From: Balneolaceae bacterium
GTDB lineage: Bacteria; Bacteroidota; Rhodothermia; Balneolales; Balneolaceae
Reading direction: 5' to 3'
NCBI GenBank assembly: GCA_007693745.1
Contig: REDA01000039.1
Span: forward strand, 62,001 to 126,000
DNA: 64,000 nucleotides
Made by a program: the position numbers and the translations under genes. The notes beneath the pieces are model-generated. The model did no database searches. It was not told the origin of the DNA and saw only the letters and a program-made list of their open reading frames with translations. This document shows positions 1-64,000 of this stretch, one piece after another (within the stretch, counting starts at the first letter, position 1; each line of letters opens with the position of its first letter).

Positions 1-261
1 CTCGACGCCTGCCTTCCCCAGGCCATCCGTCTTGTGAACAGCGCACTTCACAAGGGGGTGAAAATACGCGGCATTGGCCTGCATACCATTGAAATGCAGC
101 AGACAGAACAGCTCGAAATTTTTTTCCGGGAAGATGAGAGAGTGCGCAGCCTCTACCGGGCAGCCGACTGCCTGAACAACTGCTACGGTCCCGATACGGT
201 TGCCAAAGCCGCCATCCACGAAAGTGTAAAAGGAAATACCCACTTTGTGAACCGGAGTTGA
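1..261 (+). CDS. C-terminal fragment of a Y-family DNA polymerase (DinB/Pol IV-like)
   Basis: The reading frame is open from the first base of the window to a TGA at 259-261, so this is the 3' end of a gene that starts upstream. The visible 86 residues contain KIRGIGLH, which resembles the (V/I)RLLGV block that opens the little-finger end of DinB proteins. It is followed by an acidic EIFFREDERV stretch and a basic/hydrophobic helix ending NNCYGPDTVAKAA, like the final D-x-I-x-x-(R/K)-(Y/F)-G-x-D-(T/A)-(I/V) helix of Pol IV. By family this would be an error-prone translesion polymerase acting on damaged templates. Catalytic palm residues lie outside the window, so the assignment rests on the C-terminal pattern only. 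Confidence 0.6.
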   Translation, partial: LDACLPQAIRLVNSALHKGVKIRGIGLHTIEMQQTEQLEIFFREDERVRSLYRAADCLNNCYGPDTVAKAAIHESVKGNTHFVNRS

Positions 262-274
262 GGGTCTTTTTCCG

Positions 275-1348
275 TCAAACAGAAAAGACCTGATCCGCTT
301 CCATAGCCAGCACCGTGCCGGTCATCAGTTCAATGAGTGCGTTAAGGTCTTTCAGGGATGCCACCTCTGCCGGCGAATGCATATAACGAAGCGGAAGTGA
401 AATCAGCGCACTGGCAATCCCGGTCCGCTGAAAGAAGATACTGTCCGTATCCGTACCAGTACGTATACTGGTTGCCTCATGCTGCAGGGTGATATTGTTC
501 TTTTCGGCAGCCGATTCGATCAATTCCACCAGCTTTGGATGATTGGCACCCCCATGCTGCACTGTGGGTCCGCCCCCAAGTTTCACAAATCCATGTTCTT
601 TTCGATTGATCCCGGGAGTGTCTGTAGCATGGGTCACATCCGTTACAATAGCTGCATCCGGCATGTGACGATAACTCATCATTCTGGCACCGAATCCACC
701 CACCTCCTCCTGAACTGCGTTCAGGGCAAGCACATTCACCTTCAGCTCCTTTCTCCGCTTGCGCAGATGACGGAATACTTCTGCAATGGCAAAGCTGCCG
801 ATCCGGTTATCCAGCGCCCGGCCGCAGATAATATCATCATTCAGGTATTCGATTTCATCCGCATAGGTAACCGGATCGCCAATCTGAACCAGCTCAAGAG
901 CCTCTTCTTTGGAAGTGACTCCGATATCTGCATAGATATCTTTCCAGGCAGGTTGTTTGCCACCCCCATTCTTTGTCTCCTGAAGATGAATTGCCGTATT
1001 GCCAACCACTCCGCTCACCCGTCCCCGTTTATTGTGAATCACCACATGTTTGCCACGGGCTATGGTGGAATCACTGCCTCCCAGCCTGTTCAGTGTTATA
1101 AAACCCTCATCCGAAATATATTGAACCACCATTCCGATCTCATCTGCATGAGCCTCAAGCATTACTGTTGGCAGGTCACCACCAACAGTGATTCGTGCCA
1201 GAGCCGAGCCGTAGGTATCCGACTCAACCTGATCAGCATACCGGCCGATATACTCTTTCCACACTTTCTGGCCTTCCAGTTCATATCCGGTAGGGCTGGG
1301 TGTGACAATTAACGTTTCCAGAAATAACTGCGATTCTTTGTTCAGCAT
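275..1348 (-). CDS. M42 family metallopeptidase (glutamyl/leucyl aminopeptidase type)
   Basis: A 357-residue cytosolic M42 aminopeptidase, normal length for the family. These are dinuclear zinc or cobalt enzymes that form tetrahedral shells and trim peptides from the N terminus. Metal and catalytic residues are readable: H67 and D69 in EAHADEIG, the bridging D180 in GRALDNRIG, the general-base pair E214/E215 in AVQEEVGG, D237 in VTDVTH and H324 in RYMHSP. There is no signal peptide. It is divergent from the thioesterase gene across a 319-bp gap and convergent with the polymerase fragment, 13 bp apart. It is probably monocistronic. Confidence 0.9.
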   Translation of the reverse strand: MLNKESQLFLETLIVTPSPTGYELEGQKVWKEYIGRYADQVESDTYGSALARITVGGDLPTVMLEAHADEIGMVVQYISDEGFITLNRLGGSDSTIARGKHVVIHNKRGRVSGVVGNTAIHLQETKNGGGKQPAWKDIYADIGVTSKEEALELVQIGDPVTYADEIEYLNDDIICGRALDNRIGSFAIAEVFRHLRKRRKELKVNVLALNAVQEEVGGFGARMMSYRHMPDAAIVTDVTHATDTPGINRKEHGFVKLGGGPTVQHGGANHPKLVELIESAAEKNNITLQHEATSIRTGTDTDSIFFQRTGIASALISLPLRYMHSPAEVASLKDLNALIELMTGTVLAMEADQVFSV

Positions 1349-1667
1349 AAAATGATGATTTAGTATGGGGCGGGCTGTGAAAAAGTGCCTTTATAACGGG
1401 ACAGATCGCCGAAGCAAACCAAAACCCGTGATTTCGTAAATCTGAATGAGGGTTTTTGGCAACGACAATGCCGTAATCAGAAAAAAAGGGATTTGACAAA
1501 GCCTCTGTTAAAATGTTAATGCACAATTCTGAAGTAACTCAGATCAGATAATATACAAAAGCATAAATTCTGCCGATGGAAGAATTTTTGCTTACTTTTC
1601 ATTTGCGCAGTCAGTTTATTGAAATAACCTGGCCTTTTTTAATAGTTTAGTACCCATATTTTCCTTC
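1349..1667. other. Divergent intergenic region (319 bp) between M42 peptidase and thioesterase genes
   Basis: Non-coding spacer between divergently transcribed genes that should hold both promoters. No element could be assigned with confidence. On the plus strand there is TTGAAA at 1619-1624 and AT-rich TAATAGTTTAG at 1640-1650, but the spacing fits neither a sigma70 nor a Bacteroidota-type promoter well. A perfect TTGACA at 1495-1500 has no good -10 partner. No RNA gene or repeat was seen. Confidence 0.5.
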
Positions 1668-2114
1668 ATGAAGCAACCTGAATATCACCCCGGTTTATTT
1701 CTGCATTGGTTTAAACTGAGTGTCCGGTTCAGAGATCTGGATCCTTTGAATCATGTTAACAACTCTGTTTACAATACGTACTACGAAGAAGCACGAATCG
1801 ATTTTGTGAAAAGTGTACCGGAATTCCGGGATTCGATGAATCTCGGACTCAGTTTCATACTCGTTCATCTTGAAATTGACTATCTGAAGCCGATATTGCT
1901 CAACAACTCTCTGATCATAGGAAGCGCAGTTGAAGAGTATGGAAACACCAGTATCAAAGGATTTCAGGCGATTTATGACAAACAGACCAAGGAACTCAAA
2001 TCGACAGCCCGCACTACCGGTGTCTGGTTCGATATTAAAAAGCAGCGACCGGTCCGCCTTCCTGAAATTGAGTTCCCGGAACGGTATCTTCTCAGAGGTT
2101 TGAAGAATGGATAA
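1668..2114 (+). CDS. Acyl-CoA thioesterase, hot-dog fold (YbgC/FadM-like)
   Basis: A 148-residue single hot-dog-domain protein. The N-terminal VRFRDLDPLNHVNNSVY block is the active-site signature of the 4-hydroxybenzoyl-CoA thioesterase/YbgC/FadM group, with the catalytic Asp in RDLDPLNHVNN. A later EEARIDFV helix is also typical. It should hydrolyse an acyl-CoA (chain length unknown) in the cytosol. Its TAA stop lies inside the start region of the HD-phosphohydrolase gene, with an 8-bp overlap, so the two are very likely co-transcribed and translationally coupled. The substrate cannot be predicted from sequence. Confidence 0.85.
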   Translation: MKQPEYHPGLFLHWFKLSVRFRDLDPLNHVNNSVYNTYYEEARIDFVKSVPEFRDSMNLGLSFILVHLEIDYLKPILLNNSLIIGSAVEEYGNTSIKGFQAIYDKQTKELKSTARTTGVWFDIKKQRPVRLPEIEFPERYLLRGLKNG

Positions 2115-3366
2115 GAGTACTCAGTACAAAATATTCAGCGACCCTGTTCATGGGTTCATCACCATTCCAAAAGGGATCATCCTCAGGCTCATAGATCACC
2201 CCTTCGTTCAAAGATTGCGCAGAATCCGCCAGCTGGGACTCGGTTATCTTGTGTTCCCGGCTGCTGAACATTCCCGTTTTTCTCACGCAATCGGAGCTAT
2301 GGAGCTTGGTCAGCGGGTTCTCAGAAACCTGCGCGAAAAGGATACAACGATTAGTGATGCAGAAAAAACCGGGACTTTAATCGCGATTTTGTTGCATGAT
2401 TCAGGCCACGGACCGCTCTCTCATACTCTGGAAAACACACTGATCCGTGATTTCAACCATGAGATGATGAGCCTAAAAATTATGCAGGAGCTCAACAAAG
2501 AGTTCGGAGGAGAACTTGAAACAGCTATTCAGATATTTACTGACCAGTATCCGAAAAAATTCCTCCATCAGCTGATCTCTTCGCAGCTCGACATGGACCG
2601 GCTCGATTATCTTAAACGCGACAGTTTTTTTACCGGAGTGTCGGAGGGATCGGTAGGGATTAACAGGATCTTAAAAACCATGAGGGTTTTTAAGGGGAAT
2701 GTAGTCATAGAAAGAAAAGGGATCTATGCCGTTGAAAACTATATTCTCTCAAGGCGCCTGATGTATATGCAGGTTTACCTTCATAAAACGGTTTTGAGTG
2801 CTGATGCCCTTCTTAAAAAGATATTTGATCGCGTTCGTTTTCTGATCGAATCGGGGGAAAAGATTGAATTACCCTCTGATCCGCTTGCCTTTTTCCTGCG
2901 GAAAAAACCCTCATCCCAAAAAAAAATCAGCCGGAATGTGATGACTCAGTATCTGGCCATGGACGATCATGACATTATCATAAGTATCAAGGCCTGGGCC
3001 GCAAGCCGTGACAAAATCCTGTCCGATCTCTCCGTACGGTTTCTGAACAGAAATCTGTTCCGCACGCGATTTGTAACCCGGGCTAACCGTCATCTTTTAC
3101 AGGAGTCTCTTCACAGGGAAACTCAGCTTTACCTGAAAATGAGGGGATTCCCGTGGGATGATTATTCTGTCTCTTTTTATTACGGAGCCGATGAGAGTTT
3201 CAGTGAAGCCTATAAGTATGAACATGAAAGCATCTGGATACTTGATGATGAAGGACGGGCTATTGAATTTTCAAAAGCGGCTGACACCAAACATATTATT
3301 GCACTCACCAAACCTGTTGTAAAGCCCTATCTGATTCATTTAAAAGAAATCTCTGATCGCCTTTGA
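2107..3366 (+). CDS. HD-domain phosphohydrolase (dGTPase/SAMHD1-like)
   Basis: 419 residues. The HD metal ligands are visible: H60 in HSRFSHAIGA, H97-D98 in LLHDSGHGPLSH, and D162 in SQLDMDRLDYL. The DPVHG and QRLRRIRQLG blocks at the N terminus define the SAMHD1/dNTPase-like HD family (COG1078), whose characterised members hydrolyse nucleotides, commonly dNTPs to nucleosides plus triphosphate. The C-terminal third is a helical region seen in COG1078 relatives. The ATG overlaps the thioesterase stop by 8 bp. A nucleotide substrate is inferred from the family and none is demonstrated. It is convergent with folA. Confidence 0.85.
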   Translation: MDKSTQYKIFSDPVHGFITIPKGIILRLIDHPFVQRLRRIRQLGLGYLVFPAAEHSRFSHAIGAMELGQRVLRNLREKDTTISDAEKTGTLIAILLHDSGHGPLSHTLENTLIRDFNHEMMSLKIMQELNKEFGGELETAIQIFTDQYPKKFLHQLISSQLDMDRLDYLKRDSFFTGVSEGSVGINRILKTMRVFKGNVVIERKGIYAVENYILSRRLMYMQVYLHKTVLSADALLKKIFDRVRFLIESGEKIELPSDPLAFFLRKKPSSQKKISRNVMTQYLAMDDHDIIISIKAWAASRDKILSDLSVRFLNRNLFRTRFVTRANRHLLQESLHRETQLYLKMRGFPWDDYSVSFYYGADESFSEAYKYEHESIWILDDEGRAIEFSKAADTKHIIALTKPVVKPYLIHLKEISDRL

Positions 3367-3420
3367 TGAACTCCCGGAATGTGCAGAAGCATGCCGATGG
3401 GCTTCAGAGTTCATGTTTTA
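3366..3420 (+). terminator. Candidate terminator hairpin after the HD-phosphohydrolase gene
   Basis: An 8-bp inverted repeat, ATGAACTC at 3366-3373 and GAGTTCAT at 3407-3414, encloses an inner stem GAAGC (3386-3390)/GCTTC (3401-3405) and is followed by GTTTTA. It begins at the stop codon of the HD gene, in the convergent gap with folA. The T tract is short, so intrinsic termination is plausible but not certain; it may serve mRNA 3'-end stability instead. Confidence 0.4.
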
Positions 3421-3539
3421 TGCTGCTGAAGTGAATGAATACCATGCAAATCAACAGTTTTACACGGGTCAGAGATCACCAGGTCTGTAAAAAAATGGCC
3501 TCAGCACTTCTTTTTGAGCAGTTGAAAAGCGTTCAATTC

Positions 3540-4016
3540 CTATTCAGGATTTCTTGAATAGCGAATAAAGGTAAAATCATCATGCTCTTCTCTCCAGATC
3601 TCCTTCCAGATGCTCCCGATATTCTGCCGGTAATCGATCAGAAATGTATCTCCCTCATACTCTCTATTTATTCTTGTGATGATCAGCTCATCTGCCTTGT
3701 CAATCGTCTGCCTGTATATATTTCCACCTCCTATCACAAACACCTTCTCATAATCTTTGAGGTACTCCAGAGCTTCTTCTATGGATGAGAATGTTTTAAC
3801 GTGATGATAGCTTTTGCTTCTGCTTAATACGATGTTCTCTCTTCCCGGAAGAGGTTTTTCATTCAATTCCTCAAAGACCACCCGTCCCATCAGTATAGGG
3901 TGACCCATTGTGGTTCTTTTAAAGAACTTAAGGTCCTCACTGTAGTGCCAGGGCAGTTTACCGTCCATGCCAATCACAAGGTTCGGATCATGGGCTGCAA
4001 TCAGAGACAGAATCAT
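3540..4016 (-). CDS. folA: Dihydrofolate reductase
   Basis: 158 residues, standard length for bacterial DHFR. It reduces dihydrofolate to tetrahydrofolate with NADPH, regenerating the cofactor oxidised by thymidylate synthase. Visible motifs are IAAHDPNLVIGMDGKLPWH at the N terminus (Met20-loop region and LPW), the acidic substrate-binding D28 in SEDLKFFK, MGRVVFEEL, and the NADPH-binding VFVIGGGNIYRQT segment. Its ATG overlaps the thyA stop codon by 4 bp (ATGA), a classic thyA-folA coupling that places both halves of the thymidylate cycle on one transcript. Confidence 0.96.
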   Translation of the reverse strand: MILSLIAAHDPNLVIGMDGKLPWHYSEDLKFFKRTTMGHPILMGRVVFEELNEKPLPGRENIVLSRSKSYHHVKTFSSIEEALEYLKDYEKVFVIGGGNIYRQTIDKADELIITRINREYEGDTFLIDYRQNIGSIWKEIWREEHDDFTFIRYSRNPE

Positions 4017-4861
4017 ACAGCCACCGGGAAACGGATTACTGGATGAGGATCGTAACCGGAAAGCTGAAAATCATCGAAAGTGAGCTGATCTACAGGTTTA
4101 TCTGCAATAGTAAGTGCAGGCAAAGGCTTGGGGTCGCGTTCGAGTTGCTCTTTTAATCCTTCAAGATGATTCTCATAGATATGTGCATCTACAATGGTAT
4201 GGGCAAATATACCCGGTTTCAGCTCTACCTCCTGAGCTACTGCCAGTGTTAGTGCCGAATAGCAAGCCAGATTGAACGGAATTCCAAGTGCAATATCACC
4301 GGAGCGCTGAGTAAGGTGACAATTCAGCTTTCCGTCAGCCACATTAAAGATATACATCAGGTGACAGGGAGGCAGCCCCATCTCACCCAGCAATCCTGGA
4401 TGCCATGCCGACACCACAATTCTGCGGCTTTCAGGGTTGGTTTTCAGCAGGTGAATCGCATTTTGAATCTGATCAAACTCTTCATATTCCCACTGTTTTT
4501 TTTCACTCTCACCCTGCGGCCGATAAAATGACCCGTCACTGGCTTTGACCATTGGAAAACGACGCCATAAAACGGGATAAATGGGTCCTACGTAGCCCTT
4601 CTCATCGGCCCATGCATCCCAGATGTGTACATTATTTTCATCACGGAGCCATCGGATATGATCTTCACCACGGAGGTACCAGAGGAGCTCCAGAATCACT
4701 GACTTAAAAAAAACTTTTTTGGTGGTGAGCAGAGGGAAACCCTCTGACAGATCCACTCTGTAATATTCAGCAAAACTGGAAAGGGTTCTTACTCCGGTCC
4801 TGTTCTCTTTCCATACACCTTTTTCAATTACATTTCTTACCAGATCGAGATATACTTTCAT
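4013..4861 (-). CDS. thyA: Thymidylate synthase
   Basis: 282 residues. It converts dUMP to dTMP using methylene-tetrahydrofolate. Phosphate-binding R21 lies in ENRTGVRT, the catalytic nucleophile C166 in GLPPCHLMYIF, and the QRSGDIALGIPFNLACY block binds dUMP. The AHIYENHLE segment near the C terminus is also canonical. A modest insertion around residues 112-128 (YRPQGESEKKQWEYEEF) makes it longer than the 264-residue E. coli enzyme. It sits 16 bp downstream of mgtE and overlaps folA by 4 bp. Confidence 0.97.
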   Translation of the reverse strand: MKVYLDLVRNVIEKGVWKENRTGVRTLSSFAEYYRVDLSEGFPLLTTKKVFFKSVILELLWYLRGEDHIRWLRDENNVHIWDAWADEKGYVGPIYPVLWRRFPMVKASDGSFYRPQGESEKKQWEYEEFDQIQNAIHLLKTNPESRRIVVSAWHPGLLGEMGLPPCHLMYIFNVADGKLNCHLTQRSGDIALGIPFNLACYSALTLAVAQEVELKPGIFAHTIVDAHIYENHLEGLKEQLERDPKPLPALTIADKPVDQLTFDDFQLSGYDPHPVIRFPVAV

Positions 4862-4877
4862 AGAATGATTTTCTGAT

Positions 4878-6260
4878 TTAAAGCACCACGCCAGTTAACA
4901 GTGCAACTGCAATAGTGAAATAGATGATAATTCCGGTAACGTCAACGAGTGTTGCAACAAACGGAGCTGACGTAACCGCAGGATCAAAACCCAGCCTGGA
5001 CATGATAAATGGCAGCATTGACCCGCTCATATTACCAAATAAAACCACTCCAACCAGACTGGATCCAACTGTAATTGCCTGAAGGGCAGTAGCAGCCGAA
5101 AGAGGTTCTCCTCTCAGAAACATCCAGAGTCCAATGATGAATGTACCCATAATTCCAAGTATCGAACCGAGCAGTAAACCGGACATAAATTCTTTTTTAA
5201 AAACTTTGAGCCAGTCAGAAAGCCTGATGTCATCCGTTGAGATTGAACGGATAATCAGGGTGGCAGCCTGAGCACCTGAATTTCCCCCGCTTGATATAAT
5301 CATGGGAATAAACAGAGCCAGCATGGCAGCGGCGGCCAGCGTATCCTCAAAACCTGCCATGGCCGTTACCGTAAACATCTGCCCGAGAAACAGGATAACC
5401 AGCCAGCCAACACGCTTCTGAACCATCTCAGTCATGCTGGTTTCGGAATAGTTTTTGTTGAGAGCACTCATACCTGCCATCAGCTGCATATCCTCCGTGG
5501 TTTCCTCCTCTGCAACGTCGATCACATCATCCACAGTTACAATACCAACCAGAATACCATCGGAATCGACTACAGGCAGGGCTACACGATCATATTTACT
5601 GAGCATTTTAACAGCGGCTTCCTGATCGTCAAAAGCACTTAACACCTCAAAACTGTTATCCATGATGTCAGAAATAATTGCATCTCCTTCTGCAAGAATA
5701 AGCTGATTTAAGCGCAGATCATCGATCAGTTTTTCTGTCTCATCTACAACGTAAATCACATTCACCGTTTCAGCTGTACGACCAAACTTGCGGATGTGCT
5801 GCAAACTTTTCTCAACACTCCACTCTTTTTTTACCCTGACATAGTTAGTTGTCATCAGACGGCCGATACTCTCTTCAGGATATCCGAGCAGTTTCCGGAC
5901 CTGGGCAATATTTTCCTTGTCCATCGAATTCAGCACCCTCTGTGTGAGATCCCCCGGTAACTCTTCCAGAAGGGCAACCCTCTCATCCGGTTCAAGGTTG
6001 TTCATAACATCGCTGAGCTGCTGCTTACTGAAGATTTCGAGCAGTTCAAGACCCTTGGCTGTCTTCAGATGTGAAAAAACATCTGCTGCCTTGGCTTTTT
6101 TCAACAATCGGAAAATTACAACAGCAATTTCAGGATCCAGATCATCCAGCAATTCTGATATATCAACTGCAGGGATCTCTTCCAGGGCTTCCTTTATAGC
6201 GATCCATGCTTTTTTATCGATAAGTTCATCCAGTTCCGGTTTCAGCAAGTGAGAAATCAT
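4878..6260 (-). CDS. mgtE: Magnesium transporter MgtE
   Basis: 460 residues with the full MgtE layout: an N-terminal superhelical domain (about 20-130) with repeated LLEELPGDLTQ-type segments, a CBS-domain pair (about 135-260), and a membrane domain from about 285 with five predicted helices. The pore segment IPMIISSGGNSGAQAATLIIRS contains the conserved GNSG-Q. Family members are Mg2+-gated Mg2+ channels of the inner membrane, closed when cytosolic Mg2+ fills sites between the N and CBS domains. It is followed 16 bp later by thyA. No M-box-like leader is recognisable in the 103 bp upstream. Confidence 0.95.
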   Translation of the reverse strand: MISHLLKPELDELIDKKAWIAIKEALEEIPAVDISELLDDLDPEIAVVIFRLLKKAKAADVFSHLKTAKGLELLEIFSKQQLSDVMNNLEPDERVALLEELPGDLTQRVLNSMDKENIAQVRKLLGYPEESIGRLMTTNYVRVKKEWSVEKSLQHIRKFGRTAETVNVIYVVDETEKLIDDLRLNQLILAEGDAIISDIMDNSFEVLSAFDDQEAAVKMLSKYDRVALPVVDSDGILVGIVTVDDVIDVAEEETTEDMQLMAGMSALNKNYSETSMTEMVQKRVGWLVILFLGQMFTVTAMAGFEDTLAAAAMLALFIPMIISSGGNSGAQAATLIIRSISTDDIRLSDWLKVFKKEFMSGLLLGSILGIMGTFIIGLWMFLRGEPLSAATALQAITVGSSLVGVVLFGNMSGSMLPFIMSRLGFDPAVTSAPFVATLVDVTGIIIYFTIAVALLTGVVL

Positions 6261-6363
6261 TTTATCCAGGAAATGGGATTTAAGAGAAAAAGATCTGCCA
6301 GCAAAAAACTACAATCCGCAGGGCGATATAAGATATAAAATCCTGTCTTTTGGAAGTAATCTC

Positions 6364-7113
6364 TCAGGAAATATTTCTGAGTGCTATCCGTGCCGCCTGT
6401 TGCTCGGCAGTTTTTTTACTTTTGCCCGTCCCTGCACCAAGTTTATTATCACCTATATAAACAGCTACATGAAAGGTTTTATTATGACCCGGACCTTCCT
6501 CCGATACGACTGAATATCTTGGCAGGTCGAGACGTTCTGACTGAGAATACTCCATCAGTAAACTCTTGTAATTATCGATTTTGGTGATAACATCATCAAA
6601 ATCTACATAGTTGTCGATGCATTTTTCGATAAAACCGTATGCAGTCTCATACCCTTTTGACACATAGATTGCAGCGGTAACAGCTTCAAAAACATCAGAG
6701 AGAACACTTTTGGACAGCTCAATCCCCTGACCTGCCGCTCTTTCGCCAATTTCGAGATGTGTGTTCAGATTAAGGTTCAGTGCAAACTCATAGAGAGTAT
6801 CTGCCCGTACGATTTTCGCTCTTAACTTTGTCAGAAATCCTTCATTTTCATGCTCAAATTTCTCAAACAAAATCTCAGTCACAATCAGGTCCAAAACTGC
6901 ATCACCCAAAAATTCCAGCCTTTCATAGGTCTCGTATGAGCTGAACTTCTCATGATCTACGATGGATCTGTGCCTTAGAGCTCTCCGGAAGAGATTGGCA
7001 TCAGCGGAATCTATTCTGATCCCTAAAATTTTTTCAAGATTTGATAAACGGCTTTCCGGATATACTTCCGGTATTGGCTCGCTGATAAACCATCTTTTGA
7101 GCCATTTTATCAT
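6364..7113 (-). CDS. rnc: Ribonuclease III
   Basis: 249 residues. The RNase III signature ERLEFLGDAVLD is at about 64-75 with catalytic acidic residues E67 and D71, and a second acidic pair lies in SVLSDVFEAV. A C-terminal double-stranded RNA-binding domain (about 175-249) contains GTGKSKKTAEQQAARIAL. It cleaves dsRNA in rRNA precursors and some mRNAs. An N-terminal extension of about 20 residues (WLKRWFI...) precedes the nuclease domain. It lies 3 bp downstream of fabF, the usual acpP-fabF-rnc order, and is the last gene of the fatty-acid run. Confidence 0.95.
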   Translation of the reverse strand: MIKWLKRWFISEPIPEVYPESRLSNLEKILGIRIDSADANLFRRALRHRSIVDHEKFSSYETYERLEFLGDAVLDLIVTEILFEKFEHENEGFLTKLRAKIVRADTLYEFALNLNLNTHLEIGERAAGQGIELSKSVLSDVFEAVTAAIYVSKGYETAYGFIEKCIDNYVDFDDVITKIDNYKSLLMEYSQSERLDLPRYSVVSEEGPGHNKTFHVAVYIGDNKLGAGTGKSKKTAEQQAARIALRNIS

Positions 7114-7116
7114 AAT

Positions 7117-8361
7117 TTATTCGGAAAATCTCTTGAACACCAAGGTTGTATTGTGACCACCAAATCCAAACGCATTATTCATTGCATAGGTCATGCTTCT
7201 CTCCACCGGTTTGTTGGGTGTATAATTGAGATCGCATTCAGGATCTGGTGTCTCCTGATTGATTGTAGGAGGGATGATTCCGTGGTACAGTGCAAAAACT
7301 GTTGCGAGCGACTCGGCAGCCCCCGCCGCACCCAGCATGTGCCCTGTCATGGATTTCGTTGAATTGAGGTTTATCGAATAAGCATGATCTCCGAAAACCT
7401 TCTTGATTGAGTTGGTCTCTGCAATGTCACCAAGCGGAGTGGACGTTCCATGCATATTGATGTGCTCGATCTGGTCCGGCCTAATTTCAGCCATTTTCAT
7501 TGCATTCCTAAGCGCCAGCTTCACTCCGTTTCCATCCGGATCCGGAGCAGTTATGTGATGAGCATCAGCAGAAAAACCGTAGCCGACGATTTCACCATAT
7601 ATTTTTGCGCCTCTCTGTTTTGCCGAATCGAGTGATTCGAGTACAAACATCGCTGCACCCTCACCAAGAACAAAACCATCTCTGTCTTTATCAAAGGGCC
7701 TTGATGCCTTTTCAGGCTCATCATTTCTTCTGGAAAGAGCTTTCATCGATGAGAAACCTGCAACCCCTATCTTCCAAACAGGAGATTCTGTACCCCCGCA
7801 AAGAGCATAGTCGGTCTGGCCCATACGGATTGAATCATATGCAAGACCAATATTGTGCGATCCGGTGGCACATGCTGAAACGGCACAGTAGTTTGGTCCC
7901 CGGAAACCGTATTTAATGGAGATCTGACCTGCCGGCATATCCGGTATGAGCATTGGAATAAAGAAGGGATTGACACCTCTGGCTCCATGCTCATGAAGGG
8001 AGACAGATTGCTCATAAAACGTAATCATCCCCCCAATACCGGTACCAACAATCACCGCAACACGGTCTTTGTCGATAGTTTCCAGATCAAGTCCGCTGTC
8101 ATTTAATGCTTCTTCTGCAGTAATCAAACCATACTGGGTGACCGGATCCATCCGCCTGGCTTCTTTTCGATCGAAGTAGTCAGTGGGTTCGTAGTTCTCA
8201 ATCTGTCCGGCAAACTTGGTCGGCAGATCGTCTGTATCAAAATGGGTGATCGGCCTCACACCACTTCTGCCGGCAAGCAAACCCTCCCAAAACTCAGGAG
8301 CATTTTTCCCTACAGGAGTTAATGCACCTACACCCGTGATAACGACTCTTCTTCCGGTCAT
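7117..8361 (-). CDS. fabF: 3-oxoacyl-ACP synthase II (KASII)
   Basis: 414 residues. A thiolase-fold condensing enzyme that elongates acyl-ACP with malonyl-ACP. The Cys-His-His triad is readable as C164 in VSACATGSHN, H304 in MHGTSTPLGD and H341 in KSMTGHMLGAAG. The C-terminal MNNAFGFGGHN is the conserved glycine-rich end. It lies 24 bp downstream of acpP and 3 bp upstream of rnc in a conserved fatty-acid operon. Confidence 0.97.
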   Translation of the reverse strand: MTGRRVVITGVGALTPVGKNAPEFWEGLLAGRSGVRPITHFDTDDLPTKFAGQIENYEPTDYFDRKEARRMDPVTQYGLITAEEALNDSGLDLETIDKDRVAVIVGTGIGGMITFYEQSVSLHEHGARGVNPFFIPMLIPDMPAGQISIKYGFRGPNYCAVSACATGSHNIGLAYDSIRMGQTDYALCGGTESPVWKIGVAGFSSMKALSRRNDEPEKASRPFDKDRDGFVLGEGAAMFVLESLDSAKQRGAKIYGEIVGYGFSADAHHITAPDPDGNGVKLALRNAMKMAEIRPDQIEHINMHGTSTPLGDIAETNSIKKVFGDHAYSINLNSTKSMTGHMLGAAGAAESLATVFALYHGIIPPTINQETPDPECDLNYTPNKPVERSMTYAMNNAFGFGGHNTTLVFKRFSE

Positions 8362-8385
8362 GAATTTATAGCTGTTCGGCTTTGA

Positions 8386-8619
8386 TTATTTTCCCTGTAT
8401 GTACTTGATTGCGTCACCAACTGTGGCAATATTCTCTGCATCTTCATCAGGAATACTCATATCAAATTCTTTTTCGAATTCCATGATGAGCTCAACTGTA
8501 TCCAGTGAGTCTGCTCCCAGATCGTTGGTGAAATTTGCTTCAGAAACGACTTCTGATTCATCAACACCGAGTTTATCTACAATAATTGCCTTGATTTTTG
8601 CTTCAACGTCTTGTGACAT
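8386..8619 (-). CDS. acpP: Acyl carrier protein
   Basis: 77 residues, very acidic. The phosphopantetheine attachment serine is S38 in [13 protein letters not shown]. It carries growing acyl chains between the Fab enzymes. A 103-bp gap separates it from upstream fabG and contains a strong Bacteroidota-type promoter candidate, consistent with acpP needing expression above the rest of the operon. The start ATG gives the canonical [11 protein letters not shown] terminus. Confidence 0.98.
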
Positions 8620-8680
8620 AGTGAACCTGTATTAGTTATAAGTTTAGATAAAATGTAATTAGTAAGAATTTTGTATCCCC

Positions 8681-8713
8681 CAAATATAAGATACCTGAGG
8701 ATATGTTTTCAAA
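8681..8713 (-). promoter_or_regulatory. Candidate acpP promoter (Bacteroidota type)
   Basis: Read on the minus strand: TTTG (complement of 8710-8713), a 21-bp spacer, then TATATTTG (complement of 8681-8688), a perfect TAnnTTTG -7 element. It lies about 60 bp upstream of the acpP ATG at 8619. The spacing is at the long end for this promoter class. It would allow acpP-fabF-rnc to be transcribed independently of the upstream plsX-fabHDG genes. Confidence 0.5.
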
Positions 8714-8722
8714 GTTTTTGTG

Positions 8723-9466
8723 CTACATCGCCATACCGCCATCCACGCGGATAACTTCACCCGTAATATAACTGCTCAAACCGGAAGCAAGAAATACCAC
8801 GACGCTGGACACTTCATCCGGTTCGCCGGGTCTGCCCAGTGGTGTTTCCGACTTGATAGATTCCAGAATTTTGTCGTCCAGCTGCTGAGTCATTTCTGTG
8901 GTGATGTACCCCGGAGCAACGACATTGGCGCGAATATTCCTGCTTGCAAGTTCTTTTGCGAATGATTTGGTAAACCCTATGATTCCGGCTTTTGAAGCTG
9001 AATAATTGCTTTGCCCTGCATTACCGGAGAGGCCGACAACGGAACTTATGTTAATCACAGACCCCCCTCGTGCTTTCATCATGGGACGGGCAGCCGCTTT
9101 GCAATAGTTAAATATACTTTTCAGATTTGTATTCAAAACATCGTCCCATGCTTTTTCATCCATTCGGAGCAAAAGATTGTCTCTCGTAATCCCAGCATTA
9201 TTGACCAGTACATCAAGACTCCCCCACTCTTTCACGACCTCTGTAATCACTTCATCAGCCCTGCCAAAATCGACTGCGTCAGCCTTGAAGCTGGCGCCTT
9301 TCACACCCAATTCTTCGATCTTCCGCACCACTTCTGCAGCAGCCTCTTCCGATCTCGAATAGGTAATTGCCACGTTTGCACCATATTTTGCAAGCGTTAA
9401 TGCGATCGACTTACCGATTCCCCGGCTTCCGCCTGTAACCAGACAATTTTTGTTATTCAGATCCAT
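8723..9466 (-). CDS. fabG: 3-oxoacyl-ACP reductase
   Basis: 247 residues, a classical short-chain dehydrogenase. The NADP-binding GGSRGIG is at 12-18, NNAG at 89-92, and the catalytic S141, Y155 and K159 lie in INISS and NYSASKAG. It reduces beta-ketoacyl-ACP in the first reductive step of each elongation cycle. The C-terminal ITGEVIRVDGGMAM is typical. It lies 8 bp downstream of fabD and its identity is reinforced by the surrounding fab genes. Confidence 0.96.
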   Translation of the reverse strand: MDLNNKNCLVTGGSRGIGKSIALTLAKYGANVAITYSRSEEAAAEVVRKIEELGVKGASFKADAVDFGRADEVITEVVKEWGSLDVLVNNAGITRDNLLLRMDEKAWDDVLNTNLKSIFNYCKAAARPMMKARGGSVINISSVVGLSGNAGQSNYSASKAGIIGFTKSFAKELASRNIRANVVAPGYITTEMTQQLDDKILESIKSETPLGRPGEPDEVSSVVVFLASGLSSYITGEVIRVDGGMAM

Positions 9467-9474
9467 ACTATGTT

Positions 9475-10359
9475 TTATTCGTATCCCGAGATTTCCGGAT
9501 GATTCAAGGTTCTTTTGACCAGCCCCTGCAACACGTTGCCCGGACCCACTTCAATATACTCATTAACTCCCTGGTCACTCATGTTTCTGATAATTTGCGT
9601 CCATTTTACAGGGCTCACAAGTTGCCGAAGAATATTTTCCCTGAGCACTTCCGGCTCATCGCTGGGTAATGCGGTATAATTGCTGTAAACCGGAAACTTA
9701 GCTTTTGTAAATTCAACCTCATTCAGGTTCTCTTTAAATCTTTCGTAAGCAGGCTGCATCAAAGGAGAATGAAATGCACCGCTAACCGGTAACAGTTTTG
9801 CAATTCTGCAACCGCTGCTTTTTGCCATCTCCAGAGCAATTTTTACAGCATCCACATCTCCGGAGATCACAAGTTGTCCCGGGCAGTTATAGTTTGCAGC
9901 GACCACGGGCTTACCCGTACTCTTTTCGGCTTCTTTACAGATTTCATCCACTCTTTCGTCATCCATTCCGATCAATGCTGCCATTGCTCCCGGCTGTTGA
10001 ACCCCTGCATCCTGCATAAGTTCGCCTCTTAAAGAGACTAGTGACAGTGCCTCCTCAAACCCAATCACTCCTGCTGCCGTAAGTGCAGAGAACTCTCCCA
10101 GACTGTGACCGGCAACATAGTCGGGAGACAAATCGAGAGTGCTGTAAAGTGCCACAGAGTGAACAAAAATTGCGGGCTGGGTGAAACGGGTTTGGGTCAG
10201 TTTCTCCAGCGGTCCTTCGAACATAATCTCACTGATTGAGTAACCGAGCAGTTCATTGGCAGATTCAACGATATCCCTGAACTTCTTTTCAGACTCATAA
10301 TGAACCAGACCCATCCCAACTTTTTGTGAACCCTGACCCGGAAAAAGAACAGCTTTCAT
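9475..10359 (-). CDS. fabD: Malonyl-CoA:ACP transacylase
   Basis: 294 residues. It transfers malonyl from CoA to ACP. The FPGQGSQ motif is at 6-12, the nucleophile S86 in VAGHSLGEFSAL, the catalytic H197 in SGAFHSPLM, and the late GPGNVLQGLVKR block is conserved. Its start codon overlaps the fabH stop by 4 bp, indicating coupling. The order fabH-fabD-fabG-acpP-fabF is the textbook arrangement. Confidence 0.97.
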   Translation of the reverse strand: MKAVLFPGQGSQKVGMGLVHYESEKKFRDIVESANELLGYSISEIMFEGPLEKLTQTRFTQPAIFVHSVALYSTLDLSPDYVAGHSLGEFSALTAAGVIGFEEALSLVSLRGELMQDAGVQQPGAMAALIGMDDERVDEICKEAEKSTGKPVVAANYNCPGQLVISGDVDAVKIALEMAKSSGCRIAKLLPVSGAFHSPLMQPAYERFKENLNEVEFTKAKFPVYSNYTALPSDEPEVLRENILRQLVSPVKWTQIIRNMSDQGVNEYIEVGPGNVLQGLVKRTLNHPEISGYE

Positions 10360-11348
10360 TTTTTACTCCATTTCAGATACGATGCCCCCCATGTGAGCCC
10401 TCCGCCGAAAGCAGCAAGAATCACATTGTCACCGTCCTTCAGTTTATCTTTCCAGTCATACAGGCAGAGAGGGATGGTTGCAGCTGTTGTATTGCCATAT
10501 TTTTCAATATTGATCATCACTTTCTCTTTGCTCAAACCCATTCGGCGCGCCGTTGCATCAATGATTCTGAGATTGGCCTGATGCGGCACCAGCCAATCCA
10601 CATCCTCTCCGGTAAGACCGTTTTTAGTCATTATTTCAAGAGAAACGTCTGCCATCCCCTCTGTTGCCTTCTTAAAGACAACGCGTCCATCCTGTCGTAT
10701 ATAGTGGAGTTTACTCTCAACTGTTTCCACTGTAGCGGGATTAAGACTGCCTCCTCCGGGCTGATAAAGGCTGCATTCTTCATCCCCATCGGTATGGTGA
10801 ATAAAATCGATGAATCCTTCATCAGAATCTGAGATTTCAAGAACGACTGCGCCGGCGGCATCACCAAAGAGAATACAGGTAGTACGATCTTCGTAATCAA
10901 TAATTGAACTCATTTTGTCTGCTCCGATAACAAGAACCTTTTTTGCCCGGCCGGCCTCAATCATCATCGCGCCATTTGACAGTGCAAAAAGAAAGCCAGA
11001 GCAGGCTGCTGACAGATCGAATCCATATGCGTTCACGGCTCCAATCTTCTTCTGTACAAGAGCTGCTGTAGCCGGGAAAAAATAATCCGGGGTCACTGTG
11101 GCTACGACGATTGCTTCAATTTCAGACGGCTCAACTCCGGCATCCTTCAATGCCTCTTTGGCTGCTTCAGCAGCCATGAACGCAGTGGCCTTTTTCGGGT
11201 CTTTGAGTAGTCTTCGTTCTGCAATTCCCGTTCTGGAACGAATCCATTCATCGTTCGTATCCACAAACTTTTCCAATTCAGCATTGGTAAGTATATAATC
11301 AGGCAGATATCGGCCGACTCCGGATATCTTGGCTCTTCGTAAACTCAT
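10356..11348 (-). CDS. fabH: 3-oxoacyl-ACP synthase III (KASIII)
   Basis: 330 residues from the chosen ATG. It condenses acetyl-CoA (or a branched primer) with malonyl-ACP to start fatty-acid synthesis. The Cys-His-Asn triad is C116 in SAACSGFLFAL, H256 in VPHQANLRI and N286 in KYGNTTAATIPL. The open frame extends 12 codons further up to 11384, but that would overlap plsX by 23 bp. The internal Met giving MSLRRAKISGVGRYLP matches the family N terminus and leaves a 13-bp gap, so 11348 is preferred. Confidence 0.95.
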   Translation of the reverse strand: MSLRRAKISGVGRYLPDYILTNAELEKFVDTNDEWIRSRTGIAERRLLKDPKKATAFMAAEAAKEALKDAGVEPSEIEAIVVATVTPDYFFPATAALVQKKIGAVNAYGFDLSAACSGFLFALSNGAMMIEAGRAKKVLVIGADKMSSIIDYEDRTTCILFGDAAGAVVLEISDSDEGFIDFIHHTDGDEECSLYQPGGGSLNPATVETVESKLHYIRQDGRVVFKKATEGMADVSLEIMTKNGLTGEDVDWLVPHQANLRIIDATARRMGLSKEKVMINIEKYGNTTAATIPLCLYDWKDKLKDGDNVILAAFGGGLTWGASYLKWSKK

Positions 11349-11361
11349 GAATTCAGACAGG

Positions 11362-12348
11362 TTAGTTATTGAGCGAGGAAACAATTTTACTGTTCACCTC
11401 ATTCTTTACGCATTGGGAAGCATTAAAAATCATATTCTTGATCGCCGTAACTGAACTGTTACCGTGTCCCACAAGGCTCATTCCATTGACTCCCAAAAAC
11501 GGAATGCCCCCAACATGCTCGTAATTGAATGAGTTTAACGTGTGCTGGATAACATCCAGAACCACTCCCTGGGCTTCACTACTCATTTTTTTCACTTCCA
11601 TGGTCTTTTTCAACATGTAATGCAGTACCTCAGGAAACGACTCGCCAAATTTGAGAATCACATTGCCACTGAAGCCGTCACACAAATAGATATCAGTTTT
11701 ACCATACAGGATGTCTTTACCTTCAATATTCCCGAAGAAATTGGGCAGAGAGCCCAGTAACTTATGTACCTCCTTCAAAAGTTCCGTCCCTTTCTCAGGT
11801 TCTTCTCCAATATTGAGCAGGCCAATTTTAGGTTCCTCAATCAACATGATATCCCTTGCAAATATCTCACTCATTTTGGCAAACTGCAGATACATCTCAG
11901 GCCTCAGTTCAAGATTGGCTCCGGCATCTACCAGCAGACTCACGCCTTTTATGGTAGGGTAAGTAACGGCGATAGTGGGGCGGACAACTCCTTCAAGTTT
12001 TCCGAGAAGAAACATCGATGCTGCAAGAAGTGCGCCTGTATTCCCTGCGCTTACAAAAGCATCGCAATCCCCGGCTTTATGAGCTGAAATACCGAGCGTG
12101 ATGGATGAATTTCTTTTTGTCTTTACAGCTGATGCAGGAGACTCATTCATGCCAATTATTTCAGGAGCATGAAGAATCTCAACTCTGGATTTATCATAGT
12201 CCAGAAGATGGAGTTCATCCTGAATCATTTTCTCCGGGCCTACAAGCAAAACAGAAATATCTTCAAATTCCGTGACTGCCTGAACCGCCCCCCGGATCGG
12301 ATTCCCCGGATAAAAGTCACCACCAACTGCATCGACAGCAATCCGCAT
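11362..12348 (-). CDS. plsX: Phosphate acyltransferase PlsX
   Basis: 328 residues. It makes acyl-phosphate from acyl-ACP for phospholipid synthesis at the membrane surface. The start IAVDAVGGDFYPGNPIRGAV carries the conserved AVDAMGGD-like block, and GNTGALLAAS, GVSLLVDAGAN, IGLLNIGEE and CDGFSGNVILKF follow in the family order. It sits 14 bp from rpmF and 13 bp from fabH in the conserved rpmF-plsX-fabH cluster. Confidence 0.97.
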   Translation of the reverse strand: MRIAVDAVGGDFYPGNPIRGAVQAVTEFEDISVLLVGPEKMIQDELHLLDYDKSRVEILHAPEIIGMNESPASAVKTKRNSSITLGISAHKAGDCDAFVSAGNTGALLAASMFLLGKLEGVVRPTIAVTYPTIKGVSLLVDAGANLELRPEMYLQFAKMSEIFARDIMLIEEPKIGLLNIGEEPEKGTELLKEVHKLLGSLPNFFGNIEGKDILYGKTDIYLCDGFSGNVILKFGESFPEVLHYMLKKTMEVKKMSSEAQGVVLDVIQHTLNSFNYEHVGGIPFLGVNGMSLVGHGNSSVTAIKNMIFNASQCVKNEVNSKIVSSLNN

Positions 12349-12362
12349 ACTTTTAATATTAA

Positions 12363-12542
12363 TTATTTACTTACGTTTATTACCTGCCTGCCCCGGTAGT
12401 AACCACACTCCATGCAGACATGGTGATAGCGATGCATCGCTCCACAGTTTGAACACTCCGTAAGGGGTGTCTCCGTAAGAGAGTGATGTGCACGCCGCTT
12501 GTCTCTGCGAGCCTTTGAGGTTTTTCGTTTTGGATGTGCCAT
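12363..12542 (-). CDS. rpmF: Ribosomal protein L32 (bL32)
   Basis: A 59-codon gene, easily missed by length filters. Translation begins MAHPKRKTSKARRDKRRAH, the characteristic bL32 N terminus, and contains a CSNCGAM and CMECGYY pair, i.e. a four-cysteine zinc-binding form of L32. It ends GRQVINVSK. It is a component of the 50S subunit. It lies 9 bp downstream of yceD and 14 bp upstream of plsX, the widespread yceD-rpmF-plsX order. The four-Cys form can be contrasted with zinc-free paralogues used under zinc limitation in some bacteria; no second copy is seen here. Confidence 0.96.
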   Translation of the reverse strand: MAHPKRKTSKARRDKRRAHHSLTETPLTECSNCGAMHRYHHVCMECGYYRGRQVINVSK

Positions 12543-12551
12543 CTTTAAATA

Positions 12552-13070
12552 TTATTTATTTTGCTTCAATTTGTTCAGTGCTGACCATCGTGGATCTGTG
12601 TATGCATTTTTTTCGGATATTGAATCGGATTGGGACTGATCAATCAGCCCAAACGATCCGCTATCTTCTATATCAGGATGAATTTTCCTGACCGGAACCT
12701 CAAGCATCACAGTATCCCTCACCTCATCACTAATGTCAATAACAGACTGGTGAACATCCAACCCCCGAACTCCGCCTTTAGCCGAGTCAGAATATTCCTG
12801 CACACCAGGTTCATACAACAGATGATATTTGCCACTCAGTTTTTTCTCAAATTTATTAAGCGAGCGGTCACATATCATTTCCACTGCAGCCTCCACATTA
12901 AATCTGATTTCAATAAAATGATTGGTTTTGTAAAAAAAAACTGTGAGATCCCCGTTTAAAAAACGGATTTCGTCACTCAGCTCCAAATCATTTTCATCAA
13001 GCGTAACCTTCCTTTCGCACCTTCCGGCAGGCAACCCCTGTACATTGAATATCATTTTTTTGGAAATCAC
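12552..13070 (-). CDS. yceD: DUF177/YceD family protein (23S rRNA accumulation protein)
   Basis: 172 residues. The C-terminal DPRWSALNKLKQ is the hallmark of the YceD/DUF177 family, and a conserved CDRSLNKF segment lies near residue 67. Known members promote 23S rRNA accumulation and are encoded immediately upstream of rpmF, as here (9 bp). The central part is acidic and poorly conserved. A later Met at codon 6 is an alternative start. It is probably the first gene of the yceD-rpmF-plsX-fab run, with possible read-through from the kinase gene 41 bp upstream. Confidence 0.88.
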   Translation of the reverse strand: MISKKMIFNVQGLPAGRCERKVTLDENDLELSDEIRFLNGDLTVFFYKTNHFIEIRFNVEAAVEMICDRSLNKFEKKLSGKYHLLYEPGVQEYSDSAKGGVRGLDVHQSVIDISDEVRDTVMLEVPVRKIHPDIEDSGSFGLIDQSQSDSISEKNAYTDPRWSALNKLKQNK

Positions 13071-13111
13071 AATAGCTTCGAAAAATAGAAAGATTTGATT
13101 TGCTATGCAAT

Positions 13112-13744
13112 TTAATTAAACAATCCGTAAAGCCTCTGCTCAACCATACTGACGATCTTTCCCAGATCCTCCTGATTATTTACAAAATCAAGATCATCTG
13201 TATCGATCACAAGTTTCTCGTGATCATACTTTTCAATCCACTCTTCATAGAGTCTGTTTAATCGCTCAAGGTATTCAATACGTATCGTATTTTCATAATC
13301 ACGACCGCGTTGCTGTATTTGCCTTACAAGTGTCGGGACATCCGCACGCAGATAGATCAGCAGATCCGGAGCCTTCAGGTACGTCACCATTTCTCTGAAC
13401 AGAGATTTGTAGTTTTCATAATCCCTGTTGCTCATCAACCCCATCTCATGAAGGTTTTTTGCGAAAATCTCAACATCTTCATAAATGGTTCGATCCTGAA
13501 TCAGACTCTTTTCAACACTGTGCAGCACTTTCTGATGCTGAAATCGACTCGATAAAAAATAGATCTGGAGATTAAAACTCCACCTTCTCATATCTTCATA
13601 AAAATCTGAAAGATATGGATTGTCATCAACCGATTCATAGTAGGTTTCCCAGCCGAAATTTTTACCAAGAAGGGACGTCAGCGAAGACTTGCCCGCGCCG
13701 ATGTTCCCCGCAATCGCTATATATTTCTTCTCTTTTCCCGCCAT
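13112..13744 (-). CDS. Deoxynucleoside kinase (dGK/dAK family)
   Basis: 210 residues from the ATG that gives MAGKEKKYIAIAGN. The frame extends 18 codons further upstream, but that would overlap pgi. The P-loop GNIGAGKSS is near the N terminus, followed by DDNPYLSDFYED, the DRTIYED segment (equivalent to the DRS motif) and LLIYLRADVPTLVRQIQQRGR, all matching the deoxyguanosine/deoxyadenosine kinase family. It phosphorylates salvaged deoxynucleosides with ATP. It starts 4 bp after the pgi stop, so it is in the pfkA-pgi transcript. Base specificity is not readable. Confidence 0.9.
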   Translation of the reverse strand: MAGKEKKYIAIAGNIGAGKSSLTSLLGKNFGWETYYESVDDNPYLSDFYEDMRRWSFNLQIYFLSSRFQHQKVLHSVEKSLIQDRTIYEDVEIFAKNLHEMGLMSNRDYENYKSLFREMVTYLKAPDLLIYLRADVPTLVRQIQQRGRDYENTIRIEYLERLNRLYEEWIEKYDHEKLVIDTDDLDFVNNQEDLGKIVSMVEQRLYGLFN

Positions 13745-13748
13745 TTCG

Positions 13749-15038
13749 TCACTTTTTTCCAAGTATACTGTACATGGCTTTTTTGTAATCTTCCACACCC
13801 GGTTGATTAAATGGATTCACTCCCAGCATCAAAACATAAACTGCCGTAAATAGTTCGTAGAAGTAAATCAGCTCTCCAAGCCCCTGTGCTGTAAGCTTGT
13901 CCAATTCAATTATAAAGACCGGAACACCACCCTCAGTATGTGCCAAAACTGTACCCTGAAGCGCACTTCGGTTAATTTCATGAAAGGGACGGCCGGCAAG
14001 ATAGTTAAGTTGATCCGTATCTTCACTGTTTCCCTCATCCACCACATAATCAGATACAGGTTCGTCGACCACAATGAGTGTTTCACAAATATTTCTTCGC
14101 CCCTGTTGAATCAATTGCCCAACACTATGTAAATCTGTAGAAAAGCCGGACAGGGCCGGATAGAGCCCCATCCCATCCTTACCTTCGCTCTCGCCGATAA
14201 GTTGCTGTATCCATGCAGTGATACCGAAAAGTTCCGGCTCGAATGTACCAATCACATCCACCGCAAACCCCTTTTCATGCAGTAGATATCTTGCAGCAGC
14301 ATACTCGAATAAATTCCCAATATTCTCAGACTCTTTTCTGAAGCAGGATACTGCCCCGTAGAAAAGTGTGCGGATATCAATGCCTGCAACTGCTATCGGT
14401 AATAGTCCCACCGGCGTCAGAACCGAAAAGCGACCACCAACATCGTCCGGTATCACATATTTTTTATATCCCTCAGCCTTAATGATTTTGTTCAGGACTC
14501 CCCCTGACGGACCTGTTGTTGCGATGATGCGTTTTCCGGCATCCTCGTAATTGTCGTGCATCCAGCGTCTGAGCTGGCGGAATGCAAGTGCTGTCTCCAG
14601 GGTAGTTCCCGATTTTGAAATCACATTCAGATATACACTCTTCTTCCGGCCATCTTCGAAAGGTGTACCAATATATTGAATCAGCTCACTCAGATATTTC
14701 CCGCTCATATGATGTCCGGCATAGAGGATTTCAGGACCGTTATGCCCAAAATGCGGGTTCAGCGCACGAATAACTGCCATCGCACCGGTGTACGATCCTC
14801 CGATGCCACATACAATAAATATATCTGCGTTTTGCCGAACAGCGGATGCATAAGAGACGATCTCCTCAATTTCCGCATCATCAGGTTCTGCAACAATCCG
14901 CCTCCATCCAAGCCATTCAGATCCCGGTATATTCCCCTCACACAGATCCTTGTATGCTTTTTCTGCTTTGAGATAAGCCTCTGCCCTGTCACTCACGCTA
15001 AGGAAGTTGTCAAGATCGTCTGAATTAAATTTTATCAT
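13749..15038 (-). CDS. pgi: Glucose-6-phosphate isomerase
   Basis: 429 residues, the shorter bacterial PGI type seen in Firmicutes rather than the 550-residue enterobacterial form. Sugar-phosphate binding is indicated by GIGGSYTGAMAVIRAL and SKSGTTLETALAFR; the ESEGKDGMGLYPA block contains the catalytic Glu region. It interconverts glucose-6-P and fructose-6-P. The gene lies 4 bp from pfkA upstream and 4 bp from the kinase downstream, so consecutive glycolytic steps are co-transcribed. Confidence 0.95.
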   Translation of the reverse strand: MIKFNSDDLDNFLSVSDRAEAYLKAEKAYKDLCEGNIPGSEWLGWRRIVAEPDDAEIEEIVSYASAVRQNADIFIVCGIGGSYTGAMAVIRALNPHFGHNGPEILYAGHHMSGKYLSELIQYIGTPFEDGRKKSVYLNVISKSGTTLETALAFRQLRRWMHDNYEDAGKRIIATTGPSGGVLNKIIKAEGYKKYVIPDDVGGRFSVLTPVGLLPIAVAGIDIRTLFYGAVSCFRKESENIGNLFEYAAARYLLHEKGFAVDVIGTFEPELFGITAWIQQLIGESEGKDGMGLYPALSGFSTDLHSVGQLIQQGRRNICETLIVVDEPVSDYVVDEGNSEDTDQLNYLAGRPFHEINRSALQGTVLAHTEGGVPVFIIELDKLTAQGLGELIYFYELFTAVYVLMLGVNPFNQPGVEDYKKAMYSILGKK

Positions 15039-15042
15039 AGTG

Positions 15043-16011
15043 TCACCTCAAAATTTTATACATCTCTAAAAGATCGAAATTTATCTGCTTAATTTTTCCA
15101 AAAGTATTTTCAATTGGGGTAATCTTTACTTCATTATTCACAATTCCAACCATCACCTTTGTTTTACCTGAATAAATGGCCTTCACTGCTTCATATCCAA
15201 GCCTGCTGGAGAGAACTCTGTCACGCGCTGTCGGAGACCCCCCTCTCTGAATATGGCCCAAAATACACACTTTCATTTCATACTTGCCAAAATCCTCTTC
15301 CAGCTCTGAACTGATTCGTACTGCCCCGCCGGTCTCTTCACCTTCAGCGATCACCACCAGGGTGCTTCGTTTCTTTCCCTGCATTGTATTTCTGAGTGAA
15401 CTTTTTATCTCCTCTGTTTTTTTCAGAGCCTCAGGGAGAATAATCAGCTCGGCACCGGTTGCTATTCCGGTCTCCAAGGCAATAAAACCGGAATGCCTTC
15501 CCATTACCTCAACAAGAAAGAGACGCTCATGCGCATCGGCTGTATCCCTGATATTATCAATCGCATCCATGGCTGTATTAAGAGCCGTATCGTATCCGAT
15601 AGTCTCATCACTGCCAATTAAGTCGTTATCGATGGTGCCTGGAATTCCCACAACCTCAATTCCATGCTCTTCTGCCAGTATGGTTGCACCCCTGAAGCTG
15701 CCATCCCCACCGATGACTACCAGTGCTCCTACTTTTTCTGATTTTAAATTTTTGGCAGCTTTCACTCTTCCTTCAGGTGTTCTGAACTCTTCAGAGCGTG
15801 CCGACCTGAGTATGGTTCCGCCACGCTGAATGATACCCGATACATCAGTTTTTCCAAGACGTCTGAAGTCTGCAGAGATTAACCCGTTGAATCCTTTTTC
15901 AACACCAATCACCTCATACCCGAAATGGCATGCAGTTCTCGTAACTGCCCTAACGGCTGCATTCATTCCGGGTGAATCGCCACCACTTGTTAAAACCGCA
16001 ATTTTCTTCAT
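15043..16011 (-). CDS. pfkA: ATP-dependent 6-phosphofructokinase
   Basis: 322 residues. It phosphorylates fructose-6-P to fructose-1,6-bisP, the committed step of glycolysis. The N-terminal TSGGDSPGMNAAVRA and GGDGSFRGA bind ATP (the Gly after GGD favours ATP over pyrophosphate). The catalytic loop GTIDNDLIGSDETIGYDTA and the substrate-binding MGRHSGF are intact, and QRGGSPTARDR is the usual allosteric-site region. It is first gene of the minus run. The 252-bp divergent gap upstream holds a perfect 10-bp inverted repeat. Confidence 0.97.
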   Translation of the reverse strand: MKKIAVLTSGGDSPGMNAAVRAVTRTACHFGYEVIGVEKGFNGLISADFRRLGKTDVSGIIQRGGTILRSARSEEFRTPEGRVKAAKNLKSEKVGALVVIGGDGSFRGATILAEEHGIEVVGIPGTIDNDLIGSDETIGYDTALNTAMDAIDNIRDTADAHERLFLVEVMGRHSGFIALETGIATGAELIILPEALKKTEEIKSSLRNTMQGKKRSTLVVIAEGEETGGAVRISSELEEDFGKYEMKVCILGHIQRGGSPTARDRVLSSRLGYEAVKAIYSGKTKVMVGIVNNEVKITPIENTFGKIKQINFDLLEMYKILR

Positions 16012-16062
16012 TTACTATGACACACCATTTCTGTTAATTACCATTTTGTGAGTACAGACTGA

Positions 16063-16089
16063 ATTCAGAGAAAAGGCTGTTCTCTGAAT
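16063..16089. promoter_or_regulatory. Palindrome (candidate operator) between pfkA and prenyl synthase genes
   Basis: A perfect 10-bp inverted repeat, ATTCAGAGAA at 16063-16072 and TTCTCTGAAT at 16080-16089, is separated by 7 bp. It is centred 65 bp upstream of the pfkA ATG, in the divergent spacer. Size and symmetry fit a dimeric repressor site; an RNA hairpin in the pfkA leader is an alternative. No matching second copy was noticed in the window. Confidence 0.45.
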
Positions 16090-16199
16090 ATTTGGAAAAC
16101 CTGAAACAGAAAACCCGTTTGTTTTGTTATTTTTGCAGGAAACAACAAACAACCCATTTAACGTAAACCTGATCTGACAAACTACTTAGTCAATCTCCA

Positions 16200-16228
16200 T
16201 TGCGCAAATATTTAACATCTATTATTTG
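16200..16228 (+). promoter_or_regulatory. Weak promoter candidate for the prenyl synthase-lpxH-PBP operon
   Basis: TTG at 16200-16202 and TATTATTTG at 16220-16228, 17 bp apart, resemble TTG-N-TAnnTTTG with one extra base in the -7 element. The ATG is 35 bp downstream. This is low confidence because the spacing is imperfect. Confidence 0.3.
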
Positions 16229-16263
16229 TATTTTTTCACCAATCAGGAAAACAGACCTATTGA

Positions 16264-17280
16264 ATGACAAATCAGTTGCTCACCCACAGTGATCGGTACC
16301 TGGGATCATCTCCCTCACTAAAAGAAGCCACCCGGCCGGTTCAGGAAGATCTGCGGGTTTTCAGAAGTTTCTTTAAAAAAGAGATCAGCAGTGATGTTTT
16401 CCTGCTCGATCAGATTATCCAGTATCTTCTGAGGCAGAAAGGCAAGGAGATACGGCCAACACTGGTTTTCATGACGGCCCGAATGTTCGGTGAAATTACC
16501 GAAAGAAGTTTCATCGCAGCGACGATGATCGAATTGCTGCACACAGCAACACTTATCCATGACGATGTGGTGGATGAATCAGATAAACGAAGAGGTTTTC
16601 TCAGCATTAATAAGATCTGGAGGAACAAGGCGGGGGTGCTTTTGGGAGATTTTCTTCTTTCAAAAGGACTTCTCATCGCTCTTGAAAATCAGGAGTATCA
16701 ACTTCTTCAGGTTCTCTCTGATGCTGTCAGAAAAATGAGCGAGGGTGAGCTTCGCCAGCTCAAGACATCGAATCTCTTTAACATGACAGAAGAGCGTTAT
16801 TTTCAGATTATCTCTGAAAAAACAGCAAGCCTCATTTCCGCCTGCTGCCAGTGTGGCGCAATCGCCTCCGTCAGCGACCCGTTGATCATCGAGAAAATGG
16901 GCGAAATTGGTCATAAAATCGGAATCGCATTTCAGATTAAGGACGACCTTTTCGACTACGGTATTGATGACATTGGAAAACCGACCCGAAATGACATTAA
17001 AGAGAGAAAAGTTACATTACCCTTGATCTATGCGCTTCAAAATGCCACGAACAGTGAGAAAAGAGTCATCAGAAGATTGATGAAAAAACGGAGAAAAAAA
17101 ACGAAGGAGATTGACCAGATCGTGGAATTTGTGCATAACAAAAACGGATTAAAGCTTGCAGAGTTAAAGTTACGTGAAATCTCTGAAGCTGCGTTACAGC
17201 TTTTGAATACCATTCCTGCAGCCAGGGGGAGTGAAGATTTTGAAGCACTCGTCAATTTTATCATTACCAGAAACAAATAG
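16264..17280 (+). CDS. Polyprenyl (octaprenyl-type) diphosphate synthase
   Basis: 338 residues of the trans-prenyltransferase family. The first aspartate-rich motif is LIHDDVVDESDKRRG, the second is IKDDLFDYGIDD; GKEIRPTLVFM and GDFLLSKG are also diagnostic. It adds isopentenyl units to an allylic primer to make the C35-C40 tail of menaquinone or ubiquinone; chain length is not predictable by eye. It leads a plus-strand operon with lpxH (8-bp gap) and a PBP. Quinone supply suits the nuo cluster nearby. Confidence 0.92.
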   Translation: MTNQLLTHSDRYLGSSPSLKEATRPVQEDLRVFRSFFKKEISSDVFLLDQIIQYLLRQKGKEIRPTLVFMTARMFGEITERSFIAATMIELLHTATLIHDDVVDESDKRRGFLSINKIWRNKAGVLLGDFLLSKGLLIALENQEYQLLQVLSDAVRKMSEGELRQLKTSNLFNMTEERYFQIISEKTASLISACCQCGAIASVSDPLIIEKMGEIGHKIGIAFQIKDDLFDYGIDDIGKPTRNDIKERKVTLPLIYALQNATNSEKRVIRRLMKKRRKKTKEIDQIVEFVHNKNGLKLAELKLREISEAALQLLNTIPAARGSEDFEALVNFIITRNK

Positions 17281-17288
17281 CTTAATCC

Positions 17289-18053
17289 ATGAGATATCTC
17301 TTTCTGTCTGATATCCACCTGGGTGCTTTTTCACCGGCAAATGAATACGAGCTTCAATCCGATCTGCTCTCAATTATCGATTACTGCATATCTGAATCCG
17401 TCAAAATTTACCTTCTGGGCGATCTTTTTGATTACTGGATGGAATATCCTGATTATGTTCCTCCACTGGGCAGAGCCATTCTGGACCGTTTTGAAAAATA
17501 TAACACCCAATGCGGATCCGCTACTTTCATAACCGGAAATCACGATTTTTGGGATTTTGGACATTTCTCGGAACGGGGATTTGAGGTTGAACACGAATAT
17601 CTTGAAATCAGTATAAATGGATCCAGGGGTCTTCTTTTCCATGGCGATGGCCTGAGTGACCCCTTTTTTGCACTACCCAGACCCCTCCTTAATCATCTCC
17701 TCCGGGCTCCGGAATTCGTTAAATTATTTCAATCTGTTTTTGCGGCAGAAACCGGAAATCATCTTATGAAATCATTCTCCGATTTTACGAGAAATGAAAG
17801 AAGTGCAGACACCGCAAAACTTTCCGAATGGGCTGATTTTTTTTTAAAAAAGTCAGATTTTGATTTCATTATTACCGGTCATGATCATGTGCCCCGCGTG
17901 GAAACTTATTCTTCCGGAAACTATATAAACACGGGTGCTTTTTTCAAATACCGCACACTTGCAATCTATACGGAACAGGGTTTCGAACTCGTTACTCTGG
18001 AGAACGGAACACTTCGGCCCTTTGCCGGTTCAACTTCATCTACAAGATCATAA
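17289..18053 (+). CDS. lpxH: UDP-2,3-diacylglucosamine diphosphatase
   Basis: 254 residues, calcineurin-like metallophosphoesterase. The metal-binding blocks are in order: SDIHLGAF, GDLFDYWM, ITGNHDFWDFGH, LLFHGDGLSD and ITGHDHVPRV. LpxH makes lipid X from UDP-diacylglucosamine in lipid A synthesis at the inner membrane, so the organism makes LPS or a lipid A-like glycolipid. The sequence between GNHDFWDF and FHGDG matches LpxH more than generic phosphoesterases. It is followed 3 bp later by the PBP gene, forming an envelope operon. Confidence 0.88.
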   Translation: MRYLFLSDIHLGAFSPANEYELQSDLLSIIDYCISESVKIYLLGDLFDYWMEYPDYVPPLGRAILDRFEKYNTQCGSATFITGNHDFWDFGHFSERGFEVEHEYLEISINGSRGLLFHGDGLSDPFFALPRPLLNHLLRAPEFVKLFQSVFAAETGNHLMKSFSDFTRNERSADTAKLSEWADFFLKKSDFDFIITGHDHVPRVETYSSGNYINTGAFFKYRTLAIYTEQGFELVTLENGTLRPFAGSTSSTRS

Positions 18054-18056
18054 AAG

Positions 18057-20351
18057 ATGGCAGATACTGAAAACAATATTGATATGAGCCGATACTTCAG
18101 TGACCCGGAGTATCGTAAAGAAATCGCTGCATTGCGAAAGAAAGAAAAAGAAAAGCAATCCGGGAAAAAAATCTGGTTCTTTTTTGGTTCTCTTCTGCTG
18201 CTCTTTCTTTTCGCCGGAGCTGGCTACACCTATTACCTTTTTCAGGGTATGCCATCCATTCAGGAGTTGGAGAACCCGAGAACTGCAATTGCATCGGAGG
18301 TAAGAAGCAGAGACGGTGTGGTTTTGGATCGTTATTTCATTGAGAACAGAACCTATGTTTCCATAGAGAATATCTCTCCGAATGTTATCAATGCCCTGAT
18401 TGCGACAGAAGATCATCGGTTTTTCAACCACTGGGGTGTCGATTCCCAAACCCTGCTGAGACTCCCTTTCTACTGGATACAGCAGCGCTTCCACGGAGGC
18501 TCTACAATCAGCCAGCAGCTTGCCAGAAACCTCTACCGAAATATCGGATTTGACGTTTCTGTGACAAGAAAACTGCGCGAAATGATGACAGCAGTACAGA
18601 TCGAGTACAACTACACCAAAAGGGAAATTATTGAAATGTATCTGAACACGGTCGAATTCAGCAACAGTGCTTTTGGAATTGAGTCGGCCGCCCGCACTCA
18701 TTATGGGAAATCAGCCGGGGAACTAACCATCCCGGAAGCAGCAGAATTAATTGGCCAGCTTCGGGCTGTTTATGCGTACAATCCACGGATTTTCCCTGAA
18801 AGGGCAACAGCAAGGAGAAATGTGGTGTTGAGTCAGATGAATCTGAGAGGATTTATTTCCGATGAGCTCTCTGAAGCACTCAGGCAGGAAGAAATTGTAC
18901 TTAACTATCACCCTCCATCAAGATCAGGGCGTGAAAGCCGCTATTTTGGCGAATATGTGAGACAACAGGTGATGCCATGGATCGAGGAGAATGGATATGA
19001 TCTGTTCTCAGACGGTCTTGTCATATACACCACAATTGATTCGCGGCTTCAAAGACATGCTGAACGCTCAGTCAGAGAAAACCTCGCCGAATTCCAGCCC
19101 CGCTTTGAAAGAGAATGGTCGAGTCCCGGCGGTGGTTATATGAACAGACTTTGGGAGCAGTATCCAAATTTTCTGAGAAGCTTCATTCGTGAAACCGACC
19201 GGTATAAAAATGGATTCTCTAAATATCAGACGAACCAGGAATCTGTTGTTTTTGCAAACCTGGAAGCTGATGAAGCTTTTATCGACTCTCTCAAACGGGC
19301 CAGGACCAAACTACAGGCAAGTTTTACCGCTATCGACCCGGCCAACGGTCACGTTCTGGCCTGGGTTGGAGGCGCTGACTATGGTGCCCAGCAGTTTGAC
19401 CATGTGCATCAGGCAAGACGGCAGGCCGGCTCTACTTTTAAACCGTTTGTCTATGCAGTTGCTATCGATAATGGCTACATGCCCTATCATACATTCTCAA
19501 AATACCCTGTCAGTTTTATTGAACAGAGCGGAAGAATGTGGAACCCCAAAGACCCGTCTGTCCCAAGTGGTCCTGAACGGGTCTCGCTGAGGGAAGGGCT
19601 GGCAAGAAGCCTGAACAATGTTACAGTAAGGCTGCTCCCTGAAATAGCAGGTGCACCGGGAACGAACAGGGCCATTGAACTGGAACCTGCAGCCCGTATG
19701 ATTCGAAATATGGCTTCAAATCTCGGAATAGATATGAGCCGCACTCCTGCATTCCCCTCCATTGCTCTTGGAACGGCCGAGGTTACTCTGCTCGAACTGG
19801 TAAGTGCCTACACAACATTTGCAAATCAGGGTGTTCACATTGAACCGATTGCCATCACCCGAATCGAAGACAAGGAGGGCAACGTACTGGTCGAATATTT
19901 CCCCGAATTCAGCCAGGAAGCCATCAGTCCTGAAACTGCATACATTATGATCGATCTGATGCGTGGTGTGGTTCGCGGCGGGGATGGTTATCACGGTACC
20001 GGAGTAAGGTTGAGGAATGTTTACAATGTGCAGCAGGATGTGGCTGGAAAAACCGGAACTACCCAAAACAGCGCCGACAACTGGTTTGTAGCAATGATGC
20101 CGCATATCGTCATGGGATCCTGGGTTGGCGGTGAGGATCGCAGAATACGCTTTCCAACCAACAGTCCCAACAGCATCGGGCAGGGTGCGCGTACCGCTTT
20201 GCCCATTGTCGGGCAGTTTATTAACTATGCTTCAAATGATCCGGATAGTTACTGGAGTACAGAAGGTTTTACTCCTCCACCCGGTTTTGTAATGCCCGAA
20301 GCGCCTGCACAACCCCAGCAGGATAATCGCAGAAACCGTATCGACTGGTGA
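18057..20351 (+). CDS. Bifunctional class A penicillin-binding protein (PBP1A)
   Basis: 764 residues. A basic cytoplasmic tail (about 1-40) precedes one transmembrane anchor (about 41-63). The GT51 glycosyltransferase domain carries catalytic E118 in TEDHRFFNHWGVD and GGSTISQQLARN. The transpeptidase domain has S459 in AGSTFKPF (SxxK), SLNN (SxN) and GKTGTTQNSADNW (KTG). It polymerises and cross-links peptidoglycan on the periplasmic face. The tail ends in a Pro/Gln-rich PEAPAQPQQD segment. It is the last gene before a candidate terminator. Confidence 0.95.
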   Translation: MADTENNIDMSRYFSDPEYRKEIAALRKKEKEKQSGKKIWFFFGSLLLLFLFAGAGYTYYLFQGMPSIQELENPRTAIASEVRSRDGVVLDRYFIENRTYVSIENISPNVINALIATEDHRFFNHWGVDSQTLLRLPFYWIQQRFHGGSTISQQLARNLYRNIGFDVSVTRKLREMMTAVQIEYNYTKREIIEMYLNTVEFSNSAFGIESAARTHYGKSAGELTIPEAAELIGQLRAVYAYNPRIFPERATARRNVVLSQMNLRGFISDELSEALRQEEIVLNYHPPSRSGRESRYFGEYVRQQVMPWIEENGYDLFSDGLVIYTTIDSRLQRHAERSVRENLAEFQPRFEREWSSPGGGYMNRLWEQYPNFLRSFIRETDRYKNGFSKYQTNQESVVFANLEADEAFIDSLKRARTKLQASFTAIDPANGHVLAWVGGADYGAQQFDHVHQARRQAGSTFKPFVYAVAIDNGYMPYHTFSKYPVSFIEQSGRMWNPKDPSVPSGPERVSLREGLARSLNNVTVRLLPEIAGAPGTNRAIELEPAARMIRNMASNLGIDMSRTPAFPSIALGTAEVTLLELVSAYTTFANQGVHIEPIAITRIEDKEGNVLVEYFPEFSQEAISPETAYIMIDLMRGVVRGGDGYHGTGVRLRNVYNVQQDVAGKTGTTQNSADNWFVAMMPHIVMGSWVGGEDRRIRFPTNSPNSIGQGARTALPIVGQFINYASNDPDSYWSTEGFTPPPGFVMPEAPAQPQQDNRRNRIDW

Positions 20352-20419
20352 GTCATAAAACATGATTCGTCAGTCATTCGGTCAGGTGACATCTTAATCC
20401 GTTGAATTGCTGTGATTGT

Positions 20420-20457
20420 GTGAACCTGTTAAAAAAACAAAATGGTTCATTTTTTTA
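20420..20457 (+). terminator. Candidate terminator after the PBP gene
   Basis: A 6-bp perfect stem, TGAACC at 20421-20426 and GGTTCA at 20444-20449, has a 17-nt loop and is followed directly by eight T residues (20450-20457). It sits 70 bp past the PBP stop and about 110 bp before nuoA, separating the envelope operon from nuo. The long loop lowers confidence. Confidence 0.45.
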
Positions 20458-20564
20458 AAAAAACAGTTCAATTTTGCGCTCAATAACTGATATATTCACT
20501 TCCTGATAAATAATTTTTATTTCAGCGGCCGGATTGTTTCAGGCCCTAAAATGATTTCAACCTG

Positions 20565-20954
20565 ATGATTGAACAGTATTTCCCAATATTTGTTTTACTC
20601 GGGGTCGCTATGGCACTGGCTATCCTGCTGATGACCCTCTCACGGATATTAGGTCCATTCAGACCCAACAGCACCAAACTTAAGCCCTATGAGAGCGGTA
20701 TGGATCCCGTCGGACAGGCTAAAGACCGGTACTCAATCGCATTTTATCTGGTCGCTATGGAATTTATCATATTCGATCTTGAAGTTGTCTTCCTTTACCC
20801 CTGGGCAGTGCGTTTTACAGAGCTGGGAACAGGAACGTTTTTTGCGATGATTATATTTATTGCAATCCTATTTACAGGACTGATCTACACGATTAAAAAA
20901 GGAACTCTCGACTGGGATCTCAAGAAAGTTAAATACAACACAATTACAAAATAA
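20565..20954 (+). CDS. nuoA: NADH-quinone oxidoreductase subunit A
   Basis: 129 residues with three predicted transmembrane helices. The long loop containing [19 protein letters not shown] (the conserved Y-E-S/C-G-x-x-P block) and the [21 protein letters not shown]-like second helix with acidic residues are the family hallmarks. It is a membrane-arm subunit near the quinone site. It is first gene of nuoABCDEFGH. Its 213-bp upstream gap contains TATATT at 20491-20496 but no convincing complete promoter. Confidence 0.95.
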
Positions 20955-20956
20955 TT

Positions 20957-21439
20957 ATGGGTTTGGAAAGTGCATTGGGTCAGGGTTTCCTGACCACAAG
21001 ACTCGATACAGTGGTTAATTGGGCCAGGGCAAACGCCGCATGGCCGATGCCTATGGGGCTTGCATGCTGCGCTATTGAAATGATGGCTTTTGCGGGCCCC
21101 CGCTATGATGCAGCAAGGTTCGGTTCTGAGGTGATGAGGTTTTCACCAAGACAGGCAGATGTAATGATCGTAGCAGGATGGTGTACTTATAAGATGTCTC
21201 ACGCAATCCGAAGAATCTGGGATCAGATGCCGGATCCGAAATGGTGTATTGCCATGGGAGCCTGTGCTTCCACCGGGGGGATGCACAGATGCTACGGAGT
21301 GGTGCAGGGAGTTGATAATTTTCTTCCCGTTGATGCCTATATCTCCGGATGCCCTCCCAGACCTGACGCAGTACTTCATGCTCTGATGAAAATCCAGGAT
21401 AAAATTAAAACTGAGCACTCCGTGATGCTTGACACTTAA
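20957..21439 (+). CDS. nuoB: NADH-quinone oxidoreductase subunit B
   Basis: 160 residues. It ligates cluster N2, the last Fe-S cluster before quinone. The tandem cysteines are in [10 protein letters not shown], and the others in [15 protein letters not shown] and [10 protein letters not shown]. The start is 2 bp after nuoA. The [10 protein letters not shown] stretch, with an extra Cys, differs from the more common SGGMF-N-YA sequence of proteobacterial NuoB. Confidence 0.97.
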
Positions 21440-21443
21440 TTCC

Positions 21444-21956
21444 ATGAGCTTAGAACTTTCAGAAACACTCCAAACAACGGTCAACAGTCTAACTGAACAT
21501 TTCCCTGATAAGATCATTGAAGTATATCAGTCATCCGGCGATACTTTTATCAGGATCGAAACAGATGCAGTTGTGAGTATTTGCACTCATTTAAAAAACG
21601 AACTCCACTACATTTATCTCAGTGACATCTTTGGAATCGACCGTTACACCTCCGGTGAACGCTTCGAAGTTGTTTACAATTTACTCTCACTCAGAGATGT
21701 CGCAAGGGTATTTCTGAAGGTGCGATGTGAGGAGGCTGCCCCCGAGGTTGACTCAGTTACTTCAGTCTGGAGCTGTGCAAACTGGTTTGAAAGAGAAGTA
21801 TATGACATGTTCGGAGTGACTTTTCGAAATCATCCGGATCTCAGACGTATTTTTATGCCGGAAGATTTTCAATATTTCCCGCTTCGAAAAGAATTTCCGC
21901 TGCTTGGCATTCCCGGTTCCATTGAACTCCCGGGTACCACACCGGATAAAGACTAA
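21444..21956 (+). CDS. nuoC: NADH-quinone oxidoreductase subunit C
   Basis: 170 residues from the ATG at 21444. The frame is open from 21429, but that earlier start would overlap nuoB by 11 bp, whereas 21444 leaves a 4-bp gap. The C-terminal signature ANWFEREVYDMFGVTFRNHPDLRRI with the following PLRKEFPL is the 30-kDa subunit motif. It is a hydrophilic connecting subunit without cofactors. It is separate from nuoD, not fused as in E. coli. Confidence 0.94.
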   Translation: MSLELSETLQTTVNSLTEHFPDKIIEVYQSSGDTFIRIETDAVVSICTHLKNELHYIYLSDIFGIDRYTSGERFEVVYNLLSLRDVARVFLKVRCEEAAPEVDSVTSVWSCANWFEREVYDMFGVTFRNHPDLRRIFMPEDFQYFPLRKEFPLLGIPGSIELPGTTPDKD

Positions 21957-21965
21957 AGAACTGTT

Positions 21966-23258
21966 ATGAAATTAACTGACATTCAGAGTAGAGTTCACTC
22001 TACATTCTTTACAGAACATCAAAAGCAGCTCTATCAAAGCCTTGAAGACAAACACACGACCATTGAAGAGTATGATGACGGAGATCCGCTGACCACCAAA
22101 ATGGTTCTGAATATGGGGCCGCAGCATCCTGCAACGCACGGTGTCCTTCGCCTTGTACTGCAACTCGATGGGGAGACGATTGAAAAAAACAAACTTGATA
22201 TCGGCTATCTGCACAGAGGCGTTGAAAAAATAGCAGAGAATAAAACCTATCAGGAGTTCATGCCTTACACCGATCGCATGGACTACCTCTCTCCCTACAG
22301 CAACAACGTTGCTTTGTGTACTGCCGTTGAGAAGATAGCGGGTGTTCCGGTTCCTGAAAGAGCACAGTATATCCGTATGATCGGCTGTGAGCTTGCCAGG
22401 ATCTCGTCTCACTTGCTTTGGCTCGGAACCATGGTGATGGATGCCGGGGCCATCTCATTTTTTATCTGGACTTTTAAGGAAAGGGAGAAAATTTATGACA
22501 TCATGGATCGAATTGCAGGTCATAGATTTACTGTCTCTCATGCAAGAATCGGAGGAGTTGCAAACGACATCACTGACGAAGCTACGGGTGCGATCAAGGA
22601 GTTTATGGAGAGTTTCCCGGGCGAACTGAAAGATTATCATAAACTTCTTGACCGTAACAGAATATTTTTTGACAGAAATGAAGGAGTGGGAGTTTTAAAG
22701 ACGGAAGATGCACTTCAATTCGGTGCAACAGGTCCCACGCTTCGGGGATCCGGGTTTGCCCTGGACATCCGAAAAGTTTTTCCCTATCTGAAATATGATG
22801 ACGTTGAATTCAAGGTTCCCACCAGGCTTGAGGGAGACAATCTTGCCAGATACTATGTCAGAATGGAAGAAATGCATGAAAGTATACGGATAATCAAACA
22901 GTGCCTGGCCAAACTGCCGCGAGGTCCAATCCGTACCGATAACGCCAAACAGGCCTATCCATCCAAGGATGAAGTCTATTATTCGATGGAGGGTATGATT
23001 CACGATTTTATGATGACAGATACCGGGATTTGCCCACCGGAGGGAGCAGAGTGCTATCATGCCGTTGAATCACCCAAAGGTGAGCTTGGATATTATATTC
23101 AGAGTGACGGAACGGGGCATCCGTGGAGGCTTAAAATCAACGCTCCTTCATTCACTAATTTACAGGTACTTGAAAACATTCTCGATGGTGAAATGGTCGC
23201 AGATACAGTAGTAATTATCGGCGGTGTGGATCCTGTATTGGGTGAAGCTGACAAATAA
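21966..23258 (+). CDS. nuoD: NADH-quinone oxidoreductase subunit D
   Basis: 430 residues, the 49-kDa subunit forming the quinone pocket with NuoB. Visible motifs are NMGPQHPATHGVLRL, the quinone-site GYLHRGVEKIAE, MDYLSPYSNNVALC, RMIGCELARISSHLLWLG and the C-terminal GGVDPVLGEADK. An N-terminal extension of about 45 residues precedes the conserved core. It starts 9 bp after nuoC. Confidence 0.97.
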   Translation: MKLTDIQSRVHSTFFTEHQKQLYQSLEDKHTTIEEYDDGDPLTTKMVLNMGPQHPATHGVLRLVLQLDGETIEKNKLDIGYLHRGVEKIAENKTYQEFMPYTDRMDYLSPYSNNVALCTAVEKIAGVPVPERAQYIRMIGCELARISSHLLWLGTMVMDAGAISFFIWTFKEREKIYDIMDRIAGHRFTVSHARIGGVANDITDEATGAIKEFMESFPGELKDYHKLLDRNRIFFDRNEGVGVLKTEDALQFGATGPTLRGSGFALDIRKVFPYLKYDDVEFKVPTRLEGDNLARYYVRMEEMHESIRIIKQCLAKLPRGPIRTDNAKQAYPSKDEVYYSMEGMIHDFMMTDTGICPPEGAECYHAVESPKGELGYYIQSDGTGHPWRLKINAPSFTNLQVLENILDGEMVADTVVIIGGVDPVLGEADK

Positions 23259-23263
23259 TAATT

Positions 23264-23794
23264 ATGGATTACAAATTCACAAAAGAAGACCTTCAGGAAA
23301 TTGAGAACCTGAAATCCAGGTATCCGGAGATTAAACCGGTCACGTTGCCGGCACTCTGGATTGCACAGAGAAGATTTGGTCATGTGGAACCTGAAGTACA
23401 AAAACTGGTTGCCGATACCCTTGGCCTGCCTGAAGCTCATGTGCACGGCGTTGCTTCATTTTACACTCAGTACTACAAGGAAAAAAAAGGCAAATATGTA
23501 CTGGACGTTTGCACATGCCTTAGCTGCCAGCTTTGCGGCGGATATGACATTTTGCATTATCTTGAGGAAAAACTGGGTATAAAAAAAGGAGAAACAACGA
23601 AAGATGGTGTGTTTACCCTTAATGAAGTGGAATGTCTTGGTGCGTGTGGTTATGCCCCAATGCTCCAAATTACCAATGATACCTATGTAAACCACCTTAC
23701 TAAAGAAAAAGTGGATACCCTGATCGAGTCTCTTAAAGAGGATAAGGTTCCGGAGTATGAGAAAATTGAAATGCCGCTTCGCAAGAATAACTGA
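23264..23794 (+). CDS. nuoE: NADH-quinone oxidoreductase subunit E
   Basis: 176 residues, thioredoxin-fold subunit binding the [2Fe-2S] cluster N1a. The expected ligands C83 and C88 are in DVCTCLSCQLC and C124 and C128 in ECLGACGYAP. Two additional cysteines, C85 and C91, lie in the first motif, which is unusual compared with the common VCTxxxC pattern but leaves the ligand spacing intact. It is 5 bp after nuoD and 6 bp before nuoF. Confidence 0.95.
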   Translation: MDYKFTKEDLQEIENLKSRYPEIKPVTLPALWIAQRRFGHVEPEVQKLVADTLGLPEAHVHGVASFYTQYYKEKKGKYVLDVCTCLSCQLCGGYDILHYLEEKLGIKKGETTKDGVFTLNEVECLGACGYAPMLQITNDTYVNHLTKEKVDTLIESLKEDKVPEYEKIEMPLRKNN

Positions 23795-23800
23795 CCGATT

Positions 23801-25096
23801 ATGAGCACAGAGAACTGGAAAACGTACGAACCCGTATTGATTCCCGACATAAAAAATCTGCATACGATTGAAGTGTATGAAAAAAATGGCGGGTACAATG
23901 CTCTGAAAAGCGTTCTCACGGATAAGAAAAAATGGCCGGATCAGAAGAGTGTAATTAATGAGGTTAAGGAGGCCAATATCCGTGGAAGAGGCGGAGCCGG
24001 ATTTAACGCCGGACTCAAATGGTCATTTATGCCACCGGCAGATGGAGGTCCAAGATATCTGGCCTGTAACGGGGATGAGTCTGAGCCGGGCACATTCAAG
24101 GACCGAAAGATTTTTGAGTACAATCCGCACGCATTTATTGAAGGCGCTCTCATTGCAGCCTATGCCATGGAAATCACCACTATTTACGTCTACATACGTG
24201 GTGAGTACAGAGCCTACATCCAGATGATGGAAAAAGCTATTGAGGACGCTTACAGGAAGGGGTTCATCGGTAAGAAGATATTTGGCAGCCCCTTCAGCGT
24301 GGATTTTTATGTTCATTCAGGAGCAGGTGCCTACATCTGTGGTGAGGAGACATCCATGCTCGAGTCACTCGAAGGAAAACGCGGCTACCCCAGGGTCAAA
24401 CCTCCGTTTCCGGCTCAAAAAGGCCTTTGGGGGCGCCCAACCACCATCAACAACATTGAAACGCTTGCCCATGTCACCTCGGTAATCAACCGCGGAGCTG
24501 AATGGTTTAAAAATGTTGGTGCCGCTACCCATCCGGGACCCATTTTATACGGGATTTCGGGTCATGTAAACAAACCGGGTGTTTATGAACTGCCAAGTGG
24601 TGTTCCTGTGCTTGATCTTATTCATGATGTGGCCGGAGGCATGCGGAATGGAAAAAAACTGAAAGCAGTGATCCCCGGTGGATCTTCCACACCGGTACTG
24701 AGAGCTGATCAGCTTGATGGAATCACCATGGATGCAGACTCTCTCAGGACGGTCGGCTCCATGCTGGGTACGGCAGGGATGGTGGTTATGGATGAGGATA
24801 CCGACATGGTAGATGTTCTCTGGAGAATTGCACATTTTTATCACCATGAGTCATGCGGACAGTGCACACCCTGCCGTGAAGGAACCGGTTGGCTTGAAAA
24901 AATTCTTCTGAAGATAAAAAACGGACAGGGGGAAATCAGGGATCTCGATCTGCTGCTCGATCTGACAACTCAGATGGAAGGAAGAACAATCTGCGCCCTG
25001 GCTGACGCTGCTGCCTGGCCCGTTCGTTTTACCATCAACCGTTTCAGGGACGAATTTGAAGCAAGATGTAAAAAAAGCGTTCACGCTCTTGTATAA
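23801..25096 (+). CDS. nuoF: NADH-quinone oxidoreductase subunit F
   Basis: 431 residues, the NADH-oxidising FMN subunit. NADH and FMN sites are IRGRGGAGFNAGLKW, CNGDESEPGTFKDR and AYICGEETSMLESLEG. The [4Fe-4S] N3 ligands lie in SCGQCTPCREG and the downstream TICALADAAAW. Length and order are canonical. It is followed by a 38-bp gap before nuoG. Confidence 0.97.
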   Translation: MSTENWKTYEPVLIPDIKNLHTIEVYEKNGGYNALKSVLTDKKKWPDQKSVINEVKEANIRGRGGAGFNAGLKWSFMPPADGGPRYLACNGDESEPGTFKDRKIFEYNPHAFIEGALIAAYAMEITTIYVYIRGEYRAYIQMMEKAIEDAYRKGFIGKKIFGSPFSVDFYVHSGAGAYICGEETSMLESLEGKRGYPRVKPPFPAQKGLWGRPTTINNIETLAHVTSVINRGAEWFKNVGAATHPGPILYGISGHVNKPGVYELPSGVPVLDLIHDVAGGMRNGKKLKAVIPGGSSTPVLRADQLDGITMDADSLRTVGSMLGTAGMVVMDEDTDMVDVLWRIAHFYHHESCGQCTPCREGTGWLEKILLKIKNGQGEIRDLDLLLDLTTQMEGRTICALADAAAWPVRFTINRFRDEFEARCKKSVHALV

Positions 25097-25134
25097 TAGA
25101 TTCTGTAAACAACCAAATGAATAACGTTTAAGAA

Positions 25135-26871
25135 ATGCCTGAAGTAATTATTGACGGACATAAATACGAGTTTGAAGGCGAACAGAGACTTCTTCAGTTC
25201 ATACAGGACCAGGGGAAGGAAGTGCCTTTTTTCTGCTATCATCCATCGATGACAGCACCGGCGAACTGCAGACAGTGTATGGTAAAGGTCGGTCAGTATG
25301 TTCGGGACCGTGAATCAGGAGAATACGAAGCAGACGAAAACGGCGAAAAGGTTGTCCGCTGGTTCCCTAAACTGCAGACTTCCTGCAACCTGATGATGAG
25401 CGACGGAATGGTGGTTCATACCCAGGAAACGGATGAACTGGTGAAAAGAGCTCAAAAGGATAACCTGGAATTAATACTGATCAACCACCCGCTCGACTGC
25501 CCCATTTGTGACCAGGCGGGTGAGTGCCCTCTTCAGATCCAAACCTATAAATATGGCCCTGAAGGAAGTCGTTTTGAAGTTAAGAAAGTTCACAAACCAA
25601 AAAGAGTTCAACTGGGTCCGCGCGTGGTTCTGGATGCAGAACGCTGCATCAACTGTACCCGCTGTACCCGCTTTACTGAGGAGATCAGCAAAACGAATCA
25701 ACTGACAATCACATCCAGAGGAGACAAGAACTATCCGACTGCTGCACCCGGTACAGTTTTTGATGATCCCTATTCTCTGAACACTGTCGATTTATGCCCG
25801 GTCGGAGCACTTACTTCAGCGGATTTCAGATTCCGGGCAAGAGTGTGGGAAATGAATCAAACTCCCAGTATAGATATTACCAGCGGGAAGGGATGTAACA
25901 TTGATCTCTGGACGCGGGATAATCTCATTTTAAGAATCACTCCAAGATATAACGGGGATGTGAATGATCACTGGATGCCGGATGAGGGTCGTGAAGCTTA
26001 CAAGCTGTTTAATGAGAACCGAATATCACGACCACAACAGAAACTCGATAATGAACAGATTCTCTCTTCCTGGAACAACGCAATCGCTACCTTTTCCGAA
26101 CTGATCGAGATCACTGATAAAAAAGATATACTGATCGTTGCGAGTCCGCACGCCTCTGTTGAGGAAAATTACGCCCTGTCAAAATATGCGAATCTTATGG
26201 GGCTTATGCAGCCTGTCTTTGTAGCACATATCGAAAAGGGAAAGGGCGACAATTTCCTGCTGACTGATGATCTGGCTCCAAACACAAATGGATGTAAACT
26301 ATTAGGATTTAAGGAAATCAGTTCAAAAAGCCTGAAAACACAAGTTTCAAAAGCACAATTAGTTATTTTCATTCAGGATCACTTTATTGATCGGGGAATT
26401 TTAAGTACGGAGGATATTGAGAACAAGAAGATTGTAATTTTTTCCTCGAATCATTCAGAGACCACCCGCAGTGCTGATCTTGTAATTCCCGTCACATGTG
26501 TGGCAGAACATGCTGCCTCCTATGTGAATACAGATATGAGAATTCAGCGCTCATTCCCGGCAAAAGAGACGAAGTATTCGAACCGTCGGTTGAATCTCGA
26601 GATGTCTGAGGGCAGACTGGATCGCCATGGCACACATTTCGACAATTGGGTTACAGAAGATAACAAAATAGATTGTCTGCCTGTATGGACTTTCATTACA
26701 GAAGTAGCTGCATTCTCTGGGATAGACCTGACACTGGAAGACGGACGATCTGTGATGGAAGAAATCGCAGGTTCACTTCCCGCTTTTTCAGGAGTCAGTT
26801 ACGAAGAGATGGATGAAAGAAACGGAATGAATCTTTCTGCAGAAAAAGAAAAATCAAAAACCGACTCCTGA
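25135..26871 (+). CDS. nuoG: NADH-quinone oxidoreductase subunit G
   Basis: 578 residues, much shorter than the 900-residue E. coli protein. The N-terminal [2Fe-2S] domain (cysteines in FFCYHP, NCRQCMV and TSCNLM) carries an acidic insert between the second and third blocks. The His/Cys [4Fe-4S] block HPLDCPICDQAGECPLQ and the second ferredoxin block RCINCTRCTRF...DLCPVGAL follow. The rest is a truncated, divergent molybdopterin-oxidoreductase-like domain; residues 560-578 are low-complexity charged sequence. It transfers electrons in the peripheral arm. Confidence 0.94.
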   Translation: MPEVIIDGHKYEFEGEQRLLQFIQDQGKEVPFFCYHPSMTAPANCRQCMVKVGQYVRDRESGEYEADENGEKVVRWFPKLQTSCNLMMSDGMVVHTQETDELVKRAQKDNLELILINHPLDCPICDQAGECPLQIQTYKYGPEGSRFEVKKVHKPKRVQLGPRVVLDAERCINCTRCTRFTEEISKTNQLTITSRGDKNYPTAAPGTVFDDPYSLNTVDLCPVGALTSADFRFRARVWEMNQTPSIDITSGKGCNIDLWTRDNLILRITPRYNGDVNDHWMPDEGREAYKLFNENRISRPQQKLDNEQILSSWNNAIATFSELIEITDKKDILIVASPHASVEENYALSKYANLMGLMQPVFVAHIEKGKGDNFLLTDDLAPNTNGCKLLGFKEISSKSLKTQVSKAQLVIFIQDHFIDRGILSTEDIENKKIVIFSSNHSETTRSADLVIPVTCVAEHAASYVNTDMRIQRSFPAKETKYSNRRLNLEMSEGRLDRHGTHFDNWVTEDNKIDCLPVWTFITEVAAFSGIDLTLEDGRSVMEEIAGSLPAFSGVSYEEMDERNGMNLSAEKEKSKTDS

Positions 26872-26919
26872 ACCATTTTTCCAATCACTAAATTTTCCAA
26901 CTAACAGACAAAATCCCGG

Positions 26920-27918
26920 ATGGCTGAAGTTACTCTGACATCATATATCGTTTTAGGAACAGCACTCTTTATGCTTCTTAATTCAGCTGCAATCACTGTT
27001 TATGCTGAACGCAGGGTAGCAGCGTTTATCCAAAACAGGGTAGGTCCCAACAGAGTGGGACCGCTGGGATTGCTGCAACCAATTGCCGATGTTCTGAAGC
27101 TGATACTCAAGGAAGATGTCACGCCTACTGCAGGCAAGCAATTTCTACATACAATTGCGCCGGTTATACCTGTGGTTACAGCACTGATGACCGTTGCAGT
27201 GATTCCCTTTGGTGACGGTCTGTATGCTACAGATATTAATGCGGGAGTACTTTATCTCCTGGCCGTTGCTTCATTGGGTGTTTATGGGGTAACCCTTGCA
27301 GGATGGGCCTCAAACAGTAAATATTCACTGCTTGGCGGCCTTCGTGCAGCTGCACAAATGGTAAGCTATGAACTGCCTCTTGGCATGGCTGTTGCCTCCG
27401 TTGTGATTTTTGTAGGATCTCTGAGTGTAGTGGATATTGCTCTTGCACAGGAGAACTGGTGGTTTGTCTTTCTGAATCCGGTAGGTGCCATTATATTCAT
27501 TATCGCAGCCTTCGCAGAGAGTAACCGGACACCATTTGACCTGGTGGAAGCAGAACAGGAACTCGTAGGTGGATTCCATACCGAATACAGCTCTATGAAA
27601 TTCGGAATGTTCTTCCTGGCTGAATATATGCATGTTGTGATCAACTCTATGCTGATGGTGACTTTTTTCTTCGGAAGTTATCACCTTCCATTTGCAGGGT
27701 ACTGGCTTCCCGAACTCTCACCTCTGGTTAAAGGAATACTTGATGTCTCTGTATTTGCCGGGAAAACTGCCTTTTTTGTCTTTCTCTTTATCTGGGTAAG
27801 ATGGACAATCCCAAGGTTTAAGTTTAATCAGGTAATGAAACTGGGATGGTCTCGTCTCCTTCCAATCAGTATTATTAACTTTATCGTGCTTGCTGCGATC
27901 CTGTTTTTTCTCGCATAA
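26920..27918 (+). CDS. nuoH: NADH-quinone oxidoreductase subunit H
   Basis: 332 residues, about eight transmembrane helices. It bridges the quinone chamber and the membrane arm. The conserved loops ERRVAAFIQNRVGPNRVGP, YELPLGMAV, AESNRTPFDLVEAEQELVGGFHTEYSSM and RWTIPRFKFNQVMKLGW are all present. It is the last nuo gene here: the next sequence is a strong terminator and an oppositely oriented peptidase gene, so nuoI-N must lie elsewhere if complex I is complete. Confidence 0.97.
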   Translation: MAEVTLTSYIVLGTALFMLLNSAAITVYAERRVAAFIQNRVGPNRVGPLGLLQPIADVLKLILKEDVTPTAGKQFLHTIAPVIPVVTALMTVAVIPFGDGLYATDINAGVLYLLAVASLGVYGVTLAGWASNSKYSLLGGLRAAAQMVSYELPLGMAVASVVIFVGSLSVVDIALAQENWWFVFLNPVGAIIFIIAAFAESNRTPFDLVEAEQELVGGFHTEYSSMKFGMFFLAEYMHVVINSMLMVTFFFGSYHLPFAGYWLPELSPLVKGILDVSVFAGKTAFFVFLFIWVRWTIPRFKFNQVMKLGWSRLLPISIINFIVLAAILFFLA

Positions 27919-28090
27919 TTGATGACGCCCGGATTTTGCCTTTGAACACCCATTTGTCTTCTCTTAAACAAGACGAAACAAACAGTTCTCAGGCAACAGA
28001 ATAATATCTCTTTTGCTGAAACACCCAGCCGGCCTTGTTTACCCCTCCCACTCATTCAATCATCGGGGGATCATTTGTGGCAATTTCAAA

Positions 28091-28123
28091 AAAAAGGTGT
28101 CAATTTATCATCGACACCTTTTT
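28091..28123. terminator. Bidirectional intrinsic terminator between nuoH and the M3 peptidase gene
   Basis: A perfect 11-bp inverted repeat, AAAAAGGTGTC at 28091-28101 and GACACCTTTTT at 28113-28123, has an 11-nt loop. The stem ends in five T residues on one strand and five on the other, so it can work in both directions. It lies between convergent genes, 173 bp after nuoH and 23 bp past the peptidase stop. Confidence 0.85.
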
Positions 28124-28145
28124 CATGTACAGATCTGAACCCGGA

Positions 28146-30266
28146 TCAATCTACACTCAATCCCCTCCTGATTACCAAATACCTCACATCGGGGTCTTCT
28201 CCCCTGAAGGCTCGGTACATATCCATCGCATCCTCTGTGCCACCTCTCGAGAGGATTTGATTTCTGTAATGATCACCGTTATCTCTGGTTAAGCCTCCGT
28301 TCTCCCTCATAAAAGCAAACGCATCGGCAGCCAGAATTTCACTCCAGATATAGGCATAATAGTTCGCAGAATATCCGCCGGAAAAAACATGGGCAAAATA
28401 GGCTGACTTATATCTTGGAGCAATTACAGGGTTCGCCAGATTATACTTTACAAGGGCTGCGGCTTCAAATTCTTCAATATTAATATCTGCAGATGCCTCA
28501 TCAAAAGAAAGCATGTGCCATTCCAGATCGATCATTGTAGAAGCAAGATACTCATAGGTATCGAATCCCTGATTAAAGTCTCTGGCAGCGATCACCCGTT
28601 CAAGCAGTGCCTCAGGAATACGCTCTCCTGTATCATAATGGATCGCATAATTTGAAAGAACTTCGGGATGAATCGCCCAGTCCTCCTCAAACGTTGACGG
28701 AAACTCAACGAAGTCTCTTGGAACAGAAGTGCCGGATTGAGACGGATAGGTTACATCGGAAAAAAGACCATGAACAGCATGACCCATTTCATGGAACAGC
28801 GTGGTAACATTACTAAAACTGATCAGAGCCGGTTCTCCTTCCGCTGGTTTGGGGATATTCAGAACGTTTGTAATTACAGGTCTCTGACCGGTCAGGTGAG
28901 ACTGGCTCACAAACGAGCTCATCCATGCCCCTCCTCTTTTGGAATCTCTGGCAAAATAGTCTGCATAAAAGAGACCGATTTCAGAACCATCGTGATCAAT
29001 TACATCAAACACACGAACATCCGGATGATAAACAGGAAGATCAAACCGCTCTTCAAAAGAAATTCCATAGAGACGGTTCATCGCATAGAAGACACCATCT
29101 TTCAGTACGCGATTCAGCTCAAAATAAGGCCTGACCTCAGCCTCATCCAGGTCAAACTCCGCCTTGCGCACTTTTTCAGCATAATACTCCCAATCCCATG
29201 GCTGAAGATCATCTTCCACTCCATCCTCTCTCATGACAGAGATAATTTTTTCTGCTTCTCTCTCCGTGTTACGGATTACGGACGGTATCAAACCTGTGAG
29301 CATGTTTAAGACAGCTTCAGGTGTTTGTGCTGTTTGCGGCTCAAGTGCAAATGAGGCGAAATCTGAATAGCCCAGAAGAGCTGCACGTTCCGCTCTTAAG
29401 GCGACCAATTCACGAATGATCGGTCTGTTGTCAATACCACCATCCAAACCGATTCCTCTGAAGGCAGATGCCTCCCACACCTGCTGTCTTACATCTCTGT
29501 TGTTGAGGCTTGTAAGAACCGGAACTCTGGTCGTGTTTGTAATGGAGAGAAGATAGCCCTGCTCACCTCTTGATACAGCTGCTTCTCTAGCAGCCGCAAT
29601 TCGATCGTTACTTAAACCATCCAGAAGGCCTGCATCCTCTACCAGAACGGCACGATCTCTGGTCAGCTGAAGAAGATTTTCTGAAAATTGTGTCGTAAGT
29701 GTGGAGAGCCGTTCATTAATCTCTCTCATTCTGCCCTGTTCTTCATCATTCAGAAGAGCTCCTGCCCTTACGAAGTTTCTGTAGGAATCTTCAATCAGCT
29801 TCACTTCATAACTGCTGAGGTTCAACTCATCTTTTCTGCTGAACAGTGTTTCAATACGGCTGAACAGGTTCTTATTCAAAAGAATATTATCCGAATGTGC
29901 TGCAAATTTTGGTGCAAACTCAGTCTGTATTGCCTGTAACTCCTCATTCGTATGAGCTGAAGTGAGATTCGAGAATACCCTGCGGGAGCGTGTCAGAAGT
30001 TCACCCGCTCTTTCCATCGCAACAATTGTATTTTCAAACGTCGGCTCATCCGGATTGCTGGCTATTTCCTCAATCTCCTCAATATGAAACTGCATTCCAT
30101 CTGTGAAAGCGTCCCTGAAGTGTGAGGGCTGAATGGCGTCAAAATCAGGAGCTTCAAATTGAAGGTTACTTGGAGAGTAGAATGGATTTTCAGCCATCCT
30201 GGCGGGGTCCGAACAGGAAATTGTCATCGTTACATAAAGTATTAGTAGTGTTGTAATTCTCTTCAT
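28146..30266 (-). CDS. M3 family metallopeptidase lipoprotein (Dcp/oligopeptidase type)
   Basis: 706 residues. A short signal peptide ends in a lipobox-like TISC with C18, so a periplasmic lipoprotein is expected. The thermolysin-like zinc site is H492-E493-x-x-H496 in LFHEMGHAVHG, with a further Glu ligand downstream, and the C-terminal YSANYYAYIWSEILAADAF block is the M3 signature. Family members cleave peptides as dipeptidyl carboxypeptidases or oligopeptidases. A lipid anchor, rather than the cytosolic location of enterobacterial Dcp, is common in Bacteroidota. It is monocistronic between a terminator and its own promoter. Confidence 0.93.
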   Translation of the reverse strand: MKRITTLLILYVTMTISCSDPARMAENPFYSPSNLQFEAPDFDAIQPSHFRDAFTDGMQFHIEEIEEIASNPDEPTFENTIVAMERAGELLTRSRRVFSNLTSAHTNEELQAIQTEFAPKFAAHSDNILLNKNLFSRIETLFSRKDELNLSSYEVKLIEDSYRNFVRAGALLNDEEQGRMREINERLSTLTTQFSENLLQLTRDRAVLVEDAGLLDGLSNDRIAAAREAAVSRGEQGYLLSITNTTRVPVLTSLNNRDVRQQVWEASAFRGIGLDGGIDNRPIIRELVALRAERAALLGYSDFASFALEPQTAQTPEAVLNMLTGLIPSVIRNTEREAEKIISVMREDGVEDDLQPWDWEYYAEKVRKAEFDLDEAEVRPYFELNRVLKDGVFYAMNRLYGISFEERFDLPVYHPDVRVFDVIDHDGSEIGLFYADYFARDSKRGGAWMSSFVSQSHLTGQRPVITNVLNIPKPAEGEPALISFSNVTTLFHEMGHAVHGLFSDVTYPSQSGTSVPRDFVEFPSTFEEDWAIHPEVLSNYAIHYDTGERIPEALLERVIAARDFNQGFDTYEYLASTMIDLEWHMLSFDEASADINIEEFEAAALVKYNLANPVIAPRYKSAYFAHVFSGGYSANYYAYIWSEILAADAFAFMRENGGLTRDNGDHYRNQILSRGGTEDAMDMYRAFRGEDPDVRYLVIRRGLSVD

Positions 30267-30319
30267 ATTTGGAACATTACCTTAGTAGGTTAGTATTTCC
30301 GGCTGGAACGTATGTTTCG

Positions 30320-30350
30320 AAAATGTACTGAAATACGGCGAGCGGTACAA
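30320..30350 (-). promoter_or_regulatory. Promoter candidate for the M3 peptidase gene
   Basis: Minus-strand TTG (complement of 30348-30350), a 20-bp spacer and TACATTTT (complement of 30320-30327), a one-mismatch TAnnTTTG element, lie about 54 bp upstream of the ATG. This fits the promoter form seen elsewhere in the window. Confidence 0.35.
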
Positions 30351-30423
30351 TTTCACGCATAGACTCAGCCTGTTATAAACGGAGTACGAAAAACAATTTA
30401 CTAAAATCAGAAGTGAGAAAATA

Positions 30424-31317
30424 TTACTGCTCCGGATAGATCGACTTCTTGGCAGCAAGCAACGTATTCTTCATCAGCATGGCAACCGTCATGGGTCCCA
30501 CACCTCCCGGTACAGGGGTTATCCAGCTTGCTTTTTTACTCAACCCTTCGAAGTCACAATCACCAACAAGCTTGTACCCTTTTTCACTTTTCTCATCTGC
30601 AATCCTGTTTATACCCACATCGATAATTACCACCCCCTCCTTTACCATTTCAGCTTTGATCAGATTTGGCTGACCGGCTGCAACTACCAGAATATCGGCA
30701 TCAATGGTGTGTCGGGTAAGATCCTTGGTATATTTGTGACAAATCGTAGTGGTCGCTTTCCCTTCCGCATTCTCTCTGGACAACATCGTTGCCATTGGTG
30801 AACCTACAATATTACTCGCACCAACCACTACTGCATGTTTACTCTTCACAGGGATACTGTAATACTTGAATAGTTCAAAAATTCCGGCCGGGGTACACGA
30901 TTTCAGTGTCGGCTGATCCACAGTAAGGCGGCCAACATTCATAGGATGGAATCCGTCCACATCCTTTCTGTAGTCGATACTTTCTATCACATCGTGTGTT
31001 GAAAGGTGCAGTGGCAGCGGAAGCTGAACCAGAATTCCGTCAATCGCTTCATCGTCGTTAAAGCGTCGTATTGTCTGTTTCAGCTCCCTGGCAGAGATCG
31101 TATCCGAAAGATGAGTGGTATCCGTGTCAATTCCCACCTGCCTGCAGGCTCTGGTTTTTGCGCCGATATAAGTTGTTGAAGCCGGATCGGTTCCAACCTG
31201 GACCACTTTCAAAAAGGGTCTTCGGTTCCCGGTGGCCACCCAGTTTTCCACATCATCCTTTATCAGAGACATTGTAATCTGCGCGACTTTAGTTCCATCG
31301 ATAATTTTTGACGACAT
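30424..31317 (-). CDS. folD: Bifunctional methylenetetrahydrofolate dehydrogenase/cyclohydrolase
   Basis: 297 residues. It interconverts methylene-, methenyl- and formyl-tetrahydrofolate using NADP. The catalytic Tyr-x3-Lys is in TYIGAKTRACRQVGI, followed by DGILVQLPLPLHL, the NADP-binding VVGASNIVGSPMATML and the C-terminal TPVPGGVGPMTVAML. It lies 54 bp downstream of the response-regulator gene in the same direction. Confidence 0.97.
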   Translation of the reverse strand: MSSKIIDGTKVAQITMSLIKDDVENWVATGNRRPFLKVVQVGTDPASTTYIGAKTRACRQVGIDTDTTHLSDTISARELKQTIRRFNDDEAIDGILVQLPLPLHLSTHDVIESIDYRKDVDGFHPMNVGRLTVDQPTLKSCTPAGIFELFKYYSIPVKSKHAVVVGASNIVGSPMATMLSRENAEGKATTTICHKYTKDLTRHTIDADILVVAAGQPNLIKAEMVKEGVVIIDVGINRIADEKSEKGYKLVGDCDFEGLSKKASWITPVPGGVGPMTVAMLMKNTLLAAKKSIYPEQ

Positions 31318-31371
31318 CTATTCTGATAATTTTACTTGAAATTAATCAAACAGGTATCACTGTATTGAATT

Positions 31372-32742
31372 TCAGCGATCTATCTCGTATTTGTTGATTT
31401 TATTATAAATATGAGATCGTTGTATGCCAATGGCATCAGCCGTGGCAGTAATGTTCCAGTTGTGCTGACCGAGTTTTTTTAAAAGGTAAAGCTTTTCAGA
31501 CTCTTCCTTGAATTCGTGAAAAGACTCAGACTCATCAATCAGCCGGTCCAGCTCGCGGCTCATATTCTGTTTTTGTTTAACAAACAGCTCTACATCAGTT
31601 TTTGAAATGAGTTCACCTGCCGAAAGCAGTGCCAGTCTCTCTACGGCATTTTGTAGTTCTCTGATATTTCCAGGCCATTTCAGTTTCATCAAAGCCTCAA
31701 TGGCATCTTCAGAAAAAAGTTTGCCTGAAAAGAGGATTTCCTGCTTCGAGAGTTGATGCAAAAACCATACGGCCAGCTCCCTTATATCACTTCGCCTTTC
31801 TCTGAGTGGCGGAAGATGTACAGGAATCACATTCAGTCTGTGATATAAATCTTCCCTGAAATTCCCTTGCCTGATCTCTTCCTCAAGGTCCTTATTCGTT
31901 GCAGCCAGTATGCGTACATCAACAGGAATTTGTTCTGTACCCCCTACCCTCACCAGCTGATTCTCTTGAAGAACTCTGAGCACTTTAGCCTGAGCGTCTG
32001 CAGACATATCCCCGATCTCATCCAACAAAAGAGTGCCTTTATGTGCCAATTCAAATTTTCCTGTTCTTCTGTTTATCGCTCCTGTAAAAGCCCCCTTCTC
32101 ATGGCCAAAAAGCTCACTTTCGAGAAGATCTGAAGGGATAGCTGCACAGTTCACATCTACAAATTTCTCTCCGGCCCTGTCACTTTTCTCATGAATTGAA
32201 CGGGCAACAAGCTCCTTACCTGTTCCATTTTCTCCGGTTATAAGCACCCGGCTGTTACTTCGGGCAACCTTACTGATAAGCGTCCGGATATGATCCATTG
32301 CCGCGCTGCTGCCGATGATATCTGTGTCCCCGATCAGTTCTTTTCTGATTCGCAGATTTTCCCTTATCAGTTTACTGCTGCTGAGTGCATTCCGGATACT
32401 TATCAGAAGTCTGTTCAGGTCTGGTGGCTTTTCAAGAAAATCAAAAGCTCCTTTTTTTGTGGCATCCACAGCAATTTTGATGGTACCATGACCTGAAATC
32501 ATAATCACCGGAAGTGCACTTTTCATTTTCTTGATTCGTTCAAGAACTTCCAGGCCATCCAGCCCCTTCATCTTAATATCGAGTAGTGCCAGATCAACCT
32601 GTTCCGAATCGATGACTCGTAAAGCTTCTTCGCCGTTTTCGGCATCCAGAACTCTGTAATTTTCAAATTCCAGAATCTCCCTTAGTGCATTTCGTATGCT
32701 TCTCTCATCATCTGTAATCAGTATAGAAGCCTTATGAGTCAT
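31372..32742 (-). CDS. Sigma-54-dependent NtrC-family response regulator
   Basis: 456 residues: an N-terminal receiver domain with phosphoacceptor D55 in [10 protein letters not shown], an AAA+ activator domain with Walker [12 protein letters not shown], the sigma-54 contact loop [16 protein letters not shown] (Walker B) and the arginine region, and a C-terminal Fis-type helix-turn-helix ([17 protein letters not shown]). It should activate sigma-54 promoters when phosphorylated. No sensor kinase is adjacent. It lies 5 bp after dacB and downstream of a PTS IIA gene, which suggests a nitrogen-PTS or envelope link. Targets are unknown. Confidence 0.93.
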
Positions 32743-32747
32743 GAAAT

Positions 32748-34205
32748 TCAGTAATTCTCGTAGAGAAATTCTAAGATTTTCTGATGAATATAATCGATAT
32801 GCGCAGTCCGCGACGTGTAATTATTTGTGGCAATAGTTATCGTCAGCTGCTGACCTGAATCGGCTGTCAGATAACCGGAAAGAGCCCGTACTCCGGAAAT
32901 AAACCCTGTTTTTCCAAAAAAATTACCTTGCACCCTGCTTGCAGAAAACCTGTGACTCAAGGTCCCGTTTACACCTGCAACTGCAAGTGAGTTGTAAAGA
33001 TATTTAAAATAATCCTCTTCCTGAACATTGAACAGATAACGATTCAGATCTCCTGCCGGGATAAGGTTTGCAGCTGCCATTCCGGATCCGTCCCGAAGAA
33101 ATACCTGAAGTGTATCAAATTTCTGTTCGTGCATATACTCTCTGATCACTTTCAGTCCGAGATCGGTTGTTCCCTGTGAGCCAAATACTCTGTTCCCAAG
33201 CTTTTTCACCAGCATTTCAGAATAAAAATTATCACTCTCCATGTTTAGTCTCGTCAGTAATTTATGGAGCGGTTCAGAAATATGTGTATCAAGAAGCTGC
33301 CAATCAGTGGCACGCCGAAGGCTTGTATAGTCGCTGTTTGTATAGATCTGACCATGCACACGAATTCCCCGCAGTTCAAGATATCGAAACATTGTATCCA
33401 AAAAATAATAGGAGGGATTACTGACAGTGAGAGGCTCCGACTCGTAATAACCCTGTGGAAGAGTACTTCTCAGAAATATCACATTTGTCCCCAGTACCCT
33501 GCTGTATGATTCCGAAAATCTTGTCCCCCTGGGTGTAATTACCTGTTCGTTTATGAAATCCACATATGGGGTATTGAATGGAGACCACTGTATTCGGGGC
33601 GGTGACCCAACGGGTCCATCGGCAACCACCTCCAGATTCACAACATTTGAGTTGAAAGACAAAGCACTGATCTCGGGTGCATAATAATAGGATAAGTCAT
33701 CCCACTCCCACCCTCTCGGATAGGGTATCGCATCAAAGAGTCCGTCATATCCAATTAAATCACCCGAGATTTCACGTATTCCGGATTCAAGGAGCATATC
33801 AGCCCACTTCTCAAACAGAAAAAGTGAATTACCCTCATAAAAAAACCCATCAATGGACGGATCTCCGGATGCATGAATGATTAAATCTCCGTTCCATCTG
33901 TGTTGATCGGCAGAACCTCTTCCATATAAACGGGTCTCAAAAGTGAAGTAAGGATCGAGCCGGTCAAGTAGAGCACCCGAAGTGATCAGTTTCAGGTTCG
34001 ATGCCGGTCTTATGAGTTTCTCTCCGTTCAGGTTTTCAATAAGATTCCCTTCCTGGTCCCTCACCTGAACTACCCATAAAGCACCTGTAGCCGAACTTCC
34101 GCTTATAATCTGATTAATTGTATCAGAGACCTGGGCATATCCTGTTTCTCTTTCTCCAACATTAAAAAAAATCAGTAAAAAGAGTGGCAAAAAGAGATAT
34201 TTCAT
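32748..34205 (-). CDS. dacB: D-alanyl-D-alanine carboxypeptidase/endopeptidase (PBP4, S13 family)
   Basis: 485 residues with an N-terminal signal peptide (about 1-24). The serine triad is readable: S69-x-x-K72 in RPASNLKLITS, SDN in NMESDNFYSEM, and KTG in FFGKTGFISGV. The large insertion typical of S13 peptidases separates the first two motifs. It trims peptidoglycan cross-links or pentapeptides in the periplasm. It starts 15 bp after the PTS IIA gene and ends 5 bp before the response regulator. Confidence 0.92.
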   Translation of the reverse strand: MKYLFLPLFLLIFFNVGERETGYAQVSDTINQIISGSSATGALWVVQVRDQEGNLIENLNGEKLIRPASNLKLITSGALLDRLDPYFTFETRLYGRGSADQHRWNGDLIIHASGDPSIDGFFYEGNSLFLFEKWADMLLESGIREISGDLIGYDGLFDAIPYPRGWEWDDLSYYYAPEISALSFNSNVVNLEVVADGPVGSPPRIQWSPFNTPYVDFINEQVITPRGTRFSESYSRVLGTNVIFLRSTLPQGYYESEPLTVSNPSYYFLDTMFRYLELRGIRVHGQIYTNSDYTSLRRATDWQLLDTHISEPLHKLLTRLNMESDNFYSEMLVKKLGNRVFGSQGTTDLGLKVIREYMHEQKFDTLQVFLRDGSGMAAANLIPAGDLNRYLFNVQEEDYFKYLYNSLAVAGVNGTLSHRFSASRVQGNFFGKTGFISGVRALSGYLTADSGQQLTITIATNNYTSRTAHIDYIHQKILEFLYENY

Positions 34206-34220
34206 AAAACCAGTTCCCAG

Positions 34221-34688
34221 TTATTGAAAATATCTGTTTTCCTCCTGATAAAATACATCATGGATTTGATCTGCGGTCTCACACTGTGTGAGTGCTTCCC
34301 TGAAGGCTGAACTGTTCATCAATCTCGAAACACGGCTTAAAAGCTTGATGTGGGTACTGTTTTTGCCCTCCGGGCCTATGAGTAAAAAAGCCATCTTTAC
34401 AGGTTTCCCGTCAATGGAATCAAAATCGATAGATTGCTTTAAGATAGCAAATGAGGCTAAATGCTCCTGTAATGAGGATACTTTTCCATGAGGGATTGCA
34501 AGATTTTTTCCCACCCCGGTCGACATGATTTTTTCTCTTTCAAATACAGCCGTTCGGACCTCATCAAGTTGTGAGTCCGTCACCCTCGGACTGAGAACGT
34601 CTATCATCGCATTGAGCAGATCCTCCTTATTTTCTGCATCACAGCCTGAGAGTATTACTGATTTATCAAGAAGTGCATGAATATTCAT
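34221..34688 (-). CDS. PTS EIIA (mannitol/fructose or nitrogen type, PtsN-like)
   Basis: 155 residues. The phosphorylated histidine is H67 in GKNLAIPHGKV, in the GVG-x-x-(L/I)-A-(I/L)-PHGK context of EIIA-2 domains. There is no IIB or IIC partner nearby, so a regulatory nitrogen-PTS role is more likely than sugar uptake. Known PtsN proteins adjust potassium and nitrogen responses through their phosphorylation state. Its grouping with dacB and a NtrC-type regulator is the notable context. A 14-bp palindrome lies 93 bp upstream. Confidence 0.85.
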   Translation of the reverse strand: MNIHALLDKSVILSGCDAENKEDLLNAMIDVLSPRVTDSQLDEVRTAVFEREKIMSTGVGKNLAIPHGKVSSLQEHLASFAILKQSIDFDSIDGKPVKMAFLLIGPEGKNSTHIKLLSRVSRLMNSSAFREALTQCETADQIHDVFYQEENRYFQ

Positions 34689-35075
34689 GGTGCTGATTAC
34701 ACGTTGATTCCCTGGAAAGATTTCTGAATAAGATGAGAAAGGTACGCATCATAACGATGAAAAACATATAAGTTACATTCAATTCGATCGAATTATTTCT
34801 GAGTTCAATTAAATACAACAAAAAAATCTTGAAGAGTAAAGCCTGCAAAAGTGAGCCTTGAAAACCAGGCCTTTTGCAGAAGTTTGCACAAGATTAATGC
34901 GGGGGCAAATTTAAAATAGCACCGTATGAATCATACCTAAGGACCATAAACATACTGCAAGGAAGATCTCTGACAAAAGTACAGTTTTATAAAGCCCCCT
35001 GCAGTTCAAATATTATTCATTGCCGTTCAACCCGGTTTTCTTTTTTTCGTACCTTTCCCCTTGTAAACAATTATT
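34689..35075. other. Divergent intergenic region (387 bp) upstream of the PTS IIA and ccmB genes
   Basis: Non-coding. It contains a perfect palindrome at 34781-34794 (separate entry). It also contains an inverted repeat CTGCAAAAG at 34843-34851 and CTTTTGCAG at 34871-34879 (9-bp perfect stem, 19-nt loop), possibly another operator or leader hairpin. On the plus strand TACCTTTC at 35050-35057 is a weak -7-like element 19 bp before the ccmB ATG, without a well-placed TTTG. Confidence 0.5.
34781..34794. promoter_or_regulatory. 14-bp perfect palindrome (candidate operator)
   Basis: AATTCGATCGAATT is self-complementary over all 14 bases. On the minus strand it sits 12 bp upstream of TATGTTTT (complement of 34761-34768), a one-mismatch -7 element for the PTS IIA-dacB-regulator operon, so a bound protein would cover the -33 region. 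The binding protein is unknown. Confidence 0.4.
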
Positions 35076-35738
35076 ATGCTCAGATCAGCACTGGCAATTT
35101 TTAAGAAAGAAGTACTACAGGAACTGCGTACCAAATATGCAATGAATACTCTTCTTGCATTTACAGGGGCTTCGCTCCTGCTTATACTCTTTACTCTTCG
35201 TGCTCATCAGCTGGATCCAACCCCAAAAAGCGGCTTAATCTGGATAATTATACTCTTTGCTGCAATGTCCGGAATGATGAGGTCATTTGTTCAGGAAACA
35301 GAGAAGAAGACCTGGCTGCTATTGCGCCTCCATACCAATGCTTCGGATGTGTATTGGGGGAAACTTCTTTATAATTTTATCTTCCTGCTGATTCTTCACC
35401 TTTTTACTTTTTTCTTCTACATACTGACCATGAACATGAGTGTAGTCAGTCCGGCTTATCTTCTGCTGTCGATGATTCTGGGCGCGGCGGGGCTGGCATC
35501 CGTTACAACCCTTACCTCCGCCATGATCGCGCAGGCTGATCGGAAAGGGGCTATTTTTTCCGTTCTGTGCATTCCGCTCGTGGTGCCTTTACTTCTGATA
35601 CTCACACGAACCACGAAAGCTGCGCTCATCGACGGACCCGACCCCGGAGCATTAAACGACCTGGCAGCGCTGGTGGGGTACTGTGGTGTTACGATTACGA
35701 CCGGAACCCTCTTGTTCGACTACATATGGAGTGATTAA
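35076..35738 (+). CDS. ccmB: Heme exporter permease CcmB
   Basis: 220 residues, about six transmembrane helices. The N-terminal FKKEVLQELRTKYAMNTLLAF block (Lys-Glu-Leu-Arg-Tyr pattern) and SGMMRSFVQETEKKTWLLLRL are characteristic of CcmB, the membrane component of the CcmAB ABC exporter in cytochrome c maturation (System I). No ccmA or other ccm gene is next to it. It is followed with no gap by holB (TAA then ATG), an unusual pairing. Confidence 0.88.
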   Translation: MLRSALAIFKKEVLQELRTKYAMNTLLAFTGASLLLILFTLRAHQLDPTPKSGLIWIIILFAAMSGMMRSFVQETEKKTWLLLRLHTNASDVYWGKLLYNFIFLLILHLFTFFFYILTMNMSVVSPAYLLLSMILGAAGLASVTTLTSAMIAQADRKGAIFSVLCIPLVVPLLLILTRTTKAALIDGPDPGALNDLAALVGYCGVTITTGTLLFDYIWSD

Positions 35739-36941
35739 ATGAATTTTAAAGAAGCAAATATTCAATTTGGAGACAGGCGTCTCGTGGGACAGGACAGAGT
35801 GCGCAATCAAATTGAACAGATTCTCTCATCCGGCAGAATTGGCCATGCCTATCTGCTGAGTGGTCCGGCCGGTTCCGGTAAAACTGCTTTCGCTCTTGCA
35901 TTTGCGGAGGCTGTAAATGGCGTGAATCATCTTACCAACCTGAAGGACTTAACCCGATCAAAAAAAACAAGCTGGTATACACATCCGGATATCCATGTAT
36001 TCATTCCCATGCACTCCAAGGCTACCGCATCAGAACTAAACTCGAGGATTGCACTTCTGGCCGGCGACCCGTATGAAGTTGTGGATTTCTCACTTCGTCC
36101 GGAAGTTGGTGAAGCAGACTCTTCAAAAAATTTACAGGCCTTCTACTCAATTGCCTACTATCATGAGGAGATCCGGCCCAAAACCGTTTATAAGCCTAAT
36201 GAAGGAATCAGAACCATTATTGTGATCACAGGCATAGAGACGATGCGCAAAGAGTCTGCAAATGCATTTCTTAAGCTATTGGAGGAACCCGCAGGGGACC
36301 TTCTTTTTATACTCACAGCTACAAAAACAGATCAGCTTCTCCCGACAATTGTTTCAAGGTGTCAAAATCTTCAGCTGCAGCCCCTCGGTAATAGTGAGAT
36401 TGCAGAATCCCTGATGAAATATGACGGGATGACAAGGGAAGACGCGATGCTGATGTCGCGGCTGGCCGGTGGAAATTATTCTCAGGCCCGTTATTTTGAT
36501 CCGGAAGCTCTTCAGTTACAACGCGAAGAACTGATTCAGTTTCTCAGGAACTGCTACACTCAAAACCCTGTTTACATCAGTGAAATGATCCAAAAATGGA
36601 GCCGGCAGCTAAGCCGGGAGAATCAGATCGCACTCTGCAACAACCTCGAGCTTTTCTTGCGGGATGTTATGATTTACAAGGCTTCTGCTGAACCCGCCCT
36701 GCTGATCAACATGGATCAGCATAAACTTATCGAAAAGTTCATCACCGGAATACCTGATGCCAATATCCCTGCGATGATTGAGCATTTACAGCATTTAAAG
36801 GAGCTCCTCTACCAGAATGTACAGATGAAATATATATTCACTGTTTTGTCTTTCAGGTACTATTATCTGATGAGAGGCGCAAAACCGCCGATTCCTGAGA
36901 ACAAAATCTGGCAGCACATGCCTGCCCTGGCGGAGATCTGA
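35739..36941 (+). CDS. holB: DNA polymerase III delta-prime-like clamp-loader subunit
   Basis: 400 residues. Walker A is LLSGPAGSGKTAFA; the sensor-1 and SRC region is KTDQLLPTIVSRCQNLQLQPL, and AFLKLLEEPAG is the classic delta-prime/DnaX block. The cysteine-rich zinc module expected after Walker A in most DnaX and HolB proteins is absent; in its place is a longer insert with WYTHPDIHVFIP. The ATPase motif looks intact, so it may bind nucleotide. Assignment to delta-prime rather than gamma/tau rests on length and the divergent C terminus. Confidence 0.85.
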   Translation: MNFKEANIQFGDRRLVGQDRVRNQIEQILSSGRIGHAYLLSGPAGSGKTAFALAFAEAVNGVNHLTNLKDLTRSKKTSWYTHPDIHVFIPMHSKATASELNSRIALLAGDPYEVVDFSLRPEVGEADSSKNLQAFYSIAYYHEEIRPKTVYKPNEGIRTIIVITGIETMRKESANAFLKLLEEPAGDLLFILTATKTDQLLPTIVSRCQNLQLQPLGNSEIAESLMKYDGMTREDAMLMSRLAGGNYSQARYFDPEALQLQREELIQFLRNCYTQNPVYISEMIQKWSRQLSRENQIALCNNLELFLRDVMIYKASAEPALLINMDQHKLIEKFITGIPDANIPAMIEHLQHLKELLYQNVQMKYIFTVLSFRYYYLMRGAKPPIPENKIWQHMPALAEI

Positions 36942-37775
36942 ATGATGGAAGAGTCTATGTCAATTCCCTTTGTAAAAATGCATGGAACAGGTAATGATTT
37001 CATTCTGTTCGACAACAGAAACCGAAATCTGAATGACGAACAGATCACCAGTCTCTCAAAAAAAATCTGCCAGAGGAGATTCGGAGCTGGAAGTGACGGC
37101 TTTATCGCGCTTCAGTTTGATGAAACGAAAGAGGCCGATCTGGTAATGGTATTCAAGAATCCGGATGGCAGCGATGCAGGTATGTGCGGTAACGGTGCAC
37201 GCTGTTTTGGAGGTTTTGCCGTGACACTCGGCGCACCGCAAACCTTTACTTTCCGTGTTCACCAAAACATATACAAGGCTGTAGTTAGAGATCATAATGC
37301 ATTGATTACATTCCCTTTACAAACTAAGGTTACCGAACTGATACTTGAGGGGGAACCTCTGCTGAGTGTCTACACAAATACTGAACATATCGTCTGTTCG
37401 ACTGTCCAAACTGAGCTGAATAATATTCAAATGCTCTCTGAAAAAGGTCGGCGTTATCGCTTTCATGAACAGTTTGAACCAAAAGGAACAAATGTAAACT
37501 TCATTTACGGCCTCGGGAAAAACAGAGTATCTCTGCAAACATATGAAAGAGGAGTCGAAAACCTGACATACTCCTGCGGAACGGGTGCAATCGCATCTGC
37601 CCTTGGGTGGCATCACCTGCAGCAGGCCGGGGGTGGATCCTATCAATATCAGATCGAAGTTCAGGGCGGTACTCTAACAGTTCATTTCTCATTTCAGGAA
37701 GAGACATCACTCTATGAGAACATTCTTCTCGAGGGACCATACTCATTTGTTTATGAAGGCTTTTTCTATGTCTGA
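36942..37775 (+). CDS. dapF: Diaminopimelate epimerase
   Basis: 277 residues. It converts LL- to meso-diaminopimelate for lysine and peptidoglycan. The two catalytic cysteines lie in MCGNGARCFG and SCGTGAIA; FVKMHGTGNDF opens the protein. An alternative ATG at 36957 gives MSIPFVKMHGTGNDF, closer to family N termini, and is preceded by GGAAGAG. It abuts holB with no gap and its 3' end overlaps the DUF5103 gene start. Confidence 0.95.
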   Translation: MMEESMSIPFVKMHGTGNDFILFDNRNRNLNDEQITSLSKKICQRRFGAGSDGFIALQFDETKEADLVMVFKNPDGSDAGMCGNGARCFGGFAVTLGAPQTFTFRVHQNIYKAVVRDHNALITFPLQTKVTELILEGEPLLSVYTNTEHIVCSTVQTELNNIQMLSEKGRRYRFHEQFEPKGTNVNFIYGLGKNRVSLQTYERGVENLTYSCGTGAIASALGWHHLQQAGGGSYQYQIEVQGGTLTVHFSFQEETSLYENILLEGPYSFVYEGFFYV

Positions 37776-39099
37776 TCTCTCCTTTTCACCGGGATTCCTG
37801 CGAGCTGTTCCGGTTATACTTTTTCTCACTGTCAATCTCCTTGCCTGTTCAGTTACTCAGCAGTCAACCTATCCGCGAAGTTTTGACAGAGAACCGGAAT
37901 CTACCCGCTACAGGAACAGTTTTCAGGTGTCAGGTCACCTGCTCGACAGTTCATTTCTTCAATCTGTGCAATTGAACCGAACCGGTAATCCGTCATCGGC
38001 ACCTGTGATTGAACTTGGAAGTAATCAGACTCTTGAACTCTTTTTTGAGATACTGAACTTCGATTCAAATCAGTTTTCTGTGACGTTTACGCATCACAAT
38101 CCGGACTGGTCCAGATCCTCACTCCCACCGGATTTTTTCATGAGCGGTCTGCAAAACCGTAATCTTGACAGCGGCAGGGTGAGTCAGGTTCAGAGACCAT
38201 CCTACAGGCAGTATCAATACAGATTTCCCGAAAATGACTTCCGCTTTACAAAAAGCGGAAATTATATGATTCATCTCTATGACCATGACAGCAGAAGAAC
38301 TCTGTTATCCCTTCCCTTTTTTGTGACTGAAAATCAGGGAGCAGTACGCTCAGCCGTGGAAGTTTACCAGACACCCAGACAAAATCTTCGAATTTCCAAC
38401 CGCCCCACAAGTACCTACGCCATTCCGGAAATTGTGGAACAACCGATATTTGATCTGGAATTTTATTTTGTTCAGAATCAGTTCTGGGGACGCTCAGTCA
38501 GGGCAGACGAGCTTGATTTTTCTGCACCAAATGAAGTGCGATTTGAAACGAGCAGTCGTTTCTCATTTCTCGGGGATTACGAGTTCCTGTTTCTTTCATT
38601 GCAAAATTTTAACAGATCCAATCCCCAGATTTTTGAAACAGACCCCGGACAGATCCCGCCAAAAATTGTACTAAGTGATGATATTTCAGGATTTTCTGCC
38701 GCAGCAAGAGCCGCTGCCTCCGGCAGATTCGGAAGGCCGGACCGCAGGTTAAGCGGGGAGTATGCCAATGTACAATTTACGTTCGATCCCGGACGGAATC
38801 TCTTGCCGGGGGAACATATTTATCTTGTTGGTGACTTCAACAACTGGACCATTCGGCAGGATTACAGGCTTACTTTTGATGCAGGTATGAACCGATGGAC
38901 TGGAAACACTGTTCTAAAAGAAGGCAGTTATTACTACAAATATGTAGTGCTTTCCGGAAATGAGATCAATGATCTGATTTTTGATGATCTCTTTACCAGA
39001 ACAGAGCAGGAGTATCACGCGTTGATCTATAAAAGAGACCACAAAGAATTCTATTACAGACTACTTCAGATTCATCAGTTTACATCGGGCAGAAATTAA
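37753..39099 (+). CDS. DUF5103 lipoprotein (type IX secretion plug-like family)
   Basis: 448 residues from the ATG at 37753; 37768 is another possible start and both overlap dapF. The hydrophobic leader ends VNLLACS, a good lipobox. The core has the DUF5103 pattern: LELFFEILNFDSNQFSVTF, HHNPDWSRSSLPPDFF, a YRQYQYRFPENDF block, SGNYMIHLYDHD and a C-terminal GDFNNW...LKEGSYYYKYV module. The family is found across Bacteroidota, where a member was described as the plug of the T9SS translocon SprA. Here it is read as a probable surface or periplasmic T9SS-associated lipoprotein; role inferred. Confidence 0.82.
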   Translation: MKAFSMSDLSFSPGFLRAVPVILFLTVNLLACSVTQQSTYPRSFDREPESTRYRNSFQVSGHLLDSSFLQSVQLNRTGNPSSAPVIELGSNQTLELFFEILNFDSNQFSVTFTHHNPDWSRSSLPPDFFMSGLQNRNLDSGRVSQVQRPSYRQYQYRFPENDFRFTKSGNYMIHLYDHDSRRTLLSLPFFVTENQGAVRSAVEVYQTPRQNLRISNRPTSTYAIPEIVEQPIFDLEFYFVQNQFWGRSVRADELDFSAPNEVRFETSSRFSFLGDYEFLFLSLQNFNRSNPQIFETDPGQIPPKIVLSDDISGFSAAARAAASGRFGRPDRRLSGEYANVQFTFDPGRNLLPGEHIYLVGDFNNWTIRQDYRLTFDAGMNRWTGNTVLKEGSYYYKYVVLSGNEINDLIFDDLFTRTEQEYHALIYKRDHKEFYYRLLQIHQFTSGRN

Positions 39100-40305
39100 A
39101 TGCGCTTATTAAAATTTATATCCGTTTTTTTGGGAACAGCTCTGGTCGTTTTCGGTCTTGTTCTGGGTTTAAACTGGAGTACTTTCACAATTTTTATTGA
39201 AAACAGGGAATCTCTCTCAGAGGGAAGTGAATGGATATCAAAAACTCACTCGCTGCGGGGTTTATCCGAATATATAGGTGAAAATCCGGAAAGGAATTCA
39301 TTTAGCCGCATAGTTTTCGATAATCCTGATCTGGAACTCCATTTCAACCCGGATGAGAGAAGAACTCTTGGGGTACTCTCAAATTTGTTCCTTTTCATAG
39401 CATTCTCAAGCGCAATGCAAGACGGTATCTTCTCCGGAGGAGAGTTGATCTCCTGGGAAGATGTATCACGTTACCAGTTGAGTGGTGTGGATGAGTCTTC
39501 ACATAAAGAAGCCTACAGGCAGGCTGGCAGGCGGGGCTGGATTGAGAACGGCCAGATTGAGCTTTCAAATGCACTTCTTCTTTTGTCTGAATTCAATAAC
39601 CTGGCACTTTCTGATTATCTCTGGTGGATGATAAGTCCCGAACTCTGGGAACAGTTACCCGGTCAGTTAAATCTGAATTCCACAGATATGCCCTTGCCGT
39701 TTTCAGGTCTTTACTTATCCCTTTCACCTACTGTACAACAAACTACTGCCTCCGAATTACAGCAGTTATATGATTCCTTCACTGACAAAGAGTGGAGAAA
39801 TCATGTGGCGGAAACTTCAGAAAATTTTGCCTCAGATAAGAATGTCAGGAATCAGATCAACCATCTGCTTGATCAGGAAAGAATAGGACTTACATTCATG
39901 CAGGAGAGGGATATGCTAAGATTTTTTCCGAAAGGCACATCAGGTGAACTCAGCAGCCTGATTTTTTCAGCTCTGAGGGGCGATCCGGATCTGAATTTTT
40001 CCAGCATGTCACTGACAGACTGGATGCGCTGGCCTGTGAAGGGGACTTCAATTCTGAGAAGGGATGCATCCGATTACGGGGCTTTCTATGATAACCGAAT
40101 AGGGCTTTTAGCCGGAATCAATTTCGGTACCTCATCCTATACAGGAGAAACCAGTGTTCAGGTATTACTTATGGACAATCTTCCGATTGGCTTCTGGTTT
40201 CATGCCTCAGGCGGGCATATGCAGCAGGATTTGCTTCAGCGCCTCGTTTATGACCCTGCCATGATCGGGCAGATGGAATTCGTTATTCGTCAAAATCAAA
40301 ACTAA
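39100..40305 (+). CDS. Membrane-anchored, degenerate serine-hydrolase-like protein (beta-lactamase/PBP fold suspected)
   Basis: 401 residues. An N-terminal transmembrane or signal segment (about 5-27) is followed by a periplasmic domain whose pattern of segments resembles class A beta-lactamases: LGVLSNLFLFIAFSSAMQDGIFSGGELISW recalls the S70-x-x-K73 helix and the following turn, and LLLLSEFNNLALSDYLWW recalls the SDN helix. The serine remains (S94) but the SxxK lysine is F97, SDN reads FNN (165-167), and no KTG triad is visible. It is therefore probably not a catalytic hydrolase. The ATG directly follows the DUF5103 stop. Confidence 0.5.
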   Translation: MRLLKFISVFLGTALVVFGLVLGLNWSTFTIFIENRESLSEGSEWISKTHSLRGLSEYIGENPERNSFSRIVFDNPDLELHFNPDERRTLGVLSNLFLFIAFSSAMQDGIFSGGELISWEDVSRYQLSGVDESSHKEAYRQAGRRGWIENGQIELSNALLLLSEFNNLALSDYLWWMISPELWEQLPGQLNLNSTDMPLPFSGLYLSLSPTVQQTTASELQQLYDSFTDKEWRNHVAETSENFASDKNVRNQINHLLDQERIGLTFMQERDMLRFFPKGTSGELSSLIFSALRGDPDLNFSSMSLTDWMRWPVKGTSILRRDASDYGAFYDNRIGLLAGINFGTSSYTGETSVQVLLMDNLPIGFWFHASGGHMQQDLLQRLVYDPAMIGQMEFVIRQNQN

Positions 40306-40311
40306 GCCATT

Positions 40312-40797
40312 ATGAACAAGTACTTTTTTATACATCTTATCTGGTTGCTGCCGGCTTACTTCCTATTTCAGGCTTACTATCAAATCTCAGTGTACAGAGG
40401 AATTCATGATACAAATCTGAATGGCACAAGTTATATCGCTACAGTTACAGATTTTGATGTGAAGCAGATTGCAGCACAAACCAACGGATATGTAGTACTT
40501 AATTTTTCCACTGAGGATGGTAAAACGGTCGAAGAACAGCTGGCACTTCCTGTTCAGTTTGCGCAGGTAATCATGCAGTCTGAACTGATACCTGTCAGAT
40601 ACCTTGAAAGCTCATTCAGGCCCATTGTAATGACTCCTGTATTTGAATTGCAGAAAAATGTAGTGCGCGTGAATATTGCTGTGACCCTGTTTGGCTTTCT
40701 GGCAACGGTGACAATTGCTTATTTTGCCTCTGCATTTTCAAGAAAGAGGATCAGGGATGGTGAAGAAAGGCTCGAAGTCGAGTGGGATGAATCTTAG
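40312..40797 (+). CDS. Two-transmembrane protein of unknown function (DUF3592-like)
   Basis: 161 residues. A first hydrophobic helix (about 4-26) and a second (about 120-142) flank a soluble segment with the GTSYIATVTDFD and GYVVLNFSTEDGKTVEEQ pattern, a beta-strand arrangement reminiscent of DUF3592 proteins. The tail is basic then acidic. It is the last gene of the ccmB-holB-dapF-DUF5103 string, 6 bp after the previous stop, and converges on the DUF2480 gene with 7 bp between stops. No function can be assigned. Confidence 0.7.
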   Translation: MNKYFFIHLIWLLPAYFLFQAYYQISVYRGIHDTNLNGTSYIATVTDFDVKQIAAQTNGYVVLNFSTEDGKTVEEQLALPVQFAQVIMQSELIPVRYLESSFRPIVMTPVFELQKNVVRVNIAVTLFGFLATVTIAYFASAFSRKRIRDGEERLEVEWDES

Positions 40798-40804
40798 GCA
40801 GGAT

Positions 40805-41311
40805 CTATTTTTTTCTGTAGATCGGTACATTGGAACAGGCTTCTCCATACATAAGTTTTCCTACGAAAGGCAGAAGTTTTTTGGTGGCATTCAGATAAAC
40901 CGATGGAGGTAAATCAATTTTACTGCAACCCTTCAGCAGCACATATTTACTGCTGTACTCCTTCCAGTCCACTTTAGAAAATATCCGTTCATAAAGTTCA
41001 CTGAGCGCATCTTCTTTTTTACCAAAGAACACCTCTCTGGCAAACCCGCTGGAGTGCTGAACAACCAGCATATAGGCCCATTTTGGAATAATCGCATCTG
41101 TTGAACAGTGAGTTGCAAGATAGCTGCCCTCAAACTGCTCCCAATTGAACTCTTCGAGATACTTACGATATTCCAACTCCCTGAGAATCAATCCCTGAAA
41201 TAAAAACTGACTTAAATCAAGTTCTTCAATAACAGAATTTTCCGGCAGCATTTTTTCCAGATCAATAGTGATAAGCCGGGATTGTTTTACTTTGTTAATG
41301 ATTTCAGCCAT
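40805..41311 (-). CDS. DUF2480 family protein at the end of the SUF operon
   Basis: 168 residues. The sequence follows the DUF2480 pattern: an IINKVKQSRLITIDLE start, LFQGLILRELEYRKYL, CSTDAIIPKWAYMLV, YVLLKGCSKIDLPPSVYL and a C-terminal GEACSNVPIYRK. Three cysteines, C69, C129 and C159, sit in these blocks. The family is known mainly from Bacteroidota and is uncharacterised. It is last in sufBCDS-nfu-sufA, 33 bp after sufA, so a role in Fe-S assembly, repair or sulfur handling is inferred from context and cysteines only. Confidence 0.85.
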   Translation of the reverse strand: MAEIINKVKQSRLITIDLEKMLPENSVIEELDLSQFLFQGLILRELEYRKYLEEFNWEQFEGSYLATHCSTDAIIPKWAYMLVVQHSSGFAREVFFGKKEDALSELYERIFSKVDWKEYSSKYVLLKGCSKIDLPPSVYLNATKKLLPFVGKLMYGEACSNVPIYRKK

Positions 41312-41344
41312 TCAATAATTGAGTTGAATCGGTTTTAAGAAATG

Positions 41345-41677
41345 TCAGAGAGAAAAGGATTCACCGCAGCTGCAACTTCTTGCGGCATTCGGATTATTAA
41401 AATGAAAACCCAATCCGGTGAGACCATCAGAATAATCGAGCATTGTACCAGCCAGATAGAGGAAGCTTCGCATATCAACTACCATGCGGATTCCCTGATC
41501 CTCAAAAACCTGATCTGAGGCATCACCGGGACTTTTTTCGAAATCAAGATTGTAGGTAAGTCCTGAACATCCTCCGCTCACTACGGAAACCCTAAGAGCC
41601 GTATCTGCAGAAAATCCCTGCTCCGTGCGTATTTCTTCTATTCGACGGGCTGCCTGTTCACTGATCGAAATGGACAT
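41345..41677 (-). CDS. A-type Fe-S carrier (SufA/ErpA/IscA family)
   Basis: 110 residues. The three cluster-ligand cysteines are in SGGCSGLTY and the C-terminal CSCGESFSL. The family receives clusters from the SufBCD scaffold and hands them to apoproteins. It lies 31 bp after nfu. Which A-type subclass it belongs to is unclear from sequence alone, so no symbol is given. Confidence 0.93.
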   Translation of the reverse strand: MSISISEQAARRIEEIRTEQGFSADTALRVSVVSGGCSGLTYNLDFEKSPGDASDQVFEDQGIRMVVDMRSFLYLAGTMLDYSDGLTGLGFHFNNPNAARSCSCGESFSL

Positions 41678-41708
41678 ATACTATATCGATATCCTTAATG
41701 TGAGTGTT

Positions 41709-42260
41709 TTATACAGAGATCACCTGTATTTCAGGATCAATCCTTTTCACCATGCTTTCAATTGCATAAAGAGTACCGGAAGTGGCACTCGGACAGGTAC
41801 CACAGGCTCCCTGATAATGCACCTTCAGGCGGTTCCCATCCAGTGCAATAATTTTCAATCCCCCTCCGTCAGCCAGCAGATAGGGCCGGACCTGCTCGTC
41901 AAGAAGCTGATTAATCTGAATTAACCTGGGATCATCTGTTTCAAGTACTTCCCTGGAAGCGTGAACTTCCGAATCCTCCTCAAGATCCAGTTGCGGAGTA
42001 GCCTCTCTTATCGGTGGTGCAAGCTTTCTCAACAGCTCAGACCAAACCGCATTTCCGTTTTGTGTAACCGTAATATATCTGTCCACATAATAGACGTTGA
42101 TTACATTATCAATGGAGAAGAGAGCTTTTGCGAGTTCATCATGCTCAGCATCACCGCTGTTTTCAAAAGATCTTGTAATACCATTCGTTAGTGGTTCTGC
42201 CAATACAAACCGCATTGCATCCGGGTTTGGTGTGCGTTCTATTTCCTTGATTTTTGGCAT
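41709..42260 (-). CDS. Nfu-type Fe-S carrier with N-terminal Nfu domain
   Basis: 183 residues in two domains. The N-terminal Nfu_N domain (about 1-80) has RTPNPDAMRFVL and the later YVDRYITVTQNG. The C-terminal NifU domain (about 105-183) has VRPYLLADGGGLKI and the CxxC of GACGTCPSATSGTL. It binds [4Fe-4S] at a dimer interface and delivers it. It is 11 bp downstream of sufS. The two-domain form is like eukaryotic Nfu1. Confidence 0.93.
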   Translation of the reverse strand: MPKIKEIERTPNPDAMRFVLAEPLTNGITRSFENSGDAEHDELAKALFSIDNVINVYYVDRYITVTQNGNAVWSELLRKLAPPIREATPQLDLEEDSEVHASREVLETDDPRLIQINQLLDEQVRPYLLADGGGLKIIALDGNRLKVHYQGACGTCPSATSGTLYAIESMVKRIDPEIQVISV

Positions 42261-42271
42261 AGTATTTCCTG

Positions 42272-43519
42272 TTATTGATTGAAAAAAGACTGAACATATT
42301 TAATACCAGCTGCAAGCTGATCAATTTCATCTTCAGTATTGTAAAACGAGAGTGAAGCTCTTGTTGTTGCCGATACTTTAAATCTCTTCATAAGAGGCTG
42401 CGCACAGTGGTGACCCGTCCTGACAGCAATGCCTTTTTTATCGAGAAGGGTACCGGCATCCGATGCGTGTATTGATTCAAACACAAAAGAAGCCAGAGGT
42501 GCCCTTTCCGGAGCTTCACCGATGATCCGGATCCCGTCAATCGCTCGCAGCTTCTGAATCAGCAGGTCAGCCAGTTCAGATTCCCTTTCTTCGATCCGGC
42601 CCATTCCGATCTGTAGAAGGTAATCGATGGCCGCTCCTGTGCCAATCGCAGCCGATATGGGGGGTGTGCCGGCTTCAAACCGAAATGGAACTCTGTTATA
42701 GGTTGTTTTTTCAAAAGACACCTTGTCGATCATATCTCCGCCACCTCTGTAAGGAGGCATCTCTTCCAGTATTTCTTTTTTCCCGTACAAGATTCCAAAT
42801 CCTGTAGGACCGCATAATTTATGGGATGAGAATGCGAGGAAATCGGTATCCAGTTCCTGAACATCAACTTTCATGTGAGGAACGGATTGAGCCGCATCCA
42901 GCAGAACAACAGCACCTGCTTCGTGAGCCAGCTCTGTAATCAGTTTTACAGGATTTACCGTACCAAGAACATTTGATACATGAATCACGGCAACTATTTT
43001 TGTACGCGGACCCAGCATCGATTTATAAGCTTCCAAATCCAGCAAACCCTGATCTGTAACCGGAATCACCCGGATTATCGCGCCGGTTTTATGAGCAATC
43101 ATCTGCCATGGAACAATGTTTGCATGATGTTCCATTTCAGAAAGGATGATCTCATCCCCCCTGTTCAGCATAGTACCTCCCCATGAATTTGCAACCAGAT
43201 TGATTGAATCAGTGGTTCCGGTTGTAAAAATGATTTCATCCTCACTTGGGGCATTAATCAGATTTTTCACTTTTGATCGGGTTGACTCAAAAGCATCCGT
43301 CGCATTCTGGCTCAGAGTATGAATTCCTCTGTGTACATTTGCATGTTCATTTCTGTGATAGCGATCAATCCGATCAATCACCTGAGCGGGCATCTGGCTG
43401 GATGCAGCATTATCAAGATAGACCAATGGGTGTCCATTCGTTTTTTGAAGCAAAACCGGGAAATCCGATCGGATTCGTTTGAAATCCACCACAGATTTTA
43501 TGTCAGCAGCCGGATTCAC
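42272..43519 (-). CDS. sufS: SufS cysteine desulfurase
   Basis: 415 residues, class V aminotransferase fold. The PLP lysine is in FLAFSSHKLCGPTGFG and the persulfide-carrying cysteine in VRTGHHCAQPLMKRF. It supplies sulfur from cysteine to SufBCD. The start ATG directly follows sufD. No sufE or sufU partner gene is seen in the window, so the sulfur acceptor must be elsewhere or replaced. Confidence 0.96.
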   Translation of the reverse strand: MNPAADIKSVVDFKRIRSDFPVLLQKTNGHPLVYLDNAASSQMPAQVIDRIDRYHRNEHANVHRGIHTLSQNATDAFESTRSKVKNLINAPSEDEIIFTTGTTDSINLVANSWGGTMLNRGDEIILSEMEHHANIVPWQMIAHKTGAIIRVIPVTDQGLLDLEAYKSMLGPRTKIVAVIHVSNVLGTVNPVKLITELAHEAGAVVLLDAAQSVPHMKVDVQELDTDFLAFSSHKLCGPTGFGILYGKKEILEEMPPYRGGGDMIDKVSFEKTTYNRVPFRFEAGTPPISAAIGTGAAIDYLLQIGMGRIEERESELADLLIQKLRAIDGIRIIGEAPERAPLASFVFESIHASDAGTLLDKKGIAVRTGHHCAQPLMKRFKVSATTRASLSFYNTEDEIDQLAAGIKYVQSFFNQ

Positions 43520-44848
43520 TTACACCAAAACTTTTTTGGGTTTACTGTTGGCTCTTGTATAGCGGTATACTTCATCAATCAGAAGTTTATGAACAGAATC
43601 CACTTTAACATTTTCGATGGTCTCGAGTGCAAATGCGTACGTCAGAACTTCCTTTGCTTTTTCTTCCGTCATCCCGCGGCTTTGAAGATAGAACACTTCC
43701 TCCGGATCAAGCTGTCCGATCGTGGCACCGTGAGAGCAGAGAACATCGTCAGCAAAAATCTCGAGCTGTGGTTTGGTATTTACCAAACCGTCTGCAGAGA
43801 GCAGAAGGTTCCGGTTTTCCTGAAATGAATCGATTTTCTGGGCATCTCTCCGAACAAATATTTTACCGTTGAAAATGCTGTGAGCACTGCCGTTTACCAC
43901 CACTTTATGCAGCTGGTGACTGTTTGCATGGGAAAATCTGTGATCCATTAAGGAATGAGTATCCGCCACCTGTTCTCCGTCAATCAGTACCAGGCCATCC
44001 ATCGTAAAATTGACTTCTTCATCCTCCTGTATCACTCTGGGTTCATTTCTGGAAAGTTTTGCTCCAAGTGTGATCGTATAGGAGTGGTATTCTGAGTTCT
44101 TTTCCACGTATGCTATGGGCCGCGACATATGGATTGCATTTTGCCCATCCCGCTGAATACGGACATGATGGATATGAGCTCTCTGCTTAACCTTTACTTC
44201 GCAGACAGGGATAGTCATGTACACATTTTCAGAAAGACCGATATGCTCTTCAATGACAGTAGCATCGGAATCTGTATCCGCGACAATCAAAATTCGCGGA
44301 TTGGCGATGAAAGGTTTCTCTGAATCTGTATACAGATTCAGGATCTGTATAGGTGCTTCTGCCCTGGCCCCTGGTTCGAGGTGAATAAATGCTCCATCCT
44401 CAAACATTAACCCGTTATATGCGGTAAACAGATCATTCTCGTAGTTTACAAGTTTATTCAAATAAGCTTGTACGATTTTATTGCGTGCATATGCCGACAG
44501 GTTGCCCACGGTAACACCTTTGCCCAAACCGCCAATTGATGAATAACCTTCCTGAAATATTCCGTTGATAAAAACCAAACGGCTTCTGTCAGATTCCGGG
44601 ATAAAATATTTCTCAATATTCTGCGCCGGTATGGTTTCAGCCTGTCCGGTTCTAACGAACGGAGTACGTGAAATAAGTTTGAGATCAGTAAATTTCCACT
44701 CCTCAATTTTTTTGTTGGGAAATGCTGTGGAGTTCAGTGTCATCATACTCTTCTCCCGAATTCCTGTCCAGAGCCTGTTCCCGGATTCCGGTGCATGCAT
44801 TGCAAGTTTATGAAGTACTGATGGTTCGATCCTTGTGGGATGTGCCAT
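43520..44848 (-). CDS. sufD: SufD, FeS assembly scaffold subunit
   Basis: 442 residues, right-handed beta-helix protein. Blocks IEEWKFTDL near the N terminus and DDVLCSHGATIGQLDPEEVFYLQSRGM at the C terminus are diagnostic. It forms the SufBC2D complex, where it is needed for iron entry. Its ATG overlaps the sufC stop by 1 bp, and the downstream sufS start follows immediately. Confidence 0.96.
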   Translation of the reverse strand: MAHPTRIEPSVLHKLAMHAPESGNRLWTGIREKSMMTLNSTAFPNKKIEEWKFTDLKLISRTPFVRTGQAETIPAQNIEKYFIPESDRSRLVFINGIFQEGYSSIGGLGKGVTVGNLSAYARNKIVQAYLNKLVNYENDLFTAYNGLMFEDGAFIHLEPGARAEAPIQILNLYTDSEKPFIANPRILIVADTDSDATVIEEHIGLSENVYMTIPVCEVKVKQRAHIHHVRIQRDGQNAIHMSRPIAYVEKNSEYHSYTITLGAKLSRNEPRVIQEDEEVNFTMDGLVLIDGEQVADTHSLMDHRFSHANSHQLHKVVVNGSAHSIFNGKIFVRRDAQKIDSFQENRNLLLSADGLVNTKPQLEIFADDVLCSHGATIGQLDPEEVFYLQSRGMTEEKAKEVLTYAFALETIENVKVDSVHKLLIDEVYRYTRANSKPKKVLV

Positions 44849-45621
44849 TATTTTGCCTCTCCATTTACAGTTTCAAGTGACTCCAGCCAGTCGTATCCTT
44901 TCTCTTCAAGTTCAAGGGCCAGTTCCTTGCCACCGGTTTTAACGATTCTGCCATTAATCATCACATGGACGTGATCCGGAATTATGTAGTTCAGCAAGCG
45001 CTGATAGTGAGTGATCAGAACAATTGCGTCATGATCTCCATGAAGTTTGTTGATCCCATCTGAAACTATTCTGAGAGCATCTATATCAAGACCGGAATCT
45101 GTTTCATCAAGCAAAGAGAGCGTTGGCTGAAGAACAGCCATCTGGAAAATTTCATTTCTCTTTTTTTCACCACCGGAAAAGCCGGTGTTCACACTCCTCT
45201 CAAGAAAATCCGGATTCATTTCAACGAGACTGAGTTTTTCCTTGATATAGTCATCAAATTCAAGAGGATCAAGCTCTTCGCGTCCCCTGGATGCAGCAAT
45301 CGTATTGTAAGACTCACGAAGAAGTGTGGTATTGGTTACTCCCGGCACTTCCACAGGATATTGAAAAGCAAGAAAAATCCCTGCGTGGGCTCTCTCATCC
45401 GGATCCATCTCAAGAATACTCTCTCCGTTGTAGAGGATGTCGCCTTTCGTAACTTCATAATGCGGATGGCCTGCAACTACTTTAGAGAGTGTGCTTTTTC
45501 CGCTTCCGTTCGGACCCATTATGGCGTGTATCTCTCCTTTGGAGACTTTGAGATTTACGCCTTTGAGGATTTCAATTCCTTCGCCTTCGACTTCTGCATG
45601 TAAATTTTTAAGTTCTAACAC
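44848..45621 (-). CDS. sufC: SufC, ABC-type ATPase of the SUF system
   Basis: 257 residues. Walker A is [11 protein letters not shown], the signature is [13 protein letters not shown], Walker B is [12 protein letters not shown], and the switch His is in ITHYQRLL. It is a soluble ATPase that drives conformational change in SufBCD and is not a transporter. It is separated from sufB by 123 bp, the only sizeable gap in the operon. Confidence 0.97.
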
Positions 45622-45690
45622 TGTTCTTCTGTTTTATTAATTATTTCTTCTATTTCCATTCAAGTTCATAACGGGATGAATCAAAAGTTC

Positions 45691-45718
45691 TGAGGGAGAA
45701 ACAAGTACTATACCCTCA
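45691..45718 (-). promoter_or_regulatory. Hairpin in the sufB-sufC gap
   Basis: TGAGGG at 45691-45696 and CCCTCA at 45713-45718 form a perfect 6-bp stem with a 16-nt loop, in the only gap of the suf operon. No T tract follows, so it is unlikely to be a terminator. It could mark an mRNA processing site or stabilise the sufC-distal transcript; this is low confidence. Confidence 0.25.
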
Positions 45719-45744
45719 AACCATTATTCATGCACCCGGCACTG

Positions 45745-47187
45745 CTACCCGACACTGCCTTCAAGTTTGATTCCAAGTAATTTGTTCGCTTCAACAGCAA
45801 ATTCCATGGGAAGTTCTTTGAGAACTTCCTTACAGAATCCATTCACAATAAGTGAGATGGCGTCATCTTCACTGATGCCACGCTGTTGCAGATAAAAGAT
45901 CTGATCTTCGCCAACCCTGGATGTTGTCGCTTCATGCTCAATTTTCCCTGTGGGATTGGCAGACTCAATGTACGGGAATGTGTGGGCTCCGCAAGTTTGA
46001 CCAATCAGCATGGAATCACACTGTGAATAGTTTCTAGCATTATCTGCTTTTTTCGAAATCTTCACCTCACCTCTGTAGCTGTTATTCGACCTCCCGGCTG
46101 AAATCCCTTTCGATATGATGGTACTTTTGGTGTTCTTTCCGATATGAATCATTTTAGTGCCGGTATCTGCCTGCTGCATCTTGTTGGTTACTGCCACAGA
46201 GAAAAACTCACCCACTGAATTATCACCCTGCAAAATCACACTTGGGTATTTCAGTGTCACAACCGAACCTGTTTCAAGCTGAGTCCAGGAGATCTTGGAA
46301 TTTTTGCCCCGGCAGGCACCGCGCTTCGTTACAAAATTGTAGATTCCACCCTTACCGTTCTCGTCTCCCGAATACCAGTTCTGTATCGTTGAATACTTAA
46401 TTTCAGCATTATCAAGAGCAATAAGTTCGACAACTGCAGCATGAAGCTGATTTTCATCATACACCGGAGCAGTACACCCTTCCAGATAACTGACATGACT
46501 GTTCTCCTCAGCAATAATCAGGGTCCGCTCGAACTGACCGGAGTTCATATTATTGATTCTGAAGTAGGTTGAGAGTTCCATTGGACAGATGGTATCCTTT
46601 GGGACATAACAAAATGAGCCATCTGAAAAAACAGCAGAGTTGAGTGCTGCATAGAAATTGTCTCTTGCCGGCACTACTGAACCCATATACTTTTTAATCA
46701 GTTCGGGATGATCCTGCACAGCTTCAGAGATGGAACAGAATATAACCCCGGCCTCTGCAAGTTTTTCTTTAAAAGATGTGAAAATGGAAATACTGTCAAA
46801 CACAGCATCCACCGCCACGCCTGCAAGCATTTTCTGCTCATCGAGTGGAATACCCAGCTTCTCATAGGTCTCCCGAATATTCGGGTCAACTTCATCCAGA
46901 CTGTTTAGTTTTGGCTTGTTTTTGGGGGCTGAGTAATACTGCAGTGTGTCAAATTTTGGTTTTTCATATGTCGCATTAAACCATGATGGTTCTTCCATCT
47001 CGACCCAGGCTCTGTATGCTTTCAACCTGAATTCCGTCATCCATTCCGGTTCATTTTTCTTTTCGGAAATCAATCTTACAATATCCTCATTGATCCCGGA
47101 TGGAAAATCTTCGTACTCAATATCCGTGGTGAATCCATATTTATATTCTTCACCAATCATCGACTCGAGAGCTTTTGTCTCACTCAT
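45745..47187 (-). CDS. sufB: SufB, FeS assembly scaffold
   Basis: 480 residues. It is the cluster-building subunit of SufBC2D. Characteristic blocks are the [17 protein letters not shown] and [18 protein letters not shown] stretches, [22 protein letters not shown] and a conserved Cys in [11 protein letters not shown]. It heads the suf operon and is 202 bp downstream of pta on the same strand. Its upstream gap holds a good promoter candidate and an overlapping palindrome. Confidence 0.97.
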
Positions 47188-47282
47188 AGAATTTTACTTT
47201 TTTTATGATCCTTGTTGTTAGAGATACCGGAACGGGTATTTCAGGGGTTAAATCTGCTGATCCGGTGCGGGGTTTAGATCTA

Positions 47283-47311
47283 TCCTTATTTGGAATGAAT
47301 AAATATAAGGA
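47283..47311. promoter_or_regulatory. Inverted repeat overlapping the suf promoter (candidate operator)
   Basis: TCCTTAT at 47283-47289 and ATAAGGA at 47305-47311 form a 7-bp inverted repeat centred at 47297, overlapping the -7 element of the suf promoter candidate. A dimeric repressor bound here would block transcription of sufB. No regulator gene (SufR, IscR or RirA-like) is visible in the window. Confidence 0.4.
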
Positions 47312-47330
47312 AAAAAAACAGTGTCCCAAA
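47300..47330 (-). promoter_or_regulatory. Promoter candidate for the suf operon
   Basis: Minus-strand TTTG (complement of 47327-47330), exactly 19 bp, then TATATTTA (complement of 47300-47307), which is TAnnTTTG with one mismatch. It is about 113 bp upstream of the sufB ATG and fits the Bacteroidota primary-sigma consensus. Confidence 0.5.
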
Positions 47331-47389
47331 CCATTTCACAAGGGTTAAGTAACAGATTTCATGGCTGATTCACTAATTGATTGTCCCTA

Positions 47390-48367
47390 TCAGCTTAATA
47401 GTGCTGCCACACATGCTGTATTGATGATATCATCAACGGAACACCCTCTTGAAAGATCGAGATAAGGTTTCGAAAGCCCCTGAAGAATTGGCCCAGTTGC
47501 AACAGCTCCTGCCAATCTTTCTGTAATTTTATAACCGATATTGCCTGCATCCAGATTTGGGAATATCAATACATTCGCATCTCCTTTTAACGATGAATCG
47601 GGAGCTTTCCTGGTCGAAATCTCCGGAATTACAGCTGCATCGAACTGAAGTTCACCATCCATCACCCAATTACTTTTCTCCTTTGCCTTGCTGTACGCCT
47701 CCTGAATTTTGGTAACGGATTCGTGCCTGGCACTCCCCTTTGTTGAAAAAGAGAGAAATGCGATTTTTGGTTCGATTCCGGTTAGCTTGAGGTGCGTTTT
47801 TGCGGAGTCAAGTGCAATATCTGCAAGCTGAATTGAATCGGGGTAAGGAACAACTGCGCAGTCTCCGTATGTGAACACCCTGTGATCCGGCATCTCCATT
47901 AAAAAACAGCTCGAAACCAGGCCTGAATCATCAGATACTCCTACAGTCCGGAGTGCCGCAATGATCACTTCAGGGGTAGAGGCTACTGACCCCGCCACGG
48001 CTCCGTCAACATCACCTTTTTCCAGAAGCCAACCTGCTGTAAACAGTGCATTCCCACAGAGTGTCTGAAGCGTTTCCTGATCGGGCTTCTTATGTGCAAG
48101 TTTTTGGCTGAAGAACTGATATCTCTCCTCAAAATCACTCTTTCCGTTAACCGGAAAAATCGTCAGACCTTTCGGGATGGACACGTCATTTTCACTGCAG
48201 AGTTTCTGAATTTCGTCCTCTGAGCCCAACAACACCGGGGATACGAGTTGTTTCTGATGCAAAAAAATGGCTGCTTCAATGATTCTTATGTCTTTTGCTG
48301 CTTCGGGAAAGACAACTCTTCGCCTGAGACTTGAAGCTGCAATCCGGATTCTTTCAATTAATTTCAT
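47390..48367 (-). CDS. pta: Phosphate acetyltransferase
   Basis: 325 residues, the compact single-domain Pta. It interconverts acetyl-CoA and acetyl-phosphate. Visible blocks are RRRVVFPEAAKDIR, VDGAVAGSVASTPEVIIAALR, SFSTKGSARHESVTK, ELQFDAAVIPEI and FPNLDAGNIGYKI, all in family order. No ackA is adjacent. It lies upstream of suf on the same strand, with 202 bp between. Confidence 0.94.
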   Translation of the reverse strand: MKLIERIRIAASSLRRRVVFPEAAKDIRIIEAAIFLHQKQLVSPVLLGSEDEIQKLCSENDVSIPKGLTIFPVNGKSDFEERYQFFSQKLAHKKPDQETLQTLCGNALFTAGWLLEKGDVDGAVAGSVASTPEVIIAALRTVGVSDDSGLVSSCFLMEMPDHRVFTYGDCAVVPYPDSIQLADIALDSAKTHLKLTGIEPKIAFLSFSTKGSARHESVTKIQEAYSKAKEKSNWVMDGELQFDAAVIPEISTRKAPDSSLKGDANVLIFPNLDAGNIGYKITERLAGAVATGPILQGLSKPYLDLSRGCSVDDIINTACVAALLS

Positions 48368-48699
48368 ATTAACTTCATGGTTTGTTCAAAATTACTCTGC
48401 GGTTGTAATCAAGCATTTTAAATGCCCGGAATACTGCTCAAGATCGTGACCTGAGAATTTTACGCACCGAATATATTAAAGGTTAAGATCTCAATTTGAG
48501 ACAAAGAAGCCTGTGACAAGGGACGGTTTTTACAAAGCTTTCCAAACAGACATTTTTCAGACCTTGGGTTTACCAGGAAGAAAATGAAATCACATTTTGG
48601 AACTTCACACTCTGTAGAATACTCATGTGCCTCATCATATGCCGGATACAAAAAATATATAATGTTCTGTCTATTTCGAATTTGCACAAAAACCCTCCC
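48368..48699. other. Intergenic region (332 bp) between EamA and pta genes
   Basis: The two flanking genes are both on the minus strand. Near pta, CAAAATTA at 48387-48394 reads TAATTTTG on the minus strand, a perfect TAnnTTTG -7 element, but the -33 position has AATG, so the pta promoter is only tentative. At the other end the EamA-gene terminator occupies 48688-48713. The middle is AT-rich with no recognisable RNA or protein gene. Confidence 0.5.
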
Positions 48700-48713
48700 T
48701 CAAAGAAGGAGAA
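48688..48713 (-). terminator. Intrinsic terminator overlapping the EamA gene stop codon
   Basis: Read on the minus strand: a 9-bp stem (arms at 48705-48713 and 48693-48701, with three G-U pairs), a 3-nt loop and a run of five T residues (48688-48692). The loop and 3' arm coincide with the TGA stop at 48700-48702. It ends the greA-to-EamA operon. Confidence 0.6.
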
Positions 48714-49557
48714 GAATCGCGATCATTGCCAGAAAGATACCAAGCCACTGGCTCGAAAGAAAACGGTCTCTCCAGTAGAGAACACCCAGTACGGTACCTC
48801 CGGCCACAGTGATAAGATTAACGGCACTGAATACCACAGCTCCGTTCATCATTTCCAGTGCGGAAATCAAAAACAGGGATGTGAGCAGATTCGGAATACC
48901 AATCATAACGCCAATGATCAGTTCAGTTTTCCGGAATTTAAGTTTGCGCTTCCATATGAGAGTAGTAAGCCCGCAGCAAAATGCAGTCAGAAAAACAACT
49001 CCCATAAACAACTCCTTCGAAACAAGGTGTATAAAATGAATTTCAAATACTTTCAGAGATGTATCTCCAATGCCTGTTCCAACAAAGAGCAGTAACAGGT
49101 ACCCTCCTGCCTTTAAGGGTTCGTTTTGCAATCCCTTTTTCCCCGGTATCAGTAAATAGAGAATTATAAAAACAAGTAAAACACCGGCAAACTGAGGGTA
49201 AGAAAGAAACTCACCAAAAAAAAGGATAGAGACCAGCACCGGAACTATAAGTGAGATGCGCATCATCGCCACACTGATTCCAATTCCGTTTAGAAAAACA
49301 GATTTACTGTAGATAAAAAAGTTCAGTATAAAAATGATCCCCACCAGAATCGCCAGCAGAAAAGCCGGAAAAACACCGGTACCGGCATCTGAAAAGCCCG
49401 ATTTATCTGCAAAAAGAAGAGCTGAAAAAGAAGCAGTAAAGTAATTTACAGTTAGAACCCTTACCGTATCAAGCCCCCTGTTTTCGCTTATTTTTAAAAA
49501 ATGTGCAATGAGCAGAGAGCTGAATGCAGAAAGCAGAATAAAAATCCAGCCGGTCAT
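48700..49557 (-). CDS. EamA/DMT-family transporter
   Basis: 285 residues, about ten predicted transmembrane helices in two EamA repeats, with short loops. The repeat boundary is near the central GKKGLQNEPLKAGGYL segment. Substrates of such carriers range from amino acids to nucleotide sugars and lipids and cannot be read here. Its ATG overlaps the preceding lipoprotein stop by 4 bp (ATGA), so it belongs to the same operon. It is the last gene before the terminator. Confidence 0.85.
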   Translation of the reverse strand: MTGWIFILLSAFSSLLIAHFLKISENRGLDTVRVLTVNYFTASFSALLFADKSGFSDAGTGVFPAFLLAILVGIIFILNFFIYSKSVFLNGIGISVAMMRISLIVPVLVSILFFGEFLSYPQFAGVLLVFIILYLLIPGKKGLQNEPLKAGGYLLLLFVGTGIGDTSLKVFEIHFIHLVSKELFMGVVFLTAFCCGLTTLIWKRKLKFRKTELIIGVMIGIPNLLTSLFLISALEMMNGAVVFSAVNLITVAGGTVLGVLYWRDRFLSSQWLGIFLAMIAILLLL

Positions 49558-51305
49558 TTCCCGGTGATAAGCAGATTCCGGTTTCCAAAAGCCTGAATTT
49601 CCTGAGACCTGTCGTGAAGCCGTCTCGACATATAATCAACATTATTTTCCATATGGCTGATAATATCACTCATACGCATCCGGCGCTGCTGTAAAGCCTC
49701 AGCCAAGAAATAATTAAATATGTGGTGCCGTTTATTCTCCACCCCACTGCCTGCGAAGAGCGATGACTTTTGCCCCGGCCTGTTGCTGAATAGTATCACA
49801 CTTTCAGGCATACGGTTAATCAGTGCAGCTGCCGTATCTTCCAAAACCTGAATCGACATGCTTCTGCTTAATTCAGAACTTCTTTCCGACTCAGCTCTCT
49901 CAATAAACTGCAAATCTGCAAACAGAAATACCTGGCCCGCTCCGATACGTTCGATACCTGTAAAAATGATATCCTTGATGATTGATTCTTCAGGAGACTC
50001 CTGCATATGCAAAACTCCGATGGAGTTATCCTGTTTTATTGTTGCATCACCGGAGAGATAGATATACAGGGATCCGGTGCTGTCAGTCGGACTCATTTCT
50101 CGTAATCTCTGTACCCAATTCCTGCTCTTATCCATATCAATGACTGAAATCTGTTCATTATTTAGCTGGAATGCGGATCTCATATAAAAAAGAAACAGAT
50201 CATGATCCCGATCCAGATACTGCCGGGGTTCTGAGTCGCCCGAAAATGCGTTGGTAAGAACCAGTGCTCTGTCTGCAGGATTATGATCCTTAAGTACCGG
50301 AACAGATCTTTCGACATCAATCTGTCCGAACGGTACGGCCCTGAACTCAAATACATCCGGAGCCCCGGCCATGAAAACTGACCTCCATTCAGTTTCGGAG
50401 CTCATTTTTGGAAGAAAAACCTCTGAGCCTCCGAATCTCACATTGTACCATTCATCAATTCCATCGTCAATTAAGAAAAAACGGCTTCCTTGCCCCACCT
50501 CTGTCAGTACGTTAAGATCTGATATGAGCGGACTGCTTCTGAGTTGAACAACAGGTTCTGTCACGATCACATAAGGTGACAAAAACGAGGATACAGGAAT
50601 TGTGAAATCAAAGACTTTTCCGTTTAAATAGATCTCAGCATCGATTTCATCTCCGCTCCTGAAATCTCTTGAGAGATCCTGTGTTAAAAGAGCCAGGTTT
50701 AAATCAATCTGTCCATCGGCAAGAATAGCACCTGATCTTGAACCGATGATCTCCCCCTGATATAGCAGGTTTATGTCTGCCTGCCTGTCAGAATTCAGAT
50801 CTGAAGCCCTGACAGTATCCGCTACAATCTGAAAGCCCACTGGCTTGCCCAGCTCCGTCTCACCCGTAAAAATTGGTTCTTCCACCGGTTTTTGTTTCAC
50901 AAAAGGAATTAAAGCCGCAACCGGTGCAGCGATATTGAGAAGAACTTTCTGATCAGAGTTCAAAGAGACCGGCAGAACAGAGGTATTGGCAGCCAGGGCG
51001 GCTCCTGCTGCAACCATGAGCCCCGCAGTTGTCAGAAACCATCGCGGCCTGAATTGCTGGATATTTCTCTCCTTCATCTCCAGTAACTGAAACTGCCTCT
51101 CACTATATTCCATGAGATTGAAAACAGCTACCGGATACTCGGGCGTGGGGTACTGCTCCAAAACAATTACCTCTTCATTTACCAGTATATCAGGTGAATA
51201 GCCTGGATTGATCACCTGCTCATCAATAATGGACCAGCGGGTTACTGTACAGGCATTGAACAGGATCCATAAGAGCAACAGATATGATTTCTTGCCGGAT
51301 ATCAT
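49554..51305 (-). CDS. Lipoprotein with SH3b and degenerate caspase-like domain
   Basis: 583 residues. The leader ends LFNAC, a loose lipobox. A hydrophobic stretch (about 88-135) may insert in a membrane. An SH3b-like domain (about 253-305; VQLRSSPL...EWYNVRF) precedes a C-terminal caspase-like domain (about 345-580; RALVLTNAF, IYLSGD, VFLFADLQ, ILFSNRPGQKSSLF, HIFNYFLAEAL). Where active C14 peptidases have SGHG and D-x-C, this has SG-D420 and AD464-L465, so both the catalytic His and Cys appear lost. It is coupled by 1 bp to the upstream barrel gene. The domain assignment is by pattern only. Confidence 0.6.
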   Translation of the reverse strand: MISGKKSYLLLLWILFNACTVTRWSIIDEQVINPGYSPDILVNEEVIVLEQYPTPEYPVAVFNLMEYSERQFQLLEMKERNIQQFRPRWFLTTAGLMVAAGAALAANTSVLPVSLNSDQKVLLNIAAPVAALIPFVKQKPVEEPIFTGETELGKPVGFQIVADTVRASDLNSDRQADINLLYQGEIIGSRSGAILADGQIDLNLALLTQDLSRDFRSGDEIDAEIYLNGKVFDFTIPVSSFLSPYVIVTEPVVQLRSSPLISDLNVLTEVGQGSRFFLIDDGIDEWYNVRFGGSEVFLPKMSSETEWRSVFMAGAPDVFEFRAVPFGQIDVERSVPVLKDHNPADRALVLTNAFSGDSEPRQYLDRDHDLFLFYMRSAFQLNNEQISVIDMDKSRNWVQRLREMSPTDSTGSLYIYLSGDATIKQDNSIGVLHMQESPEESIIKDIIFTGIERIGAGQVFLFADLQFIERAESERSSELSRSMSIQVLEDTAAALINRMPESVILFSNRPGQKSSLFAGSGVENKRHHIFNYFLAEALQQRRMRMSDIISHMENNVDYMSRRLHDRSQEIQAFGNRNLLITGK

Positions 51306-52543
51306 CAGAAAGCGATCACTGCTCCGAACCCAAAAAGTGACCTGAATGAGATGGAGTTGCCATTCGTCGGATCTGATATCCAGAAAGGCATTTCATATCT
51401 CAGTACAAAACCCCTTGATTTTCCAAGATAGTCCGGAATATTCAGTGAAAATGAGATTCCGGCACCGGCATTGGAAAAAATTTCAGCTGGCTGATCACCA
51501 ATCCAGCCCGTCGAGCTTCCGGTATCATAGAAAAGGTAGGAGCGGAATCTGAGAAATTCAGATGCATAATTATTTTTATTTAACAGTGCATCTACCGGGT
51601 TCCAAAAATCAAACTCAGCATTAAAAGAGAGAATGGAATGATACAGAGAACTGCATAATTCCACTTCATTCTCACATTCTACAAAGGATTTAACATCACT
51701 GTGCATATACCCTCTAATGTTTGCGCCACCTGCAATATGGAGGGATCCGCTCTCGATCCAGTTTTGGGGAATCGTGCCTTTTGCTCTTGTGACACCATTA
51801 TTCATCCACCTGATCGCGGGATTCATACTCCTTGAATAGAGATATTCCGGCGCTGACGCTGAACTGTTTACACCTGTAAAAGCACGAAATCTGAATCCCC
51901 AGTGTCTGTTTAAATCAATTTTCTGAAAAGCTGTCAAAGAGCTGACTATAAAACTATCATTCAGATACTGCAAAGAGCTTTCGAGTTCAAAAAAATACAG
52001 CCCAAGAAAATTTTCATCCTGCATTTTGAAAGCAGCAGTTGCCAATATTTTTGAATCCTCCGACCAGAGCGCCGGAAAAGCAGTGTATGAACGATTAAAT
52101 CTTTTCTCAAACGTATTGAAGATATTCAATTCCCTGAATTTGTTTTCCTGAAATCCAGGTTGCCAGCGTTTATTGAAGCCCGCACCATGTCTGTGGTATC
52201 CTGTGCGGATTGAGCTCAGAAACTGAACAGATGCCTCACTCCCAAATTCTGACCAGCCGGGTACGGGCTCCGTGTACAGAAGCTGATACGACACAGGCAT
52301 GGACGGGAACCAAAGTCCGAGCCAAACTCCAGCATTCAGACGATGCGGGCCATCCTCAAATGTACCCGGTACCTGTCCCACAAAATTCACCCCAATCCGT
52401 ATTCCATCCACAGAATTATACCACATGTCGGGCGAGGGTAGTAATTCATATGCTTTTTCCTGTCCTCTTGTCTGATCAGGAAGAATGAATGAGCAGAAAA
52501 AGAACACATATACTATGAACCTTACGTCTGGGGAATGCACCAC
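51305..52543 (-). CDS. Outer-membrane beta-barrel protein (Omp85-like C-terminal features)
   Basis: 412 residues. A signal peptide (about 1-28) ends near TRGQ. The rest has the alternating aromatic/polar strand pattern of a barrel. GGANIRGYMH resembles the lid-loop RGY of Omp85 proteins, FYDTGSS resembles the F-x-D-x-G block, and AGAGISFSLNIPD and the terminal FGFGAVIAF are typical late strands ending in Phe. No POTRA domains are present. The ATG lies 22 bp inside the nudix gene and the stop shares one base with the pseudocaspase ATG. Confidence 0.72.
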   Translation of the reverse strand: MVHSPDVRFIVYVFFFCSFILPDQTRGQEKAYELLPSPDMWYNSVDGIRIGVNFVGQVPGTFEDGPHRLNAGVWLGLWFPSMPVSYQLLYTEPVPGWSEFGSEASVQFLSSIRTGYHRHGAGFNKRWQPGFQENKFRELNIFNTFEKRFNRSYTAFPALWSEDSKILATAAFKMQDENFLGLYFFELESSLQYLNDSFIVSSLTAFQKIDLNRHWGFRFRAFTGVNSSASAPEYLYSRSMNPAIRWMNNGVTRAKGTIPQNWIESGSLHIAGGANIRGYMHSDVKSFVECENEVELCSSLYHSILSFNAEFDFWNPVDALLNKNNYASEFLRFRSYLFYDTGSSTGWIGDQPAEIFSNAGAGISFSLNIPDYLGKSRGFVLRYEMPFWISDPTNGNSISFRSLFGFGAVIAF

Positions 52544-52980
52544 TCTTCGGGAATTATTTCGGAAGTTATTATCGTAAAAGTCAATCTTAGCAATCTCTGC
52601 TGTTCCGGCCAGATCACTTTTTCAACAGCATCTTCAACACGGAACCACTCGTACTGATTATGTTCCGAATTGAGAACAATTTTATCGTGGAGTGAAACTT
52701 CAGCCGCAAATGCAGGGATAGTCAATATTTTGTCCGTTCGATGTTCATAGAACTGATTGACTGAAGGAAGGGTAAAGAATCGTATGGGGTTCAGGCCGGT
52801 CTCTTCCTTCATTTCACGTACTGCAGCTTCCCAGTATTTCTCACCTTCTTTTACCTTACCTCCCACCATTCTCCACTGACCTTCGTAGATATGCCCCTTT
52901 GCTCTTCTGAAAAGCAGAAAAACCGGTTTGCGATCTAAATAACTGTACAAATATAAATCTATCAGTTTTTTCTTACCCAC
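52522..52980 (-). CDS. Nudix hydrolase
   Basis: 152 residues. The Nudix box is complete in [16 protein letters not shown] followed by [12 protein letters not shown], matching G-x5-E-x7-REUxEExGU. Members hydrolyse nucleoside diphosphates linked to another moiety; the substrate is not readable. It overlaps the uxs gene end by 8 bp and the barrel gene start by 22 bp, so all three are translationally linked. Cleavage of a nucleotide sugar is an attractive guess given its neighbours, but unproven. Confidence 0.9.
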
Positions 52981-53920
52981 TTATATTTACCTGATGCTTA
53001 AAATACTCGAGCGTTTTCAAAAGACCTTCCCTGCGGCTTGTTTTTGGTTCCCAATTGAGAATCCTTCTGGCTTTGGAAATATCCGGTTGCCTGATCTGAG
53101 GATCATCAGCGGGTAAATCTTTAAAAACAAGCTCACTGTTACTTCCGGTTATCTCGATAATTTCTTTCGCAAAATCCCTGATGGTGATCTCTTCAGGATT
53201 GCCGATATTGACAGGCCCGGCTTCAGAGCTCTCAGCCAGTCGGTAGATTCCCTCAACAAGATCATCCACGTAAGTGAATGACCGGGTCTGAGATCCATCC
53301 CCAAATACTGTAATTGGTTCATTACGTAGTGCCTGCCTGAAAAATGTAGGCAGGGCTCTGCCATCTTTCAGCCTCATTCTGGTACCGTACGTGTTAAAAA
53401 TTCGGACGATTCTCGTTTCCAAACCATGAAAACGGTGATAAGCCATCGTCATTGCCTCTGCAAAACGCTTGGCTTCATCATATACACCACGATACCCGGT
53501 AGGATTTACATTCCCCCAATAGGTTTCCTTCTGAGGATGCTGAAGCGGATCCCCATACACTTCACTTGTGGATGCAAGAAGAAAACGGGCTCCTTTTGCC
53601 TTTGCCAAACCAAGGGCCTTATGCGTTCCGAGAGAACCCACTTTCAGCGTCTGGATCGGCATTTCCAGATAATCGATCGGAGAAGCCGGTGAAGCAAAGT
53701 GCAGAATCAGATCCAAATCTTCATTGAGGTCGATATAGTTGGTCACATCATAATTGATAAAACGAAACCGTCTGGAACTTCTCAAATGCTCAATATTGGT
53801 TTCTGACCCGGTGATCAGATTATCCATACAGATAACATCCCAACCGTCAGAATGGTAACGATCGCACAAATGCGAACCCAGAAATCCTGCTCCACCCGTA
53901 ATAAGTATTCGTTTTTTCAA
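52973..53920 (-). CDS. UDP-glucuronate decarboxylase (UXS-type SDR)
   Basis: 315 residues, extended short-chain dehydrogenase. NAD-binding [10 protein letters not shown], the UXS-like [18 protein letters not shown], the catalytic STSEVYG and Y-x3-K in [12 protein letters not shown], and [21 protein letters not shown] are all in place. It converts UDP-glucuronate to UDP-xylose, using the product of the upstream ugd (45-bp gap), so the pair forms a short pathway from UDP-glucose to UDP-xylose. A related SDR specificity cannot be excluded. Confidence 0.9.
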
Positions 53921-53965
53921 TTTCGACCCAATGAGTTAAACTTAAAAATAATTCTCTTCTCAGAA

Positions 53966-55300
53966 TCAAGCATTTACAGACGGACGGCCTACACTGAAGT
54001 AGGTAACACCTGCATCAGCAACACGATCCAGATCATACAGATTCCGACCGTCAAAAATCACCGGAGCGTTCATCACCTTCGCGAATCTGCTCATGTCCGG
54101 CCTCCGGAATTCGTTCCACTCTGTGCAGATGATCAGCGCGTCAACTCCTTCAATTACTGAATCCCGATCATCCATGAACTCAACAGCTTTCAGTACATCA
54201 TCAGTTACAGCTTGTTTAAACGTATCCATCGCTTCAGGATCATATGCTTTCATTTTCGCTCCAAGGGCAGCAATTTCTCTGGTGATATAGAGAGATGGCG
54301 CTTCACGGATATCATCCGTTTCCGGCTTAAAGGAGAGCCCCCAAACACCAAATGTTTTTCCGTCAAGATCTCCATTGTAGAAATCTTTTATTTTTTTAAC
54401 AATGGATACTTTTTGAGACTCATTTACTTTCATCACAGAGTCAAGGATTTTAAAATCATAGCCATATTCTCCGGCTGTATGGTGGATAGCCTGTACATCT
54501 TTCGGGAAACAGCTGCCTCCGTACCCGATTCCTGCAAAGAGAAAACGCTGACCAATCCTCGAATCAGTGCCAATACCCCTGCGCACGTCATCCACATCCG
54601 CACCCACTTTTTCACAAATATTGGCAATCTCATTCATAAATGTAATTTTCGTGGCCAGCATCGCATTGGCTGCATACTTGGTGAGCTCAGAGCTTCTCTC
54701 ATCCATAATGATAATCGGATTACCGCTTCGAACAAACGGTTCATAAAGAGCTGTCATTAGTTCAGCCGCGCGTTTACTGCCCGTACCAACTACTACTCTT
54801 TCAGGCTTCATAAAATCTTCAACCGCGGCTCCCTCTCTGAGAAACTCCGGGTTTGAAACCACATCAAATTCAGCTTTTGTCTTTGTCGCGATCCTTTCAC
54901 GAACACGGTCTGCCGTTCCAACGGGTACCGTACTCTTGTTTATAATCACTCTGTACCCGGGGAATTTGTTGAAGAGATCTCCCAGTTCATCAGCAACATT
55001 CAGAACAAAACTGAGGTCTGCCTGTCCATTTGCACCAGGAGGAGTGGGGAGACAGAGAAATATCATTTCTGTTTCTCTGAACGTTGACTCCAAATCTGTG
55101 GTGAATACAAGCCGCTCTTCCCGGATTGCTCTTTCGAAAACCCGGTTGAGTCCGGGTTCATAAATCGGCACTTCGCCTTTTCTGAGGCGATCCACCTTAT
55201 TTTGATCAATATCCACACAGATCACATCATTTCCACTGTCAGCAAAACAGGTACCTGTCACCAGTCCTACATATCCTGTACCAATAACTCCAATCTTCAT
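53966..55300 (-). CDS. UDP-glucose 6-dehydrogenase
   Basis: 444 residues from the ATG giving MKIGVIGTGYVGLVTG; the frame extends 9 codons upstream, but the chosen ATG follows GGAGG at a good distance. It oxidises UDP-glucose to UDP-glucuronate. Visible blocks are the NAD-fold GTGYVG, NKSTVPVGTAD, NPEFLREGAAVEDFM and the catalytic Cys in GYGGSCFPKDVQA, with C-terminal SFKPETDDIREAPS. It lies 16 bp after greA, directly upstream of uxs, which uses its product. Confidence 0.94.
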   Translation of the reverse strand: MKIGVIGTGYVGLVTGTCFADSGNDVICVDIDQNKVDRLRKGEVPIYEPGLNRVFERAIREERLVFTTDLESTFRETEMIFLCLPTPPGANGQADLSFVLNVADELGDLFNKFPGYRVIINKSTVPVGTADRVRERIATKTKAEFDVVSNPEFLREGAAVEDFMKPERVVVGTGSKRAAELMTALYEPFVRSGNPIIIMDERSSELTKYAANAMLATKITFMNEIANICEKVGADVDDVRRGIGTDSRIGQRFLFAGIGYGGSCFPKDVQAIHHTAGEYGYDFKILDSVMKVNESQKVSIVKKIKDFYNGDLDGKTFGVWGLSFKPETDDIREAPSLYITREIAALGAKMKAYDPEAMDTFKQAVTDDVLKAVEFMDDRDSVIEGVDALIICTEWNEFRRPDMSRFAKVMNAPVIFDGRNLYDLDRVADAGVTYFSVGRPSVNA

Positions 55301-55316
55301 CTGTTTTCCTCCGATT

Positions 55317-55787
55317 TTACCTTTCAATATTCAGTATTTCCAATTCCAATAACCCTGCCGGCACATCCACTTTAACTCTATCACCAATCTCCCTCCCCAG
55401 AAGTGCTTGTCCTATCGGGGAATCCACCGATATCTTGCCCAGCTTAAAGTCCGCCTCATCTTTTGATACAAGTGTATATTTCATCTCCCGGTTAACCTTG
55501 ATGTTACGAATAGTTACGGTGGACAAAACGTAAGCTTTTGAGGTATCAATATTTTTGTCGTCAATAATTGTTGCCAGTGCAAGCGTATTCTCCAGTTCAG
55601 CAATTCGCTTTTCAAGATGACCCTGAGCCTCCTTTGCTGCATCATATTCAGCGTTTTCACTCAAATCACCCTTCGATCTTGCTTCAGCAATTTCATTGGC
55701 AATTTCTTTCCTTCCTCTGATTTTGAGGTCTTTTAATTCTGCTTCGAGTTTCTCGAATCCTTCTCTGGATAAATAATTTTTTTTCAT
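55317..55787 (-). CDS. greA: Transcription elongation factor GreA
   Basis: 156 residues from the ATG giving MKKNYLSREGFEKLEAEL; the frame runs 21 codons further upstream but that extension is not GreA-like. The N-terminal coiled coil carries the acidic tip ARSKGDLSENAEYDAAKEAQ (Asp41/Glu44-type residues that reach the RNA polymerase active site), and the C-terminal domain has SPIGQALLGREIGD. It rescues backtracked RNA polymerase. It appears to be first gene of the seven-gene minus operon. Confidence 0.96.
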   Translation of the reverse strand: MKKNYLSREGFEKLEAELKDLKIRGRKEIANEIAEARSKGDLSENAEYDAAKEAQGHLEKRIAELENTLALATIIDDKNIDTSKAYVLSTVTIRNIKVNREMKYTLVSKDEADFKLGKISVDSPIGQALLGREIGDRVKVDVPAGLLELEILNIER

Positions 55788-56092
55788 TTCGGGGAAGTTG
55801 ACATGCTTACTAAAACAAATAAAGCAGCCCTCATGCTGCCAAATTTGCATATCTTTATGTTAATATTCAGAACAGGAAAAATATGAGGATTCGACGCTGT
55901 TTCCCAATCTTTTTTACACTATCACTATTCCACCGGATTTAACTTACCGGGGGCTCTCTCCGATCTGGTTCCCTTCGTTGATTTGGAGATGGTCTTATTA
56001 CTTTTATATTTTTCTCTTTTTTAATTTGAACTTCGTCAACTCTGCGAATTCGAAAGATATTTTCAACTTATGGATCTCTCTAAAAGATAGCT
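55788..56092. other. Divergent intergenic region (305 bp) between greA and serine hydrolase genes
   Basis: It contains the plus-strand promoter candidate at 55982-56012. For greA, TTTG (complement of 55840-55843), an 18-bp spacer and TATTTGTT (complement of 55814-55821) make a weaker promoter candidate. A GCAGC (55824-55828)/GCTGC (55835-55839) inverted repeat lies in its spacer. No other feature is seen. Confidence 0.45.
55982..56012 (+). promoter_or_regulatory. Promoter candidate for the serine hydrolase gene
   Basis: TTTG at 55982-55985, a 19-bp spacer and TATATTTT at 56005-56012, a one-mismatch TAnnTTTG. The ATG is 81 bp downstream. This is the same architecture as the suf promoter. Confidence 0.5.
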
Positions 56093-57100
56093 ATGAAGCT
56101 TTTATTCATTTTAGGTTTACTGCTTCATTCTTTTTCGTTGGATTCTGTGCGTACAGATCTGTGTTCCGATGATAACATTCATGTTGAAACCATTTTCGAG
56201 ATCGGCACTGTTCAGAGTCTCATGATCTCAAGAGAAGGCGATCTCCTCTCTGAATACTTCAGGGGAAATATGAGTGCAGACAGAAAAGTGAACATCAAAT
56301 CTGCATCAAAAAGCATCCTCTCTCTGCTAATTGGTATCGCTATCGACCATGGTTACATAGACGGAGTGCATGTCACCCTGGGAGCATTCTTCCCCGGTTA
56401 CTTTGCTCAGTATCCGGACCCTGTCAAGGAATCTATTACACTAATGGATCTTCTGACAATGAGAAGCGGACTCGAAACCACGAGTTTCAGAAATTACGGA
56501 CGCTGGGTTTTAAGTAATAACTGGACAGAGTATGCAATATCTCAACCCCTGATTACTGATCCGGGCAGCCGCATGGTTTACAGCACAGGAACATCACATC
56601 TTTTGTCTGTAATTCTTACCAACGCAACCGAAATGAGTACCAGGGCTTTTGCTGACAGGTATCTTTTCGGCCCACTTGGAATCAGAGCAGGTGGATGGGA
56701 TCGGGATCCTCAGGGATTCTATATGGGTGGTAACAATATGGCCTTGAGTCCGGCCGACCTCATAAAAATTGGTGAGCTGATGATGGATACCGGGGTTTAC
56801 AAAGGAGAGCGTATTGTATCCCGAAAATGGGTTCTTGAGTCCACACGTATATACACTCAAAGTAATTTCAACCCCTATAATTACGGTTACATGTGGTGGA
56901 GAAAAAATGTGTCGGGAACTGAAGTCTTTTTTGCATGGGGTAATGGCGGACAGTATATTTTCATGCTTCCGGATTACGATTCCGTAATTTCAGTGACCTC
57001 TGCGCTCAGAAGTGGCGGCTCCAGGAATTATCAGCGTGAGATCTTCACCTATCTTGAAAATACTCTATTGCCTTATCTCAGTTGTATTGAAAAAATCTGA
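56093..57100 (+). CDS. Class C beta-lactamase-family serine hydrolase
   Basis: 335 residues with a signal-peptide-like start (about 1-18). The nucleophile motif S70-A-S-K73 is in NIKSASKSILSLL, the Tyr motif is MVYSTGTSHLLS, and a late WGNGGQYIF block corresponds to the third motif. Members include esterases, D-aminopeptidases and carboxypeptidases; this sequence does not specify which, and it is not necessarily a resistance enzyme. It stands alone, with promoter upstream and a 185-bp gap before the methyltransferase. Confidence 0.85.
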   Translation: MKLLFILGLLLHSFSLDSVRTDLCSDDNIHVETIFEIGTVQSLMISREGDLLSEYFRGNMSADRKVNIKSASKSILSLLIGIAIDHGYIDGVHVTLGAFFPGYFAQYPDPVKESITLMDLLTMRSGLETTSFRNYGRWVLSNNWTEYAISQPLITDPGSRMVYSTGTSHLLSVILTNATEMSTRAFADRYLFGPLGIRAGGWDRDPQGFYMGGNNMALSPADLIKIGELMMDTGVYKGERIVSRKWVLESTRIYTQSNFNPYNYGYMWWRKNVSGTEVFFAWGNGGQYIFMLPDYDSVISVTSALRSGGSRNYQREIFTYLENTLLPYLSCIEKI

Positions 57101-57285
57101 TACTTATTTCATTGCAATAAAGAGCCAATACCGGAAGCTGAAAAGATTCTATCTGAAGTCAAAATTTCATTTATCACTAAAACCGGGAAGGCTCACCGTT
57201 CACCTTTTCTCTATCGGTTCGTTGATCATTGATTCCAATGCTTGGCATCCTTTTCATTAATTTGCAATTTCTTATTTTTTAGATA

Positions 57286-57816
57286 TTGAAAAAACTGACC
57301 ACAAAACAGATCCTGAAAAATAACCAGGCAAAAACTTCCCCTCTGAATGACAATTTCATTCTTTGGCTGCACAACATCAGAAGCATGCATAATGTTGGAG
57401 CCGCGTTTCGTTGTGCTGATGCTTTCGGCGTTAAGGAGTTGTGGCTGTCGGGTTACACACCTGTACCACCACGTCCCGAAATAACAAAAACAGCTATTGG
57501 AGCTGAAGAGCATGTAAGTTGGAAAAAGGTGACCAGTATTACTGATGGAATCGGTCAGCTCAGACAGGATGGATACCGTATCGTTGGTCTGGAACAGACT
57601 TCCCGGAGCCAGCTGATCCAGAATTTCAATCCGGGCAACCAGCCGCTTTGCCTGGTTCTTGGAAATGAAGTATCCGGAATAGATGAATCTTTGCTTGCTG
57701 TTCTGGATGACACAGTGGAGATCCCTCAATTTGGAATGAAACATTCGCTGAATGTCTCGGTAGCCGCCGGAATTGCGCTCTATGCTTTTTTAGAAAAATC
57801 GCAGATAAGTCTTTGA
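57286..57816 (+). CDS. SpoU/TrmH-family RNA 2'-O-methyltransferase
   Basis: 176 residues. The SPOUT knot motifs are readable: NIRSMHNVGAAFRCADAFG (motif 1 with the catalytic Arg), LVLGNEVSGIDESLL (motif 2) and IPQFGMKHSLNVSVAAGIALY (motif 3). It methylates a ribose in tRNA or rRNA; the site is not predictable. The start must be TTG at 57286, because an in-frame TAG lies 6 bp upstream and the first ATG is only at codon 37, inside motif 1. Confidence 0.88.
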   Translation: MKKLTTKQILKNNQAKTSPLNDNFILWLHNIRSMHNVGAAFRCADAFGVKELWLSGYTPVPPRPEITKTAIGAEEHVSWKKVTSITDGIGQLRQDGYRIVGLEQTSRSQLIQNFNPGNQPLCLVLGNEVSGIDESLLAVLDDTVEIPQFGMKHSLNVSVAAGIALYAFLEKSQISL

Positions 57817-57946
57817 GAACGGGCAGACTCACAGTATTATAACCCTAATGAATTCAGGGAACTTCATTCAGCATCTTGTTTTCCAAAATGGTAATTTTAT
57901 CCTTCATAATTTTTCAGAAACGTGATCTGCCGGCGCAATTTTCATT

Positions 57947-59977
57947 ATGTCGAAACGTATTTTAGTAACCTCCGCCCTGCCCTATGCCAACGGACCGATT
58001 CATCTGGGTCACCTTGCCGGAGCTTATCTTCCTGCCGATCTGTATACCCGGTTTCACCGCCTGAACGGTCATGATATTCTTCACATCTGCGGATCAGATG
58101 AACATGGTGTCCCCATTACGATTGCTGCAGAAAAGGAGGGAGTAACTCCTCAACAGATAGTGGATCGCTTTCACACAGCGAATAAGGCAGCATTTGAAAG
58201 ATTCGGGATTTCATTTGACTATTACGGCAGAACAAGCTCCGCAATGCATAAGAAAACTTCGCAGGAAATTTTCCTTGAACTCTATAATCAGGGAGTTTTC
58301 AAGCAGAAAGTTCAGCAGCAGCTTTATGATGAGGAAGCCGCAATGTTTCTCCCCGACCGCTACGTCAAAGGCACTTGCCCCCACTGCGGATATGAAGAAG
58401 CCTATGGAGATCAGTGTGAAAAATGTGGCACTTCACTCTCACCAACCGACCTCATCAACCCTGTTAGTGCAATTACTGGAAATATACCGGTGATCAAAGA
58501 GACTGAACACTGGTTCATTCCGCTGGGGGATTTCCAGAAACGCCTTGAAGAGTGGATTTACAGTAAAAAAGAGTGGAAGGCAAATGTAATGGGCCAATGC
58601 AGGAGCTGGCTGGAGAGCGGTCTGGGCGATCGTGCCGTGACTCGAGACCTCAACTGGGGGGTTCCTGTACCTATTGAAGGATCTGAAGGCAAAGTGCTCT
58701 ATGTCTGGTTTGATGCGCCCATAGGTTATATCTCCGCTACACGAGAGTGGGCTGAACTTAAAGGAAAACCGGAATTATGGAAATCTTACTGGCAGGACTC
58801 CGACAGTTCAATCATTCACTTTATCGGAAAAGACAATATCGTATTTCACTGCATCATGTTTCCCGCTACACTGATGCAGCACGGCAACTACAATCTGCCC
58901 GAAAATGTACCTGCCAATGAATTCCTGAATCTGGAGGGTCAAAAACTTTCCACTTCCAGAGGCTGGGCTGTTTGGCTGGAAGAATACATGGACTATTTTG
59001 AAGCTGATCTGCTCAGATACGCACTGGGAACTATTCTTCCCGAAAACAAAGATTCTGACTTCTCGTGGAAAGATTTTCAGCTGAAGGTAAATGGGGAACT
59101 TGCTGATGTACTTGGAAATTTCGTATTCAGGACTCTCACCTTTACCCAGAGGTTTTTTGATTCAAAAGTACCCGCCCTGAGTAATCCTTCATCTCCAGAT
59201 CTGCAAACACTTGATGAAATTTTAAAACAGAAGGATAAAATTGAAAAGGCTTACAGAACATTCCATTTCAGGGAGGCAATCCTCGAGTCAATGAATCTTG
59301 CCCGTTCCGGTAACCGTTATTTCACGGAAACCGAACCCTGGAAAACCAGAGGGGAAAATCCGGAAGCCTGTGGAAACACCCTGCATGTCTGTTTACAGAT
59401 CACTGCAGCACTCTCAATCCTTTTTGAACCTGTTATGCCTTCTAAAATGCATACCCTGAGGGAACAGCTCAATCTGGGGAAACAATTCAACTGGGACTCA
59501 GCGGGAACATCCCTGCTGGAAACCGGATCTACTATCACTCCCGGTGAAATTCTGTTCCGAAAGATTGAGGACGAAATGATAGAAATCCAGATTGAAAAGC
59601 TCTCAAAGAGTGTCATCGGGCAACCACAAGCGGAAGTGGACTACCCCCCTTTGAAAAGTGAAATTAACTTCGATCAGTTTTCCGCCCTCGATATACGATC
59701 GGCCCGAATCATTGCAGCAGAAAAGGTAAAGAAATCACAAAAACTTCTGAAAATTCAGGTGGATATAGGATTTGAAAAGAGAGTTATTCTCTCCGGAATA
59801 GCGGATCATTTCGCGCCGGAAGATATTGTTGGAAAAAATGTTTGTGTTGTTGCCAATCTGGCACCCCGGAAAATGATGGGGACAGAGAGTAACGGTATGA
59901 TTTTAATGGCGGAAGAGAGTGACGGAAGACTTCGTTTCATCGAAACAGACGCACAGCCCGGAAGCACGGTTAATTAG
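57947..59977 (+). CDS. metG: Methionyl-tRNA synthetase
   Basis: 676 residues. The HIGH motif is in ANGPIHLGHLAG. A zinc knuckle CPHCGYEEAYGDQCEKCG follows, then the WF-rich catalytic core. KMSKS is KLSTS in GQKLSTSRGWAVW, a variant common in Bacteroidota. The C-terminal tRNA-binding (EMAP/OB) domain (about 570-676) has DIRSARIIAAEKV and ANLAPRKMMGTESNGM. It charges initiator and elongator tRNA-Met. It precedes the GH13 gene by 8 bp. Confidence 0.96.
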   Translation: MSKRILVTSALPYANGPIHLGHLAGAYLPADLYTRFHRLNGHDILHICGSDEHGVPITIAAEKEGVTPQQIVDRFHTANKAAFERFGISFDYYGRTSSAMHKKTSQEIFLELYNQGVFKQKVQQQLYDEEAAMFLPDRYVKGTCPHCGYEEAYGDQCEKCGTSLSPTDLINPVSAITGNIPVIKETEHWFIPLGDFQKRLEEWIYSKKEWKANVMGQCRSWLESGLGDRAVTRDLNWGVPVPIEGSEGKVLYVWFDAPIGYISATREWAELKGKPELWKSYWQDSDSSIIHFIGKDNIVFHCIMFPATLMQHGNYNLPENVPANEFLNLEGQKLSTSRGWAVWLEEYMDYFEADLLRYALGTILPENKDSDFSWKDFQLKVNGELADVLGNFVFRTLTFTQRFFDSKVPALSNPSSPDLQTLDEILKQKDKIEKAYRTFHFREAILESMNLARSGNRYFTETEPWKTRGENPEACGNTLHVCLQITAALSILFEPVMPSKMHTLREQLNLGKQFNWDSAGTSLLETGSTITPGEILFRKIEDEMIEIQIEKLSKSVIGQPQAEVDYPPLKSEINFDQFSALDIRSARIIAAEKVKKSQKLLKIQVDIGFEKRVILSGIADHFAPEDIVGKNVCVVANLAPRKMMGTESNGMILMAEESDGRLRFIETDAQPGSTVN

Positions 59978-59985
59978 TATAGTTC

Positions 59986-61965
59986 ATGTCAGATTTAAAT
60001 AAGAGTACCCCGGGTGTTACTGTTACAGATACGTCCACAACTTTTCGGCTTCATTGCCCGGATGTTCACTCAGTGACCTGTGTGATATTTGATTCTTACG
60101 ATTCGGACAGAGGTATCGAACATGCTATGAGACCGGACCCGAATGGGGACTGGCTTCTGAAGATACACGGGAACCTGAATGGGAAATGGTATGGATACAA
60201 GGTTTCCTTCCGGGAGAACAATAAAAATCTCTCCCCCTATTCCAGGGAATTATTTGCCGATCCTTACAGTAAACATGTGACTGTCCGAAACAACTACCGG
60301 CAGGAAGCACGAAGCTACATTTTTTCTGATTCATTTGACTGGCAGGGAGCAACACATCAGTTCCCCGATGATCCCAGGGATCTTGTCATCTACGAAACTC
60401 ATCTAAAAGATTTAACTGCACATCCAAAGGTAAAATCTTCAAAAGCCGGTTTTTACAATAAATTTGTGGATACCGGTCACCCCGGAGGCATCAATTATCT
60501 AAAAAAACTTGGAGTGAATTGTGTTGAATTTCTACCACTTCAGAAATTTGCACCGATTGAACCTCCATATGGCGCGAAAACAGAGGAGGGCTTTCACAAC
60601 AGCTGGAATGTCTATTCTGCCAACTACTGGGGATACATGACCTCATTTTTTTTCGCACCGGAAAGTTTTTTTGCGTCCGATCTGAGTAACAACCACTCGG
60701 GCAAAACCCCTGTCGCAGTCAGTGAATTCAAGGAGATGGTGAAGAAGCTCCATGAGGAAAAAATCACAGTGATTATGGATGTAGTTTACAATCACACCTC
60801 GCTTTTTGATATCAACCCGCTTACCCATCTTCTGCATGATACTTACCTCAGGAAAAACGAGAAGGGGCATTACCTCAACAGAAGTGGTACAGGTAACGAA
60901 TTCAGGTCTGAGCATCCTGTGGCAAGGCAGCTGATTATTGATTCGCTGCTCTATTGGATGGATGAGTATCAAATCGATGGTTTCAGGTTTGATCTCGCCG
61001 CACTCTTTGACAAAAAAACCTGGGATGAAATCAAATTCGCGCTACATAAAAAGTATCCAAAAGCTGTCCTGATCGCAGAACCCTGGGGTGGCTACTATTC
61101 ACCCCATGAGTTCTCTAATCATGACTGGTCATCCTGGAACGACCGTATCAGAAACAGTTTAAAGGGCTCAGATCCCTTGCATGACCGGGGCTTTATCTTC
61201 TCCGACTGGCAGCATGAAACAAGAAGGCTCCGATTGGAGAACATCTTCAGAGGTACACTTGTAAACCATGAGGGAGGACTCTATCAGACATCGAAGCATG
61301 CTGTTAATTATCTCGAAAGTCATGATGGTTATACCTTGGGTGACTTTATCAGGATCGGACTGAATCCCGAAATCCAAGATCAGAAAATTACTGATATTGA
61401 TAAACATGTGAAGTTGAATGATGACCAGCTGCGCATATCCAAACTGGCGGCTCTCTCTCTCTTTTCTGCTCAGGGAATTACCATGATTCACGCCGGACAG
61501 GAGTTTGCCAGGTCGAAAATTATTGCCAAATCGATTTATGGTGATCCGGATGAGGGTAAAATGGATCATAACAGTTATCAAAAGGACAATGCCACCAACT
61601 GGATAGATTTTGACCAAATAGATCTGAATCGTTCTCTCTATGAATACTACAGAGCGCTCATTCAAATCCGGATAGAATCGCCGGCATTGAGAAAAAGTGA
61701 TCCTGAAGGGATCTGCTTTGACCATCATGGCGATCCGCTTGTTGTCAGTTTCTATATCAGTGGCAACACTTCCGGTGACCTGTACGACTATTACATCATC
61801 CTCAATGGAAATTTCAACTCAGCGGCTGATCTCACACTGCCCTCCGGTTCGTGGGAAGTGATCGCAAATGGCGAAATGGCCTCACTTCAGATTATCGATC
61901 TGATCTCCGGAAACATCCGGATTAATCCAACTTGCGGTTTCTTGCTCAGAAAGTTGCGACATTAA
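59986..61965 (+). CDS. GH13 glycogen-debranching/pullulanase-type enzyme
   Basis: 659 residues. An N-terminal CBM48-like domain (about 12-110) precedes the GH13 barrel: VMDVVYNHTS (region I), FRFDLAALFD with nucleophile D336, LIAEPWGG with acid/base E365, and YLESHDGYT with D447. By order and length it resembles isoamylase/GlgX and pullulanases, which cleave alpha-1,6 branches of glycogen or starch. There is no signal peptide, so it is cytosolic. Close packing with metG suggests co-transcription but no functional link. Confidence 0.85.
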   Translation: MSDLNKSTPGVTVTDTSTTFRLHCPDVHSVTCVIFDSYDSDRGIEHAMRPDPNGDWLLKIHGNLNGKWYGYKVSFRENNKNLSPYSRELFADPYSKHVTVRNNYRQEARSYIFSDSFDWQGATHQFPDDPRDLVIYETHLKDLTAHPKVKSSKAGFYNKFVDTGHPGGINYLKKLGVNCVEFLPLQKFAPIEPPYGAKTEEGFHNSWNVYSANYWGYMTSFFFAPESFFASDLSNNHSGKTPVAVSEFKEMVKKLHEEKITVIMDVVYNHTSLFDINPLTHLLHDTYLRKNEKGHYLNRSGTGNEFRSEHPVARQLIIDSLLYWMDEYQIDGFRFDLAALFDKKTWDEIKFALHKKYPKAVLIAEPWGGYYSPHEFSNHDWSSWNDRIRNSLKGSDPLHDRGFIFSDWQHETRRLRLENIFRGTLVNHEGGLYQTSKHAVNYLESHDGYTLGDFIRIGLNPEIQDQKITDIDKHVKLNDDQLRISKLAALSLFSAQGITMIHAGQEFARSKIIAKSIYGDPDEGKMDHNSYQKDNATNWIDFDQIDLNRSLYEYYRALIQIRIESPALRKSDPEGICFDHHGDPLVVSFYISGNTSGDLYDYYIILNGNFNSAADLTLPSGSWEVIANGEMASLQIIDLISGNIRINPTCGFLLRKLRH

Positions 61966-62015
61966 TCAGTTCAGGATATTTTATGTCAGTTTAATAGAAA
62001 TTAACCTCTGCTCAA

Positions 62016-63383
62016 TTGACACCCACAACATCTTCGGAAAGGGGAACCTGGAATTCAAAAATCGGTTTTATTCTTGCAGCAGCAGGCTCTGCTGTCGGGC
62101 TTGGAAATATATGGGGCTTCCCGACACAGGTAGCAGATAACGGAGGGGCTGCATTCATCCTGATCTATCTGCTTTGTTGTCTGATCATCGGTTTTCCGGT
62201 TATGATCGCAGAACTGGCAATAGGCAGAAGAACCCAAAAAAATCCGGTTGGGGCCTTAAAGGCTCTCAGCAAAGGCAACTCTTTCATCCCGTTAATCGGC
62301 TACTGGGGAGTTATTTGCGGAGTGATGATTCTTTCATTTTACGTGGTGATATCCGGCTGGACACTCGCCTATGTTTTTGAGGAACTTTTCTACTTCTTCC
62401 AGTTTGAATCTGCTGCAAATTACGTGGGTGATCTTGGGAATGGGCTGAAAAATGCCGTTTTCACACTCTTTTTTATGGGTTTGACAATACTCATTGTAAC
62501 CGGTGGAGTCAGTAAAGGCATAGAGAGAGCTACCAAACTGCTTATGCCGGTTTTAATCGGAATCCTCTTTATACTGATTTTCTACATTTTTACACTGGAC
62601 GGTGCCAAAGAGGGCCTGTTAATGTTTTTCAAGCCCGATTTTTCGACCATTGACGGAAATCTTCTTCTTTCAGCGATGGGGCAGGCATTTTTCTCACTTT
62701 CACTCGGAATGGGCGCACTCATAACTTACGGTTCATATCTGAATAAAAAACAAAATATCGTCGAATCTGCTGCATATATAACCATCTTTGATGTGGGCAT
62801 TGCTGTTGTTGCAGGCTTACTGGTCATTCCGGCTATGTTTGTCGCTCAGGCCGGAGGTGTTCAAATCTTCAATCCGGAAACCGGCGCTCTTTTCTCCAGT
62901 GTGACCCTTGTTTTTGACGTTCTTCCGGAAATGTTTCATAACATTGGTGGATTTGTGGGAATGCTGCTTGGAATTACTTTTTTTATTCTGCTCGGGCTGG
63001 CCGCTCTGACTTCATCCATCTCTCTACTCGAAGTCCCCGTCGCTTATGTGATTGATGAGCACGGTGTCAACAGAAAAAAGGCCTCCTGGATCGTTGGCGG
63101 ATTTGTGGGAATAATCAGTGTAATTGTCTCTTTTGAACTCAGTCTGATCGATTACTTTGTGATGATCTTTAACGAAATCGGTCTGCCTCTTGGCGGATTG
63201 GCCATCTCTGTTTTCCTCGGATATTTCTGGAAAAGTGAAAATGCATTACTGGAACTGGAACAAGGAAATGAATCCATAAGAGATTCCGGATTCTACACTC
63301 TCTGGGTTATATTGATAAAATATATTTCACCTGTACTGATAGGTCTTGTACTTCTTACTACTATCTGGAGCTTCCTCACATAG
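62016..63383 (+). CDS. Neurotransmitter:sodium symporter (NSS) family transporter
   Basis: 455 residues, about eleven to twelve transmembrane helices with the LeuT fold. The first helix AAAGSAVGLGNIWGFPTQVADNGGAAF has the sodium-site GNIWGFP motif. Members import amino acids or related solutes with Na+. A TTG start at 62016 is required because no upstream ATG is in frame without a stop; the nearest later Met is inside the protein. Substrate is unknown. Confidence 0.88.
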   Translation: MTPTTSSERGTWNSKIGFILAAAGSAVGLGNIWGFPTQVADNGGAAFILIYLLCCLIIGFPVMIAELAIGRRTQKNPVGALKALSKGNSFIPLIGYWGVICGVMILSFYVVISGWTLAYVFEELFYFFQFESAANYVGDLGNGLKNAVFTLFFMGLTILIVTGGVSKGIERATKLLMPVLIGILFILIFYIFTLDGAKEGLLMFFKPDFSTIDGNLLLSAMGQAFFSLSLGMGALITYGSYLNKKQNIVESAAYITIFDVGIAVVAGLLVIPAMFVAQAGGVQIFNPETGALFSSVTLVFDVLPEMFHNIGGFVGMLLGITFFILLGLAALTSSISLLEVPVAYVIDEHGVNRKKASWIVGGFVGIISVIVSFELSLIDYFVMIFNEIGLPLGGLAISVFLGYFWKSENALLELEQGNESIRDSGFYTLWVILIKYISPVLIGLVLLTTIWSFLT

Positions 63384-63440
63384 CAGGAATTTTTATTCGT
63401 ATCTTTACTATCTTTTTATCTAACTGTAATTCTTATACCC

Positions 63441-64000
63441 ATGGCAAAAATCAGCACTTCAGACTTCCGGAACGGACTGGCAATTCGACTGGACGGAGAA
63501 ATTTATACGATTGTTGAGTTTCAGCATGTCAAACCGGGCAAGGGCGGAGCATTTGTCCGCACCAAGTTAAAAGGCGTCGAAAACGACAAAAACATTGACA
63601 AGACATTCCGTTCCGGAGAGAATGTTGAATCGGTCCGGATCGAGCGTCATCCGTATCAGTTCCTCTACTCTGACGGTGACATGTATTTCTTCATGCATCA
63701 GGAAACCTATGAGCAAATTCCAATCGAAAAATCGCGCGTGGAAAAGGCACAATTTGTAACTGATGGTATAACCTGTACGCTTGTTGTGGACGTTGAAAAT
63801 GAGAAAATTTTATATGCTCAGCCACCTGATCACATTGAAACCGAAATCATCCAGACGGATCCCGGCGTTCGTGGAGATACGGCCCAGGGCGGAAGCAAAC
63901 CTGCTACCGTAGCCGGCGGAGCAACAGTTCAGGTACCGCTATTCATAAATCAGGGAGAGAGAATTAAGATTGATACTCGTACCGGTGAATACTTAGAGCG
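63441..64000 (+). CDS. efp: Elongation factor P (cut by the window end)
   Basis: 186 complete codons visible; the frame runs off the window and only a few residues are missing (family end is GEYLER plus a short tail). The protein begins MAKISTSDFRNGLAI and the ribosome-facing tip is KPGKGGAFVRTK with K34 at the modification position. IKIDTRTGEYLER marks the C-terminal OB domain. It relieves stalling at polyproline. No EpmA/EpmB genes are seen here. It is 57 bp after the symporter. Confidence 0.95.
   Translation, partial: MAKISTSDFRNGLAIRLDGEIYTIVEFQHVKPGKGGAFVRTKLKGVENDKNIDKTFRSGENVESVRIERHPYQFLYSDGDMYFFMHQETYEQIPIEKSRVEKAQFVTDGITCTLVVDVENEKILYAQPPDHIETEIIQTDPGVRGDTAQGGSKPATVAGGATVQVPLFINQGERIKIDTRTGEYLE

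Follow-up and report, generated by a model that had tools for sequence, protein, structure and literature searches.

What does a protein of the family DUF2480 contribute at the end of a suf operon? The question is raised by a run of minus-strand genes in the window, by which we mean the whole stretch of 64,000 nucleotides of Balneolaceae DNA that was analysed. The initial annotation, made from the letters alone, had remarked that sufE/sufU, sufT and a regulator are missing from the window, and had suggested that the last gene of the run might fill one of those roles, for example as a sulfur acceptor or a late carrier. The genes of the run are, from the last to the first:

40805..41311, minus strand: DUF2480 protein, 168 aa (PF10652, E 1.2e-60), with repeat 1 at about residues 28-98 (C69) and repeat 2 at about residues 99-168 (C129, C159)
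41345..41677, minus strand: A-type carrier of the SufA/IscA family (PF01521, E 2.4e-18; TIGR00049 above cut-off)
41709..42260, minus strand: Nfu-type protein with Nfu_N and NifU C-terminal domains (PF08712, PF01106)
42272..43519, minus strand: SufS cysteine desulfurase (PF00266; TIGR01979 above cut-off)
43520..44848, minus strand: SufD (PF01458; TIGR01981 above cut-off)
44848..45621, minus strand: SufC ATPase (TIGR01978 above cut-off)
45745..47187, minus strand: SufB, with which the suf run begins (above cut-off for TIGR01980 and NF008773)

The assignment of the ORF at 40805-41311 to DUF2480 was borne out by the Pfam search, in which the protein matches PF10652 over residues 3-167 with 204.6 bits against a gathering score of 25 and is thus a full-length member of a family without a described function in Pfam. 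The gene order had also been read correctly: all genes lie on the minus strand in the order sufB-sufC-sufD-sufS-nfu-sufA-DUF2480, with successive gaps of 123, -1, 0, 11, 31 and 33 bp, and since DUF2480 and the gene beyond it converge, their stops 7 bp apart, DUF2480 is the final gene of the suf run. The only cysteines of the protein are C69 (HCSTDAI), C129 (KGCS) and C159 (GEACS), exactly at the positions and in the motifs first given for them. PF10652 is the only Pfam profile reported for the protein at E 0.001, and the same holds at E 1; the protein has no match to the profiles of SufE (PF02657), SufU/IscU (NifU_N, PF01592), the A-type carriers (PF01521), SufT (FeS_assembly_P, PF01883) or Rrf2 (PF02082), and none in NCBIfam at E 0.001. 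A phosphotransacetylase gene (window 47390-48367; NF007233 above cut-off) precedes sufB by about 200 bp and has the same orientation.

The genes missing from the run were sought in the rest of the source genome (G000; 2.87 Mb in 100 contigs, 95.5% complete). A sufE gene elsewhere, which the initial annotation had itself named as one half of a finding that would refute its idea (the other half being a loss of DUF2480 without an Fe-S phenotype), is present on another contig: the single SufE match (G000:C93:2861-3214) belongs to a protein of 146 aa (L111:2828-3268) with the stretch GCQSQVW, which we take to hold the active cysteine. A NifU_N profile search of this 95.5% complete assembly found no SufU/IscU-type protein. 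Two matches to PF01883 were obtained, one being PaaD, encoded beside PaaC and above its NCBIfam cut-off, and the other a frame of 378 aa, presumably Mrp; a stand-alone SufT is therefore probably missing from the assembly. Three Rrf2-type matches lie in the genome, all outside the window. The absence of sufE/sufU, sufT and a regulator is thus consistent with the window as inspected but loses its force as an argument, given SufE and the three Rrf2-type matches elsewhere; the protein itself has no Rrf2 match, and the regulator role was discarded on that ground. Two of the Rrf2-type matches are neighbours (G000:C83:12277-12666 and 13018-13401) and lie on the contig of the suf operon, some 90 kb away. 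A genome of the same genus, G119, differs from the source genome in having a second SufE directly beside a SufT-type PF01883 match (G119:C39:5648-6305).

Whether DUF2480 accompanies or replaces these factors can be read across the phylum, of which 198 genomes were searched with profiles for DUF2480, SufE, SufBD and NifU_N, giving 106, 112, 136 and 93 positive genomes, respectively. Among the DUF2480-positive genomes G128 scores under the Pfam cut-off, and nine genomes were classed as having half-size forms by partial profile matches, five of these being read as proteins. SufE or a SufU/IscU-type protein, or both, is found in all 106 genomes with DUF2480, a finding that, together with the SufE of the source genome, overturns the proposal that DUF2480 fills the SufE/SufU role; none of the 136 SufBD-positive genomes lacks both. 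Full-length DUF2480 occurs in 12 genomes without SufBD and without SufE, where NifU_N is matched at E 1e-50 or better, and 47 SufBD-positive genomes have no DUF2480, so the protein is neither dependent on SUF nor a filler of gaps in it. It is absent from 14 of 14 control genomes outside the phylum, E. coli among them. Relatives outside the sample were represented by the 80 top-ranking of at least 581 in genome_contigs (hereafter the named loci), and within these and the 14 controls DUF2480 was seen only in the phylum of the source genome. No viral homologue was confirmed in viral_contigs.

Gene neighbourhoods were compared for 100 of the 106 loci, the window included (G006, G011, G079, G133, G049 and G128 were left out), by a search for seed matches to SufA, B, C, D, S, E, T and U, Nfu, IscS, IscU and IscA; counts were taken from all frames, as a greedy ORF filter dropped DUF2480 in 12 of 180 loci. 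At least one Fe-S seed match lies in the fetched stretch at 65 of the 100 loci, spanning 13 of 24 families, and always upstream on the same strand, with none at any of the 100 loci downstream of DUF2480 or on the opposite strand; this linkage supports the initial annotation in part. The nearest upstream match is an A-type carrier gene (sufA/iscA) at 36 of the linked loci, sufT at 18 and iscS at 11, or, counted by family, an A-type carrier in six (f1, f2, f5, f12, f15, f31), SufT in one and IscS in six. A cysteine desulfurase gene lies somewhere upstream at 62 of the 65.

Several arrangements recur. The order sufBCDS-nfu-sufA-DUF2480 is present in 25 of 26 genomes of family f1 (the exception being G077), and the four f2 genomes have the same order plus sufU ahead of nfu, in the same operon as DUF2480. 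The gene directly upstream of DUF2480 is iscS in five families from the class to which the window belongs, namely f3 (5/5), f6, f7 (2/2), f8 and f10 (10 loci, gap at most about 120 bp), and the five f3 genomes have no NifU_N match; in f11 iscS precedes DUF2480 by about 2.1 kb, and in f5 the order is iscS-iscA-DUF2480 (2/2). In all 18 genomes of f21, sufE-sufT lies upstream of DUF2480, sufE within about 3.2 kb and sufT within about 2.3 kb, the latter being directly adjacent in 13 and separated by 0.9-1.9 kb in five; three of these genomes (G029, G088, G107) keep sufE-sufT, yet have no desulfurase or SufBCD gene nearby. Replacement of SufT by DUF2480, another of the roles first suggested, was ruled out by the proximity of the two genes in f21.

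Of the 80 named loci (the top-ranking of at least 581 relatives), 51 have an Fe-S gene upstream in the same orientation; L147 and L161 have Nfu downstream only, and the linked locus L183 also has IscS on the opposite strand. Arrangements were read from 30 of the 80 rows and include the f1 order in Balneola and Fodinibius, the sufU order in four MAGs, the sufE-sufT order in Zobellia, Arenibacter, Algibacter, Psychroflexus, Croceivirga and Leeuwenhoekiella and the iscS order in a Rhodothermus MAG; in these 30 rows the loci of Chitinophaga, Mucilaginibacter, Cytophaga and Saprospiraceae show no Fe-S linkage. In the set of 100, the unlinked loci number 35 and belong to 11 of the 24 families (f4, f9, f13, f16, f19, f24, f26, f28, f29, f30, f39); for L046, L095 and L097 the upstream sequence covered is shorter than 6 kb, and in f4 a single locus has upstream sequence of adequate length. 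Neighbours of unlinked loci resemble TsaB, PpiD or ScpB genes, as judged by eye from the sequence. In f29 and f30 a TsaB-like gene (tRNA t6A synthesis), likewise named by eye, is directly upstream (L113:8281-8970, L051:6979-7671, L049:5175-5861).

The conservation of the three cysteines, proposed at the outset as a check, is high: in the full-length relatives C69 is kept in 93 of 95 and C129 and C159 in 95 of 95, and none of the three varies in alignment A2, whose 62 rows comprise the window protein and those of 61 among the 80 named loci. C69 is replaced by Asn in only two full-length proteins, from one genus of f19 (L059:7778-8287, L060:7775-8293), and the three-cysteine site is therefore not universal. 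Also invariant at the 95 full-length loci are N6, D32, L37, L43, E45, R49, W78, G128, G156, E157, S160 and P163. The protein is an internal duplication, as judged from its two halves: residues 28-98 and 99-168 align in hhalign with a probability of 98.5 (E 1.8e-14 in a single comparison, 59 columns) at a steady offset of 59 residues. In the register of the repeats C69 and C129 are one residue apart, and repeat 1 has nothing equivalent to C159.

Half-size relatives, in lineages other than those of the full-length forms, have PF10652 matches to both halves of the profile. Those read as proteins are:

L106:7915-8178, L107:7893-8189, L108:7872-8186, L109:7799-8104 and L110:7873-8184: half-size DUF2480 proteins, frames of 87-104 aa, with two PF10652 stretches each

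All five genes lie downstream of iscS-iscA or iscS-iscU-iscA. Their products keep D32, E45, R49, W57, K127, C129, E157 and C159, and C69 is not in the alignment; C129 and C159 are thus kept in 100 of 100 proteins (95 full-length, five half-size). The retention in both forms of D32, E45, R49 and E157 (95/95 in the full-length proteins) and of K127 (94/95) suggests that the site is functional and that the cysteines are more than structural.

An AlphaFold2 model built from 62 sequences (mean pLDDT 91.9, pTM 0.81, with residues 5-10 below 50) is an alternating helix-strand protein in which C69, C129 and C159 sit one to two residues past strands 64-68, 123-127 and 152-157. Ligand sites in alpha/beta folds are often located just past strands, and the three thiols may converge on one site. 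A sequence search of solved structures returned no relative of DUF2480, so no relative of defined function stands behind the idea of a carrier. Searches with the predicted model gave a best E of 0.024 in Foldseek, with none at E 0.001, and in VIA-align, over 998 chains, a best Z of 4.4 (rmsd 3.5 over 82 residues), with none at Z 5 or above; these values neither point to a structural relative nor argue against one, and they do not speak for a new fold.

Taken as a whole, the neighbourhoods, co-occurrence and conserved residues make it very probable that DUF2480 is an accessory of Fe-S biogenesis and not a stand-in for SufE or SufU, and we infer that the accessory step is common to SUF and ISC. 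The family resembles three known kinds of factor without matching any. Like SufE and SufU, it is encoded in suf operons and has conserved cysteines, but it has no sequence match to them, coexists with them and also occurs where SufBD is absent. The A-type carriers (SufA/IscA/ErpA), which have three conserved cysteines, share with it this feature, their small size and their place in suf and isc clusters, where they are often its nearest neighbour; DUF2480 differs from them in lacking a PF01521 match and in sharing an operon with a genuine A-type carrier, its immediate neighbour. SufT (DUF59) is likewise an accessory factor linked to suf genes and is the nearest Fe-S neighbour in f21, but DUF2480 has no PF01883 match, and the two genes are no more than about 2.3 kb apart in all 18 genomes of that family.

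DUF2480 would, in the reading that we prefer, work beside any assembly machine, be it SUF with SufE, SUF with SufU, IscS or ISC, and act late: a newly made cluster, or else iron, would be bound by thiols of C129 and C159, to which C69 of the other repeat would add a third ligand, and would then be handed on, either to the A-type carrier often encoded alongside or to target proteins. An A-type carrier or SufT as the nearest neighbour (36 and 18 of 65 loci) speaks for a late step of this kind, whether carrier or insertion, and the late carrier role, the second suggestion of the initial annotation, is possible. The accessory role and the late carrier mechanism taken together fall somewhat short of an even chance, and the carrier mechanism in particular is put forward tentatively.

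The closest competitor is a persulfide relay, in which DUF2480 would bind SufS or IscS and, using C129 or C159, deliver sulfur to one particular recipient, be it a cluster scaffold or a tRNA thiolation or cofactor enzyme, alongside SufE, SufU or IscU and not in their place. In its favour, IscS is nearest at 11 of the 65 linked loci and a desulfurase lies upstream at 62; at the 10 loci of f3, f6, f7, f8 and f10 the desulfurase is the direct neighbour, the five f3 genomes lack a NifU_N match, and the two cysteines that would carry the sulfur are the ones kept in every protein. The relay has to contend with the dedicated acceptor already present in every sampled DUF2480 genome, with G029, G088 and G107 of f21, which have sufE-sufT neighbours and no desulfurase near, and with the lack of a match to the SufE and SufU profiles. 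Counted by family, the carrier and persulfide readings are even; we moderately prefer the carrier and hold the relay, with whichever of these acceptors, to be unlikely.

Frataxin/CyaY and IscX tune IscS, and DUF2480 might similarly tune the desulfurase or scaffold, or shield the machinery under oxygen, its cysteines acting as redox sensors. Its presence with SUF and ISC alike would suit such a role, as would its distribution relative to COX1. In the class of G053, DUF2480 is missing from six of seven COX1-negative genomes against 12 of 190 COX1-positive ones (Fisher p 1.6e-6), the six representing two families only; in the phylum sample all nine COX1-negative genomes are without DUF2480, eight of them from one family (f18). 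The control Bacteroides has neither COX1 nor DUF2480, and in f15 the half-size gene is present in G087, which has COX1, and absent from G005, which does not. The independent events are thus few, and the association with COX1 is no more than a hint. Sampled members of f14, f17, f20, f22 and f23, moreover, have COX1 and SufBD without DUF2480, so that oxygen use does not require it. A simple oxygen link was rejected, since COX1 is found in 189 of the 198 genomes and cannot account for the 92 without DUF2480. We regard tuning or protection as quite unlikely.

It is more improbable still that DUF2480 is a housekeeping protein unrelated to Fe-S clusters whose gene shares operons by chance. The 11 unlinked families of 24 (f4 on its one adequate locus) and their TsaB-, PpiD- or ScpB-like neighbours, named by eye, would fit that view; against it stand the variety of partners (sufA, sufT, iscS, iscA, iscSUA) in 13 of 24 families, their unfailing upstream, same-strand position across the 100 loci and the placement of all five half-size relatives in isc clusters. 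That DUF2480 is the operon's missing sulfur acceptor, the first role suggested for it and one to which a suf run without sufE/sufU and the conserved cysteines lend some appeal, can be virtually dismissed: the source genome encodes SufE, with its GCQSQVW stretch, on a different contig, DUF2480 is the sole candidate acceptor in none of the 198 genomes, and its gene follows sufE in all 18 f21 genomes and belongs to the sufU operon in all four from f2.

A text search of one library of open-access PMC papers found neither 'DUF2480' nor 'PF10652', and we are aware of no earlier statement of the tie to Fe-S genes across SUF and ISC, the internal duplication or the half-size relatives in isc clusters. 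If the accessory role is correct, a large bacterial group uses an Fe-S biogenesis factor that is missing from E. coli-based models. The pair of half-size and full-length forms, with conserved cysteines and in SufE, SufU and ISC backgrounds, offers a testable system for the function and evolution of a late Fe-S factor, and one may speculate that it bears on the difficulty of maturing some Fe-S enzymes in foreign hosts.

The origin of the full-length form was approached with an unrooted RpoB tree of 29 of 30 chosen genomes (G016 had no RpoB match), in which one branch (98/97) separates the 15 genomes with full-length DUF2480 from the rest, namely four half-size genomes and ten without DUF2480. 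Full-length DUF2480 thus marks one clade of this tree. Most simply, a single duplication-fusion would have taken place in the clade's ancestor, with vertical descent thereafter; the tree is unrooted, and a deletion between the repeats could alternatively have yielded the half-size protein. Joined to the carrier reading, the first of these origins gives a fuller scenario, which we consider doubtful as a whole. It would begin with an isc-linked half-size protein that binds its ligand as a dimer by way of two KGC and two GEAC cysteines; a single event of duplication and fusion, in the common ancestor of the clade uniting the window's class with that of G053, would then have produced a pseudo-dimer with one three-cysteine site. 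DUF2480 would thus be a further Fe-S carrier or insertion factor in addition to the A-type, Nfu and SufT proteins, confined to one phylum and compatible with SUF and ISC alike. Six long DUF2480 frames among the 180 loci, considered as possible fusions to other partners, were taken for GC-rich stop-to-stop frames. At the half-size locus L107, the products of the neighbouring isc genes pass the NCBIfam cut-offs for IscS, for IscU and for an A-type protein.
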